This document shows positions 1 to 51,925 of a stretch of DNA of 51,925 nt, piece by piece. The stretch covers positions 1 to 51,925 of the forward strand of contig JAKCEX010000006.1 in NCBI GenBank assembly GCA_023539395.1, written 5' to 3'. Source of the stretch: Candidatus Geocrenenecus arthurdayi. GTDB lineage: Archaea > Thermoproteota > Nitrososphaeria_A > Caldarchaeales > Wolframiiraptoraceae. A program made the translations under genes and the position numbers. The stretch's first letter is position 1; each line of letters starts with the position of its first letter. Under the pieces are notes generated by a model that saw nothing but the letters and a program-made list of their open reading frames with translations, was not told the origin of the DNA and ran no database searches.

Positions 1-55
1 GGAGATCGCCCGCCTTGCACGCGGGAGGTCGCGGGTTCAAATCCCGCCCGGTCCA
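1..55 (+). tRNA. tRNA-Ala(UGC), 5' part outside the window
   Basis: The window opens inside a tRNA gene. The anticodon stem (9-13 with 21-25) closes the loop CTTGCAC, which gives anticodon TGC at 16-18. The T stem-loop is at 31-47, the acceptor 3' strand CCGGTCC at 48-54 and discriminator A at 55. The T arm, acceptor strand and about ten bases of 3' flank match the tRNA-Ala(GGC) gene at 4142. No CCA is encoded. Whether the missing 5' part carries an intron cannot be seen. Confidence 0.9.
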
Positions 56-356
56 CTATATTAATTTTAATTTAAAGTTAAGTTAGACTGGTTAGTCAAA
101 CACTTAAGAAGTTCTTTAAAATCTAACAATTCAGAAAGAGATTCAGTCTTTGTACTCTATGGCTTAAACTTAGCATTCATGTATCCTGGTAAGATAATTG
201 TTTTAAAGATTGCGGGGTATTTTGCAGTCGGTAACTAGTAGTTATGTTTTGGAAAGTCTAGTTAGAAAGGTTTATGTTAGCAATATTAGATTAATTCTAC
301 AGAAACATATGACCTTCTTATGATTACATCATCATTTAGACTGTAAGGTGGAAAAG
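56..356. other. Intergenic stretch without a recognised gene
   Basis: About 300 AT-rich bases between tRNA-Ala and the 3' end of pus10. I see no convincing ORF, hairpin series or box C/D pair. It is probably the downstream region of two converging transcripts. Confidence 0.5.
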
Positions 357-1742
357 CTATCTTGCTACTGTATCATTTTCTCTTTTACTTGTCTCCATAT
401 GGTTTTCTATCTTCTCAACTTCTAGAACGGCTAACCGGATCTTTATAGGCTTATTACCCAGCATCTCCATTATGCTCGGTTTTGTTCGTCCATTATCTCC
501 ATCTATCAATTCTTTTACATATAATCCTCCTTGAGCTTTTATCCTAAACTTAGCAATCTTCGAATCTATCTTCTCAGCCTCAATATAGTATAACTTCTTT
601 TTCCTAAGTTTGTCCGCTCTCCTCTTTAAGACTCGGGTGGGTGTCCACTGGTCAACAGTGATATTGCTCATCTCGTGAGCAATCTTTTTTAAAGCTTCTC
701 CATCTACCTCATTCTCAAATTCTACTATAGCTTCATAAGTCTTTGAAACTAGAGGTGAAGAACTCTTCAACAATCTTAGTTCCCTCCTACTTGAATATCT
801 TAGATCTAGGACTTCGACTTTTCCCACAGCTTCTCGGTTTATTTTCTCTTCAAGAATTTTCAAATCTATAAATCTCTTACGTGGATGCTTCAATTCTAGA
901 ACGAATGGTCTTCCTGATCCTAAGACTACTGCATCTACATCTTCTCTACCTGCTCCATGAAATTTAAAATCTATTGCTTCGAAGAGCTCTACAGCTGGAC
1001 CACCAATTAATTCACTTATAGATTCAGGGTATTCTCTTCCAGTGAAATTGCACTTACTACATCCCCTACCCCAGCATTCTCTACAATACCAAGGAGTTTG
1101 AGGTATGTCTTTCTGAAGCTTCCTGTACCGTCCATATATAAATAAAGGGTTAACCTGTACTTCGTATGTATTTGAGAATATGTCAATGATTACTACTATC
1201 TCTGGAGTCCTATACTCAATCTCTCTATTTATCTCTTTTTGAATTAATCCACCAATCTCCCTAGTTATATCTTCTTTAATGTCTTCACCAGTAGTAACCA
1301 TGTATTCTGAGCGAATTATATCCTCCCTCTCTCTAATCTCTGGGGGAACCCTTGCTCCGAGTAGAAAATTTCTAAACTCATATTCTTTTAATTCATCAAT
1401 TATCTTTGAAGCAACTTCTTTAAACCTCATCTTATCTAAGTATCCCTCACAGATAAAGCATGGCTTCGTGGACGGCTTATCGTAACCTAGTTGTTCAAGA
1501 AGCTTTATCGATGGATGATGATTGCACATGGATAGTATTCTTATCCTCTCTAATCCTTCTTCAGTGTTTTCTTTTATTAATTTATGAGCATCCATAAATA
1601 TAATAGTCTTCAATGCTATACCTCTTTCCTTATTACTTATACCATATCCTAATGATGCGAATTGCCTACCTAAGCAGTAATCGCAGAGAGGGTATCTTGA
1701 GAGTATCCTAAAGGCTAGGTCAATGATCTCCAAGGATCTCAA
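357..1742 (-). CDS. pus10: tRNA pseudouridine synthase Pus10
   Basis: Pus10 makes pseudouridine at positions 54/55 of the tRNA T loop in archaea. The 461-residue protein has the family layout: an N-terminal zinc-binding part with CxxC pairs at residues 20-23 and 95-98, a THUMP-like middle, a second cysteine cluster at 220-231, and the catalytic domain with the motif GREDVD at 265-270 followed by LGSGRPFVLE. The conserved Asp of this motif is the expected nucleophile. The start is TTG at 1742; an in-frame stop lies seven codons upstream and a GAGAGG Shine-Dalgarno-like sequence sits about nine bases before the TTG. It follows srp54 by 25 bases on the same strand, so the two are probably co-transcribed. 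Confidence 0.93.
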   Translation of the reverse strand: MRSLEIIDLAFRILSRYPLCDYCLGRQFASLGYGISNKERGIALKTIIFMDAHKLIKENTEEGLERIRILSMCNHHPSIKLLEQLGYDKPSTKPCFICEGYLDKMRFKEVASKIIDELKEYEFRNFLLGARVPPEIREREDIIRSEYMVTTGEDIKEDITREIGGLIQKEINREIEYRTPEIVVIIDIFSNTYEVQVNPLFIYGRYRKLQKDIPQTPWYCRECWGRGCSKCNFTGREYPESISELIGGPAVELFEAIDFKFHGAGREDVDAVVLGSGRPFVLELKHPRKRFIDLKILEEKINREAVGKVEVLDLRYSSRRELRLLKSSSPLVSKTYEAIVEFENEVDGEALKKIAHEMSNITVDQWTPTRVLKRRADKLRKKKLYYIEAEKIDSKIAKFRIKAQGGLYVKELIDGDNGRTKPSIMEMLGNKPIKIRLAVLEVEKIENHMETSKRENDTVAR

Positions 1743-1767
1743 GAGTTCAAACCTCTCATATTACCGG

Positions 1768-3105
1768 TTACTGTACTGTTTTAAGAAACTTCTTCGGAAG
1801 CCTCTTAGCTGTCTTCATAAACTTCTTCGCTAACCTATACTGTTTAATTAGATTCTTAACATCCTTCTCTAAGACTCCCGCTCCTCTTGCAATCCTCTTA
1901 ATCCTAGATGAGTTGATTACGTGGGGGTTAACCCTCTCCTCAGGCGTCATAGAATGTATTATCGCATCCCATTTCTCAATTTGTTTCTCTGCATCTCTAA
2001 GAGTTTCATCTGGTATATTCTGGATTCCTGGAAGAGGCAGCTTAGAGATAAGTTTAGAGAGTGGACCAGCCCTCCTTAAGTCTTTTAATTGTTTAACGAA
2101 TTGCTCAAGTGTAAATTCTCCACGTATAAACGCTTCTGCTCTCTTCTCATCCATCATCAGTTCAGCTAATCTGAATTTTTCTAGGAGCCCCTCAATATCC
2201 CCTAATCCCAGTAGTCTACTAACATACCCAGCTGGATTAAATAATTCAATCTCATCAATTTTCTCTCCTGTACCAATAAATTTTATCTTAGCACCTGTAG
2301 CAGCAATCGCTGATAGAGCTCCCCCACCTTTTGCACTAGTATCCATCTTTGTTAAGAATATTGATCCGACTGGTGCTGCTTCATGAAATGCTCTTGCATG
2401 TACTCCTGCTTGTTGACCCATACCTGCATCTATAACTAACATAACTTCGTCTGGCTTAACCTCTCTCTGAAGGTTTCTCACTTCCTCCATTAGAGTTTCT
2501 TGACTCTTATGTCTACCAGCAGTATCTATTAATATCACTCTTACTCCATCTGATGTTAGCTTCTCGATACCTGCTTTAACAATCTTAACTGGATCTTTCT
2601 CACCATCATGCCTGTATACTGGTATCTTTGTATCTCTCAGTAGTTGTTCAAGCTGGTCGCATCCTCCAGGTCTGTAAGTATCTGCACATATAACTCCAAC
2701 GCTGTAATCATTCTTTCTGAGATAGTATGCTAGCTTAGCTATACTAGTTGTTTTTCCGAAGCCTTGTATTCCAACCATCATTATTATGTATCGGCGGTCT
2801 CTAGGGATCTTTAGTTTAGCAGGTTCCTCACCTAAAAGTTTAACCAATTCTTCATAAACTATCTTGATTACCTGATCTTTACGGGAGATCCCGGGAGGAA
2901 GCTTCTCTTCCAATGCTCTCTTTCTAACATTCTCGGAGATTTTCTGTACAAGCTCTACACTAACATCACCTATTAGTAGTGAACGTTGAATCCCTCTAAC
3001 AAGCTCATTGATAGTGTTTTCATCAACACTAGTAGATGAAATAAACTTGCTGATTGCTTTCTTTAACAACTCACCTAGCGATGTCATCCCTATCAAACTA
3101 TACAT
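1768..3105 (-). CDS. srp54: Signal recognition particle GTPase SRP54
   Basis: SRP54 binds signal sequences and SRP RNA and delivers ribosomes to the membrane receptor FtsY. The 445-residue protein shows the N-terminal helical bundle (about 1-100), then the G domain with GIQGFGKTT at 112-120, DTAGR at 194-198 and TKMD at 252-255, then a methionine-containing M domain from about residue 320. The ATG at 3105 has TAGGT just upstream and lies about 11 bases after the predicted transcription start. A second ATG seven codons in (3087) gives an N terminus (MTSLGELLKKA) closer to the family norm, so either start is possible. It is the first gene of a probable srp54-pus10 operon and is divergent from the epimerase gene. 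Confidence 0.95.
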   Translation of the reverse strand: MYSLIGMTSLGELLKKAISKFISSTSVDENTINELVRGIQRSLLIGDVSVELVQKISENVRKRALEEKLPPGISRKDQVIKIVYEELVKLLGEEPAKLKIPRDRRYIIMMVGIQGFGKTTSIAKLAYYLRKNDYSVGVICADTYRPGGCDQLEQLLRDTKIPVYRHDGEKDPVKIVKAGIEKLTSDGVRVILIDTAGRHKSQETLMEEVRNLQREVKPDEVMLVIDAGMGQQAGVHARAFHEAAPVGSIFLTKMDTSAKGGGALSAIAATGAKIKFIGTGEKIDEIELFNPAGYVSRLLGLGDIEGLLEKFRLAELMMDEKRAEAFIRGEFTLEQFVKQLKDLRRAGPLSKLISKLPLPGIQNIPDETLRDAEKQIEKWDAIIHSMTPEERVNPHVINSSRIKRIARGAGVLEKDVKNLIKQYRLAKKFMKTAKRLPKKFLKTVQ

Positions 3106-3132
3106 ACCTAGTATTAAGAGTTGACTAGATAG

Positions 3133-3148
3133 AAGATTTAAAAATCTT
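3133..3148. promoter_or_regulatory. Shared divergent TATA element
   Basis: A near-palindrome (AAGATTT, two bases, AAATCTT) contains an A/T core usable as a TATA box in both directions. On the minus strand it would start transcription near 3116, 11 bases before the srp54 ATG. On the plus strand it would start near 3166, before the epimerase ATG at 3199. No second TATA box is visible in the 93 bases between the genes. Confidence 0.5.
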
Positions 3149-3198
3149 AGAGAGGTATAGTTTAATTGTACCTATCTAGAGTTTATGCAGTAGCTTCT

Positions 3199-4107
3199 AT
3201 GAAAGTTCTAGTTACTGGTTCGGAGGGGTTTGTTGGTAGGAACCTAGTAAAGTACCTGAAGGATAGAGGATTTGATGTTATCGGTCTAGATATATCTGGT
3301 GGAGAGCTAAGGTTGGATGTTACAGATTTTGATGCTCTATTAAGAAGTTTATCTAACATAGATTTTGATGCTGTAGTTCATCTATCTGCAATCGCTAATA
3401 TTCCTGAAAGTATTAGAGATCCATATAGGTGTTTTAAGGTTAATGTCTACGGAACATTAAACATTCTTGAGATAGCTTCAAGGAAAAATGTTAAGAGATT
3501 CATATATGCTTCTTCTGCAAATGTTTATGGGTTACCATTAAAACTACCAGTAGATGAAGATACACCACTAAATCCTAGAACACCTTATGATTATTCTAAA
3601 GTAGCTGCTGAGACAATAGTTCAAAGCTACTGGAAGACTAAGAAACTACCTACAGTAATCTTTAGAAGCTGGAAGCTCTTCGGTGAATATGATGTTCCAA
3701 CAACAGCTATCCCCTCCTTTATAAGAGCATGTTTAAAGAATGAAACCATAAAACTCTATAATAGTGGAAGAGATACAACCGACCCAACATATATTGAGAA
3801 TTACTGTATTGCCATAGAACTAGCTCTAACTAGAGAAGAAGCAATAGGAGAAGTATTCAACATCGGGACCGGAAACGAAATCACTATACGGCAGCTGGCA
3901 GAATTAATAAGGAAGCTAACAAACTCAGATAGCGAGATAGCACTCCTACCCCCTAGGACAGAAGAAGAAAAGGAGCCTATGCGGAGCTATCCATCAATAG
4001 AAAAAATAAAGAAGCTACTAGGATATACTCCAAAAACATCACTAGAGGAAGGATTAAAAAGAACAATACAATACTACAAACAATTACTAGAAGCAGAGAC
4101 AATCTAA
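3199..4107 (+). CDS. NAD-dependent sugar-nucleotide epimerase/dehydratase (SDR family)
   Basis: An extended short-chain dehydrogenase of about 302 residues, the family of UDP-glucose 4-epimerase and dTDP-glucose dehydratase, likely acting on nucleotide sugars for glycan synthesis. The N terminus has the NAD-binding glycine motif GSEGFVG, an acidic residue after beta-2, the catalytic Ser region (YASSANVYG) and the YxxxK pair (YDYSK). The frame is open from a TTG at 3166, but the ATG at 3199 starts MKVLVTG exactly where the Rossmann fold begins, so I prefer it. Substrate cannot be read from the sequence. It is divergent from srp54 and followed directly by tRNA-Ala. Confidence 0.88.
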   Translation: MKVLVTGSEGFVGRNLVKYLKDRGFDVIGLDISGGELRLDVTDFDALLRSLSNIDFDAVVHLSAIANIPESIRDPYRCFKVNVYGTLNILEIASRKNVKRFIYASSANVYGLPLKLPVDEDTPLNPRTPYDYSKVAAETIVQSYWKTKKLPTVIFRSWKLFGEYDVPTTAIPSFIRACLKNETIKLYNSGRDTTDPTYIENYCIAIELALTREEAIGEVFNIGTGNEITIRQLAELIRKLTNSDSEIALLPPRTEEEKEPMRSYPSIEKIKKLLGYTPKTSLEEGLKRTIQYYKQLLEAETI

Positions 4108-4141
4108 TAGCTAAATACAGCTCCTGAGAACTCTATGTAGT

Positions 4142-4231
4142 GGGCCGGTAGCTCAGCTGGGAGAGCCTTCAAGCCCTAGGAGCGCTCCCTTGGCGTGGGA
4201 GAGGTCGCGGGTTCAAATCCCGCCCGGTCCA
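4142..4231 (+). tRNA. tRNA-Ala(GGC) with a 17-nt intron in the D arm
   Basis: Acceptor GGGCCGG (4142-4148) pairs with CCGGTCC (4224-4230), discriminator A at 4231. The D stem is at 4151-4154. The anticodon stem CTCCC/GGGAG (4185-4189, 4197-4201) closes loop TTGGCGT, so the anticodon is GGC. Seventeen extra bases separate the D arm from the anticodon stem. The best bulge-helix-bulge places the intron at 4164-4180. The helix TGGG:CCTA (one G-T pair) is flanked by three-base bulges AGA and GGA, with two-base-pair helices GC:GC on both sides. Removal restores a normal D arm. Confidence 0.93.
4164..4180 (+). other. Non-canonical tRNA intron (tRNA-Ala)
   Basis: Seventeen bases inserted within the 3' side of the D stem (around tRNA position 24). 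Boundaries are ambiguous over a few bases because of flanking repeats. The chosen cut sites are those that give a full bulge-helix-bulge. Confidence 0.75.
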
Positions 4232-4289
4232 CTATATTAAATCTACGAGTTCTGTTGACCATATTTAGTTTATTGGAGGTTGTAGTAGT

Positions 4290-5498
4290 TTATGAGAAAG
4301 GATGTAGTGACTCTCGATATATCTTGGATACGTCTTCTTCACTTACATCTATAGGTGCGGACTTTAATCCATCGGGTAATCCAGGTGTTTCTTTTACAAG
4401 CTTGACTAAACCGGGTATCTCTGCCTCCGTGAATCCATAGTCTGAAAGCTTCTTCTTTAAACCCACACCGTAGAGCCATTCTTCCACTCTTAATGCAGCA
4501 ATCTCTGCTTCTCCGGGCTTCCCATCTAGATCAGGTACTATAGGTTTCAAGATTTCTGTCAATATGTCTGGGACAGCGGGATAGATTGTTTTTAGTATCG
4601 CTGGGAGAAGTATCCCAAGTCCTATTCCATGTGGTATCTCAGTCTTCACTGCACTTAGTGGGTGTTCTAAGCTATGAGTTATATGGGTTCCAACGTGGTC
4701 AATAGCTATTCCAGCTATCATCGAAGCATAGAGAAGATAGTATCTTGCGATGATATTTTCAGGGTCAACTATTGCTGTAGGTAGGTATCTTGCAATTAGA
4801 CTTACTGCTTGTTTTGCTAATTCTATTGAGAATGGTGTCGTGTCTTTATTAGTAGCAGATTCTATAACATGGTTTAATGCATCTACAGCTGTCGCAATCG
4901 TCTGCCATCTATCTAGTTTAATCATTAATTGTGGATCATCAATCGTATATTCTGGATATGTTAAAGACATGCCTATCTTATAATTTTTCTCAGGGATCGT
5001 CTCAACACCGTATCTATTGATTTCTGTTCCCGTCCCATGTGTCGTATTTATGGATATTACCGGTAAAGACGACTGAGGTGGCTTTCTCTTCATAAAAAGT
5101 TCTCTAGCACTCCAGTCTAGTGGTAATAATGCTGCTACAGCTTTAGCTGTATCTATTGGGCTTCCACCACCGATACCTAGAACGGCTTGAGCCTTAAACT
5201 CTTTGCCAATCCTTACTGCATCATCAACCATGTCTACGGTTGGATTAGGAGATACTTCATCATATAAGACGTACTGTGTGTTGTGTTCTTCTAAAGCTAG
5301 CTTAACATAATCCCATGCACCGCAAATCTTGTAAGATGTCCTTCCTGTAACTATTAGTATCCTTGTTATCCCTCTATCTTTTAAATTTCTAAGTATCTCT
5401 CTTATCTTGTTTATCGCTCCTACACCGAAATAGAGATTTACTCCACCATATTTTAGTTTGAAGACTTTGTTAATGTTTATCTTACTTTCCCAAATCAT
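4290..5498 (-). CDS. Iron-containing (group III) alcohol dehydrogenase
   Basis: A 402-residue NAD(P)-dependent dehydrogenase of the Fe-ADH family, which interconverts alcohols and aldehydes with an active-site Fe2+. The Rossmann-like N-terminal half has the nucleotide motif GIGGGSPIDTAKA. The C-terminal helical half has the metal-ligand pattern Asp and His in TAVDALNHVIES and two further His in IDHVGTHITHSLEHPLSA. The conserved GTGTEI segment is present. The start is ATG at 5498, about two bases after the start expected from a TATA box at 5521-5529, so the mRNA is probably leaderless. The natural substrate is unknown. Confidence 0.9.
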   Translation of the reverse strand: MIWESKININKVFKLKYGGVNLYFGVGAINKIREILRNLKDRGITRILIVTGRTSYKICGAWDYVKLALEEHNTQYVLYDEVSPNPTVDMVDDAVRIGKEFKAQAVLGIGGGSPIDTAKAVAALLPLDWSARELFMKRKPPQSSLPVISINTTHGTGTEINRYGVETIPEKNYKIGMSLTYPEYTIDDPQLMIKLDRWQTIATAVDALNHVIESATNKDTTPFSIELAKQAVSLIARYLPTAIVDPENIIARYYLLYASMIAGIAIDHVGTHITHSLEHPLSAVKTEIPHGIGLGILLPAILKTIYPAVPDILTEILKPIVPDLDGKPGEAEIAALRVEEWLYGVGLKKKLSDYGFTEAEIPGLVKLVKETPGLPDGLKSAPIDVSEEDVSKIYRESLHPFS

Positions 5499-5520
5499 AT
5501 AAGCAACTGTTTTAATCTTC

Positions 5521-5529
5521 TATATAACT
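5521..5529 (-). promoter_or_regulatory. TATA box of the Fe-ADH gene
   Basis: On the minus strand this reads as an AGTTATATAG element centred about 27 bases upstream of the ATG at 5498, the spacing expected for a leaderless archaeal transcript. Confidence 0.5.
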
Positions 5530-5603
5530 TATGATATTCTACCAATTTCGGTTCTCATTTGTTTAAAGATTTTAGGTGGATTCTCGATTTAACAATGTTG
5601 ATT

Positions 5604-7076
5604 TTAACTTAGTTTTACTTCTTCTCCTTCTTGTATGACTTCGACTTTAATGTCTTCTTTTTCTAAAAGTCTCTTGAATTCTCTAGGATTCTCAGTGTGG
5701 ATTGGGATTACCTTCTTCGGTTTTATTTCTCTGATTATCTTGAGTAGGTCTTCTCTATTAGCATGACCTGAAGCATGTATCCATCTACTATCTAGTCTGA
5801 GAAGATTTATCCAATTCTCTATTTTCTCCCATTCTATCTCTTGCTCTTCATCATGAGGCTCACTAGTTGATTCAATAAATAGTGACCCAGGAATAGGCTG
5901 TATTTCTGCAAGCTCAAAAACATATTGATGACTATTAAAAATAAGAAAATACTTATCTTGATCCTTAGATATTTCTTCAGGCTTAATAAGCATATCTGTA
6001 TTCAATAATGATTCATAGATTTTCTTTAACCAGCCTCTAAAATATGTAGAACCAAGGAAATATCCTTCATCAATTATAGACCTTTTCTCAAAATACACCT
6101 TAACATTCTCTAGTTTTGGAAGCTTGACTTTACTCTCTACTTCATACAATGTTTTGATTAAATGGTAGATTCTAGAAGAAAGGACTGGTATTCTGCCACA
6201 TTCTTCAGCAGCTTCTATCATTGTTCTAACTCTATCTATGTCAAGAGATGAGACCAAAGTGGAAACCAGCTTTCCGCTCTTCTTTAATGTTTCCATTATA
6301 ACTTCATTCTTAACGTCATCTTCAGATCTAGTTGTTGAGTCATTTATTCTAGTCCCCTCAATTAATAGAAAGTCCACACCCCTAGTCTTTTCAATGAAGT
6401 CTTCAGTATACTTGCTGACAACACCATGAAATCTAATATCACTTGTATAAGCTATAGATGATTTACCTGTTTCTATTCTAAAGCCGAAAGTTGCTGGAAT
6501 TGAATGGTCAACTGGTATGGGTAAGACTTGAAAAGGTACTTTACCAATTTCCCTACCTTCCTCAAAGATAATTAACGGACGTTCAACCTCATCTAATCCT
6601 TCCTCTATCTTAACCTTCTTTTTTAATTCCTCTCTCCTTCTATCCTTATAGATAAATATCTCTCTATCAATGCCTGTTCTCCCAGAAGTTTCTATTGAGT
6701 GTTCTATCAATGCTTTCATGCTCTTGCTTACAGCTATAGGTGTTTCCGCCTTTAAGAATGCAAGTGAACCGTAATGGTCTAGGTGACCATGTGAAATTAT
6801 ACAGCAGTCTATTGAAAAGTTTCTCGCGCCGTTAAGAATTTTCTCATCTAATGCTAAGTCCTCCCTATATACTCCACTAATCATTGGAAGAATACCTACA
6901 AATAGATAGTTCCTCAAGACTCTATTTATTCTCTCAAATCCATAACCGACTGCATACTCTCTCTTCTTCTTAAGATTGAGACCGAAATCTAAGAATACAG
7001 CTCCTTCTCCCCCATATAGAAGTATCTTATTTCCTCCTATTTCTCCTGCTCCACCTAGTAAACAAATACTAACCAA
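5604..7076 (-). CDS. RNase J-like metallo-beta-lactamase/beta-CASP ribonuclease
   Basis: A 490-residue protein of the RNase J family, expected to degrade or trim RNA with two zinc ions. The N terminus has GGAGEIGGN, then the zinc motif SHGHLDHYG. The beta-CASP motifs are visible: an acidic residue in LIEGTR (motif A), His in ASGHA (motif B) and His in IPIHT (motif C). Its length suits archaeal RNase J, but it is divergent in the middle. The start is TTG at 7076, preceded by GAGGA. A TATA box at 7102-7110 predicts transcription from about 7081, so the leader is only a few bases. It is divergent from the CBS-domain gene. Confidence 0.85.
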   Translation of the reverse strand: MVSICLLGGAGEIGGNKILLYGGEGAVFLDFGLNLKKKREYAVGYGFERINRVLRNYLFVGILPMISGVYREDLALDEKILNGARNFSIDCCIISHGHLDHYGSLAFLKAETPIAVSKSMKALIEHSIETSGRTGIDREIFIYKDRRREELKKKVKIEEGLDEVERPLIIFEEGREIGKVPFQVLPIPVDHSIPATFGFRIETGKSSIAYTSDIRFHGVVSKYTEDFIEKTRGVDFLLIEGTRINDSTTRSEDDVKNEVIMETLKKSGKLVSTLVSSLDIDRVRTMIEAAEECGRIPVLSSRIYHLIKTLYEVESKVKLPKLENVKVYFEKRSIIDEGYFLGSTYFRGWLKKIYESLLNTDMLIKPEEISKDQDKYFLIFNSHQYVFELAEIQPIPGSLFIESTSEPHDEEQEIEWEKIENWINLLRLDSRWIHASGHANREDLLKIIREIKPKKVIPIHTENPREFKRLLEKEDIKVEVIQEGEEVKLS

Positions 7077-7101
7077 TCCTCTAGAAATGAGGAATAAAGC
7101 C

Positions 7102-7110
7102 TATTTAAAT
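7102..7110 (-). promoter_or_regulatory. TATA box of the RNase J-like gene
   Basis: The minus strand carries ATTTAAATA here, about 30 bases upstream of the TTG start at 7076. Confidence 0.45.
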
Positions 7111-7161
7111 TATTGATTAAAGACTGGTTAGGGGAAGCTCTCCTAAGCATTGAGCACATAT

Positions 7162-7170
7162 TTTTTAAAG
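7162..7170 (+). promoter_or_regulatory. TATA box of the CBS-domain gene
   Basis: TTTTTAAAG, expected to start transcription near 7191. That excludes the TTG at 7150 as start codon and leaves the ATG codons at 7192 and 7210. Confidence 0.45.
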
Positions 7171-7209
7171 ATATATTGTTCTATCTGTAACATGATAATT
7201 GGGTTGTTT

Positions 7210-8382
7210 ATGTCTTCTAGTATTCCTCGTATTGAAGAATATATGAGGAGAGAAGTGTATTTTGTTAATTCTGAAGATCCACTTAGTAGGGTTGTTGGGA
7301 TATTCAGAGAGACTGGTCTTCCAATAGTTGTAGTTCTAGGTAACTCTAAAAATTATCTTGGGGTTATTACTGATAGGATCGTATTAAGGTCTATGTTAAA
7401 TGTTGATACTGTAAAAGCAAAGAATGCTTTAGTAAAAGTTCCGATACTCAATGCTTCTGACTCTGTTGCGAAAGCTGCACGTTTAATGCTTGAAAACACT
7501 GTTAAAGGATTACCAGTCTCAAATCAGAACAAAAAAATAATAGGAATAATCACTGTAGATGATATAGGTAGAGTGGCGGAAAAGCTCTATCCTAGATTAA
7601 AGATTAAGGAAGTTATGACAAAAGATCCTATTACTATAACTTCAGATTCCACGATAGGTAAGGCATTAGTATTAATGCGTGAAAATGGGATATCGAGGCT
7701 ACCTGTAACCAAGAATGATAAACTAGTAGGTCTAGTTACTATACGTGACATAATCGATAAGGTCCTACAACCTAGGAGTAGAGCAACACGTGGAGAAGTA
7801 GTTGGAGAAAAAATTAGAAGTTTAGGATATAAGGTCTCAGATATAATGACTAAGTCTGTAATTCAATCTTCTCCTGAAGAAAACCTTTCAACTGCTGTAA
7901 AGAAGATGATTGAGAATAATGTTTCATGCCTCGTTATAGTATCTCATAATAGAGTATCTGGAATAATTACTTGGACGGATATTCTTGGGATTATTGCTTC
8001 TCTGGAAGAAAAAGAGAAACCACCAATCTATATACAGGTTAGCTTCAAGGTGAAAGACATATCTCCAATAGAGAAAACAGAAATAATCAAGACCGCTGAA
8101 AAATATATTTCAAAACTGGGGGAAACCTTAGGTAACGGTTATCTTTTACTACACTTTAAAGAACATAAAGAGAAGCATGGAGAACAACATTTAATCCATT
8201 GCAGATCTATTCTAAGAACTGATAAAGTAGATCTTGTAGGGATTGGTGAAGCATGGACAGCTAGTCAAGCAGCTAGAGTAGCTTTAGATAAGATTGAGAG
8301 ACAGTTATTGATAATAAAAGAGCTGGCTGAAAAATATCCATATAGTGAAGAAGTAATGAAGAGGTGGGTTACTGAATTTTAA
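7210..8382 (+). CDS. Four-CBS protein with a C-terminal HPF/RaiA-like domain
   Basis: About 390 residues. Two Bateman modules (four CBS repeats) fill roughly residues 1-255, with repeated patterns such as VMTKDPITI and DIMTKSVI followed by a variant of GIITxxDI. CBS pairs usually sense adenine nucleotides. The last 120 residues are different: a beta strand and helix, then SILRTDKVDLVGIG and a helix ending DKIERQLLIIKE. This resembles the ribosome hibernation factor HPF/RaiA (S30AE) fold. I infer a protein that stalls ribosomes according to nucleotide level. The frame is open from a TTG at 7150, but promoter position and the first CBS repeat favour ATG 7210 (or 7192). It ends in a four-base overlap with the converging gene. 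Confidence 0.8.
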   Translation: MSSSIPRIEEYMRREVYFVNSEDPLSRVVGIFRETGLPIVVVLGNSKNYLGVITDRIVLRSMLNVDTVKAKNALVKVPILNASDSVAKAARLMLENTVKGLPVSNQNKKIIGIITVDDIGRVAEKLYPRLKIKEVMTKDPITITSDSTIGKALVLMRENGISRLPVTKNDKLVGLVTIRDIIDKVLQPRSRATRGEVVGEKIRSLGYKVSDIMTKSVIQSSPEENLSTAVKKMIENNVSCLVIVSHNRVSGIITWTDILGIIASLEEKEKPPIYIQVSFKVKDISPIEKTEIIKTAEKYISKLGETLGNGYLLLHFKEHKEKHGEQHLIHCRSILRTDKVDLVGIGEAWTASQAARVALDKIERQLLIIKELAEKYPYSEEVMKRWVTEF

Positions 8383-8942
8383 AAATCAGGTTCAACTATT
8401 ACTTTGTATAGGTTATTAGGTGATGACAGCAGCCTTCGTAAACTAATCTTTAACCTTCCTGTAGAGTAAAGCAATATCGAAAACAACATTATTGTTGAGA
8501 TAACGTGTAGGAGTAGCGACGCATATAGGTAGCCTAAGAATATTGTTAAAGGCCCCTCAACATACTCATTTATTATAGGCCATAATATTGGGTTGTAGGA
8601 GTGATGTAGATAATCTATTAATACATGGGTTAATGCTCCAATACTAGCAGCACCCCATGAGTAGACCAAGCTCATACTGAGATTACCGTTTACTCCGAGA
8701 ATCCCAATAACTCTCTGGGAGCTGTAAATTAACTTTGTAGTTAAGATTGCTATCAAGCTATCGATAGTTAGAGCACCGATTAATGAGTGGGCTAGCCCCC
8801 TAGGGATCGAATAACCCATTATAGTCAATAGAGGTATCTCAAAATCAGGTATCATTGAGCCAATAACTAACGTAAGCCTCGCCTTCTTCAACTTCCTTAA
8901 AATTGGCCAAACATAAACCACATGAAGTATGGTAATGGGCAT
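8379..8942 (-). CDS. DUF4184-like integral membrane protein
   Basis: About 187 residues, hydrophobic, with some five membrane segments. The start MPITILHVVYVWPI, then GSMIPDFEIP, then AHSLIGAL and later ALTHVLIDYLHH are the conserved His/Asp features of the DUF4184 group, related to YdjM-type membrane hydrolases. The His and Asp residues suggest a metal site in the membrane; the substrate is unknown. The frame is open up to 9008, but the ATG at 8942 gives the family N terminus and has GAGGT about nine bases upstream. Its stop codon overlaps the stop of the converging CBS gene. Confidence 0.7.
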   Translation of the reverse strand: MPITILHVVYVWPILRKLKKARLTLVIGSMIPDFEIPLLTIMGYSIPRGLAHSLIGALTIDSLIAILTTKLIYSSQRVIGILGVNGNLSMSLVYSWGAASIGALTHVLIDYLHHSYNPILWPIINEYVEGPLTIFLGYLYASLLLHVISTIMLFSILLYSTGRLKISLRRLLSSPNNLYKVIVEPDF

Positions 8943-9039
8943 TATAATCAACCTCGTCCAACAGAATCCTGCCTCACTTAGATCTAACTGCGAGATATAA
9001 ACTATCAAGGATACAAACTTAGTCTACCAATCTAGATGA

Positions 9040-9489
9040 CTAGGTTGTCTTTCTTAAAGTTATCAATGTGATTTTATATTCTGAAGAAGGAATTTCCATT
9101 TTATCTGGATATTCTCTTTGAGGCTCAACTCTTAATAATCTAATAACGTATCCGTTAAATTCTCTCTCCTCATCACCTGGTATACTTAAATTCACCCTAT
9201 CCATATCCCTATCCTTCTTTCTAAAGCTTAATTCTACTACTACTCTTCCAGCCCAGAAGCAATAAACGTTCACGGGGCATCTAGTATCTTCAATAACTCT
9301 AATAAAAGTTACAGTCACTTCAGCATCTTTAATTAGAGTCTTCTCACCAATTTTAAGCTGGAATTCTCCACCTAGTGTTGAAGTTATTATACGGCTTTCT
9401 ACTTTCAGATAGAAAATAATAAAAATTGATGCAATAGTGATAATGACCAAGGCGATGGTTAAGATGATTCGAAGAGGCAGCTTAAGCAT
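9040..9489 (-). CDS. Membrane-anchored extracytoplasmic protein with a DxRCPxxxxCxWxG motif
   Basis: A 149-residue protein: one N-terminal membrane helix (about 7-27), then a small beta-rich domain predicted to face outside. The motif DTRCPVNVYCFWAG, with two cysteines likely forming a disulphide, is typical of a widespread family of short exported proteins of unknown role. Functions cannot be assigned. It lies between the DUF4184 gene and glnA on the same strand, with its own 31-63 base gaps, so co-transcription with glnA is possible but unproven. Confidence 0.65.
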   Translation of the reverse strand: MLKLPLRIILTIALVIITIASIFIIFYLKVESRIITSTLGGEFQLKIGEKTLIKDAEVTVTFIRVIEDTRCPVNVYCFWAGRVVVELSFRKKDRDMDRVNLSIPGDEEREFNGYVIRLLRVEPQREYPDKMEIPSSEYKITLITLRKTT

Positions 9490-9552
9490 GTATGATGGAT
9501 AAAATACTATCTAAAAACTTTTCAGGATAAACTAAGGGTAGCCTTAAATATT

Positions 9553-10995
9553 TTAGACATCAAAGTACAGGTAGAATTCATATGGGTGGGGTTTAGAGTT
9601 TACTTCATAGAAATGCTTCATTTCTAATTCTATGATTGTATCAATTAAATCATCTGTCATAACTGGTTTTAGAAACTCTCTATCAGATTCTAATGATTCT
9701 ACTGCTTCCTTTAAGCTTCCAGGTAGCTCCCTAACCCCTAGTTCTCTTCTACGTTCAGGTGTCAGCTTATAGATATCTTCATCTACTGGGTCTCCTGGAT
9801 CAATCTTATGTTTAATTCCATCTAATCCAGCTGCTAGAATTGATGCAAAAGATAGATATGGGTTAGCAGAAGAATCTGGGGTTCTAAATTCTATCCTCTT
9901 AAAAGTTGAATTATTCTTTCCTCTATGGTATACGGGGATTCTTATGTTTGCAGACCTATTAGATTTGCTCCAAGCAATGTAGACTGGAGCTTCATAACCT
10001 GGAACGAGTCTCCTATAAGAGTTTGTTGTAGGTGCAACTATCGCGGCTAATGCTCTGCTATGCTCAAGTAGCCCACCGATAAAGTATCTCGCTGTCTGGC
10101 TTAACTCAGCATACTCATCATCTTCATCATAGAATATGTTTTCTCCATTCTTCCAGATACTTACATGAACGTGCATCCCCGAAGCATTATCCCCATATAT
10201 TGGTTTAGGCATGAAAGTAGCAATTAAACCCATCTGTCTTGCAATGTTTTTGGCTACATACTTATAGGTCTGAACATTATCTGCCATCTTAACTAATGTA
10301 TTATATCTTAAGTCAATCTCACATTGACCTGCAGTTGCAACTTCATGATGGTGAGCATCTACTCCTATGTTAAAATATTCTTCCAAGATTCTACAAACTT
10401 CATTCCTGTAATCCATTAACGTATCTTGAGGCGGAGCAGGAAAATATCCTTCCTTAAACCTAATCGGGTATCCCTGAATAGTATCTCCAGAATTCCATGG
10501 AGCTTCTCTAGACATTATATAATAACTCATACCTCTACTTGGATTTGAGACATCCCAGTATACTCTATCAAATACGAAGAATTCTACTTCTGGCCCCCAG
10601 TAAGAAAAATCGTAACCTAGTTCTCTAAGATATAATTCGGCTTTCTGCGCTACATATCTTGGGTCTTTAGTAGACCTCCCACCACCATACCCATTGTATA
10701 TATCACAGATCATTCTACAGGTCTTTCCACTACTGTTATGCCATGGAATCAAAGCGAAGGTTGAGGGGTCAGGCTTCAACACCATGTCAGAGCTATATAT
10801 CTCTGCAAAGCCTTTAATCGATGATCCATCAAGCTTGGGTACACCTTCTTCAAATAACTTCTCATTTAAGTATTCGCTGGTTACAGTAATATGGTGTAGC
10901 TTACCTAGAATATCCGTGAAATGTAGATCGATGAACCTAATATTAATCTTCTTCCATGAATCGATCATCTGCTCTACCGTAATCTCCCCACTCAT
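9553..10995 (-). CDS. glnA: Glutamine synthetase type I
   Basis: Makes glutamine from glutamate, ammonia and ATP; the product feeds GatDE and PyrG in this window. About 480 residues with the standard order: N-terminal beta-grasp domain (FTDILGKLHH, PKLDGSSIKGF), then EVEFF, the ATP/metal motifs with DAHHHEVATAGQCEID, the NASGMHVHVS loop, the APTTNSYRRLVPGYEAP segment and IEFRTPDSSANPY. The C terminus is DDLIDTIIELEMKHFYEV. The frame is open from a TTG at 11016. A TATA box at 11022-11029 predicts transcription near 11000, so the ATG at 10995 (MSGEITVEQ) is the likely start, with an almost leaderless mRNA. Confidence 0.95.
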   Translation of the reverse strand: MSGEITVEQMIDSWKKINIRFIDLHFTDILGKLHHITVTSEYLNEKLFEEGVPKLDGSSIKGFAEIYSSDMVLKPDPSTFALIPWHNSSGKTCRMICDIYNGYGGGRSTKDPRYVAQKAELYLRELGYDFSYWGPEVEFFVFDRVYWDVSNPSRGMSYYIMSREAPWNSGDTIQGYPIRFKEGYFPAPPQDTLMDYRNEVCRILEEYFNIGVDAHHHEVATAGQCEIDLRYNTLVKMADNVQTYKYVAKNIARQMGLIATFMPKPIYGDNASGMHVHVSIWKNGENIFYDEDDEYAELSQTARYFIGGLLEHSRALAAIVAPTTNSYRRLVPGYEAPVYIAWSKSNRSANIRIPVYHRGKNNSTFKRIEFRTPDSSANPYLSFASILAAGLDGIKHKIDPGDPVDEDIYKLTPERRRELGVRELPGSLKEAVESLESDREFLKPVMTDDLIDTIIELEMKHFYEVNSKPHPYEFYLYFDV

Positions 10996-11345
10996 TCTGG
11001 TTGATTCATTAGACAAATGTCCTATATAACCGTTCCCATTCTAGAAAAATGAATAGAAAAACAACAAAATTGGTAACAAATGAACAGCAAGGTGGCTATG
11101 TGGACGGTAAATACTCACTAATAAGAATTACTATTATTGATCACAGCAATTTTCAATGATTAAGTCAAGAGGGAAACTAGTCAAAGAATACAGAATTCTA
11201 AATTACTCTTCTATACTCTGTCAAGAGGACTGATTGGCCTATCAGCTATGTAATGCTTTTCGCATGCAGTATTTAGAGAATTGCTTCTCCCACCATTACC
11301 CATTATTTAAAACATGTAGATAAGAAACCTTAAGTGGAAGTTAAC
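10996..11345. other. Intergenic region upstream of glnA
   Basis: Apart from the glnA TATA box and a plus-strand TATA-like element at 11304-11311, I see no gene. A loose box C-like sequence near 11155 has no partner boxes at a normal distance. Confidence 0.4.
11022..11029 (-). promoter_or_regulatory. TATA box of glnA
   Basis: The minus strand reads TTATATAG, about 30 bases upstream of the ATG at 10995. This decides between the TTG (11016) and ATG (10995) starts. Confidence 0.5.
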
Positions 11346-11492
11346 ATGATCGAAGGTTTGATGATAAGGGTAAAAAGGGTTTACGAAACACCTTCAATGG
11401 AAGATAGGGTAAAACCTTCGCGATCCGCCAACTTTTACTTGGGGGTGAGGCTGCTCTCCAAATATAGCATACCAGAGATATTACATAGCTGA
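11346..11492 (+). pseudogene. 48-codon ORF resembling the N terminus of DUF488, probably a remnant
   Basis: An ATG-initiated ORF with MIRVKRVYETPSMED at residues 6-20, the signature start of DUF488 proteins (which continue with a GYRVLVDRLWPRG-like segment). Here the similarity stops after residue 20 and the ORF ends at 48 codons, against about 115-120 residues for the family. The other two frames do not restore the missing part. A TATA box at 11304-11311 and GGAAG before the ATG suggest it may still be expressed. I read it as a truncated gene, though a short expressed peptide is possible. Confidence 0.5.
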
Positions 11493-11560
11493 AAGAATTA
11501 ACAATTAAAGATTAAACTTAAATTTGGAGAAGAGAGAATCAGAATAGGGGGCGTAGCCTA

Positions 11561-11579
11561 GCAATCTAGAAAGGGCTGA
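11561..11579 (+). other. Probable D-loop intron of tRNA-Trp
   Basis: The helix AGCC (11555-11558) with GGCT (11574-11577) and three-base bulges TAG and GAA supports a 19-base intron. A 17-base intron (11563-11579) gives a more standard D loop. The boundaries remain open. Confidence 0.5.
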
Positions 11580-11602
11580 AGGTCTACGGCGCCGGGCTCC
11601 AG

Positions 11603-11674
11603 CGCCTACACAGAGAATTGGCTTGATCCATATGGAGATGAAGATGCGCTGGAGCGCAGTCTTGAGGTGAAGAT
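11603..11674 (+). other. Anticodon-loop intron of tRNA-Trp, box C/D-like
   Basis: About 72 bases at the canonical 37/38 site. Ten bases (11646-11655) are perfectly complementary to 11596-11605, covering the anticodon. GAGATGA (11635-11641) and GTGAAGA (11667-11673) each match six of seven bases of the box C consensus RUGAUGA. Good D boxes are not evident. It may consist of two adjacent introns. Confidence 0.5.
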
Positions 11675-11960
11675 ACCCGGAGACCGTGGGTTCAAATCCC
11701 ACCGCCCCCATATTGTCTCGATTAAAATAATTGGAGAGAGCTAGAGTGTTTTCAGTAGCTTCTCTATACTCCTTTATAGTGAAGGTGAAGCCTATGAGTT
11801 CAGCATAACTCTATCTAGATTAGTTCTAATGTACAGTCAATATTCACCTTCCTCCGATATATCTTCCTCATTTTCTCATCGCTCTTAAATAAGAATGCTG
11901 ATGGTAATGTTTTTGTTTCTCTGTTCTCTCTTATGTAGGTATATCTACTCTTGAGGGTTT

Positions 11961-12146
11961 TTAGGTTTTTCTCAAGTGAGGGTGTGTGTAGCCTTACTTA
12001 GTAGAGTTCATTGGTCTGATGGTGTTACATGCTCTATATGTGGTTCAAGATGAGTGGTTAGGTGATGTAGATATAGTGACTACTAGAGGTATATGTGTAA
12101 GGCTTTCGGCAAGACATTCAATGATAAGACTGTGATATTTTCGTAG
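11961..12146 (+). pseudogene. Remains of an insertion-sequence transposase (zinc-ribbon N terminus)
   Basis: One reading frame gives a stretch with VHWSDGVTCSICGSR, then after in-frame stops at 12051, 12063 and 12084 continues as RYMCKAFGKTFNDKT. This is the N-terminal zinc ribbon and the YRCKxCGRTFND segment typical of IS1595-like and related archaeal transposases. The second CxxC is damaged (CKAF). Nothing of the catalytic domain is left before gatD. No terminal inverted repeats could be identified. Confidence 0.6.
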
Positions 12147-12198
12147 GAGTATTAGAATAAAAGCTCATATATCATGCTGATTTTAGAATGTGTAGGAT

Positions 12199-13524
12199 AT
12201 GGGTTTTTCCAGTAGATTAGAAGGGTATACGGGGAGGGTTAGAGAAGTTCTAGAGTCTGCTGGAGTAGATGTAGGAGATGAGATCGAGATAACTATTGGT
12301 GAGCATGAAAAGATTAAAGGCGTATTAATGAGTAGATATGAGCTAGCTGACCCCGAGTATATTGTAGTAAAGCTTCCAAATGGATATAATATAGGCGTGA
12401 GGTTTAGAGAGAACATCCAGGTTAGGAAGCTTTTAGAAGAAGTAAAGAAACCTGCTTTCAGACCTCCAGAGAAAGCTCGCCCAATTCCAGGTTTACCAAG
12501 AGTAACTATTGTAGGTACAGGTGGAACTATTGCGAGTAGGATCGATTATAGAACTGGAGCAGTTAGACCCGTTCTTACAGCTGAAGACCTACTATCGATA
12601 ATACCAGAGCTGGCAAGCATAGCCAACCTTGATGCATCAATCCTATTCTCTATATTCAGTGAAGATATGACTCCGAATGAATGGTCTATGATGGCTACTA
12701 GGGTAGATGAATACATTAGGAGAGGAGTTGATGGAGTAGTTATTGCTCACGGTACAGATACTATGGGATATTCTGCTGCTGCACTAAGCTTCGCTCTCCA
12801 AAAACCTCCTATACCAATAGTATTCGTAGGAGCACAGAGGTCATCTGATAGACCATCAAGTGATTCAGCTACAAACTTAATCGCAGCAGTTAAAGTAGCT
12901 GGTTACGCGCCATTTGCAGAAGTCTGTGTAGCAATGCATGATAACCATTCTGACGAGGTAATAGCAATCCATAGAGGAACACGGGTTAGGAAAAATCACA
13001 CAAGTAGTAGGGATGCTTTTAAATCAATAAATACTGAGCCTATAGCTTTCTACAAGAATGGAGAAATATATGTCAATAGAAAAGACTTAAACAATCGAGG
13101 TAGTAATCAATATATCTTTAACCCAAAATTCTCTGATAAAGCAGTATTGTTAAAATTCTTTCCAGGAATGAGCCATGAAATACTAGAGGATATCTGGATG
13201 AAGGGTTACAGGGGGATCATTATTGAAGGTAGTGGTCTAGGTCATGTTGCTAGAAGATTGATCCCAACATTAGAGAAGATTCTTAAAGACGGAGTATTTA
13301 TTGGAATGACTTCTCAATGTATGTATGGGAGAGTAAATATGAGAGTTTACTCCACGGGTAGAGACCTCTTAAAAATAGGTGTTACACCTCTAGATGATAT
13401 GCTTCCTGAGACTGCATACGTTAAGCTATCTTGGGTTCTTGCACAAACAACAGAGATTGAAGAAATAAAGAATCTTATGTTAACGCCTTTAGCAGGAGAG
13501 ATTGGTGAAAGAAGCATACCATAA
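12199..13524 (+). CDS. gatD: Glu-tRNA(Gln) amidotransferase subunit D
   Basis: GatD is the glutaminase/asparaginase half of the archaeal GatDE enzyme, which converts Glu-tRNA(Gln) to Gln-tRNA(Gln). The 441-residue protein has an N-terminal beta-barrel (about 1-80) with YTGRVREV, then an L-asparaginase fold with the active-site threonine motifs GTGGTIAS (Thr110) and AHGTDTM (184-189), and VRKNHTSSRDAF further on. The start is ATG at 12199. It is followed by gatE with a 13-base gap between its stop and the preferred gatE ATG, so the subunits are co-expressed. The space upstream holds the transposase remnant. Confidence 0.95.
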   Translation: MGFSSRLEGYTGRVREVLESAGVDVGDEIEITIGEHEKIKGVLMSRYELADPEYIVVKLPNGYNIGVRFRENIQVRKLLEEVKKPAFRPPEKARPIPGLPRVTIVGTGGTIASRIDYRTGAVRPVLTAEDLLSIIPELASIANLDASILFSIFSEDMTPNEWSMMATRVDEYIRRGVDGVVIAHGTDTMGYSAAALSFALQKPPIPIVFVGAQRSSDRPSSDSATNLIAAVKVAGYAPFAEVCVAMHDNHSDEVIAIHRGTRVRKNHTSSRDAFKSINTEPIAFYKNGEIYVNRKDLNNRGSNQYIFNPKFSDKAVLLKFFPGMSHEILEDIWMKGYRGIIIEGSGLGHVARRLIPTLEKILKDGVFIGMTSQCMYGRVNMRVYSTGRDLLKIGVTPLDDMLPETAYVKLSWVLAQTTEIEEIKNLMLTPLAGEIGERSIP

Positions 13525-13537
13525 GGTGATGAACTGT

Positions 13538-15442
13538 ATGGAGATTGATTATAAGAAGATAGGATTGAAAGTCGGCTTAGAAATCCATAGGCAGCTTGAT
13601 ACAAAACATAAGCTCTTCTGCAATTGCCCTACAGAGCCTAAAGAAGAAGGGAGAGAAATAATATTTACGAGATGGTTAAGGGAAGCTCAGAGTGAGCTAG
13701 GTGAAGTAGACCCTGCAGCTATCTTTGAAGCTAAGAAGAAAAAGAAGATAGTCTACCATGGAGATGATAAATCTATATGTCTTGTTGAGATGGACGAGGA
13801 ACCACCCCATGACTTAAATAAAGAAGCTATTGAAATAGCTCTATCTGCATCTCTACTAATGAATAGCAACCCAGTAGATGAGATACATGTAATGAGGAAG
13901 ATTGTAATTGATGGGTCGAATACAACTGGTTTCCAGAGAACTTGTATAATAGCCCTAGGTGGATGGGTTGAAGTAGCAGGGAAGAAGATACCGATACAGA
14001 CAATATGCCTTGAAGAAGATGCAGCTAAAATACTAGAACAAAGAAAAGGTGAAGTACATTATGATCTAAGAAGGCTTGGAATACCGATGATAGAAGTATC
14101 AACAGCTCCAGTTATTGAATCTCCTATGGAAGCTTATGAAGTTGCATACGCTATTGGTAGACTACTTAGAGCAACAGGTAAAGTAAAGAGAGGAATAGGC
14201 ACAGTTAGACAAGACCTTAATATTTCTATTAGGGATGGTGCATTAATAGAGATTAAAGGTGTTCAAGAACTAGATTTAATCCCAAAGGTAATAGAGCTTG
14301 AAGTAGCTAGACAGCTTCACCTACTAAAGATTAAGGATGAATTATTGAAGAGAAACGTAACTGCAGAAGAAATCCATTCTCAACCAATAGTTGATGTAAC
14401 AGAGATATTCGTGAATACTAGCTCAAAGATTTTAAAGAAAAAAATAAGTGAGGGGTGCAAAGTTCTCGCATTAAAGCTTCCAAGATTTAGTGGATTGATT
14501 GGATTGGAGGCTGCTCCGGGAGTACGTTTAGGAGCAGAGTTTTCTGGTAGAGTAAGAGCATGGACTGATGTTGAGGGGATATTCCATACAGATGAGCTAC
14601 CAGGGCATGGTATAACAGTTGAAGAAGTCTCTAGTCTATATCAAAAAGTTAATGCATCCAATCTTGATGCTATCGTAATAGTTGCAGAGGAAGAATATAG
14701 AGCTAGAGAAGCATTAGAATATGTTAGAGAAAGAGCTATAGAAGCATTACATGGTGTTCCATCGGAAACTCGTGCAGCTAAGCCTGATGGGACAACCGTA
14801 TATATGCGACCGAGACCTGGAGCAGCTAGAATGTATCCAGAGACTGATCTTCCACCATACCCTGTAAGGAAAGAATATATTGAGTGGCTGAGGAAGAATC
14901 TTCCACCAACTTTAGAAGAGGTTGCTAGGAGGCTTGTAGAAAAATATAATCTAAGTAAGCAGATCGTTGATGAATTGATAGATATGGAGAAGGTTGAATT
15001 ATTCGAGAAGATAATTAATGAAATAGGATTACAGCCAACTATTATTGCATCTATCCTAACAGAACATGTAAAGAGTTTAAAGAGAGAGGGAGTAAAAATC
15101 GAGGAACTAAAAGATGAACATTTCATAGAATTTTTCAGATTACTCTCTAAAGGGGTAGTAGCTAAAGAAGCTGCATACGATGTATTAAGATGGCTTTCAG
15201 AAAATCCTACTAAAAACATTCTAGAAGCTATAGAAGCTCTTGGGCTGAGACCTGTCCAGATGGGTGAGATCGAAGAAAAGATTGTTCAGTTGATTGAGCT
15301 TAATAGAGAAGTTGTTTTAAAGAACCCTGGTAAAGCTGTATCGATAATAATGGGAGAATTAATGAAAGAATACCGTGGAAAAATTGATGGTGCAAAACTA
15401 TATCAAATGGTTTCTTCTAAGGTTTATGGCCAAAGAACTTGA
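13538..15442 (+). CDS. gatE: Glu-tRNA(Gln) amidotransferase subunit E
   Basis: GatE is the tRNA-binding kinase and transamidase half of GatDE. The N terminus reads MEIDYKKIGLKVGLEIHRQL, the GatB/GatE cradle motif, followed by LFCNCPTE. The protein continues through the GAD insert domain typical of GatE and ends with the helical and YqeY-like tail (NPGKAVSIIMGELMKEYRGKIDG), about 634 residues. The frame is open from 13502, overlapping gatD, but the ATG at 13538 fits the family start and has GGTGAT about eight bases upstream; an ATG at 13529 is the alternative. Confidence 0.95.
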   Translation: MEIDYKKIGLKVGLEIHRQLDTKHKLFCNCPTEPKEEGREIIFTRWLREAQSELGEVDPAAIFEAKKKKKIVYHGDDKSICLVEMDEEPPHDLNKEAIEIALSASLLMNSNPVDEIHVMRKIVIDGSNTTGFQRTCIIALGGWVEVAGKKIPIQTICLEEDAAKILEQRKGEVHYDLRRLGIPMIEVSTAPVIESPMEAYEVAYAIGRLLRATGKVKRGIGTVRQDLNISIRDGALIEIKGVQELDLIPKVIELEVARQLHLLKIKDELLKRNVTAEEIHSQPIVDVTEIFVNTSSKILKKKISEGCKVLALKLPRFSGLIGLEAAPGVRLGAEFSGRVRAWTDVEGIFHTDELPGHGITVEEVSSLYQKVNASNLDAIVIVAEEEYRAREALEYVRERAIEALHGVPSETRAAKPDGTTVYMRPRPGAARMYPETDLPPYPVRKEYIEWLRKNLPPTLEEVARRLVEKYNLSKQIVDELIDMEKVELFEKIINEIGLQPTIIASILTEHVKSLKREGVKIEELKDEHFIEFFRLLSKGVVAKEAAYDVLRWLSENPTKNILEAIEALGLRPVQMGEIEEKIVQLIELNREVVLKNPGKAVSIIMGELMKEYRGKIDGAKLYQMVSSKVYGQRT

Positions 15443-15520
15443 AAGACTACGGCTATGAAAAAATGTGCTTAAAAAGTGCTTGAACCAATCAGCCTCCCCC
15501 AAATCCACTTTAACCTATCT

Positions 15521-15528
15521 CTATAAAG
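15521..15528 (+). promoter_or_regulatory. TATA box of the winged-helix gene pair
   Basis: CTATAAAG, predicting transcription from about 15549, 13 bases before the ATG at 15562. Confidence 0.45.
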
Positions 15529-15561
15529 CTTATAACATAGTATTAGGAATGAAATCCTAGT

Positions 15562-16041
15562 ATGTGTGCACAGGCAACATACAGGGTTAGGCTAAATCTA
15601 AATGGGTTAGAGATAGAAGTTGAAGGTGATAGAGATTTCGTTGAATCAAAGATATCAGATTTAAACTGGATAGATGCTATATCTAACAAGCTTCAGGGAC
15701 TGGTTGTTAGACATCCATCTAGAGTTGTATCCATAGATAAGAAGATGTCATTTACAGAGTTTTCAACTGAGCTTAATCCACAAACCCATCTCCAGAGGAT
15801 TCTTACTATAGCTTATTATCTATACAGATTTGAGGAAAGAGATTTTACATACGAGGATATTGAAAGCTTCTATGAGCAGAGAAGGTGGCCTAGACCAGCT
15901 AACCCCAGGCAAGCAGTCTCAGACTTGATAGATGAAGGGTACATCGAAGAATCTGGAAAGACAAATGGGAGAAAGAGTTTCAGGATATTGGAGAAAGGAA
16001 TAAAATACGTAGAATCAATGTTTAAGGAGGAAAGCAAATGA
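15562..16041 (+). CDS. Winged-helix protein with a small N-terminal beta domain (first of a pair)
   Basis: A 159-residue protein that I cannot name. Residues 1-45 form a beta-strand-rich start (YRVRLNLNGLEIEVEGDRDFVES). After a linker, residues 70-155 look like a winged helix: helices from QRILTIAYYLYRFE, a recognition-like segment and a wing before FRILEKGIKYVE. The same architecture, with weak sequence similarity, is seen in the next gene, which it overlaps by four bases (ATGA). The pair could bind DNA or act as a protein-protein adapter; the family is of unknown role. Confidence 0.7.
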   Translation: MCAQATYRVRLNLNGLEIEVEGDRDFVESKISDLNWIDAISNKLQGLVVRHPSRVVSIDKKMSFTEFSTELNPQTHLQRILTIAYYLYRFEERDFTYEDIESFYEQRRWPRPANPRQAVSDLIDEGYIEESGKTNGRKSFRILEKGIKYVESMFKEESK

Positions 16042-16499
16042 AGGAAGAAAAAATTAAAGTAGTAATAAAGATGGGAGAGTCTGAAGTAGAGTTTGAGGGA
16101 AAATATGAAGAAGTATGGATGAGTGTAAATAAGTATTTCTCTGAGCTCTATCCATCTTTACAAGTGGTTAAGAAACTAGTAGGAGCAGTAGATATCGAAG
16201 AGCTTGTAAGTAAGCTTTCAGGAAAAGTCGAAGTGAAAGAAGATAGGATAAACATACTTGTTGGAGGTGACGCGAAGAAGAAAATACTGCTATGCTTAGC
16301 TGGAGCATACCTAGGTAGAAAGCTTGGAATATTTGAGAAAGAATTCTTAACACCTAAAGAGATATCCGACTATACAGGGATAGATGAAAAGCAGACTAGA
16401 GCTAGATTGAGTGAACTTAGAAAAGAAGGATTAGTTATAAGAAAGGAAGACGGACTATATGGTTTTACTCCCGCTTCAATGAAAGAGCTAATTGAATAA
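16038..16499 (+). CDS. Winged-helix protein with a small N-terminal beta domain (second of a pair)
   Basis: A 153-residue paralogue-like partner of the preceding protein. The N terminus has KIKVVIKMGESEVEFEGKYEEVW, matching the pattern of its neighbour. The C-terminal half has a clear winged helix: LTPKEISDYTGIDEKQTRARLSEL is split here into helix 2 and recognition helix, followed by LRKEGLVIRKEDGLYGFT as the wing. Translation is coupled through an ATGA overlap and an AGGAGGAA-like sequence just upstream, so the two products are probably made in equal amounts. Confidence 0.7.
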   Translation: MKEEKIKVVIKMGESEVEFEGKYEEVWMSVNKYFSELYPSLQVVKKLVGAVDIEELVSKLSGKVEVKEDRINILVGGDAKKKILLCLAGAYLGRKLGIFEKEFLTPKEISDYTGIDEKQTRARLSELRKEGLVIRKEDGLYGFTPASMKELIE

Positions 16500-16580
16500 A
16501 AGCATACTAACCCCGCAGAATCAATGAAAATGAATATGTTAAGATTTAAATGGTTAAAGTTTTGTTGTAAGTAGGGAATC

Positions 16581-16589
16581 TTTAAATAG
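16581..16589 (+). promoter_or_regulatory. TATA box of the four-helix membrane protein gene
   Basis: TTTAAATAG centred about 27 bases before the ATG at 16612. The mRNA should be leaderless. Confidence 0.5.
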
Positions 16590-16611
16590 ATATCATAACA
16601 CGGTTATAACG

Positions 16612-17163
16612 ATGTCGACACAGTTAAAGTCTCTATGGGCTTCAAGGTTTATTGCTGCAGCGATCGTCCAAGGAGCTCTGGCAACTATACTAACCTTATA
16701 CATTGTAATAGGGCAAACGTTATTCTTGAAACCGGAGCCAAGCAGGGTCATAGCTTTCGGTAGTGCAGGTCAATGGTTTACAGTAGGATACGTAACATAC
16801 CTTATAGTGGGGGTAATAGGAGTAGCTGTAACCGCTCTCTTCTACCATTATATCGAGGCAGTTCTTGGAAAGAGATATACAGGGTTCTCCAACTTTCTCG
16901 CTTGGATACACCTAGTATTGATGAATGTAGGTGTCGTTGGTGCAACGTGGATGATGATGATCGGGGGATATCTAGGGGGAGCAGCTATGCTGCCTCCTGA
17001 AGTCGGTGGGCTAGGATGGAACCCTGGACAAGTTCACGTCAACGTATTCTATGGAATACCCCTAGGATACCCATTCTGGATAACAATCTTCATAATACTT
17101 CTAAGCATAGGTGTGCTCGCTGGAGGAATAGGATACCTTATAAACTGGCGGAGAAAAGAATAG
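16612..17163 (+). CDS. Four-helix membrane protein of unknown function
   Basis: A 183-residue protein with four or five membrane segments. Histidines sit inside or at the edge of segments two and three (ALFYHYIE and LAWIHLVLMN), followed by a Gly/Met-rich segment (ATWMMMIGGYLGGAAM). The order resembles part of a heme-copper oxidase subunit I or a quinone-binding helix bundle, but I do not recognise a family. It shares the layout and several segments (WF..GY..xLIVG, FYxxIE, GGY) with the protein encoded at 18157-18681 on the other strand, so these are paralogues flanking one secreted protein. Confidence 0.65.
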   Translation: MSTQLKSLWASRFIAAAIVQGALATILTLYIVIGQTLFLKPEPSRVIAFGSAGQWFTVGYVTYLIVGVIGVAVTALFYHYIEAVLGKRYTGFSNFLAWIHLVLMNVGVVGATWMMMIGGYLGGAAMLPPEVGGLGWNPGQVHVNVFYGIPLGYPFWITIFIILLSIGVLAGGIGYLINWRRKE

Positions 17164-17249
17164 AAACCCACCCTAAATCTCTCCTCTTTTTTGTGTAAGT
17201 CTACTAGGTAAACTTTTTCAATTAATTCTACCATGATGTATTAGGTATC

Positions 17250-18155
17250 GTGAAGAAATTCAGAGCTGCTATATCATTATTGTTCATTCTCCAATTATCC
17301 ACTGGAGTTGTAATACTTCATGAAAATCCATCTAAAGATACATGGGTAATTCAAAGATCTTGGGGGCTTGGATTAACAATACCTAATGGCAGTCCACTAG
17401 AAGATGGGAGTAGGGTTGAGTGGGGTGAACATAGAAATATTACAGTTGTATTAACGCTCCCGAACATTAGCTACACAGATAAGACTATATACTTTATAGT
17501 AAGCATAATGACGAAGCAGCAAACAATAATCCAAGCAGCTATAGGAATTCATCCAAACAATACTTACTGGACAAGCAGCTTCATGTATGTAAAAAATGTT
17601 TATCAACATAACAAGACATACGTAGCAGTTCTACTGGACTCTCCACCTTACTTCCACCCATATGATAAAGCTTCCATCTCAATATACTATAGACCAAGTG
17701 AAGATGGAGCAGGTGGTGTTTGGGCTTCATCTATAACAAATCTTTCGACAGGGGAAAGTATAGACGTAGATATCCTAGTAGATAATAGTTCAACGTTTAT
17801 GGATGGTGAACAAGAGGTAATCGCCTTCGAATCGTATACTAGTAATGAAAAAATCTTTGAACAAATGGATCAAGCAATCTTGCATTCAATACTAGTTGAT
17901 GGGAGAAGAGTATTGGGTGGCTGGTATATAGATGATGGGCAAGTATTTGACAGGAGACCTCTCTTTGAGGTTGGGGGTGGCCGAGTCCCATCTTTTATCT
18001 CAATAATCCTCAAGAATGATGGAACTATAGCATGGATATACTCTAAACCTACTTGGAATAATTCTTTAAGCCCAACATACACCATAATGTTCCTATTACT
18101 CTTAGTTATATCAATGATAATCGTAGTTTATGTAGCTTATAGGATTAAATCATAA
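17250..18155 (+). CDS. Secreted or membrane-anchored protein of unknown function
   Basis: A 301-residue protein starting with GTG. It has an N-terminal signal-like helix (about 6-22), a large extracytoplasmic beta-rich domain with many NxS/T sequons, and a C-terminal membrane helix (about 278-297) with a short basic tail. This type-I-like layout is common for archaeal surface proteins. No conserved domain is recognised. The gene sits between the two related four-helix membrane proteins and ends two bases before the converging one, so the three may work together. Confidence 0.65.
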   Translation: MKKFRAAISLLFILQLSTGVVILHENPSKDTWVIQRSWGLGLTIPNGSPLEDGSRVEWGEHRNITVVLTLPNISYTDKTIYFIVSIMTKQQTIIQAAIGIHPNNTYWTSSFMYVKNVYQHNKTYVAVLLDSPPYFHPYDKASISIYYRPSEDGAGGVWASSITNLSTGESIDVDILVDNSSTFMDGEQEVIAFESYTSNEKIFEQMDQAILHSILVDGRRVLGGWYIDDGQVFDRRPLFEVGGGRVPSFISIILKNDGTIAWIYSKPTWNNSLSPTYTIMFLLLLVISMIIVVYVAYRIKS

Positions 18156-18156
18156 A

Positions 18157-18681
18157 CTATTTCCGGGCAAAAGTTTTGTAGACTGGGATTAGAAGTATTA
18201 AAGCTCCAACTATTGTGATTAAGCTTAGCAGCCTTATCGGGTTCACCATCGGCTCTAGAATACTTCTAACATCTTCAACTGGTGCATGTATTATATTTAA
18301 GTAGTATCCACCGACCGCTCCCGCTGCAGCTAGAGTGATTAATGTAATGTTAACTCCAATGAATAGTAAGTAGAATCCAGCCATGATAAGCTTATTATTC
18401 AGCTCAACCTCCCATTTCTCTTCGATAAGATAGTACAAGAAAGATAAGCAGGTAAACCCTCCATACCCAACAATAAGATGAAGTAGATATGCTAGAAGAA
18501 ACCAGACTCCAGGGCCTCCTCCAACAATTATCCTCAACAGTATCGAGAAAGGCTCAATGGGAAGCACTATAATAATAGTCCAAATTATTGAAATAGTCAA
18601 ATTAATTATTGATCCATTCTTAACTACTCTATGAAACCTATGCTTCCCGTGAACATTTCCCCTCTCATCTCCTGCGTCCAT
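18157..18681 (-). CDS. Four-helix membrane protein, paralogue of the 16612 product
   Basis: A 174-residue protein: a charged, His-containing N-terminal tail (about 1-22) and four membrane segments. WFLLAYLLHLIVGYGG and FLYYLIEE parallel the WFTVGYVTYLIVGVIG and LFYHYIE segments of the 16612 protein, and GAVGGYYL parallels its GGYLGG. The membrane histidines of the first protein are replaced by Tyr here, so if they bind heme or metal in one paralogue, this copy cannot do the same. Function is unknown. Confidence 0.6.
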   Translation of the reverse strand: MDAGDERGNVHGKHRFHRVVKNGSIINLTISIIWTIIIVLPIEPFSILLRIIVGGGPGVWFLLAYLLHLIVGYGGFTCLSFLYYLIEEKWEVELNNKLIMAGFYLLFIGVNITLITLAAAGAVGGYYLNIIHAPVEDVRSILEPMVNPIRLLSLITIVGALILLIPVYKTFARK

Positions 18682-19119
18682 AATCTCACTATCTATGAAG
18701 AACTATCCATATAATATGTTATTCTTCCCCCATGAATGATATAACCAGCAGCCTACAGTAAAATCATCTATAGATGGTAAGAAGATTAACAGAAACCTAA
18801 ATCTAGGGATCTAAGTCTTAGATAGTGACCATGAGAAAATAGTAGTACATGATAAATGTTGGTAGATTTGATACCCCGATTATGATGACTTTTTCATCAT
18901 GTCTTATAGTTACCCAAGCTTTCAGATTTTCGATTCTACAATGTCAGTAGGTTATCTGTTAATTTTGTTAAAGATCACCTGCATCTAGAATTTTTCGTAC
19001 TGTTTGGCTGAAAAGCGTTTTGACTTGTAACGAGGTTTCTTCATATAGTTCCCTCTTGAGAATTCTCCAATGAGCCTTCTCTGACCTCTCTATCTTAGTA
19101 AACTCTTTAACTTACTGTT
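18682..19119. other. Long intergenic region upstream of pyruvate kinase
   Basis: About 440 bases without a supported gene. It holds one perfect inverted repeat (ATGATGA, five bases, TCATCAT) at 18882-18900. A weak TATA-like CTTTAACT lies at 19104-19111, too close to the pyruvate kinase start to be convincing. Short reading frames here show no family resemblance that I trust. Confidence 0.4.
18882..18900. repeat. Perfect inverted repeat, seven-base arms
   Basis: ATGATGA and TCATCAT separated by CTTTT. It could be an operator or a small hairpin. The left arm also equals a box C sequence, but no box D lies at a normal distance. Confidence 0.4.
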
Positions 19120-20535
19120 GTGAGAAACATAGCTGGAATCAGGTTGAAGACGAAGATTGCTGTAACTATAGGTCCAGCCTCAGCAGACCCAGAGAAGATT
19201 AAGAAGATTATCGAACTAGGGGCTTCTGCTCTCAGAATAAATTTTAGTCATGGAAACATTGGTGAATGGAAAAAATACGTAGATTTAATACAAGATACAT
19301 GTAAGAATTTGAACAGGCATATTGCATTGATAGGAGATCTTCCAGGCCCTTCTATTAGGCTAGGGGAGATGAAGGGTAAAGTAATTTTGAAGAAAGACGA
19401 TTTAGCTAGGATAATATATAAGGATAGGGTTGGAGACGCTGATGAGAAGGTTCTTCCACTACCATTCGAACCTTTCTTCAACAACATTAATGCCGGAGAC
19501 ATTCTTTTAATGGATGATGGGCGAATCCAACTTCAAGTAATAGGAGTTGAGAAGAGAGAAGTCATAGTTAAAGCTTTAACACCTGCAGAGATAAGCTCAC
19601 GGAAAGCTATAGTAGTAAAAGGTAGAGAGATAGATTTACCTACACTCTCAAATAGAGACTTAGAAGCTGTGAGGTTCTCCATATCAAATGACCTCGATTA
19701 TATTGGGTTAAGCTATGTTAGAAACGCCGGAGATATAGAACTGCTTAAGTCTACGCTGTCTTCCTTAGGTGGAGTAGAAATCGGGGTTATAAGTAAGATA
19801 GAGACTGTCCAGGCAGTAAATAATCTTACCGAGATAATTGATGCTTCAGATGCATTACTCGTTGCAAGAGGTGACCTTGGAATGCATTTTGGATTAGAAC
19901 AGGTACCTCGACTTCAAGAATCTATAGTAGAGAAATGCTTAGAGAAAGGCAAACCAGTAATAGTAGCCACACAGCTACTGGGATCGATGATAGATAACCC
20001 CGTACCAACTCGAAGCGAGATAGTAGATATACTATCTGCAGTTAGAGATGGAGTAGATACATTAATGCTAACAGGTGAGACAGCTGCAGGCAAGTATCCT
20101 GTAGAAGCTGTTAAATGGTTGAGAAAAGTTATTGAAACATATGACTCAGCAATTACACCTAGAAAGATTAAGCTTCCGAGGGATGCAGATATTAGAGATA
20201 GATTTGCTGAAGGAATAACAATGTTAGCTGAATCTTTAAGGGCATCAATAGCGATCTACACCAAGACCGGGAGGGTAGCTTTGAGAATATCACGTAACCG
20301 TCCGAATGTTGAAGTGTATGCATGTTCAGGTTCTCTTAAGACTATACGTAAGATCTCAATACTCTGGGGAGTTAAACCCGTGAAAGTAGAAGCCTTAGAA
20401 TATTTTGAAGGCCTTGAAGAAATGCTTTCTACATTAAAGTCTTCAAGTGAAGTAAAGAGCGGAGACGTAATAATACTAACTTATGGATTAAGAGATGAAC
20501 CTATGCATCTAGTTAAGATAGTTCAAATCAGATAG
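19120..20535 (+). CDS. pyk: Pyruvate kinase
   Basis: Transfers phosphate from phosphoenolpyruvate to ADP in the last step of glycolysis. The 471-residue protein begins KTKIAVTIGPAS, contains the RINFSHG motif, the B domain (about 70-165), the active-site helix VISKIETVQAVNN with the proton-transfer Lys, the metal ligands in VARGDLGMHFGLEQVP, and the ATQLLGSMIDNPVPTRSE and MLTGETAAGKYP segments. The C domain follows. The start is GTG at 19120, since no ATG precedes the first conserved strand. Confidence 0.95.
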   Translation: MRNIAGIRLKTKIAVTIGPASADPEKIKKIIELGASALRINFSHGNIGEWKKYVDLIQDTCKNLNRHIALIGDLPGPSIRLGEMKGKVILKKDDLARIIYKDRVGDADEKVLPLPFEPFFNNINAGDILLMDDGRIQLQVIGVEKREVIVKALTPAEISSRKAIVVKGREIDLPTLSNRDLEAVRFSISNDLDYIGLSYVRNAGDIELLKSTLSSLGGVEIGVISKIETVQAVNNLTEIIDASDALLVARGDLGMHFGLEQVPRLQESIVEKCLEKGKPVIVATQLLGSMIDNPVPTRSEIVDILSAVRDGVDTLMLTGETAAGKYPVEAVKWLRKVIETYDSAITPRKIKLPRDADIRDRFAEGITMLAESLRASIAIYTKTGRVALRISRNRPNVEVYACSGSLKTIRKISILWGVKPVKVEALEYFEGLEEMLSTLKSSSEVKSGDVIILTYGLRDEPMHLVKIVQIR

Positions 20536-20553
20536 TCATCTAGATGAGGAAGC

Positions 20554-21126
20554 CTAGAGGGTAAGCTCAGGTCTAACTTCTCTTAAAATAGGGAGAATCT
20601 TGAAGTAGATGTTTCTTAAGACTTCGAGATCATCTCTACAATGCTTCTTTATCTTCATTGCTGCACGTTTATCATTCTTTACTGCTTTCAGATATAGTGA
20701 TGGTACATCTATGCCTTCTACACTAATATCTTTAGTTATGTTCAGGAATCTAGCGACATGATAGAGGTTAACGAATGAGAGCTTAAAGTAGTTACGGATA
20801 AATTCAGCTAGATCTAGATGCGTAGGTCTATAAACCAGCTCTGCTCTAAGATTATGCTTAACTGAACGTGTAGCTAGGAATGGTAAATCAAACTTACTAC
20901 CATTCCAAGTAAATACTATATGATGTCTAGCTAAGTATTCTATTATTGATGATAATGTCTCTTTCTCTTTTGAAGGAATATCAGCATAAAACCATCTAAA
21001 CCTACCCTTCTCATCCATAAATCCTCCTCCAACAAGATACCCTACATCAGCATCAAGAGCCGTAGCTTCCAAATCCATAAAGCAGATCTTAGGCTTAACA
21101 ATACTCGTTCTCCTAGTCTTAGACAT
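20554..21126 (-). CDS. DEDD-type (RNase H-like) 3'-5' exonuclease
   Basis: A 190-residue protein of the ribonuclease-H-like exonuclease group (YprB/RNase_H_2 type). Motif I is MDLEAT (about residues 17-22), motif II is TWNGSKFDLPFLATR, and motif III is the acidic pair in HCRDDLEVL. These would bind two divalent metals. It is short, a lone nuclease domain with no polymerase. Substrate is unknown; a role in DNA or RNA trimming is inferred. It converges on pyruvate kinase with an 18-base gap. Confidence 0.8.
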   Translation of the reverse strand: MSKTRRTSIVKPKICFMDLEATALDADVGYLVGGGFMDEKGRFRWFYADIPSKEKETLSSIIEYLARHHIVFTWNGSKFDLPFLATRSVKHNLRAELVYRPTHLDLAEFIRNYFKLSFVNLYHVARFLNITKDISVEGIDVPSLYLKAVKNDKRAAMKIKKHCRDDLEVLRNIYFKILPILREVRPELTL

Positions 21127-21415
21127 CTAGATATTAATCTACAATCAGATAAATAAGATTTCCCAAGTAACCTTACTATCAAATATCCGGGTCTCCGCCA
21201 TAGTATGGAAGTCTCCGAGATACCCTCCCATAAACGCGGTATGCAGGAATATGGCATAATCCAGCTCCATAGTTATGGAGAAAGGAAAATAGAAAAATCA
21301 GAGTAGACGATTAAGACGATTACAAAGACCTAAACCTCTCATCTAGCAAGAAGATATGAATGATAAATATTCGGAATATAATCACGAGACCAAGACATTA
21401 ACATGCAAGCTTTAA

Positions 21416-21518
21416 TGCGGGGGGTGGGATTTGAACCCACGAACCCCTATGGGACTCTCCATATCTTCTCTTCAGGAGCCTCAGTCCTGCGCCTTTGACC
21501 AGGCTTGGCTACCCCCGC
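21416..21518 (-). tRNA. tRNA-Leu(GAG) with an 18-nt intron at 43/44
   Basis: Read on the minus strand, acceptor GCGGGGG starts at 21518 and pairs with CCCCCGC ending at 21417, discriminator A at 21416. The anticodon loop CTGAGGC gives GAG. Extra bases follow the anticodon stem before the variable arm TCCCATAGGGG. The core CTCC:GGAG helix with bulges TGA and AGT places an 18-base intron at 21455-21472. The exon-exon helix is two G-C pairs and the intron-side helix is weak, so it is a relaxed bulge-helix-bulge. Confidence 0.92.
21455..21472 (-). other. Non-canonical tRNA intron (tRNA-Leu GAG)
   Basis: Eighteen bases between the anticodon stem and the variable arm. The 3' exon is the same as in tRNA-Leu(UAG) from the variable arm onward. 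Confidence 0.7.
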
Positions 21519-21645
21519 ATTAATGTTAAGCTCTTTTCTTATTCATATTTACTTTTCTACTGTTCTCTACATAAATTTTATGCTTCTATAGTGTTGTTTT
21601 CCCGTGGATGTGTTGAATTTAATTTAAGTTGTTCTTTATGGTTAG

Positions 21646-22842
21646 TTACTTCCCCACAATGGCTTTGCATTCTTCTTTAATCTTTCTAGAATATTTCTTT
21701 ATCTTCTCTATTCCTATTATGATATCTTCCAGGTCTTCTCTTTCAGCTAATAATACTGGTTGAGGTATCCATACTGCTTCAATATATGCTGCTTTCTCTG
21801 TGTTTGATAGAGGGCTAGATCCTGGTAGGAAGCTGTAACTATATAATGGTCTGTATCCAGCATTACATGGTATCCCTTCTTCTCTTAAAGCTTGGATAAA
21901 TAATTCTTTTTCTAAGCCATTAAACTCTGCTGGATCGTATCTGAAGACATATAGATGATGTGCATGTCTAGATACTCTAGGGTCGTTTGGTAAAGGTTCA
22001 ACCCCATCTACCTCCGTTAACAGCTTATCAAGATACCTCGCTGAAGAATCTCTCTTCTCCATTAGTTTAGGAGCTCGTTCAAGCTGTGCTAACAATATGG
22101 CTGCTTGCCATTCTGTAATCCTGTAGTTCCACCCGTATATTCTATGTTCATACCATGGTCCATCCCTAGGTCTACCGACATTTCTCAGAGACCATATGAT
22201 AGATGCTAGTTTATCATCATTTGTAGTTATTGCTCCTCCCTCTCCAGCAGTAATATTTTTAGAGGATTGGAAGCTAAATGCTCCTGCATCTCCTATGGCA
22301 CCCACCTTCCTATTCCTCCATTCAGCTCCATGTGCTTGTGCAGCATCTTCAAGTATTGAGAGGTTTTTCTCTTCAGCGAATTCTTTTACAGCATCCATAT
22401 CTGCTGGTCTACCTGCAAAATGTACCGGGATGACTACTTTTGTTTTCTCAGTAATTTTATTCCTTACACTTTCAACATCTATGGTATATGTTTCTAAACT
22501 TATATCTGCATATATTATCTTTGCATGTAAGTCGAGAGCTGCGATAGCTGTTCCTATAAATGTATATGCAGGAACTATTACTTCATCTCCAGCTGAAATA
22601 CCTAAGGCTTTTAGAGCAATCTTTAATGCTGTAGTTCCTGAAGAACATAGTAGGGCATGTTTAGCATCTTGAAATTCTGCGAACTTCTTTTCAAATTCTT
22701 CTTGAAGTTTTCCTCCAACTCCCCACTTCCCACTTTCTAATGCTTGAAGCAAGAGTTCCTTCTCTCTTTCATCAAATATAGGCCACTTAGGGAAAGGCTT
22801 CTTTCTTACAGCTTCTCCACCAAGTATCTTAGGTAATTCCAT
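21646..22842 (-). CDS. DegT/DnrJ/EryC1/StrS family PLP aminotransferase
   Basis: A sugar aminotransferase-like protein of about 398 residues, expected to move an amino group onto a keto-sugar nucleotide for cell-surface glycans. It has the SSGTTALKIAL phosphate-binding segment, the EDAAQAHG motif whose Asp binds the PLP pyridine nitrogen, and the Schiff-base lysine in FSFQSSKNITAGEGG (about Lys195). The C-terminal half ends with the usual HHLYVFRY strand. The frame is open from a TTG three codons upstream, but the ATG at 22842 is preferred and lies about eight bases after the transcription start predicted from the TATA box at 22871. Confidence 0.9.
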   Translation of the reverse strand: MELPKILGGEAVRKKPFPKWPIFDEREKELLLQALESGKWGVGGKLQEEFEKKFAEFQDAKHALLCSSGTTALKIALKALGISAGDEVIVPAYTFIGTAIAALDLHAKIIYADISLETYTIDVESVRNKITEKTKVVIPVHFAGRPADMDAVKEFAEEKNLSILEDAAQAHGAEWRNRKVGAIGDAGAFSFQSSKNITAGEGGAITTNDDKLASIIWSLRNVGRPRDGPWYEHRIYGWNYRITEWQAAILLAQLERAPKLMEKRDSSARYLDKLLTEVDGVEPLPNDPRVSRHAHHLYVFRYDPAEFNGLEKELFIQALREEGIPCNAGYRPLYSYSFLPGSSPLSNTEKAAYIEAVWIPQPVLLAEREDLEDIIIGIEKIKKYSRKIKEECKAIVGK

Positions 22843-22870
22843 CAGTATCAAGCTTATAGATACCTCAGCC

Positions 22871-22878
22871 TTAAAATA
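22871..22878 (-). promoter_or_regulatory. TATA box of the DegT aminotransferase gene
   Basis: The minus strand reads ATTTTAA, predicting transcription from about 22850, just ahead of the ATG at 22842. Confidence 0.4.
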
Positions 22879-22985
22879 CTTTATCCAAGGCTGTGAGGAG
22901 TCAAGGCTTTAAATCAATAATTATCTACATAATCCATTGCGGTAAAGTCTTAATATCTGAGACTTAAAGATCATGATAGGATATT

Positions 22986-23828
22986 ATGGAGCAGAACATT
23001 AAGATCGTTAGAGTAACTGATCGTGAATCATTTAAGCAACTAGAAGCATTTCAAACAGTATTCTTGGGGAGAGGAGACATAATACCTTATCATGTTCTTA
23101 TTGCATTTCAAGAAATGGGTGGCATAGTTCTAGTTGCATATGACCAGAATAATAGACCTGTAGGCTTATTATGTGGATACAATTCATTTAAAAATGGGGA
23201 ACTATTCCACTATATACACTTCTGTGGAGTTTTACCTGAATATAGTGATACTGAACTACCTGCTGAGATGAGAATAGCAGTGAGAAAATACTTACTAGGT
23301 GAAAACATAAACCAAGCTGTATGGCTTATTGACCCATTAAACCCATTTGAAGCATACACGAGCATACATAAGCTGGGAGGTATAGGAAGAGAATATATGA
23401 GAAACTTCTATGGATTAATGAGGGACCCACAGAATAGAGGTTTAGAATCAGATAGGCTTCTCATTAGGTGGGAACTAGATTCTAAAGAAGTTGAAGAAAA
23501 ACTTTCTAAAAAATTGGAAGATGAGATCGACGATGCCTACTTAGACGATTTAGAGAGGAGTAATGTAATTGTTCGCGATGGACCGTTTAAGAGAATACTA
23601 GACTATAAGTTAAACCTAAATGTTGAGAAATTCTGTTTAGAAATCCCAATGAATATTGAATCAATGAAGAAGAGAGACTTATCCATTGCAATTGAATGGA
23701 GAGAAATAACCAGAAGAATATTTGAACATTATCTCCGAAGAGGTTATTTCATAACTGAGGTTCTAAAAGATTCAAGAAATGATAGCTGCTACTACATATT
23801 CGAGAAGAAAGATATGCGGAGATCATAA
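22986..23828 (+). CDS. GNAT-superfamily protein (COG3375-like)
   Basis: A 280-residue protein. The N-terminal half carries a GNAT fold: VTDRESFKQLEAFQ as helix 1, VLVAYDQNNRPVGLLCGY as the central strands, FHYIHFCGVLPEYSD and an AVWLIDPLNPFEAYTSIHKLGG stretch typical of the predicted acetyltransferase group COG3375. The C-terminal 100 residues are specific to that group. The donor and acceptor are unknown. It overlaps the converging prenyltransferase gene by six bases. Confidence 0.7.
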   Translation: MEQNIKIVRVTDRESFKQLEAFQTVFLGRGDIIPYHVLIAFQEMGGIVLVAYDQNNRPVGLLCGYNSFKNGELFHYIHFCGVLPEYSDTELPAEMRIAVRKYLLGENINQAVWLIDPLNPFEAYTSIHKLGGIGREYMRNFYGLMRDPQNRGLESDRLLIRWELDSKEVEEKLSKKLEDEIDDAYLDDLERSNVIVRDGPFKRILDYKLNLNVEKFCLEIPMNIESMKKRDLSIAIEWREITRRIFEHYLRRGYFITEVLKDSRNDSCYYIFEKKDMRRS

Positions 23829-24668
23829 TATGCCTCCGAGTATGTATGCGATAAGCGCTATGAACATCCAGAGCAATGTCTCATTCTTAACTTTGATAGC
23901 ATTCTCTTTGTCTGGTCTCTTCATTATTTTACGTGCAGAAATAATGAACCCTACGTCTGCTATCAAGACTATTGGTAGATAATATTCAGAAACACATCCT
24001 AGGATGTAGGGTACTGGACTAAATAGAACAGCTAAGAGGTATAGAATAGAACCTGCTAATGCAGCTTTACCTGCTCCCTTAACCCTAGCAATGGAATTCA
24101 CCCGTCTAACTATGTCGCCTTCAACATCAGCAATTCCTTTAATTACTTCCCTTCCAGTATTTGATAATATAACAGGGATGATAAACACTATTATTCTATC
24201 AGATATGTACCCGTCACTCATTGTTGCACCGAATATGAAGGGTGCCGAAACGATTAGGCTTACAATAAAATTTCCTATCAAACCTGTCTTCTTTAAACTT
24301 GAATTATATGTGAATGCAGCTAGGTAAGATATTATGGCTATTATCATGCAGTAGATTGAAATTAATCTTGAGAAGATTATGCCTGTTAATCCTAGTATGG
24401 ATGAATAAATAACCGCATGTGAAGGCTTAATTAAACCAGATGGTATCGGTCTATGGGGAGCGTTAACTCTATCAACATCTCTATCAAAATAATCATTTAG
24501 AACCATTGAGCTACCGTTTAAAGTATATGCAACAATAAATGAGTAGACGAAGTCTTCAAAACGGATTATCTTAGAATATGAGATGGCAACACCTGCCAAT
24601 ACCCCTACAAACATCAAGATACCATTAGGAGGTCTCGTAATCATAACATAAGCTTTTAACAGCTTCAT
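23823..24668 (-). CDS. UbiA prenyltransferase, likely digeranylgeranylglyceryl phosphate synthase
   Basis: A 281-residue membrane enzyme with about eight helices. The first Asp-rich motif is NDYFDRDVDRVNAPHRP and the second lies in GREVIKGIADVEGD; both bind the Mg2+-diphosphate of the prenyl donor. The REVIKGIADVEGD form is typical of the archaeal enzyme that adds the second geranylgeranyl chain to glycerol-1-phosphate in membrane lipid synthesis. Other UbiA roles (menaquinone, heme A) cannot be excluded, but no such genes are nearby. The start is ATG at 24668. Confidence 0.85.
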   Translation of the reverse strand: MKLLKAYVMITRPPNGILMFVGVLAGVAISYSKIIRFEDFVYSFIVAYTLNGSSMVLNDYFDRDVDRVNAPHRPIPSGLIKPSHAVIYSSILGLTGIIFSRLISIYCMIIAIISYLAAFTYNSSLKKTGLIGNFIVSLIVSAPFIFGATMSDGYISDRIIVFIIPVILSNTGREVIKGIADVEGDIVRRVNSIARVKGAGKAALAGSILYLLAVLFSPVPYILGCVSEYYLPIVLIADVGFIISARKIMKRPDKENAIKVKNETLLWMFIALIAYILGGIL

Positions 24669-24936
24669 CGTTAAAGATTTCTATATCAGAGAATTTTTAT
24701 GTATTTACTTTGTATTTCCAGCTAATAATTCTCTTCTAAAACATCTTCTCCCCTTATCAAAAATCAGCCCCCTCTCAATGTCAGCAGAGAAAAAATAAAA
24801 CATCTATGACCTTTTCCTTACCCACTTATAGTTCATAGCCCCTCCCTATGAACTACGCAGTTTTTCCAAGTTTCCCCTAATTAGATAGAATGAGGTAGTT
24901 AAAAGATAAAAATTAGCTAGCAAAATAAAATAGGGA

Positions 24937-25038
24937 GCGGGGGTAGCCAAGCCTGGTCAAAGGCGCAGGGCTTAGGACCCTGATCACGAATGAGGGGAAT
25001 CCCATAGGGGTTCGTGGGTTCAAATCCCACCCCCCGCA
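24937..25038 (+). tRNA. tRNA-Leu(UAG) with a 15-nt intron at 44/45
   Basis: Acceptor GCGGGGG (24937-24943) pairs with CCCCCGC (25031-25037), discriminator A. The anticodon stem CAGGG/CCCTG closes loop CTTAGGA, anticodon TAG at 24973-24975. The insert forms a complete bulge-helix-bulge. The parts in order are exon helix GGA:TCC, core CCCT:AGGG, three-base bulges GAT and GAA, and intron helix CA:TG closed by a CGAA tetraloop. Cuts after GA in both bulges free the intron 24984-24998. An A/T-rich TATA-like element lies about 25 bases upstream of the gene. Confidence 0.94.
24984..24998 (+). other. Non-canonical tRNA intron (tRNA-Leu UAG)
   Basis: Fifteen bases in the variable region with a textbook bulge-helix-bulge; one of the smallest introns in the window. 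Confidence 0.85.
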
Positions 25039-25183
25039 CTGCCATGAACAATAATAGAAGTTGTTATACAAGTGGCTTATTCTCTGTGCTGGATAGCTAT
25101 TTATCCAAGAGATTTTTAAACTATAAGTTGGGGATTGTTAACCTTATAACTCTTGGATAGATTATTTTATCTGGGATGTTTAA

Positions 25184-25873
25184 GTGGGGAGGGTGAATAT
25201 TATTTCTACTCATGTTAGTTCTGTAGATGAATTGCTTAATGGAGGGTTTAAGCTTGGGCAGCTCTACTTCCTATATGGTGAAGAGAAGACTGGAAAGACT
25301 AGCTTAACCCTAACTGTCTGTGCTTCAGCTATTAAAGAAGACTTAAAACCATTATTCATAGATTGTTCTGGGAGACTTCACCCAGAGAGGGTTTTACAGA
25401 TTTTACAATCTTGGTCGGTAGATTTATCAAAGCTTTCTATTAGGATTATTCAGAGCTTCGAAGAGCAAGAACAATTAATCTTGAATCTCTATAATTCAAA
25501 AAAGATGTTTGATGTAATAATTCTTGATGACTACACATACCAGCATAGGATAGAATTGTCTGGAGATGTAAGGCAAGACTTGTCAATATACAAGAGGCTT
25601 GCATTACAAGTAGCGATGCTATCTGAATTAGCTAGTAGAGAAAACATAACAGTGATAATAATCGGTCAAGTACATGATATGCCTGAACAGGGAGGGGGAA
25701 AAGCAGTAGCATATAGAATCTTAAGCCATTGGGCTAAATGGGTCCTAAAGCTTAGAGTAGGCTCTAGACACTATAAAGAGATAATTATAGAGAAGCCTGA
25801 GAAGAAGGGTCTAGGATACTTTACCATAAACAACAGGGGAATAAGTGAGCCCGGTAACTTTAGGGCGGGGTAA
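25184..25873 (+). CDS. RadB-like RecA-superfamily ATPase
   Basis: A 229-residue lone RecA core domain. Residues near 13-40 read VDELLNGGFKLGQLYFLYG followed by the Walker A motif GEEKTGKTS; the Walker B strand is VIILDDYTY. It lacks the N-terminal helix-hairpin-helix of RadA, as in the archaeal recombinase paralogue RadB, but KaiC-like or aRadC paralogues are alternatives. The start is GTG at 25184, with another GTG three codons on. The neighbouring PINA gene on the opposite strand also points to recombination or repair. It overlaps the converging small membrane gene by 14 bases. Confidence 0.75.
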   Translation: MGRVNIISTHVSSVDELLNGGFKLGQLYFLYGEEKTGKTSLTLTVCASAIKEDLKPLFIDCSGRLHPERVLQILQSWSVDLSKLSIRIIQSFEEQEQLILNLYNSKKMFDVIILDDYTYQHRIELSGDVRQDLSIYKRLALQVAMLSELASRENITVIIIGQVHDMPEQGGGKAVAYRILSHWAKWVLKLRVGSRHYKEIIIEKPEKKGLGYFTINNRGISEPGNFRAG

Positions 25874-26276
25874 ACTTGGCTAGATATGCTGTATATATCC
25901 CTATTCCCGCTAGTAGTATTAAGAGGAAACTGAAAAACAACATATACTTAGTTGTCCTAGGATTGTAGGGTCTAGTTGTAGCGTTTAAGTAAAGCCATAC
26001 TCCTCCTGCACCCATTAGATAGTACAAGGCTACAACTATGGTCTCAGCATGGCTTTGAGCATTAATACTCCAGAGGAATACCCTGATAGCTCCCCCTCGC
26101 AGGAAGGCTATAGGTATAGGGTTTTCAGTTGTAAGTATGTAGGTTACGCCACTTATAAACACGATAACAAAAAGCATCAATACTATTGAGAGTAATGTTA
26201 ACGCAGTCTCAGATTTAAGTGGACTAAGCTTTTCCTTCAAGTATTCAACTATGGATATCTTTATACTTTTCCGCAT
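25860..26276 (-). CDS. Small membrane protein resembling OSTC/DC2 (OST3/OST6 membrane domain)
   Basis: A 138-residue protein with a short cytosolic N terminus and three membrane helices (about 27-50, 76-97 and 108-130). The pattern of an INxQxxxE segment entering helix two, a GAGG turn, and an R/N/P-rich loop before helix three matches the eukaryotic oligosaccharyltransferase subunit OSTC/DC2 and the membrane part of OST3/OST6. If right, it would partner the archaeal transferase AglB in N-glycosylation at the membrane. The match is from memory of the family, not from a search. There is no aglB in the window. Confidence 0.5.
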   Translation of the reverse strand: MRKSIKISIVEYLKEKLSPLKSETALTLLSIVLMLFVIVFISGVTYILTTENPIPIAFLRGGAIRVFLWSINAQSHAETIVVALYYLMGAGGVWLYLNATTRPYNPRTTKYMLFFSFLLILLAGIGIYTAYLAKFTPP

Positions 26277-26381
26277 CTCCTATCAGAGACAAAAATGTAT
26301 AAAGTATCTTAAAAACCTAACAATACCTACAAGAGAAAACAGACATAAATTTCGAGAGGAAGATAACTCTTAATGCAGCTG

Positions 26382-28208
26382 TCAGTCTTCAATGTATAAC
26401 TTGATGTCAGATCCTTCTTCTAAAGCCTTTACTATCATTCTTCCAAGCTCGGAATTCTTCAAGAATTTTATTCTCCCATTCCTCCCAACGGTTACTGTTT
26501 GGAGATAATCTCTTCCAATGTACACGTTAACCCTTGTTCCAGAGTATTGGCTGGGAACAACAAACTCTATTGTTTTACTTTTTTCTACATATTCATACCC
26601 AACTTCTTTATACTTTTTGGATATGGTAGGCATCAAATCAATTGATATGCCTAGTTCATGTTCAATCTTATTTATTGTTTCACCTCTTCTACCAATAATT
26701 TTGGGGAGAATAGACTTATCTACTCTTACTATTGCTTTACCTGGAGATATTACTTCAACTTCAGCATTGGGATCATATAGCTTGAATCTCTCTCTCAGCT
26801 TTTCTTCAACTAGCTTCATATGGTCTTTTAGATATTTTTCTACTTCAGAGACGGGAACTATTATATTCTCTTCACCGTAAGTATATATCTCATATTCTAA
26901 TTTACCTGTCTCAAAATCTCTAACTTCTATCACTGGTCTAGCAAGGTCTGGAGAAACCATTCCAGATGGTACTTTAACAACGAGATTTAGCTCATAGACT
27001 TTCTTGATTTCTCCATCTTTAAGGAATATGACTGTGTCGATTACGTTAGGGATCATTCCTAGTTCTAGTCTTCCAATGAATCTCTGGATCGCGTCAACTG
27101 GGTCGCTTGCATGGACTACTCCAACCATCCCTACACCAGCCAACCTCATGTCTGCAAAAACTTGGAAATCTCTAGATTTCCTAATCTCATCGAAGATTGT
27201 ATAATCTGGTCTAACTAACAGTAGTAGTTCAGCCGTCTTCTCGAAATCTCCTTCCAGGGGACCATACTGAGTAATCTCCGGTCCTACTTGCAGATCTCTT
27301 GGAGATTCAAGAGTCTTAACAATCTTTCCTTGAGATGAATAGAATTCTGCTAAACTACTTGCAAAAGTTGTTTTGCCCGAGCCTGGTGGTCCAGCTATCA
27401 GTATACCCTCAGCTTTACTCTTCAACCTCTCCATTAACTTCTTAGATAACTTATAGTCTTCTAGGGTTAACTTTACAATAGGTCTAACGATAGTTACTTC
27501 TAAACCATCTGAGAATGGTGGCTTTGCAATAGCGACCCTATATTCTCCAAGCTGTATAACCATTGCATGGTTTCTAACGAGTTCTATACTTCCTTCTTCA
27601 CTCAATCTTGCTGTCTCAATGATCTCGCTTATAATATTATTCACTTCATCTTCAGTACATGGTTCATCTCTAACCTTAACGAGCATGAAGTTTCCAGGTC
27701 TTCCTCTTTTAGCCATTGGTGGTACGCCTGATTTAAGGTGGAGGCTTAAAGTATCAGACGTGAAATATTCTTCAAATGAAAGTTTAGGTTTTCTCTCATA
27801 AGCTTCAATATACTTGACGGGTATGCCTTCCGCTTCAGCTACTAATGCTTGAACATAATCTGACGTGTAAAGTATAGCTTGCTCATTCTTAGCAACATCT
27901 CTTATTATTGCATCTATCCTCCCACTCTTCGCTAGCTTAATATCTTCAAGAGTCGGCCTCTCACCTGAGAATCTAACAATATATCCTTTCATCTCAGCTA
28001 ATTCCCTTATCTTCTTTACTTTTTCTAGACCTCTGAATCCAATTTCTCTTCCTTTAGATGCTTGAGCTTGAAGCTCATCGATCACTGCAGCAGGAAAGAT
28101 AATCTCACACTGACCTAACTCTCCTTTCTCAAGTAGCTCAACCAATTTTCCACTGATTATTATACTTGTATCAGGGACGATCTTTACGTTGTTAGACACT
28201 TCTACCAT
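26382..28208 (-). CDS. PINA: PIN-domain ATPase with KH domain
   Basis: A 608-residue protein. Residues 8-125 are a PIN nuclease fold with acidic residues in VPDTSIIISG, SGRIDAIIRDV and LYTSDYVQ. Residues 235-430 form a PilT/FlaI-like ATPase with Walker A GPPGSGKTT (273-281) and Walker B in TIFDEIR. Near residue 510 a KH motif (IIGRRGETINKIE) follows. This is the architecture of archaeal PINA, reported in Sulfolobus as a hexameric ATPase that migrates Holliday junctions. The length agrees. The start is ATG at 28208. It lies near the RadB-like gene. Confidence 0.92.
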   Translation of the reverse strand: MVEVSNNVKIVPDTSIIISGKLVELLEKGELGQCEIIFPAAVIDELQAQASKGREIGFRGLEKVKKIRELAEMKGYIVRFSGERPTLEDIKLAKSGRIDAIIRDVAKNEQAILYTSDYVQALVAEAEGIPVKYIEAYERKPKLSFEEYFTSDTLSLHLKSGVPPMAKRGRPGNFMLVKVRDEPCTEDEVNNIISEIIETARLSEEGSIELVRNHAMVIQLGEYRVAIAKPPFSDGLEVTIVRPIVKLTLEDYKLSKKLMERLKSKAEGILIAGPPGSGKTTFASSLAEFYSSQGKIVKTLESPRDLQVGPEITQYGPLEGDFEKTAELLLLVRPDYTIFDEIRKSRDFQVFADMRLAGVGMVGVVHASDPVDAIQRFIGRLELGMIPNVIDTVIFLKDGEIKKVYELNLVVKVPSGMVSPDLARPVIEVRDFETGKLEYEIYTYGEENIIVPVSEVEKYLKDHMKLVEEKLRERFKLYDPNAEVEVISPGKAIVRVDKSILPKIIGRRGETINKIEHELGISIDLMPTISKKYKEVGYEYVEKSKTIEFVVPSQYSGTRVNVYIGRDYLQTVTVGRNGRIKFLKNSELGRMIVKALEEGSDIKLYIED

Positions 28209-28249
28209 AAATTATCTTATCCGACAGTATAAAAATTTAAAATCAGAAA

Positions 28250-29878
28250 TTAGATACTATCATTCATATCTTTTGGATTATGAAATAAATAATCATACCT
28301 TTTTAAGCGCATATGAGATTTGATTCTTCTCAGTCTTATTACTAGGAAGGATAAGAAAGTCAATGTTATAGATTCTAGTCCAGCTATTGTTTTTAGAGCA
28401 TCTAGTATTCTAGGGTATCTGGTTAGATTAATCCTTAGAGTTGTATCTTCTAGAAGATCTATCGTAGCTCTTCCAAACCATTCATTACTATTAAACTCGA
28501 TTAAATATCTACCTACTGGTAAGAGGTATGATGCGGAGCCGTTGATAATATCCATCCTAGAACCATTTACCCTGATCACTCCACCGTATACCGGAGTCCC
28601 GTTTGGAAAGAATATGTTAACTTTAAGGCTGCGTAGTTCTATTGGAATAAAATATGTTTCTCCTCTGCTAACCTTGACTTTTCCATCATAAATCTTGAAG
28701 TTGTTTATAAAAGCATGTAACTGTAATTCTGTACTATCCTCACTAACAAGTATTGGCAGAGCAGACTCACTATCTGATAATAAGATGTATCCTCTACCAT
28801 TTACTATAGTTGCTTGATGCCCCTCAACTATCATAGAAATATTTTCAATTATTTTATTTAACCGTGGTTCATAGAATATGATTGATGCAAGAGGGATAAG
28901 AGCATAAGAGATGGTTACCCCTCCTCCAGACCGGGCAATTACTCTTATAGTCTTGTTTAACGCGTCTTCTATATCTATCGAGAATGATTTAGCAACACTC
29001 CTACCAGCCCATTCATTGAAGATTCCATCAACAATATACACTTTAACTTGCTCTAATCGGGAGGTATAGTTTAATGTTTTCAAGGAGCCCTTGTCCTGCT
29101 CTGCCGAGACATACCTAATTTTAAGTAAAGCTTCTCCTTCTCTTACAGGAATTACTCCACCTGCTCCAACTTCATGTAATCCGGGAATAACTAGAGTTAA
29201 TGTATCCCTTCTAAGTTTACCTATGATCCTAGCTGCTAACGGCTCCATAGTTATAGAGTATGGTCTATCAAATAGTTTACCAGAGTAGCTAAATTCTCCC
29301 GGATAGACTAGATCCATAATTACACTAGCATAGATTTGCTCGTTTTCTCCTCTGAGATTTGGAAGATTAATATCTACTTCTATTCCAGCTGGGGTAAGAA
29401 ATCCTCCATCTTCTACATCTATGATGAAGACATCTTGATCTTTATTTGCGGTTTCAATAGTTAACTTTTCTCTGCTTATCCTGTAGTTTAGCCTCGTACC
29501 ATCTTCAAGTTTCTTCTTACTTGAAAGCTCTATTGCTAGACTGTAACTTTCTGAGCTCAATATCCATTGACCTTCTTCATCATCTTCTGTGAATAATTTG
29601 ATCAAGGTTTGTTTAAATGGTTCTAGGTAGTATTGTGTTACTATACCTGTTGGTGAAGTTAACGTTAAGACAGCTGGTTTATCTAAGGTCATGGCCCATA
29701 ATTCTTCTCCTTTTTCAAAATACAGTCTCCCTCCATCAAGGAGTGGGAACATGTAGGATTTACTATATCCTACTATTATGGATGCCATGTCTTCTTGAGA
29801 ATCCATGGAAGCTACGTAAGGCAGTAAAATTGTTATTATAAGAAGAACTATTGAAAGTTTTAAGGTCAAGCTCTTCAT
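28250..29878 (-). CDS. Large secreted/membrane-anchored protein, last gene of the MoxR operon
   Basis: A 542-residue protein with an N-terminal signal helix (about 6-24), an extracytoplasmic beta-rich region of some 460 residues, and a C-terminal membrane helix (about 500-517) followed by a basic cytosolic tail. Near residue 420 a segment (VNIFFPNGTPVYGGVIRVNG) looks like an Ig-like or carboxypeptidase-regulatory-type beta sandwich. No enzyme motif is seen. It starts one base after the stop of the preceding membrane gene, so it belongs to the same operon and is the likely surface component. Confidence 0.65.
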   Translation of the reverse strand: MKSLTLKLSIVLLIITILLPYVASMDSQEDMASIIVGYSKSYMFPLLDGGRLYFEKGEELWAMTLDKPAVLTLTSPTGIVTQYYLEPFKQTLIKLFTEDDEEGQWILSSESYSLAIELSSKKKLEDGTRLNYRISREKLTIETANKDQDVFIIDVEDGGFLTPAGIEVDINLPNLRGENEQIYASVIMDLVYPGEFSYSGKLFDRPYSITMEPLAARIIGKLRRDTLTLVIPGLHEVGAGGVIPVREGEALLKIRYVSAEQDKGSLKTLNYTSRLEQVKVYIVDGIFNEWAGRSVAKSFSIDIEDALNKTIRVIARSGGGVTISYALIPLASIIFYEPRLNKIIENISMIVEGHQATIVNGRGYILLSDSESALPILVSEDSTELQLHAFINNFKIYDGKVKVSRGETYFIPIELRSLKVNIFFPNGTPVYGGVIRVNGSRMDIINGSASYLLPVGRYLIEFNSNEWFGRATIDLLEDTTLRINLTRYPRILDALKTIAGLESITLTFLSFLVIRLRRIKSHMRLKRYDYLFHNPKDMNDSI

Positions 29879-29879
29879 C

Positions 29880-30593
29880 TCACTTCACTATCCTCAGAAT
29901 TATAGATAGACTTACTATTATTAAGAAAATTGATAAAGCTGCTATGATGATTCCATAACTCAAGACTCTAGTAACTAACGCTAAGAATAAAGTAATAATT
30001 GTTGAGATTATTAGAGGTGTTATTTCTCTTATATTCTTAGGGAATCTTGGTTCCATCTTCCTTAGCATTATGAAGAATAAGATTATACATGATAATGCTG
30101 TTAATATCGTAAATATATTATTAACAGATTGAGATAAAGTGTATTGTCTCCCACTGATAATATTTCTAGGAGTCCTGATAATCAAGTCGATGATTATGTC
30201 TGAGGAAGTCAATGATGTTGATTCAGAAGAATATAAGATTGGGATGTTAAGTGTAAGTCCGAGAAGATATGCTAAGATTAGGTTTTCAATCTTCTTCTCA
30301 TGGTATGATGTAAGCACTGTAAAGATTGGGAACGCTAAAAGATATCCTGCAGCTAACCCTATTAGAGGGAAAGGATTACCTGCTACGAATAGTCCAAAGC
30401 ACGCCAGTGATGGCACTAACATTAAAGATAGCAAGATAATGGAAGAGTATCCTGATAATACTAATGCTATTAGTGAGAAGAATGAAAGCAATATAAAATA
30501 ATCGGGTTCCGTGAACTTTGATAAAACATTGTATACTGTATAGATGTATGGAGAAAGAAGGAGTGATACGAGCATGATCTCTGAAGCTTTCAT
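29880..30593 (-). CDS. Polytopic membrane protein in the MoxR operon
   Basis: A 237-residue, very hydrophobic protein with about seven membrane segments and few charged loops. I do not recognise a family. The gene starts four bases after the DUF58 stop and is followed by the secreted-protein gene after one base, so it is a core member of the operon. A membrane scaffold for the surface protein is an inference from position only. Confidence 0.65.
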   Translation of the reverse strand: MKASEIMLVSLLLSPYIYTVYNVLSKFTEPDYFILLSFFSLIALVLSGYSSIILLSLMLVPSLACFGLFVAGNPFPLIGLAAGYLLAFPIFTVLTSYHEKKIENLILAYLLGLTLNIPILYSSESTSLTSSDIIIDLIIRTPRNIISGRQYTLSQSVNNIFTILTALSCIILFFIMLRKMEPRFPKNIREITPLIISTIITLFLALVTRVLSYGIIIAALSIFLIIVSLSIILRIVK

Positions 30594-30597
30594 CTTC

Positions 30598-31803
30598 TCA
30601 CCTAGAAGCGAGACTTCTCCTGAAGCTGCTTATGAAGTCTCTAAGCTTTACAAGTCTGATAGGCTCTTGAATATCGGAGACCAGTTGTTTTAGTCTTTCA
30701 GCTTCGTAATTAATTACTCCATCTTCAACTAAATCTGAAACTTCATCTAGTAAATCTATTAATAGTATATCTACTCTGAATTTCTGTGTATTAAGATATT
30801 CCTTTATTGAGTTTAGCTCCCAAGGGTCTATTAGCCTAGAAATATAGATTAAGTATCCTCCAGTTGGGGTGGAGTCTCTTCTTGAAGTTAACTCTCCATA
30901 TCTTAGGTTTAATTGTGTGATTACTGGTCTCCCATCATTATAGTTTAGTATCCATATTCTTGAGCCTTCTCTTAAGTAGTGTAGTGCATATGATATAGAT
31001 ACCTGTACTATCCAGTTCAAGACATTTCCATATGATGGTAAATCTAGGTTTAATCCGCTTCCAAACCCTAAGATTATGTCTGATGATCTTCTCTTACTAT
31101 ATTCTTTAATGTATACTTCTTCTCCTTCCGCTCTAGCTGTCCTCCTCCAATCTATATTCTTTAAAGATGAATGGTTACTCTGTATGCTATCTCTATACTG
31201 CTCATTAACACCTATGAAATGGTGAGATGTATATCCTGGATAATTGAATCCTATAGGCAGTGGAGCTGTAACTATACTTCTTGCTCTCATTGGTTCTTCT
31301 AAAGAGTATATCAACCTAGTTGAATCCATATTAATATCTTTACAAACTAGTTCAAGGTTATCTTTAGCTATGATTATTACAGGTCCAACTTCCAGCAAGC
31401 CGCTCTTCTCAACCTTAACAGTAAATTCTAACGTAGCATTATTCTTAGAATCTATTACACCAGACCAATTAGCTTCTCCAGAATCAATTTTTAGACCTTC
31501 ACTGAGCGGTATATAGATTTCTATCTTCAATCTATCTTCCATCTTAGACTCTACACATACCCTGACCTTAGACCTGTCACCTATTGATAATACATTTGGG
31601 GAGATACTTACGAAGACTTCAAAACATTCTCCACTCAGTTTTCTAACCTCTCTTATGCCTCTTAATACGTATAAGGTTAATGTGAGAATAACGAATATAG
31701 GTATTAGAAATATAGTTGGGTGATTAATGAGCATAAGAGATACTATGGAGAAGAATAATACAGTATATTGATATGTTCTTACAGCTCTACGGGTTAACTT
31801 CAC
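30598..31803 (-). CDS. DUF58-domain membrane protein
   Basis: A 401-residue protein with two N-terminal membrane helices (about 11-45), a beta-rich region (about 60-200) and the DUF58 domain, marked by EQYRDSIQSNHSSLKNIDWR and RTARAEGEEVYIKEY, followed by a von Willebrand A-like strand (DIILGFGSGLNLD). DUF58 proteins almost always partner MoxR ATPases, as here. The start is GTG at 31803 and overlaps the moxR stop (GTGA). The protein probably receives MoxR action at the membrane. Confidence 0.88.
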   Translation of the reverse strand: MKLTRRAVRTYQYTVLFFSIVSLMLINHPTIFLIPIFVILTLTLYVLRGIREVRKLSGECFEVFVSISPNVLSIGDRSKVRVCVESKMEDRLKIEIYIPLSEGLKIDSGEANWSGVIDSKNNATLEFTVKVEKSGLLEVGPVIIIAKDNLELVCKDINMDSTRLIYSLEEPMRARSIVTAPLPIGFNYPGYTSHHFIGVNEQYRDSIQSNHSSLKNIDWRRTARAEGEEVYIKEYSKRRSSDIILGFGSGLNLDLPSYGNVLNWIVQVSISYALHYLREGSRIWILNYNDGRPVITQLNLRYGELTSRRDSTPTGGYLIYISRLIDPWELNSIKEYLNTQKFRVDILLIDLLDEVSDLVEDGVINYEAERLKQLVSDIQEPIRLVKLRDFISSFRRSLASR

Positions 31804-32753
31804 CTAGGAGGCTCCACCTCCTCAATGATCTCTCCTAGGACCTCCATAGTCTCTCTACGGAGTGTAATTGGGTTACTACTCCGACTCTTAAGAATAATCC
31901 TATGATTAAAGACTAGGTTAACTACAGATTTTACATGGTCAGGAGTTACGTATGGTTTACCTTCTAATGCTGCTGCAGCTTTTGAAGCATATAATAGAGA
32001 TACTTGACCTCTAGGGCTTACTCCCAATAGTATTTCTTCACGTTTTCTAGTTTGTTGACCTAGCTTAACAATGTATTCTAGAATGGATTTATCAGCGTAT
32101 ACTCTCCTCGTCAATTCTATTGCTCTTAGTATATCTTTCAGGTCTGCAACTTTCTCAACTTCAATCTTTTCACCGTGAAGCTGCTTCTTCTCTAGTATCT
32201 TCAGCTCAGAAGAAGAATCTAAATAATCTATGAAGACTCTAATTAGGAATCTATCAAGTTCAGCTTCTGGTAGAGGATAGGTCCCTTCAAGCTCTATAGG
32301 ATTCTGTGTAGCAATAATAAGGAAAGGTCTAGGTAAAGGATAAACGACCCCTTCTACTGTTACTTGTTTCTCCTGCATACATTCTAGGAGAGCTGACTGA
32401 GACCGGGGGGAGGCCCGGTTTATCTCATCTGCTAATACAACATTTGCAAATATTGGGCCACGTCTAAACTCTAAAGCTCCCGTAACACGATTATAAACAA
32501 GTGACCCTGTTATATCACTCGGCATAAGGTCTGCTGTAAACTGTACCCGCTTAAATTCTAATCCAAGAGAATTTGAGAAGACTCTTGCTAGATAGGTTTT
32601 AGCTGTCCCAGGAGCTCCTTCTATGAGTATATGTCCTTCTACGAGCAGACCTATAAGGAGGCTTCTAATAGCTTCATCCATTCCAACGATGACTTCATGT
32701 ATGTTTGAGGTTAGTTTTTCAGCTATATCTTTTATGAAAAGATATTCATTCAA
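31800..32753 (-). CDS. MoxR-family AAA+ ATPase
   Basis: A 317-residue AAA+ ATPase. Walker A is EGAPGTAKT, Walker B is VVLADEINRA, sensor 1 is IIATQNPIELEG and the arginine region is PEAELDRFLIR. The C-terminal lid contains GVSPRGQVSLLYASKA, typical of MoxR. MoxR proteins act as chaperones that assemble or activate partner complexes, often with VWA proteins. It overlaps the upstream small membrane gene by an ATGA and the downstream DUF58 gene by four bases, so expression is tightly coupled. Confidence 0.93.
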   Translation of the reverse strand: MNEYLFIKDIAEKLTSNIHEVIVGMDEAIRSLLIGLLVEGHILIEGAPGTAKTYLARVFSNSLGLEFKRVQFTADLMPSDITGSLVYNRVTGALEFRRGPIFANVVLADEINRASPRSQSALLECMQEKQVTVEGVVYPLPRPFLIIATQNPIELEGTYPLPEAELDRFLIRVFIDYLDSSSELKILEKKQLHGEKIEVEKVADLKDILRAIELTRRVYADKSILEYIVKLGQQTRKREEILLGVSPRGQVSLLYASKAAAALEGKPYVTPDHVKSVVNLVFNHRIILKSRSSNPITLRRETMEVLGEIIEEVEPPR

Positions 32754-32938
32754 GTTTTTCTTTCACCCTTCCTTATTCTGCTTAATTCCCGTGAAATCAA
32801 ATCCAAATTCCTCCGCTTATTTTCTCTTATTCTTCTTTTATACTCTAAATCTCTATTAGTATGTTCGGGGATTAACAGTAATGCAGTCATGGTTAAGCCA
32901 GCGATAACAATGATTGTTAGGTTTATACTCATCTCCAT
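32750..32938 (-). CDS. Small single-helix membrane protein in the MoxR operon
   Basis: About 62 residues: one membrane helix at the N terminus (LTIIVIAGLTMTALLLIP), then a strongly basic, charged helix rich in Arg, Lys and Glu. A GTG one codon upstream is an alternative start. Overlap with both neighbours (TGATG upstream, ATGA downstream) and GAGGTG near the start show it is really translated. It may tether or link the neighbouring components. Confidence 0.65.
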   Translation of the reverse strand: MEMSINLTIIVIAGLTMTALLLIPEHTNRDLEYKRRIRENKRRNLDLISRELSRIRKGERKT

Positions 32939-33405
32939 CACCTCTGTGAATATTCATCAGTAATTATTTCTTTAAGTAGTTCCAATTTCTTATTAAACTG
33001 ATTTATCTCCATCTCACTAGGTTCATAGCCTCCAAATCTAGCAGCTTCATAGAGATTATACATTTCATTTAGTATGGTTTTAATGTTTCTAGATAGATTA
33101 CTATCTAGAGCTGTTAAGATCTCTCTAGTTGTTAAATTCTTCTGGAGAACTAAACGATTTGAGACTACTAAAGTATTAATTAATTCGTTAAAAATCGTTA
33201 TTACCGCCCATCTTCTACCATAATTTAAAATGTATTCTTCAAACTTTTTAGTAAAATCACTCAGTTCGTTACTTGCTGCATGTTTAGCTTCATCTACTTT
33301 CTTCTTAAGCTTTACATATCTAAATAAAGTATAGATTATTAGAATAGCTAAAGCCACGTCAATTGTAATCCAGAAAGCGGTTTCAAGATCTATTAGCTGA
33401 GCCAT
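32938..33405 (-). CDS. DUF4129-like membrane protein in the MoxR operon
   Basis: A 155-residue protein with one N-terminal membrane helix (about 12-30) and a helical cytosolic domain. The segment LTTREILTALDSNL then LNEMYNLYEAARFGG matches the pattern of DUF4129 C-terminal domains (LTPREL, then a YExARYG segment), which are regular companions of MoxR/DUF58/transglutaminase operons. It overlaps the gene before it by 13 bases. Confidence 0.65.
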   Translation of the reverse strand: MAQLIDLETAFWITIDVALAILIIYTLFRYVKLKKKVDEAKHAASNELSDFTKKFEEYILNYGRRWAVITIFNELINTLVVSNRLVLQKNLTTREILTALDSNLSRNIKTILNEMYNLYEAARFGGYEPSEMEINQFNKKLELLKEIITDEYSQR

Positions 33406-34172
33406 CTCTCTTCAACCTCCACCTTTTCTATCGGTATGAAACTAAGTTTTGGATGAATGTATGTTGGAAAACCTCTAACTTCCTCTGTAAACTCTATAGT
33501 TTGGCCCCCAGCCTCGATCCTACTATAATCCATATCTATTAAACTCCATACATTCTGTAGGCTTATACTATCTGAGACTTCTATATCTCTATAAAGTATC
33601 CTTAGCTCTCCCCAAGCTGTATAGTATGTTATAGTAGGTTTACCAACATAATATTGTCCAGAGAGCGGTAGAGTAAATGTTATCTTCAAGTTAGTTGTGC
33701 CTTTAAAAGGTTCAGGGTAGAGAACCATACTTGAAGCTTCAAGTCTAAAGAGGTGGAAGGTAATCTTAACTTCACCGTCAGACAGAACATTTAAAGTATG
33801 AACCCATACGGGTCCTCTCAAACCTCTTCTCATTACCAGGAGCGTGTGATTTCCCTTCGGTAAGATGAGATATGCTTTACCTTGATCATTTGTGATACTT
33901 ACTACTCCACCAATTCTAACATATGTGTGTCTTATGGGAGTGGCTGGAGCTGATTCATTCCCTAGATATTTCATAGAATGACCAAGGTCGACTTCCATCA
34001 GAGAGATAGTGAGTCTTACATATTCAGGTTCTTTTATTGAGATAATTTGCCTAAAATTCTGTATTAATTGAGCTATAACATCCTCGTTAATAGGTAAATT
34101 ATATGGAAAGAGTAAGAATGCTAGTGAGAGAAGAAGAATAGCTATGCCAGTAAGCGTAATCTTTTTCCACAT
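33393..34172 (-). CDS. Membrane-anchored extracytoplasmic protein, first gene of the MoxR operon
   Basis: A 259-residue protein with an N-terminal membrane helix (about 5-23) and an extracytoplasmic beta-rich domain. Residues 80-125 (YVRIGGVVSITNDQGKAYLI, then LPKGNHTLLV) read like a carboxypeptidase-regulatory or transthyretin-like fold. It is the promoter-proximal gene of seven on the minus strand. Its role is unknown; exposure on the surface together with the 542-residue product is inferred. Confidence 0.65.
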   Translation of the reverse strand: MWKKITLTGIAILLLSLAFLLFPYNLPINEDVIAQLIQNFRQIISIKEPEYVRLTISLMEVDLGHSMKYLGNESAPATPIRHTYVRIGGVVSITNDQGKAYLILPKGNHTLLVMRRGLRGPVWVHTLNVLSDGEVKITFHLFRLEASSMVLYPEPFKGTTNLKITFTLPLSGQYYVGKPTITYYTAWGELRILYRDIEVSDSISLQNVWSLIDMDYSRIEAGGQTIEFTEEVRGFPTYIHPKLSFIPIEKVEVEERWLS

Positions 34173-34251
34173 CTGTCTGTCTCTTTATAGAGTTCTATAA
34201 GGCAGATATTAAGATTGAGGGACTACATTGTATTTTATTTGAGTATCTCCT

Positions 34252-34893
34252 CTATAAATTAACTATTTGAAAGATTTCTTTAAAGCTATTTATTAGATAA
34301 TCCGGGTTTGAAGATAATAATAATTCTCTACTATGGGCTCCACCTGTTATAGCGATGGATTTAACTCCTACTTTATGTGCAGCTATTACATCATAGATTG
34401 TATCACCCACATGGATAGCTTCATCTACTTTTACACCGAGTTTTTCAATAGTCTTTAATATCATTTTACCATTAGGTTTTAGATCGAAGACGTCGTCTCT
34501 GGTAACTATTACGTCAAAGTATGTATCTATCATCGTATTCTTTAAACATAGTTCAACACTCTTCCTACTATTATTTGTTGCAATAGCAAGCTTAACATCC
34601 CGGCTCTTTAGAAATTCAAGAGTTTCTTTAACATCTTCTCTAAGTTCTGCTACTTCTGCAGCCATCATCTCAAAAGGTTCAAATACCTCATTTAGAATCT
34701 TGAAAGCAGTTATTCTATCTTCTTCACTTAATTCATTCAGTATATATGCGATTGGAAAATCGATAGAAGACTCTATACTACCATGTAATCTCTCCCTTAA
34801 TCTATTCAGAAACTCTTTCTTAGCTTCATGTAGCTTAAGCTTATGGACTAATAAGGTCCCATCTAAATCAAATATTACTGCTTTAATAACCAT
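34252..34893 (-). CDS. HAD-superfamily phosphatase
   Basis: A 213-residue haloacid-dehalogenase-type hydrolase. Motif I is FDLDGTL near the N terminus, motif II is the Thr in IATNNSRK, motif III the Lys in DLKPNGKM, and motif IV is HVGDTIYDV. A helical cap of about 65 residues lies between motifs I and II, as in phosphoglycolate phosphatase and nucleotidase-like members. Substrate cannot be read from the sequence. The start is ATG at 34893. Confidence 0.88.
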   Translation of the reverse strand: MVIKAVIFDLDGTLLVHKLKLHEAKKEFLNRLRERLHGSIESSIDFPIAYILNELSEEDRITAFKILNEVFEPFEMMAAEVAELREDVKETLEFLKSRDVKLAIATNNSRKSVELCLKNTMIDTYFDVIVTRDDVFDLKPNGKMILKTIEKLGVKVDEAIHVGDTIYDVIAAHKVGVKSIAITGGAHSRELLLSSNPDYLINSFKEIFQIVNL

Positions 34894-34958
34894 CTTCTTA
34901 CCTTAGAAAGAAGTTTTCTATATGATAACGTTTACTCAACTGAGCTGCACTGTTCTTT

Positions 34959-35921
34959 TCAAGGTATTACGTGTGTTCCAGCTCTGCCTGCAATAACTTC
35001 CATTAGTTGGCTAAGCTCACCGATCATTGCTTCTTCCCCTCCTGCCTCTATGAATCTTATGGATGCTTTAACTTTCGGTCCCATGCTTCCTGGAGGGAAT
35101 TGACCTTCATTATATAGTTTCTTTAATTCCTCAACTTTGATTTTGGAGATCTTCCTCTGAGACTGTTTACCATAATCAACGTATACGGCATCCACGTCTG
35201 TTAAAATTATAAATTTCTCTGCACCTAGGAATGTTGCAAGTCTTTCTCCTGCTAAGTCTTTGTCTATTACTGCTTCTACACCTTTAAACTTCCCATCTTC
35301 TTCTATTACTGGGATCCCTCCACCTCCACTTGCAATTACTATGTATCCTGCATCTACTAGAGAATTAATCGCTGGTCCCTCAACAACGTATTTTGGGTCA
35401 GGTGATGGTACAACTCTTCTCCATCCACCTCTCGCTTTATCCTCTTTGAATACATATTCTGGATGAATCTTCCTTATTTTTTCTACCTCTTCAAAGCTAT
35501 AGAATGGACCAACTGGCTTACTTGGATTACTAAATTCTGGGTCTCCTTTATTAACGACAACTCTAGTTACAATGGTAACTACTTGTTTTTCTATGCCTCT
35601 AGTTGATAATTCATTAGATAATGCTTGCTGTATTAGGTATCCTATGAATCCTTGAGTTTCAGCTCCACATACATCCATTGGGAAAGCTGGAATATTGTAT
35701 AGTTTTTCACCTGCATCATGTCTAAGTATTGTAGCTCCAACTTGAGGTCCATTACCATGTGTAATTACGATGTGGTATCCAGTTTCAACTATATCAGCTA
35801 AGATTCTGCATGTCTGCTTAACATTCTCATATTGTTCCTCGATAGTGCCTCTCTGATTTCTTCTTAAAAGAGCGTTCCCTCCTAAAGCAATAACCATTAA
35901 ATTTTTCCGCCTACTTCTCAT
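34959..35921 (-). CDS. arcC: Carbamate kinase
   Basis: Interconverts ATP plus carbamate and ADP plus carbamoyl phosphate. The 320-residue protein has VIALGGNALL at the N terminus, THGNGPQVG, the AETQGFIGYLIQQAL helix, the ASGGGGIPV loop, VIDKDLAGERLA, and PPGSMGPKVKASIRFIE near the end, all diagnostic. The ATG at 35921 sits where a TATA box near 35945 predicts transcription to begin. An internal ATG at codon 9 is the alternative start, given a second TATA-like element at 35930-35937. It lies downstream of an uptake system, which may supply a substrate such as a purine or allantoin-type compound. Confidence 0.94.
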   Translation of the reverse strand: MRSRRKNLMVIALGGNALLRRNQRGTIEEQYENVKQTCRILADIVETGYHIVITHGNGPQVGATILRHDAGEKLYNIPAFPMDVCGAETQGFIGYLIQQALSNELSTRGIEKQVVTIVTRVVVNKGDPEFSNPSKPVGPFYSFEEVEKIRKIHPEYVFKEDKARGGWRRVVPSPDPKYVVEGPAINSLVDAGYIVIASGGGGIPVIEEDGKFKGVEAVIDKDLAGERLATFLGAEKFIILTDVDAVYVDYGKQSQRKISKIKVEELKKLYNEGQFPPGSMGPKVKASIRFIEAGGEEAMIGELSQLMEVIAGRAGTHVIP

Positions 35922-36181
35922 ATAACTCTATTAAACTACTTAATTAAATAACTTATCTTGCTTTCTACTGTCATAAAAGACTATTCAAAATTAGAGTGGA
36001 GAAAGTTAAGAATCCTTACAGAATCGGAATCTTATCTGATTTTCTTTTCTTAAAAGACGTGGTCTTCCTTCAGATCCATCATAGAAATAGGTAAACTTGG
36101 GGAGAGGAGTCAAGCATTAAAGAAAGTCGGTATGCTTTACTAGTTTTAAGAGCAGTATTGTGGTCTTAAAGTATTCTTATT

Positions 36182-37162
36182 TTATTCTTCTCTTGAGTAG
36201 GGTATTCCTAGTGATGCGGGTGCTCCTATCTTCTTCTTTATGCTTTCAGTTGAGATTATTATCAATGTTATTATTGTCATGATATAGGGGAGCATTGCTA
36301 GGAAGTATGGGCTTTGAGCTCCTAGACCAAATAATTGTAGTCTATACTGGAATGTTTCAACTCCTCCGAAAAGATATGCTCCTAGGATTGCTCTAAGAGG
36401 GCTCCATGTAGCAAGTATGACTAATGCGAGAGCTATGAATCCTCTACCAGCTGTTACTCCTTCTCTCCAGAATGGGTGGAAGCCTATAAAGAAGTATGCT
36501 CCAGCTAAGCTTGCAAATGCTCCGCTTATAATGGTTGTAGCTCTCCTCACCATGTAAACATTTACACCTAGCGAGTCAGCCATAGATGGATTTTCGCCAA
36601 CAGACCTTATGGTTAAGCCTATCCTAGTCTTAAATAAGATAAACCACATGAGTATAGAGAAGATTAACGAAAAATACACCAATACATTATGACTGAAAAG
36701 CATTTTACCTAATATTGGAATATTCGAGAATAGAGGTATTGGGATTTCTGGAAGCTTCTCAGCCTGCTGAGTCAATAGCATCTCCTCTGGGAGAGAGGGG
36801 TTCAGCTTCAATAATATATTCTTTCTAATTTCTGGGAATGTGAAGAATCCACTTAAACCTATTCCAAGTAGTGTTAGAGCTAGGCCTACTATGACTTGAT
36901 TCAACTTCATGTCAACTGCTAAGATGGAGAGGATGAACCCCATTAATGCACCTACTACAGCAGCGATGAATATTGCTGGAAGATGCCCATACGCTATTGA
37001 GAATATGAAAGAAGTTGCTGCGCCCATTATCATCATTCCTTCAAGACCTAGATTTAGAACTCCTGAACGTTCAGCGTAGATTTCACCTAGAGAAGCTAGG
37101 AGATAAACCGTTCCCATCTGGACAGTCAATTGAAGAACTTGCTCAACCCATTGAATACTCAT
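36182..37162 (-). CDS. ABC transporter permease, BMP/nucleoside type (YufQ-like)
   Basis: A 326-residue integral membrane protein with 8-9 helices. LGEIYAERSGVLNLGLEGMMIMGA and the RSVGENPSMADSLGVNV loop are diagnostic for the permease family that works with BMP-type binding proteins (nucleoside importers, and related RbsC). It overlaps the preceding permease gene by four bases and is last in the operon of four. Confidence 0.9.
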   Translation of the reverse strand: MSIQWVEQVLQLTVQMGTVYLLASLGEIYAERSGVLNLGLEGMMIMGAATSFIFSIAYGHLPAIFIAAVVGALMGFILSILAVDMKLNQVIVGLALTLLGIGLSGFFTFPEIRKNILLKLNPSLPEEMLLTQQAEKLPEIPIPLFSNIPILGKMLFSHNVLVYFSLIFSILMWFILFKTRIGLTIRSVGENPSMADSLGVNVYMVRRATTIISGAFASLAGAYFFIGFHPFWREGVTAGRGFIALALVILATWSPLRAILGAYLFGGVETFQYRLQLFGLGAQSPYFLAMLPYIMTIITLIIISTESIKKKIGAPASLGIPYSREE

Positions 37163-38271
37163 TCAACCACCCCGCGGGTGATCGTTATCTTGTATCTTTT
37201 CATGAATTCGCCTATTACTATGAATAGAAAGATTAATGCTTGATACATTTCTACTGCTGCTCCAGGAATCCTTAATGTTGCTTGTAGAATGTCTCCAGCG
37301 ACGAATAGTCCTCCGAAGAATATGCTAACGGGGATTATTAACCAAGGATTTAAAGCTGAGAGTAAAACTACGATTATTGCTGTATATCCATATCCTGGTG
37401 AAGCTCTCGGTCTTAGCCTTCCGATTATGCCGCTTACAATTGTTAAACCTCCTATACCTGCTATGCCTCCAGCTATAAACCCTCCTACTGTAACTACCTT
37501 GGAAAGATTTATCCCGGCGTTTCTCGCTATTTCGATGTTTTCTCCAACAATTTTAAGCTCAAACCCTAGCTTCGTATACCTAAGAATTATGAAGACTATA
37601 ACTGCGGTTAGACAGAGTAGTAGTAAGCCTCCATAAGCGAATTCTCCGAACATTACCGTTAACTTAGAGTATTCTGGGAAAGGTACTGAGAGGGGGAAAC
37701 CATATCCTTTTGGGTCTCTCCACGGACCATATATCAAGAAGTCTACAAGATACATTGCTACATAATTCATCATTAATGTTGTAAGTATCTCGTTTACTTT
37801 CATCTTAGCTTTCAGGAAAGCTGGTAGGCAACACCATAACCCACCTGTAAGGAATGCTGCTAATATCATCAACGATAAGACTAAGTAGTCTGGGATTAAT
37901 CCATAGTATACATGGAGCAGCACTATGCCAGTTGAGGCAAGCATACCCATATACATCTGGCCTTCAGCTCCAATATTCCAGAAATTCATCTTGAAAGCAA
38001 TACTCAGCCCTAGAGCAGCTAACCCTATAGGTATAGCTCTCTTAAATGATTCTAGGAGGAGTGTAGGAGAAGCAAAGACTCCTCCTATGTAAGAATATAC
38101 TTCTAATGGGTTTAAACCTATAATAGTGAAGAATAAACCTGCTACCCCGAATGCTATAATGATAGCAGAGAAAGTTGTTAGTATGGAGAGTTTACGGCTA
38201 TAGTATAATCTCTTCTGTATCTTAATATTGTAAGGAATCCTTGATGTCTTAGCCACATCAACCACCATCAT
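37159..38271 (-). CDS. ABC transporter permease, BMP/nucleoside type (YufP-like)
   Basis: A 370-residue permease with about ten membrane helices and a 30-residue cytosolic N terminus. The segments NFWNIGAEGQMYMGMLAS and KIVGENIEIARNAGINLSKV are the conserved permease motifs; the second is the coupling loop for the ATPase. It overlaps both the ATPase gene upstream and the second permease gene downstream by four bases, so the heterodimer is made in step. Confidence 0.9.
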   Translation of the reverse strand: MMVVDVAKTSRIPYNIKIQKRLYYSRKLSILTTFSAIIIAFGVAGLFFTIIGLNPLEVYSYIGGVFASPTLLLESFKRAIPIGLAALGLSIAFKMNFWNIGAEGQMYMGMLASTGIVLLHVYYGLIPDYLVLSLMILAAFLTGGLWCCLPAFLKAKMKVNEILTTLMMNYVAMYLVDFLIYGPWRDPKGYGFPLSVPFPEYSKLTVMFGEFAYGGLLLLCLTAVIVFIILRYTKLGFELKIVGENIEIARNAGINLSKVVTVGGFIAGGIAGIGGLTIVSGIIGRLRPRASPGYGYTAIIVVLLSALNPWLIIPVSIFFGGLFVAGDILQATLRIPGAAVEMYQALIFLFIVIGEFMKRYKITITRGVVE

Positions 38272-39800
38272 ATTGCAGGTACTACCTGCACTCCAGCCAT
38301 CATTAAGCCAATCTTTTCCATATCTACTTCTCCTGGTTTAAATATGCCTACAATTCTACCATCATGCATTACAGCAACCCTATCACTAATCATTAATGCT
38401 TCCTCAATATCTTCTGATATGAAGAGTATTCCTGAGCCTTTCCTACTATATTCTATAAGTGTCTTGTGTACGAATTCTGTTGCACCTATATCGAGCCCTT
38501 TAGTTGGGTAAGCAGCTACTATCAATTTAGGTATCTTGTCCCCGATTAATCCTGATAGTTCTCTCGCCAAAATAAGTCTTTGAAGATTCCCTCCTGAGAG
38601 AGACTTAGCTTTAGTAGAGAGACTTGGAGAAATTATCTGAAAGTTTTTAATCAGTTCATCAGCTTTCTTGTAAATCTTCTTCCAGTTTATTAGTATACCG
38701 TTAGAATACGGCTTATACCTATATGCTTTCATAAACAAGTTATCAACAATAGTTAGGTTTGGAGCGATACTATATTTAAGGGGTTCAGGTGGGATGTAGG
38801 CTACACCTAGCTCGATAATCCTATCTGGACTACTATTAGCAATATTTATACCGTCAATGAGTATAGAGCCTTCAGCTGCTTTCCTTAATCCAGCTATTAC
38901 TTCTACTAGCTCCTGCTGACCATTACCAGTTACACCTATAACCCCCACTATCTCATTCTTCTTTACAACTAGATCTACACCTTTAAGTGCGAGCACTCCT
39001 TTATCATTGAAAGCTTTGAGATTTTTTATGATTATAGCTTCTCCACTAGGTTGAGTTCTTTCCTTCTGGATGCTAAATAATACTGGTCTACCCACCATAT
39101 ATTGAGCAAGCTCTGACATATCTGTTTTACTGGTCTCCTTCGTTATTACTACTCTCCCCTTCCTCATTACGGTGACTCTATCACTAATAGCGAATACTTC
39201 ATCAAGCTTATGGGTAATGAAGATTATTCCTTTTCCTTCTCTAGCCATCCTCTTAAGAGCTTGGAAGAGTATTCTACATTCTTGAAGTGTAAGAACAGAT
39301 GTAGGTTCATCAAGTATTAGTATGCGTGCATCACGGTATAAGAGCTTCAGCAATTCTACTTGCTGTTTCTCACCTGCAGTAAGCTGCCAAACATAAGCGT
39401 TAGGATTTATTCTCCAACCATATGATTCTGCAAGTTTCCTGATTTCCTCGCTTATCTTCTTATAATTTATTATGAAGCCAACTTCTTTTAAGCCTAAGAT
39501 GATGTTTTCAAGGATCGTGTGGGATGGTATAAGCTTAAAGTTTTGGTGAACCATCCCTACCCCAAGCTTTATTGCATCTCTAGGAGAACTTATCTCAATC
39601 CTCCTACCTTCAATATATATTTCTCCACTATCCGGACGATAAAGACCATAAAGGATATTCATTAAAGTAGTCTTACCTGCACCATTCTCTCCAAGCAGTG
39701 CATGTATTTCCCCTCTCCTAAGGGTAAAGTCTACGTTATCATTTGCTAATACTCCTGGAAAATGTTTTACTATACCTTTAAGTGATACAAGCTCAGTCAA
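38268..39800 (-). CDS. ABC transporter ATPase with two nucleotide-binding domains (YufO/RbsA-like)
   Basis: A 510-residue double ATPase. The first half has Walker A GENGAGKTT (about 37-45), the signature LTAGEKQQVELLK and Walker B ILILDEPTSVL. The second half has a degenerate Walker A (GVTGNGQQE), signature LSGGNLQRLILAREL and the D-loop replaced. This asymmetric pair is typical of BMP- and ribose-type importers. The final residues overlap the start of the permease gene. Confidence 0.93.
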   Translation of the reverse strand: MTELVSLKGIVKHFPGVLANDNVDFTLRRGEIHALLGENGAGKTTLMNILYGLYRPDSGEIYIEGRRIEISSPRDAIKLGVGMVHQNFKLIPSHTILENIILGLKEVGFIINYKKISEEIRKLAESYGWRINPNAYVWQLTAGEKQQVELLKLLYRDARILILDEPTSVLTLQECRILFQALKRMAREGKGIIFITHKLDEVFAISDRVTVMRKGRVVITKETSKTDMSELAQYMVGRPVLFSIQKERTQPSGEAIIIKNLKAFNDKGVLALKGVDLVVKKNEIVGVIGVTGNGQQELVEVIAGLRKAAEGSILIDGINIANSSPDRIIELGVAYIPPEPLKYSIAPNLTIVDNLFMKAYRYKPYSNGILINWKKIYKKADELIKNFQIISPSLSTKAKSLSGGNLQRLILARELSGLIGDKIPKLIVAAYPTKGLDIGATEFVHKTLIEYSRKGSGILFISEDIEEALMISDRVAVMHDGRIVGIFKPGEVDMEKIGLMMAGVQVVPAI

Positions 39801-39878
39801 ACCTTCTCCCCATATGAGTGATACCGATTCTTAAATAAAAAGTATGTAGGAGTTTAAGTAGTTCTATTCTTTTCTCAA

Positions 39879-41210
39879 CTATCTGGGTAATGGCTCCTCA
39901 ATATATTCTACATGCCAATCCATATTCCACAAGATATCATGGTCTGCTCTTTCACCACTCTTAATTCTTACTTCTCCAGATTGGTCTCTTATAGGCTCAC
40001 CTAGATTTCCTTCAACACTGAAAGGTTCAAAGATGAGCTCCTTCATTTCTTCATACCTCTTCTTTATCTCAAGCTGCCACTCGCTTGGAATCACTGGGTT
40101 GAGTGGAGCTAGATAGACTGTCCCCTCAGGCTTCCCTGCAGTACTCTTCTCAGGTGGAAGCCTCCATCTATATGGAATATAATCACCTATCCTTGCCCAT
40201 ATATCTACTGTCTGCCAACTATTTGTTGCTACCATTCTATAAAAGTCGAGGTATATCGGTCCCCAGTTAGCTATCTGACCTGTTAAGTGTGCTGTTGGTC
40301 CATACTCCCTCATATCACTATAGTGGCTGAAGCTCCAAACCTTTCTACCCTTCTTCTGGTATTCTTCTGCAACCTGTAGAACTGCGGGGGTATCTTCAGT
40401 GAATGCTAATACATCACAGTTCTTTTCTTCTACTAATGCTATTGCCGCTGACCTAGCTTTCTCTGGAGCAACCCATTCGAATATCCAGCTTACATGAGCT
40501 TTAATATTCTTACCAGTTCTCTTCTTGTATGCGTAATTAGCTCCTAGAACGAATGCATTAATATGTCTAACTACTTCAGGTATTGGGTATGCTCCAACGT
40601 ATCCAACTACACCTGTCTCGGTAACTGCTCCAGCAGCTAAACCGTTTAGATAATACAGTTGATAGAATTCTGCGAATGCTGCACTCATATTCTCTGGAGC
40701 GTTTCCAGCAGCTCCACTTCTATAACCACTTATATGAACAAAGTATCTATCAGGATACTTTCCGGCTGCTTCAGCTGTTCCATCCATAAATCCGAAGCTA
40801 GTCGTAATTATTAAACTGCATCCTTTTTCAACTAGGCTTGTAATCGCTCCTGCTACTTCAGCTTCAGGAACACTCTCAATGTATGTACTCTCAACCTGGT
40901 TTACACCGAATTTTTCATCAGCCCATCTCCTACCACGGTCATGCCCATAAGACCAACCATAATCACCTACAGGTCCAACATAGATATAGCCAACCTTCAA
41001 TTTCTTAATTGCTGGAGTAGTAATAGTCCTAGTGACTTCATGGGTAATGGTAGTAGGAGGTGCTGCTGACGTTCCAGCAAGATATCCTGAAAAACCTCCT
41101 ATAACTCCAGCAGCAACTATGCCTCCCACAGCAGCGGCTTTAGTTACTCCGAGAAAACTTCTTCGTGAAATCCTTCTATTAAGGATACTATTATTCTTAT
41201 TTCCATCCAT
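39879..41210 (-). CDS. BMP-family substrate-binding protein with Tat signal
   Basis: A 443-residue exported binding protein. The N terminus has a twin-arginine motif (ISRRSFLG, residues 14-21) and a hydrophobic helix to about residue 46, then a Thr/Ala-rich linker. The mature part begins KLKVGYIYVGPVGDYGWSYGHDRGR, the BMP-family start, with YVGAYPIPEVVRHINAF and VLAFTEDTPAVL further on. The family binds nucleosides or purine-like ligands. No lipobox Cys is present, so anchoring would be by the uncleaved helix. It is first in the transporter operon, 79 bases ahead of the ATPase gene. Confidence 0.9.
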   Translation of the reverse strand: MDGNKNNSILNRRISRRSFLGVTKAAAVGGIVAAGVIGGFSGYLAGTSAAPPTTITHEVTRTITTPAIKKLKVGYIYVGPVGDYGWSYGHDRGRRWADEKFGVNQVESTYIESVPEAEVAGAITSLVEKGCSLIITTSFGFMDGTAEAAGKYPDRYFVHISGYRSGAAGNAPENMSAAFAEFYQLYYLNGLAAGAVTETGVVGYVGAYPIPEVVRHINAFVLGANYAYKKRTGKNIKAHVSWIFEWVAPEKARSAAIALVEEKNCDVLAFTEDTPAVLQVAEEYQKKGRKVWSFSHYSDMREYGPTAHLTGQIANWGPIYLDFYRMVATNSWQTVDIWARIGDYIPYRWRLPPEKSTAGKPEGTVYLAPLNPVIPSEWQLEIKKRYEEMKELIFEPFSVEGNLGEPIRDQSGEVRIKSGERADHDILWNMDWHVEYIEEPLPR

Positions 41211-41234
41211 GTTTATGTAAATTGTTAAGCGAAT

Positions 41235-41243
41235 TCATATACT
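41235..41243 (-). promoter_or_regulatory. TATA box of the BMP transporter operon
   Basis: The minus strand reads AGTATATGA, predicting transcription from about 41214, a few bases before the ATG at 41210. Confidence 0.45.
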
Positions 41244-41424
41244 TTCGTTACATGTTCAAGTCAATTTATCATAAACAGGTTAATCCAAGCCGTCGTAGAT
41301 TAAAGACTAAGACTCCACTCTACCACTGGTTTTCTGAAATCCTTACTAAGTTTATAAATTTACTTGGCCATCCCGGAAAATCATTTCAAATACTAGCTTA
41401 CTTTCTAGACTCATAATCTTATAT

Positions 41425-41970
41425 TTACAATGAATCAATGATTCTATTAGCCCAATCACTATTCAGCAAATCACCGATTACCTCTTCATCACGGTTTATC
41501 ATCTCTCCTTCATCACATTTGTATTTTACATCACAGTAGAAGTATATAGCCTCCTTATCTGTATAGTCTTGCCCTTATAGATTTCCCTTATAGAAATAAT
41601 CCAGTATTAGATTGATGATTGGCTCGGGTATTTCTTGTTATGCTCCAACCTTTCCTTGTAGGTTACATTAACATTTATTTCCATTCCATCTATTATCCCT
41701 ATTAGTCTAAATTTCTTTTCTCTTATATTCAGATTGATGAAGTATTCTAGGTTCTTCCATCCTTTTCTTCCTATAATTTGCTTAAATACGTTATTACCTA
41801 ACCTATCTTGAAAACCTGTTAAAGCGGTTGATATTATTGTTGCTGCCTCCAAGATTGAAGATTTTCCAGTATTATCCCTTCACTACAAGTACATTTATCA
41901 TGTTGGGCTCATACTCAAAATAGTTTATTCCTCTGTACCCTTCTATCACTAGTTTTTCTAAACGTGTCAT
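41425..41970 (-). pseudogene. Decayed AAA (AAA_15/AAA_21, OLD/SMC-like) ATPase gene
   Basis: From an ATG at 41970 the frame reads MTRLEKLVIEGYRGINYFEYE and MINVLVVKG, then stops. After a shift near 41876 a second frame continues with a Walker A motif (DNTGKSS) and ILEAATIISTALTGF, and runs to a stop at 41607. A third frame then gives YFYCDVKYKCDEGEM and ends at 41425. The N-terminal strand, RGI segment and P-loop are those of archaeal SMC-like AAA ATPases, which are normally about 350-400 residues. With two frameshifts and a large internal loss (no Walker B seen), the gene is dead. Confidence 0.7.
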
Positions 41971-42100
41971 CTAGGAATCTATTTCCTAAGTCACTTATAT
42001 AAAGTATTCTTTTTCCCTATAGTGCAGCAGGAGGATATAAGTCGTGTTTCTAACACTTCAACTAAAATTCTAATATGAGACTAGTTAGATTATTTAAAGA

Positions 42101-42565
42101 GTGTCTTTGTCTGAGGTTTGGTTTTTTGCTTATGGTTGGGCTTTGGATAAGAGCTTGTTAAAGAAGGTTATTGGTGAGTGTGGTGAGCCTAGGAGGGCTA
42201 TCCTACGGGGTTATAGGCTTGTCTTTGATGTTTTTTCTCCAAGCTGGAGGGGTGGTGTAGCTAATATTGTAGAAGATGTTGATAGTGTAGTTTATGGTGC
42301 TGTCTATAAGATTGATTTGAATCAATTAGAGAGGTTGGATGAAGCTGTCGGTGTACCCCATATTTTCTCTAGACGTAAAGTAGTTGTAGAGGTTGAGGGC
42401 ATAGGGAAAGTTGAGTCAGTAACCTATATATCAACATCTGGGAGAGGAAGATGGGTTAAACCTTCAGAGCAGTATCTAAGCGCATTCCTACGTGGTTTAA
42501 AACAATTGAAGTATGAAGACGATGTCACTCAGAAGATTAAGAAGATAGCATTTGGAGAGAGATAG
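42101..42565 (+). CDS. Gamma-glutamylcyclotransferase-like protein without the catalytic Glu
   Basis: A 154-residue protein of the GGCT/AIG2 fold. WFFAYGWALDKSLLKK is the substrate-binding start, WRGGVANIVEDVDSVVYGAVYKI the core strands, and KPSEQYLSAFLRGL the later helix. In GGCT enzymes the catalytic Glu lies in LDxxEGV; here the same place reads LDEAVGV, with Val instead of Glu. So either the chemistry differs or it binds without catalysis. GTG at 42101 is the start given; a TTG two codons on is possible. It converges on the methyltransferase/ATP-grasp gene with a 28-base gap. Confidence 0.78.
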   Translation: MSLSEVWFFAYGWALDKSLLKKVIGECGEPRRAILRGYRLVFDVFSPSWRGGVANIVEDVDSVVYGAVYKIDLNQLERLDEAVGVPHIFSRRKVVVEVEGIGKVESVTYISTSGRGRWVKPSEQYLSAFLRGLKQLKYEDDVTQKIKKIAFGER

Positions 42566-42593
42566 AGTATAGTGTATAGGGCTGGGTAAAGCT

Positions 42594-44603
42594 TTAGAGC
42601 TTACTACTTTTCTCTCTTATGATTGGCTCAATCTTTTCTATCTGAGGTGGCTTAGTTATCTTTAACCTCTTCTCAGCTGCTTTCAATATAGCTCTAAGCA
42701 TTTCGGGGTAGCTCATTCCCATATATGCTGCTGCTTTAGCTAAGTGTCCATCCCAGCACCATCCAGGGTTAGGATTGACTTCTAGTAGTCTCGGGTTACC
42801 TTCGGAGTCTAGCCTCCAATCGAATCTTGCATAATCTCTACATTCAAGTCTATTGAATAGCTTTATACTACATTCAATAATGTAATCTTTAACTTCTTGT
42901 GGTATATTGGCGGGTATAGACTTTATGTTCCAGTATGGTGAATCTGGAATCCATTTCGCTTCATAGCTACATATTGGTGGAAGACCCTCGGGGAGTACGC
43001 TATAATCTTCTTCGGTTATCGGTAAAGCGATATAATCTTCTGGAGGGTTACCGATTATTCCAAGGGTTAAGTCTTTTCCCGTAAGGAATTCTTCGATTAA
43101 TATTGGTTTATTATAATTGAATCTCTCCTTAAGCTCTGAGATTGCATTCAGTAATTGTTCTTCATTGTATACAACGCTTCTACTCGTTATACCGAAGCTA
43201 CTATCTCCGAAGTTTGGTTTAACGATGACTGGGAAATCGAATGGTATCTGTACCTTTATATCGTCAGTCTTTAAGAATACTGCTCTAGGAACAGGTATAC
43301 CCATCTCTCTTGCAATACCTCTAACAAGGCTTTTATCAAAACAGTATGCAAGGCATTGTGGGCCTGCTCCAGTATAAGGTATACCGATGATATCTAGTAA
43401 CGCAGGTATATGTAATTCCTTCCTAGGGTCATTATAGAATCCCTCGTCACAAAGATTGAATACCAGGTCTATCTTGTTTTTAAGTTTTAGTAGGTCTTGC
43501 ACTAATGTATCATGATTCATTAAGTATATGAACTCGTATTCTCTCAATTCACTTAATGCTTGTATGAGCTTGTTTATCGTGTAGTAATCATCTTCATCAA
43601 ATACTCCTCCAGGTTTAGTGATGTCAGTCTTTGATGTATCTCCAAGTATTACTGCAACTCTCATCTTTAAGCCATTAATCTTCTTCTTTACAGGCGTCCA
43701 TTCTTTCTTTGCAGTAGCTGTAACGATAATCCTCTTCTCCATCATCCCTAGGTCTTGGTTTCTCTTAGAGTCAGGGGAAAGATCTCCATGGAAAACTATA
43801 TTTGTAAAGCCTGCTTTTTCTAGTAGCTGTTTTAGCATTTCTTTATTGTAGAGTCTTATAGCGTAGACTTGGTCTGCTATAACGCCTTTCCTAACATTTA
43901 CTATTACTTCTCTTGAGATTAATCTCTGCCCATCCGATGATAATGAGCGCTCCCTACATACAAACATTTGTTTATTAATCCATTCCCAAGACCTCTTCTG
44001 ATAATTCTCTTTAAGATAGCTTCCATCAGCTACATCTATTAGTATCTTACCCCATGGTCTTAAAACTCTTCTAACTTCTTTCAAGACTTGAAGGTCTTCT
44101 CTAATTGATTCAAAGTATCCAAAGCTGTTCCCCAATATCATGACTACATCGAAGGTATCAGCTTGGTATGGTAGTCTTCTTGCATCTCCCTCTCTAAACT
44201 TTACTTTTAACCCTTCCTTCTCTGCTTGGAGCCTCGCTCTCCTAATAAGATAATGGGAGATATCTAATCCTTCAACATTCTTAAAACCTCTTCTAGCTAA
44301 TTCTAGAGAGTGTCTTCCATGTCCACAGCATAGGTCTAGGATGCTATCTTCAGGTTTTAATCCAAGGATATGTGTGAATAAATCTACCTCTCTTCTAGTT
44401 ATCTCTTGATCATTTACAACGTCTCCATCAGTCTTGAGATACAATGAGTTAAAGATATGCTTCCACCAATCAGGTTGAACATATTCTTCAAGATCGGGTA
44501 TCGGTCCAAGGAACTTCCTTACTCGTTCACGGCTTCTAACTTCTCTCAATCTATTCTGCCGTCTCGTTAATTCATTATCTGAGGGGCTCTCCCCCATGCT
44601 CAC
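42594..44603 (-). CDS. Fusion of a SAM methyltransferase and a D-Ala-D-Ala ligase-like ATP-grasp enzyme
   Basis: A 669-residue protein with two enzymes. Residues 70-300 are a class I methyltransferase: motif I ILDLCCGHGRHSLELA (88-103), acidic EGLDIS (111-116), motif IV FDVVMILGNSFGYF. Residues 313-645 are a ligase of the D-Ala-D-Ala ligase/ATP-grasp class: VIVKPNFGDSSFGI (459-472), ARFDWRLD and LLEVNPNPGW with the Mg-binding Asp595, Glu608 and Asn610. Ligases of this type join two carboxyl/amino compounds with ATP. A Met at 314 begins the second half, suggesting fusion of two former genes. The product is unknown; archaea lack peptidoglycan D-Ala-D-Ala. The stretch upstream has no recognised partner. 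Confidence 0.85.
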   Translation of the reverse strand: MSMGESPSDNELTRRQNRLREVRSRERVRKFLGPIPDLEEYVQPDWWKHIFNSLYLKTDGDVVNDQEITRREVDLFTHILGLKPEDSILDLCCGHGRHSLELARRGFKNVEGLDISHYLIRRARLQAEKEGLKVKFREGDARRLPYQADTFDVVMILGNSFGYFESIREDLQVLKEVRRVLRPWGKILIDVADGSYLKENYQKRSWEWINKQMFVCRERSLSSDGQRLISREVIVNVRKGVIADQVYAIRLYNKEMLKQLLEKAGFTNIVFHGDLSPDSKRNQDLGMMEKRIIVTATAKKEWTPVKKKINGLKMRVAVILGDTSKTDITKPGGVFDEDDYYTINKLIQALSELREYEFIYLMNHDTLVQDLLKLKNKIDLVFNLCDEGFYNDPRKELHIPALLDIIGIPYTGAGPQCLAYCFDKSLVRGIAREMGIPVPRAVFLKTDDIKVQIPFDFPVIVKPNFGDSSFGITSRSVVYNEEQLLNAISELKERFNYNKPILIEEFLTGKDLTLGIIGNPPEDYIALPITEEDYSVLPEGLPPICSYEAKWIPDSPYWNIKSIPANIPQEVKDYIIECSIKLFNRLECRDYARFDWRLDSEGNPRLLEVNPNPGWCWDGHLAKAAAYMGMSYPEMLRAILKAAEKRLKITKPPQIEKIEPIIREKSSKL

Positions 44604-44758
44604 CTAACCTATCAAGTTATTGTCGTTTATGACGAGAATATAACCTTTGACCTCTCTAAAATCTAGAAAGGGTGCCTTGAACTCTTACTAAACCATTCTT
44701 GGCCAGACATGTAGTGGCAGGCAGCATTATACTTTAATTAGAGGACATAGAAGATAGA

Positions 44759-45424
44759 ATGAGGATGGATTGGTATAGCTTAGCCGACTTCTTTAACATT
44801 CTTTCTAGATATGCATATCTAGGTGCATTTATGATATCTCTACTAGGTAGCCTTATACCATTCCTGCCTCTACCATATCTTATCCCAATAGTTTTAATGG
44901 CAGATAAGTTTAACCCAGTAATCTTGGGGGTGGCCGCTGGATTAGGAGGAGCAGTAGGAAAGATTACATCATATCTTATTGGTAGGGTTAGTAGGAGGTT
45001 CTTCTCACTGAAGAATAGTAGGGAGAGCTTTATAACGAGAGCAATAGATAAGTATGGTGTCCTAGCTGTTTTCTTGTTTGCTCTTACACCATTACCAGAT
45101 GATGTACTGTATATCCCAGTGGGTTTCGCTAGGATGAACTTCATGAAATTCATGGTTGCAAACGCATTAGGTAAGATAGTTCTCACAATAATGGTAGCTC
45201 TCCTTGGGAGAGCATACTTTACGCTAGTTAGATTGTATATCGGTAGCGAGGCAGGCATATACCCAGTAATAGGCTCCATAATATTCATGATTATACTAAG
45301 CATAATATTATTCAAGATAGATTGGGAGACAGTTATAGAGAACTATAAAAAACACGGATTAATAAAAACAATAAAGATACTGCTATCCCCACCCAAAAGT
45401 AACTCTAGAAATAAGCATCTATAA
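44759..45424 (+). CDS. VTT/DedA (SNARE-associated) family membrane protein
   Basis: A 221-residue protein with five or six hydrophobic segments. The VTT-domain pattern is visible: GGAVGKITSYLIGR, then KYGVLAVFLFALTPLPDDVLYIPVGFARM, and a Gly-Lys in the next helix (NALGK). The family moves lipid carriers or phospholipids across membranes; some bacterial members flip undecaprenyl phosphate. The start is ATG at 44759, about 25 bases after an ACTTTAATTA element, so the mRNA is likely leaderless. A basic tail ends the protein. Confidence 0.82.
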   Translation: MRMDWYSLADFFNILSRYAYLGAFMISLLGSLIPFLPLPYLIPIVLMADKFNPVILGVAAGLGGAVGKITSYLIGRVSRRFFSLKNSRESFITRAIDKYGVLAVFLFALTPLPDDVLYIPVGFARMNFMKFMVANALGKIVLTIMVALLGRAYFTLVRLYIGSEAGIYPVIGSIIFMIILSIILFKIDWETVIENYKKHGLIKTIKILLSPPKSNSRNKHL

Positions 45425-45487
45425 ATAAACAAAAACTAATCAAAACCCAAGTTAGGTTTAATACTGGAAAAAGATAGATAAAACAAG

Positions 45488-45580
45488 GGGCCCGTAGCTC
45501 AGCCAGGTAGAGAAAATACATCCACCTAGAGCGGCGGGCTCTTAACCCGTTGGTCGGGGGTTCGAATCCCCCCGGGCCCG
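45488..45580 (+). tRNA. tRNA-Lys(CUU) with a 19-nt intron in the D arm
   Basis: Acceptor GGGCCCG (45488-45494) pairs with CGGGCCC (45573-45579), discriminator G. The anticodon loop CTCTTAA gives CTT. The D stem is interrupted: TAGAG is repeated on both sides of the insert. AGGT (45505-45508) pairs with ACCT (45524-45527) and each side is followed by a three-base bulge AGA. Cutting AG/A on both sides removes 45511-45529 and restores the D stem GCTC/GAGC. Confidence 0.94.
45511..45529 (+). other. Non-canonical tRNA intron (tRNA-Lys)
   Basis: Nineteen bases in the 3' strand of the D stem. Core helix and both bulges are perfect; flanking helices are weak. Confidence 0.8.
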
Positions 45581-45646
45581 TTAAATAGCTGCTAAGTTTT
45601 TGCTAATTCATGTTTTTATTTTTGGATCTCTACATTCTTATGACTT

Positions 45647-46180
45647 ATGATGGAATTTGAAGTTTTGAAAGATAGAGGGGAGCTGGTTAGGTTTCTTTTC
45701 TGCTGTGGTCTGGTTGAAGAAAAGGTCTCTAACGCGTATAGGTCTCTTGCTTCTAGGCTGGATAATGTTGTTGCTAAGATTTTGTTAGAATATATTGCTG
45801 ATGATTCTCTTAAACATTCAAAGATTCTTTTAGGAGTTTCTAATCATCTCGGAGTTAGAGATGTAGATTTGGAAGAATGTAGAAAAATCGTAGGTTTAAC
45901 ATCTATCAGAATAATAGAGGATGCTGAGAAAGTTATCGCTGGAGAAAATAAGGTCTCTATGAAGGAGATCGCATTTGAGTTTGATAACTTAATTGACCTT
46001 GAGAGATATTTTGGTGAAGAATACTTCAGCATACTTCAGCTAAAGCTACTCGAAGCCCTCTTAGAATTTGAGGAGGTCGAACTGGGTTTACTGAAAGAAG
46101 TCCTTGAGTATATTATTGAAGATGAGAAAAGACATGAAAAGATACTTCAAGCTATTAAGATGTATGCTTCACAGAAATAA
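45647..46180 (+). CDS. Ferritin-like (rubrerythrin-type) four-helix protein
   Basis: A 177-residue helical protein with the spacing of a ferritin-like diiron bundle. Likely ligands are Glu24/25 in helix one, Asp53 with His57 in ADDSLKH (helix two), Glu in YFGEEYF (helix three), and Glu160 with His163 in EDEKRHEKIL (helix four). The usual ExxH of helix two is an Asp variant. It lacks a rubredoxin domain. The likely role is peroxide reduction or iron handling. It begins with two Met codons; the first, at 45647, is about 30 bases after a TTTTTATTT element. Confidence 0.7.
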   Translation: MMEFEVLKDRGELVRFLFCCGLVEEKVSNAYRSLASRLDNVVAKILLEYIADDSLKHSKILLGVSNHLGVRDVDLEECRKIVGLTSIRIIEDAEKVIAGENKVSMKEIAFEFDNLIDLERYFGEEYFSILQLKLLEALLEFEEVELGLLKEVLEYIIEDEKRHEKILQAIKMYASQK

Positions 46181-46353
46181 TGCTAAAGTTATTCAACCTC
46201 CATGTTCTCAATCTAGATGTATGCTGGCTTAATTCAATTGATTATCTAGAAGTGAGTTGATAGAGCAAAGACGCTCTTCTATTGCTTCTCTCCAAATTTC
46301 TAAAGTATTTATTGACTACTTAAATAGTAGGAGGCTTTCTTGTTTAAGGCGGA

Positions 46354-49257
46354 ATGGCGTCTAGTAGAGAAGAATATTTCATAGATTCAGCTTTAGATTA
46401 TGAGAAGAAGTGGATTACTAGGTGGAGTGAGGCTAAAATCTTCGAGGCAGACCCAGATCCATCGAGACCAAAATTCTTCATATGTGTTCCATATTCTTAT
46501 CAGAATGGTCCTCTACATATTGGGCATGGGTTCACTTTTACTAGAGGTGATGCATATGCACGGTTTAAGAGGATGCAGGGGTATAATGTTCTCTTCCCCT
46601 GGGCTTGGCATTGGACTGGCGAGGCAGTTGCAGGAACTAGTGAGAGGCTTAAGCAGGGAGACCAGCTGATTAGGAGGGTTCTAGTAGAGATTGATGGGGT
46701 ACCCCCGGAGATAGTTGATAAGTTTATTGACCCTGCATACATTAGTAGATACTACACTGAGGAGAATAGGAGAGTTGTTAAAGCTATTGGTTTCTCAGTA
46801 GATTTTAGACGTGAATTCTATACTACAGACCTCCATCCATATTATAGTAAATTCATTACTTGGCAGTATCTTACCTTGAAGAAGAAAGGATACATAGTTA
46901 TGGGTGAGCACCCAGTTGTATGGTGTCCACATTGTAATAGTGCTACTGGAGACCATGATAGACTAATTGGAGAGGGAGTCTCACCTGAAGAATATACTCT
47001 AGTATATTTTAGGATGGGTGATGTATACTTTGCTGCTGCTACTCTTAGACCTGAGACGATCTTCGGGGTTACAAACGTTTGGATAAACCCTAACTATACT
47101 TATCTTATCGTGGAGATTGATGGAAAGAAGCTATTAATTTCAAGGAGAGCATTTGAGAAACTTTCTCAACAGAAGAAGAATGTTAAGATAGTTTCTGAAG
47201 TTGATCCTAGGAAGCTTATCGGTAGGATGGTGGAAACTCCTCTTACAGGCTTGCTTACACCTCTACTTCCAGCAGATTTCGTTGACCCAAACTTTGGCTC
47301 AGGAGTAGTATATAGCGTACCAGGGCATGCACCTTATGATTATGCAGGTCTGTTAACTTTAAGGAAGAAGCTAGAGGAGAAAGATGAATATGGTATAAGT
47401 GGTATAGTCGAGGAGATTAAGCCTATATCTATTATCCGTGTACCTGGTTATGGGGATTATCCAGCAGTTGAGATTGTTGAGAAGATGAAGATAATTGATG
47501 ATAAGGACCCTAGGCTTGAGGATGCTACGAGAGAGATCTATTCAAAAGAATTTCATAGTGGTGTATTGAAAGAGAATTGTGGGGAATTCTCAGGTCAGAG
47601 GGTTAGTGAAGCTAGAGAGAATGTAAAGAAGAAGCTTATACAGGAGGGTTTAGGAGATATTATGTGGGAGCTCCCAGAAAGAGTTGTTTGTAGATGTGGA
47701 ACTGAATGCTTGGTTAAGATTGTTGAAGATCAATGGTTTCTAAAATATTCTGATAGTGAGTGGAAGAATAAAGTGAGGAATCATATTGCTACTATGAAGA
47801 TATATCCTGAAGAAGCTAGACAATGGTTCTTGAATGTTGTAGATTGGCTTAGAGACTGGGCATGTACAAGGAAGACGGGTTTAGGTACTAAGCTTCCATG
47901 GGATCCTGAATGGATAGTTGAGACATTAAGTGATTCAACAATTTATCCTGCTCTCTACACTATAAGCAAGTACTTGAATAGAGGCGATGTTAAACCTGAG
48001 CAGCTTACAGTTGAAGTATTAGACTATGTCTTCTTAGGATTAGGAGACCCAGTTAAAATCTCTTCTAAGAATAAGATAGATTTGAAACTGTTGAAGATGA
48101 TGAGGGAGGAATTCCTCTACTGGTATCCTGTAGATATGAGGATATCTGCTAAAGAGCTTGTCCCCAATCATCTTACATTCTACTTATTCCATCATGCTGC
48201 AATCTTTGATGAGAAGCTTTGGCCCAGAGGTATCTCGGTTAATGGTTTGATAACTATAGAAGGGGAGAAGATGAGTAAGAGTAGAGGGAAGTTCATACCT
48301 CTTAAAACTTCAATCTCAAGGTATGGTGCAGATACAACTAGATGTACTCTTTTACTAGCTGCAGAAGATATGGATGACCCAGATTGGAGAGAGAAGAATG
48401 CGCAAGAAGTTAAATTAATGATTGAGCAGTTCCTCAGGATTGTTAGAGAAGTATCTGGAGCTTCCCTGGTTGATGAAACACCTGTTGATAGATGGTTGAT
48501 GTCTAGATTGCAGAGGAGAATTAAGAATATTACAATGTATATGGAGTCTTTGAAGACTAGGAAAGCATGCCATGAAGCATTGTATGGGATGTATTCTGAT
48601 TGGAGATGGTATCTTAGAAGAACAAACAATGTAATAAGTAAGAATGCTAGAATCTTCATAGAGAATTGGGTGAAGCTTCTAGCACCCTTCATACCATTTA
48701 CATGTGAAGAAGCTTGGAGTATCCTCGGGAGAGAAGGGTTTGTTTCAGTAGAGCCTTGGCCTATAGTATTAGGAGAACTACTGAGCCCTGAAGCAGAGCT
48801 CGCTGAAGAACTCATTATTAAGCTTATGGATGATGTTAGAAGCATAGTAGATGTTTTGGAGAAGAAGCCTAGTAGGGTAATCGTTTATGTTGCTTCTGAG
48901 AGTAAGCTAGATTTAGTAGAGGAAGCTTTAAACTTAGTTAAGGAGGGTGGACAGAAAAGCTTGGGAATACTCATCCGAAAGATCCTTGAGAAGCTACCTG
49001 GCAGGGAGAAGCAAGCACCTACATTAGCTAGAGTACTACTCGATACTGCTTCATCTCTAATATCTACGTATAAGCCTAAAACAATAATAACTATAGCAAG
49101 AATGGAGGAAGAAATCTATAGAGGTGCAGCTGCATTCCTCTCGAATGAGCTATCAACAAATGTTGAAATCTATAGAGAAGGGTCTAAGGGTCTATATGAT
49201 CCATTGGGAAAGGCTGAGATGGCTTTACCACTCCGACCAGGGGTATATGTTGAGTAG
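46354..49257 (+). CDS. leuS: Leucyl-tRNA synthetase, archaeal type
   Basis: Charges tRNA(Leu); two of its substrates are encoded in this window. The 967-residue class I synthetase has the HIGH motif PLHIGHG (53-59), a zinc-like WCPHC segment, the editing domain with ATLRPETIFGVTN, and the KMSKS motif GEKMSKSRG at about 639-643. The insertion of the editing domain and the long C-terminal extension are of the archaeal/eukaryotic form. The start is ATG at 46354 with AAGGCGGA just upstream. Its 3' end overlaps the DUF434 gene. Confidence 0.96.
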   Translation: MASSREEYFIDSALDYEKKWITRWSEAKIFEADPDPSRPKFFICVPYSYQNGPLHIGHGFTFTRGDAYARFKRMQGYNVLFPWAWHWTGEAVAGTSERLKQGDQLIRRVLVEIDGVPPEIVDKFIDPAYISRYYTEENRRVVKAIGFSVDFRREFYTTDLHPYYSKFITWQYLTLKKKGYIVMGEHPVVWCPHCNSATGDHDRLIGEGVSPEEYTLVYFRMGDVYFAAATLRPETIFGVTNVWINPNYTYLIVEIDGKKLLISRRAFEKLSQQKKNVKIVSEVDPRKLIGRMVETPLTGLLTPLLPADFVDPNFGSGVVYSVPGHAPYDYAGLLTLRKKLEEKDEYGISGIVEEIKPISIIRVPGYGDYPAVEIVEKMKIIDDKDPRLEDATREIYSKEFHSGVLKENCGEFSGQRVSEARENVKKKLIQEGLGDIMWELPERVVCRCGTECLVKIVEDQWFLKYSDSEWKNKVRNHIATMKIYPEEARQWFLNVVDWLRDWACTRKTGLGTKLPWDPEWIVETLSDSTIYPALYTISKYLNRGDVKPEQLTVEVLDYVFLGLGDPVKISSKNKIDLKLLKMMREEFLYWYPVDMRISAKELVPNHLTFYLFHHAAIFDEKLWPRGISVNGLITIEGEKMSKSRGKFIPLKTSISRYGADTTRCTLLLAAEDMDDPDWREKNAQEVKLMIEQFLRIVREVSGASLVDETPVDRWLMSRLQRRIKNITMYMESLKTRKACHEALYGMYSDWRWYLRRTNNVISKNARIFIENWVKLLAPFIPFTCEEAWSILGREGFVSVEPWPIVLGELLSPEAELAEELIIKLMDDVRSIVDVLEKKPSRVIVYVASESKLDLVEEALNLVKEGGQKSLGILIRKILEKLPGREKQAPTLARVLLDTASSLISTYKPKTIITIARMEEEIYRGAAAFLSNELSTNVEIYREGSKGLYDPLGKAEMALPLRPGVYVE

Positions 49258-49918
49258 AATGTATGATCGTTTTGAAGTTTTGAAGGAGGCTGCAGTAGAC
49301 CTTAGATACCTGCTTGATAGAGGGTATCGTAAGGAGTCAGCTTTAAGACTTATTGGAGATAAGTACCAGCTGGATAAGAGTGAGCGTCTAGTTTTGTATC
49401 GGTCTACCTATTCAAAGAATGAAATCCAGAATGTTAAAGAGAAGATGCTGGAGTCTTCGATGGTTTCTGGGAAAGATCTCTGGATTGATGGTTTCAATGT
49501 ATTGAATACTGTTGAGGCCGCATTGAAAGGAGAACTCTTAATCTTATGTGATGATGGGATTGTTAGAGATTTCTCCCAAGTATATGGAAGATACAGGTTT
49601 AGTCAGCTTACATTATCTTCGCTTCAACTTATAATGGGGGAGTTAAAGAATCTATACCCTTCATGTGTAAGGGTCTTTTATGATTCTCAGATAAGTAAGA
49701 GTGGAGAGATAGCTAAGATAACTAGGGAAGTAATTTCAAACCTAGGATTAAGAGGGGATGCAGAAACTACCAAGACTGTAGACTCTATCTTATCCAAGAC
49801 GGATGCTGTAGTCTGTACAAGTGATTCTGTAATCCTCTCAGCATGTAGATACATCTTCGACCTAGCTGGTTACATAATAACTAGTAGGATCGATAATGCA
49901 GTGATACTTACTCTATAG
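49247..49918 (+). CDS. DUF434-domain protein
   Basis: About 223 residues. The N terminus FEVLKEAAVDLRYLLDRGYRKES and the core segments LWIDGFNVLNTVEAAL, LCDDGIVRDFS, FYDSQISKSGEIA and VVCTSDSVIL are diagnostic of DUF434, an archaeal family. The spaced acidic residues (DGFN, DDG, FYDS, TSDS) look like a NYN/PIN-type nuclease site, which is an inference. The frame is open further upstream inside leuS. The ATG at 49247 overlaps leuS by 11 bases and has GGGGT just ahead; the ATG at 49259 is the alternative. Confidence 0.82.
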   Translation: MLSRMYDRFEVLKEAAVDLRYLLDRGYRKESALRLIGDKYQLDKSERLVLYRSTYSKNEIQNVKEKMLESSMVSGKDLWIDGFNVLNTVEAALKGELLILCDDGIVRDFSQVYGRYRFSQLTLSSLQLIMGELKNLYPSCVRVFYDSQISKSGEIAKITREVISNLGLRGDAETTKTVDSILSKTDAVVCTSDSVILSACRYIFDLAGYIITSRIDNAVILTL

Positions 49919-50055
49919 GGTGTGGCCAATAATCCCTCTGGGATGTTAGAAGAATACTTTGGAAATACTCTATTTGGGATTTGAAACAATCTATACAGTA
50001 ATGGATATTAATCTGTTTTATAGAATGTATGGACGGGCACTTAGTGGTTAGAAGT

Positions 50056-50115
50056 GGGAGACTTGGAGTCTCTCCATCATGCTATATGTTGAGGGTAGAC
50101 AGCTACTTCTCTCCC
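50056..50115 (+). promoter_or_regulatory. pyrG leader with two competing hairpins
   Basis: GAGACT (50058-50063) and AGTCTC (50067-50072) form a perfect hairpin with loop TGG, extended by G56-C74 and a G-T pair. The same GGGAGA (50056-50061) can instead pair with TCTCCC (50110-50115), eight bases before the Shine-Dalgarno GGTGAT at 50123. The two structures exclude each other. A TATA-like TTTTATAG near 50016-50022 would place this stretch in the pyrG mRNA leader. Confidence 0.35.
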
Positions 50116-50133
50116 CTCTTTTGGTGATAGGAT

Positions 50134-51798
50134 ATGGTGAAGTATGTTTTTGTTACTGGTGGGGTTTTAAGTGGGATTGGGAAAGGTGTTGTAACTGCAT
50201 CTATAGGTAAGTTGTTCCAGTTTAGAGGGTTTACTGTTGATGCTATGAAGATTGATCCTTATCTTAATGTTGACCCTGGGACTTTAAACCCTATTGAGCA
50301 TGGAGAAGTCTTTGTATGCGAAGAGGTTTGGAGGTTTCAGCCAGTTCCTGGACAAGTATTTAATATTGCTGAAGTAGACCAGGATTTTGGAACTTATGAG
50401 AGGTTCCTAGATGTTGATATGCACCCCCAGAATAATATTACTTCTGGTCAGATATATCTCACGGTTGTTTTGAAGGAGAGGTTTGGAGAATACCTTGGAA
50501 AGACTGTTCAAGTTATACCTCATGTAACTAATGAGATTAAGAAGAGGATAGTTGAAGCATCATTTAGGAGAAGCCCAGATGTTTTCGTTGTTGAGGTTGG
50601 AGGTACGGTAGGTGATATTGAGACTATGCCTTATCTTGAAGCAATTAGGCAGCTGAGGCTAGAGCTTGAGAAGGATCAGACTGTTCTAGTTCATGTAACT
50701 CTTATACCATATCTTGGAACAGTTGGGCAGCATAAGACTAAGCCTACTCAGCATAGCGTTAAGGCTCTGCAGAGTATGGGTCTACAGCCAGACATAATTA
50801 TCGGTAGGAGCGATAAGCTTCTAACAGAAGATGTTAAAGAGAAGATTAGCTTATTCTGTAATGTTCCAAAGAAAGCTGTTATCTCTGACCCTGACTTAGA
50901 AACAATATATGATCTCCCACTAGTATTTGAAGAACAAGGGTTAGGAGAACTCTTATGTAAACTATTGAATCTCAAGGATAACGTTAACTGTGAGAGAGTA
51001 GATGAGTGGAGGAAGCTTGTTGAACGTTTTAAGAATCCTAGAGATTCCATAGATATAGCAATGGTTGGGAAATACTGTCAGATAACTGATAGCTATATTA
51101 GTATAAATGAAGCACTTAAACATGCTGGAGCATACTTTAATGTAAAGGTTAGATTGAATTTTATCGAGTCAGAGGAGTTTGAGGTTAACCCTGGGAAGCT
51201 CTCTATACTAGACCGTTATGATGGGATGCTCTTGACGCCTGGATTTGGGGTTAGAGGTGTAGAGGGGATGATAATGTCTGCACAATATGCTCTGAGAAGA
51301 AGGATACCATTCTTAGGGATATGTTTCGGTGCACAGTTAATGTTTATTGCTTTTGCTAGAGAATATCTAGGTTTAAAGGATGCAAATAGTAGTGAGGTTA
51401 AACCTGATACAGCTCATCCAGTCGTTGACCTTATGGAAGAACAGAAGAAAGCTAAAATAATTGGAGGTACAATGAAGCTTTCAGCTAGAAAGATAAAAGT
51501 TGTTGAAGATACTAAACTCTACAGAGCATATGGTTCATCTGAGATTATTGAAAGGTTTAGGCATAGATACCACATAGTTCCAAGCTATGCAAAGATAGCT
51601 GAAGAGAAAGGGCTAGTAATCTCAGCATACGATGTAGAAGACGGCTCAATATGTGGTATAGAGCTTAAAGATGCATGGATAATAGGAGTACAATTCCACC
51701 CAGAATTCAAGAGTAGACCAAACAAACCATCCCCAATCTACCTAGCGTTTATAAGAAACATCCTAGAAAACAAGAAGAAATCAAACAATAAAACATAG
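50134..51798 (+). CDS. pyrG: CTP synthase, divergent form
   Basis: Makes CTP from UTP, ATP and glutamine. The 554-residue protein has the synthetase domain with GGVLSGIGKG, YLNVDPGTLNPIEHGEVFV and KTKPTQHSVKAL, then the glutamine amidotransferase domain with nucleophile Cys397 in LGICFGAQ and the FHPE motif. Two oddities stand out. After HGEVFV there is an insert (CEEVWRFQPVPGQVF) before DFGTYERFLD, where most enzymes are about ten residues shorter. The oxyanion-region motif PGGFG is PGFG here, one Gly short. The residue before the KTKPTQ motif is His rather than the usual hydrophobic residue. The start ATG at 50134 has GGTGAT six bases upstream. Confidence 0.94.
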   Translation: MVKYVFVTGGVLSGIGKGVVTASIGKLFQFRGFTVDAMKIDPYLNVDPGTLNPIEHGEVFVCEEVWRFQPVPGQVFNIAEVDQDFGTYERFLDVDMHPQNNITSGQIYLTVVLKERFGEYLGKTVQVIPHVTNEIKKRIVEASFRRSPDVFVVEVGGTVGDIETMPYLEAIRQLRLELEKDQTVLVHVTLIPYLGTVGQHKTKPTQHSVKALQSMGLQPDIIIGRSDKLLTEDVKEKISLFCNVPKKAVISDPDLETIYDLPLVFEEQGLGELLCKLLNLKDNVNCERVDEWRKLVERFKNPRDSIDIAMVGKYCQITDSYISINEALKHAGAYFNVKVRLNFIESEEFEVNPGKLSILDRYDGMLLTPGFGVRGVEGMIMSAQYALRRRIPFLGICFGAQLMFIAFAREYLGLKDANSSEVKPDTAHPVVDLMEEQKKAKIIGGTMKLSARKIKVVEDTKLYRAYGSSEIIERFRHRYHIVPSYAKIAEEKGLVISAYDVEDGSICGIELKDAWIIGVQFHPEFKSRPNKPSPIYLAFIRNILENKKKSNNKT

Positions 51799-51833
51799 AA
51801 AACTCTATCAAAAACGATACAAACACCTATAAT

Positions 51834-51925
51834 GGGCCCGTAGCCTAGAATGGATATGGCGCCGGCCTCCGGAAGAAAACTCTAGAGAAAGCCGGAGGAC
51901 GGGGGTTCAAGTCCCCCCGGGCCCG
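51834..51925 (+). tRNA. tRNA-Arg(CCG) with a 17-nt intron at 37/38
   Basis: Acceptor GGGCCCG (51834-51840) pairs with the last strand CGGGCCC, discriminator G at 51925, the final base of the window. The D stem GCC/GGC has a 12-base loop with GG. The anticodon stem CCGGC (51862-51866) pairs with GCCGG (51891-51895), loop CTCCGG then the insert, anticodon CCG at 51869-51871. Intron about 51873-51889 at the canonical site. The core helix is only CTC:GAG with a C-A mismatch, so the motif is relaxed. T arm and acceptor are like those of tRNA-Lys. Confidence 0.93.
51873..51889 (+). other. Canonical-position tRNA intron (tRNA-Arg)
   Basis: Seventeen A-rich bases after position 37. The exact ends may shift by a base because of flanking A residues. 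Confidence 0.7.

Follow-up and report, generated by a model that had tools for sequence, protein, structure and literature searches.

A methyltransferase fused to a Ddl-like ATP-grasp ligase in Candidatus Geocrenenecus arthurdayi, with a small methylated peptide-like compound as its probable product

The window analysed here is a stretch of 51,925 nucleotides from the archaeon Candidatus Geocrenenecus arthurdayi (GCA_023539395.1, contig JAKCEX010000006.1). An ORF scan of the window found a single open frame without internal stops at 42594..44603 on the minus strand, which begins with GTG and encodes 669 amino acids; an ATG at 44597, 6 bases downstream of the GTG and preceded by GGTGA, may serve as an alternative start. 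The gene is supported by this frame, by Pfam, by its orthologues and by dN/dS. Pfam placed Methyltransf_25 on residues 88-185 (E 3e-22) and Dala_Dala_lig_C on residues 433-640 (E 4e-29), both over the curated cut-offs. The protein consists of an NmbA-like, SAM-dependent methyltransferase half with a cap domain (residues ~30-300, 43704..44516; all coordinates within the gene refer to the minus strand), a linker (residues 301-313, 43665..43703, with a low-pLDDT block at 301-310) and a Ddl-like ATP-grasp ligase half (residues ~314-650, 42654..43664). An AlphaFold2 model built from 80 aligned orthologues of the fused protein had a pLDDT of 86.5 but a pTM of 0.60, so both halves are predicted to be well folded, but the relative placement of their active sites in the model is uncertain. 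The fused gene is the sole Ddl-type ligase of the 1.53-Mb host genome.

The fusion is neither a chance event nor an assembly join, because fused orthologues occur in relatives and dN/dS is low in both halves. Each of the four other genomes in the genus has a full-length fused orthologue (80-89% identity), and within the order Caldarchaeales the gene is present in 25 of 44 genomes, 23 times as a single ORF and twice in two pieces. In genome G019 the halves are adjacent separate genes (a methyltransferase frame of 299 aa and a ligase frame of 363 aa), and in G015 the protein is spread over two overlapping frames, possibly by a frameshift. These were the one true split and the one two-frame break among about 100 genes examined, so the homologues are not consistently split and assigned to a known pathway. 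Across 398 genomes of the phylum there was no further fused copy; the remaining matches were stand-alone ligases or methyltransferases. Compared with the four genus members, dN/dS was 0.027-0.060 in the methyltransferase half and 0.030-0.066 in the ligase half, which is strong and about equal purifying selection (~0.03-0.07). The divergence of the two halves is correlated (r 0.92 for the full set of rows, 0.65 once the divergent ones are removed). Thus, the fusion proposed in the sequence-only reading is real: one intact 669-aa ORF with both Pfam domains and with fused orthologues.

A scan of GTDB genomes gave at least 555 matching loci, of which the best 80 were retained for analysis. Among these 80, the same fusion recurs at 62-71% identity in many bacterial phyla (Atribacterota, Aerophobetes, Planctomycetota, Chloroflexota, Deltaproteobacteria, Actinomycetota, Spirochaetota, Zixibacteria and others) and in further archaea (Lokiarchaeota, Jordarchaeia, Methanophagales, Methanosarcinaceae and Altiarchaeota). 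At 78 of these 80 best loci it is a single ORF of 638-736 aa; at the remaining two, a longer antisense ORF had masked the fused frame during gene picking. Matches were found in 32 of 50 Atribacterota genomes (30 across nearly the whole protein), nearly full-length in 46 of 200 genomes of the class of Methanococcoides, one of which, with its fused gene at L138:8712-10823 and about 5.36 Mb along the replicon, we take to be Methanosarcina acetivorans C2A, and in 8 of 294 Planctomycetota genomes. Most bacterial carriers examined have an ordinary Ddl in addition. The search for the same domain pair, which the sequence-only reading had recommended, therefore showed the fusion to be widespread in bacteria as well as archaea, and the idea of an archaeal peculiarity, or of an archaeon-specific invention, was abandoned. 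Viral carriage was also rejected, as our search found no viral copy of the fused gene.

In a 60-row tree, Caldarchaeales f2/f4 formed one clade (support 100), a g4 clade contained the split G019 (support 99), and a large clade held the genus of the window together with its sister genus, intermingled with bacteria and other archaea (support 100). On this tree, 8 changes are required to explain the Bacteria/Archaea labels, of which the starred branches force 2. With the caveat that bins may contain foreign contigs, this suggests that the fused gene has been transferred between the domains, in a direction that the tree does not give. A contig of a 'Candidatus Nitrosotalea' MAG (L074) encodes a fused protein almost identical to that of a Methanophagales locus (L071), and is probably mis-binned.

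The gene has little company. A GGACT/AIG2-like cyclotransferase gene (42101..42565, plus strand) is convergent with it and adjoins it throughout the genus (5 of 5 genomes) but not outside it; this is probably merely local synteny. Outside the genus there was no conserved neighbour among the 80 best of at least 555 loci: no neighbour recurred within three genes at more than 5 of the 80, these 5 being all from Lokiarchaeota, and at 40 of the 80 no same-strand gene lay within 120 bp. Possible operon partners (threonine aldolase, aldo/keto reductase, CorA, a macro domain, archease, and 7TM_transglut with ATPgrasp_ST) were rejected as single cases that differ between loci. In Altiarchaeota and Methanosarcina, an ArsB/SLC13-like permease is encoded next to the fused gene (L079:5003-6244, L139:7267-8538, L140:10872-12143), and some Lokiarchaeota have more distant permeases near it. 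A link to arsenic through the ArsB-like permease, other permeases, ArsR or ArsC was rejected; it involved few loci and post hoc queries and was not significant. Elsewhere in the window, a tRNA gene at 45488-45580 (Rfam 62 bits) is unusually long, was missed by ARAGORN and probably bears an intron; a second tRNA, called by ARAGORN at 4142-4232 with an unreadable anticodon, perhaps has one as well.

With Foldseek, the top matches of the ligase half were all Ddl (best TMt 0.82). We compared the ligase half with Escherichia coli DdlB as the reference for E15, K97, Y216, S281 and the other positions, using residue numbers that we take from established knowledge. Everything that handles ATP and Mg is kept, as had been noted from the sequence: DdlB K97, K144, E180, K215, R255, D257, E270 and N272 correspond to K424, K462, E504, K550, R593, D595, E608 and N610, and the ATP/Mg motifs are invariant in the fused proteins. 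The two families also have in common the YEAK omega-loop motif and, at the second-substrate site, an Arg and a Gly. The equivalents of Arg255 and Asp257 lie in RFDWR (593-597, 42813..42827). However, identity to Ddl is only ~24%, a methyltransferase is fused to the ligase, and the pocket is altered. In place of the Glu15 loop there is an acidic FD(D/E)DD loop, here VFDEDD (334-339, 43587..43604), in which D336, D338 and D339 are invariant. In YEAKW (547-551, 42951..42965) the omega-loop Lys is retained and Ddl Tyr216 has become W551. The segment EVNPNPGWCWDGH (608-620, 42744..42782) holds the Mg ligands E608 and N610, together with G619 and H620 in place of Ddl S281 and L282. The replacements of E15, Y216, S281 and L282 are identical in all 80 fused proteins (best 80 of at least 555). 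In contrast, at locus L073, where a genuine ddl lies beside the fused gene, the true Ddl retains E15, Y216 and S281. The ligase half also scores below the NCBIfam Ddl cut-offs (137.8 vs 243 bits and 130.6 vs 245.65 bits). As the D-Ala pocket is replaced, the ligase half would not be a D-Ala-D-Ala ligase, in keeping with the earlier view that it is not a murein enzyme here.

By sequence, the nearest unfused ligases (38-46% identity) are pairs encoded beside lysine 2,3-aminomutase (KamA), one member of which sometimes bears a GNAT domain. In a ligase tree with Ddl as the outgroup, the fused ligases group apart from the KamA-linked ligases in a clade with 100/100 support. The KW omega-loop residue is common to both groups, as are NPNPG-like motifs and an acidic region at the first site, but the KamA-linked ligases are stand-alone or GNAT-fused and have no methyltransferase. 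The KamA system has two ATP-grasp ligases, one often with GNAT, whereas the host genome has one Ddl-type ligase, which is fused to the methyltransferase. There was no lysine 2,3-aminomutase gene in the host or in 43 other genomes of the order, and beta-lysine was rejected as a substrate by this analogy. KamA with two Ddl-like ATP-grasp ligases was seen at L151:7236-10781, L143:8615-11238 and L146:6975-10194 and likewise at L048 and L049 (about 9.1-12.5 kb); in L143 and L151 one of the ligases is fused to GNAT. These genes form an apparent small-peptide operon, probably an acetylated beta-lysine peptide pathway of methanogens, Planctomycetes and Thermoproteota; a literature search found no paper on a KamA-ATP-grasp operon. 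Two further settings of related ligases came up. A Bradyrhizobium plasmid (L023:4282-9047) encodes lysine 2,3-aminomutase, a gamma-glutamyltransferase, a 7TM_transglut protein and a Ddl-like ATP-grasp, to which an ATP-grasp gene of pNGR234a (L022) is related. At L050:8669-10885 an M20 peptidase is fused to a Ddl-like ATP-grasp (738 aa), and comparable frames (720-745 aa) that match the ligase in the same way are found repeatedly in that family, which is probably the Nitrosopumilaceae.

The methyltransferase half is a class I SAM-methyltransferase. SAM motif I is LDLCCGHGR (89-97, 44313..44339), with D90, C93, G94, G96 and R97 invariant in the 80 fused proteins, and the NSFGYF motif (159-164, 44112..44129) is invariant in 80 of 80. 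W46, W47, Y55, R217, R219, R231, E232, Y247, R250 and Y252 are invariant in the same proteins, and the arginines among them suggest a carboxylate-bearing substrate. A match to the MADS defence protein mad2 (PADLOC) was rejected because it is a generic match to the methyltransferase core (model positions 252-415 of 492), not one of whole length with partner genes. Among the further top fold and profile matches are CypM, CcbJ and glycine/sarcosine N-methyltransferases. C-methyltransferases (SeMT, PsmD and SgMT) and others that we regard as O-methyltransferases also appear among the fold neighbours, which makes nitrogen no more than the most probable acceptor. Among solved proteins the closest relative is NmbA (PDB 9RI2), which matched at 115 bits over the whole domain including the cap; the next solved match reached 85 bits over the core only. 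NmbA shares the class I SAM fold and can be aligned through the cap domain, including an R-(I/L)-Y stretch, but it has ~24% identity, stands alone and lacks the extra invariant W46, W47, R217, R231 and E232 of the fused family. NmbA N-methylates the Cys amino group of bacillithiol (PMC12719100). The fold comparison with NmbA gave a TM of 0.66, a value to be read in light of the report that AlphaFold mispredicts the NmbA cap (PMC12719100).

Based on these results, we propose a self-contained bifunctional enzyme that couples two small amino compounds through an amide bond and N-methylates an amino group, a reading to which we give about an even chance (roughly 50%). In the C-terminal ATP-grasp half, one amino acid-like substrate would have its carboxylate activated to an acyl phosphate, which would then react with the amine of a second substrate to give a dipeptide or pseudo-dipeptide other than D-Ala-D-Ala. 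The N-terminal half would use SAM to methylate, at least once, either a substrate or the dipeptide, with an amino nitrogen as the likeliest target. What results would be a small N-methylated peptide-like metabolite. Its precursors would be common metabolites, because the fused gene is solitary and has no dedicated partner genes. The reading is supported by the retention of the ATP/Mg residues while the substrate-site residues are replaced. N-methylation is favoured by the kinship with NmbA and the N-methyltransferases named above, and a small-peptide product by the kinship with the KamA-linked ligases. That the halves are linked is supported by equal selection, correlated divergence and the adjacency of the split genes in G019. 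The methylated dipeptide or modified amino acid suggested earlier would still be the most natural product. Animals make anserine with carnosine synthase and carnosine N-methyltransferase, by the same logic of an ATP-grasp ligase and a SAM methyltransferase that yield a methylated dipeptide; as those enzymes are separate and unrelated proteins, only the logic is comparable. The fusion is a new combination within known enzyme families, not a new type of machine.

The fusion shows functional linkage, not that one molecule is modified twice, and Ddl-like ATP-grasps can modify larger cofactors too. The ligase might act like MptN, CofF and PylC and attach an amino acid to some larger cofactor or tail, with the methyltransferase modifying that cofactor. 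ATP-grasp ligases often complete cofactors, and a solitary gene strongly conserved across domains is what a cofactor-tailoring gene might look like. We nevertheless consider this unlikely, as the ligase groups with Ddl-type free amino acid ligases by Foldseek, several methyltransferase relatives act on small amino compounds, and the distribution is patchy across lineages with differing cofactors. Less likely still is a methyltransferase that protects a carboxylate as an O-methyl ester. Separate methyltransferase and ATP-grasp genes reportedly cooperate in this way in beta-lactone peptide pathways. Both enzyme classes occur in a paper on such pathways (PMC11427300), and the cap arginines R217, R219, R231 and R250 fit a carboxylate; however, NmbA methylates nitrogen, and a companion esterase and other pathway genes were not found at the loci. 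Just as improbable is a mere fusion or co-translation of reactions from two different pathways. No partner genes link the halves, but both domains of life have maintained the fusion, its halves have diverged in parallel, and they stay adjacent when split. A D-Ala-D-Ala or D-Ala-D-Lac ligase, finally, is hardly credible: the best Pfam and NCBIfam matches are Ddl families, but the scores fall short, the pocket is replaced in 80 of 80, a separate Ddl is encoded by most of the bacterial carriers that we checked, and the archaeal host lacks murein.

The ATP-grasp amidoligases described by Iyer and colleagues in 2009 are probably relevant here. Our literature search found no described pathway and no paper on a methyltransferase/ATP-grasp fusion, and the accessible portion of an archaeal fusion survey (PMC11237513) does not mention this one.

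Returning to the proposed amide-forming N-methylating enzyme, its intactness and strong conservation in many anaerobic bacteria and archaea point to a small methylated peptide-like compound as its probable product. Tentatively, this one polypeptide may be a complete, horizontally spread pathway to an undescribed N-methylated dipeptide-like metabolite of anaerobic bacteria and archaea, including Methanosarcina. By analogy with NmbA, a particular form of it would be a low-molecular-weight thiol, an N-methyl-cysteinyl amide. An identity of about 60-70% across two domains, with all catalytic residues fixed, almost certainly reflects a useful product. The present family labels (D-Ala-D-Ala ligase and generic methyltransferase) are misleading for the fused protein, and 'Ddl' annotations in archaea should not be taken as cell-wall genes. 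As a Methanosarcina carrier is a tractable archaeon, the product should be findable there.
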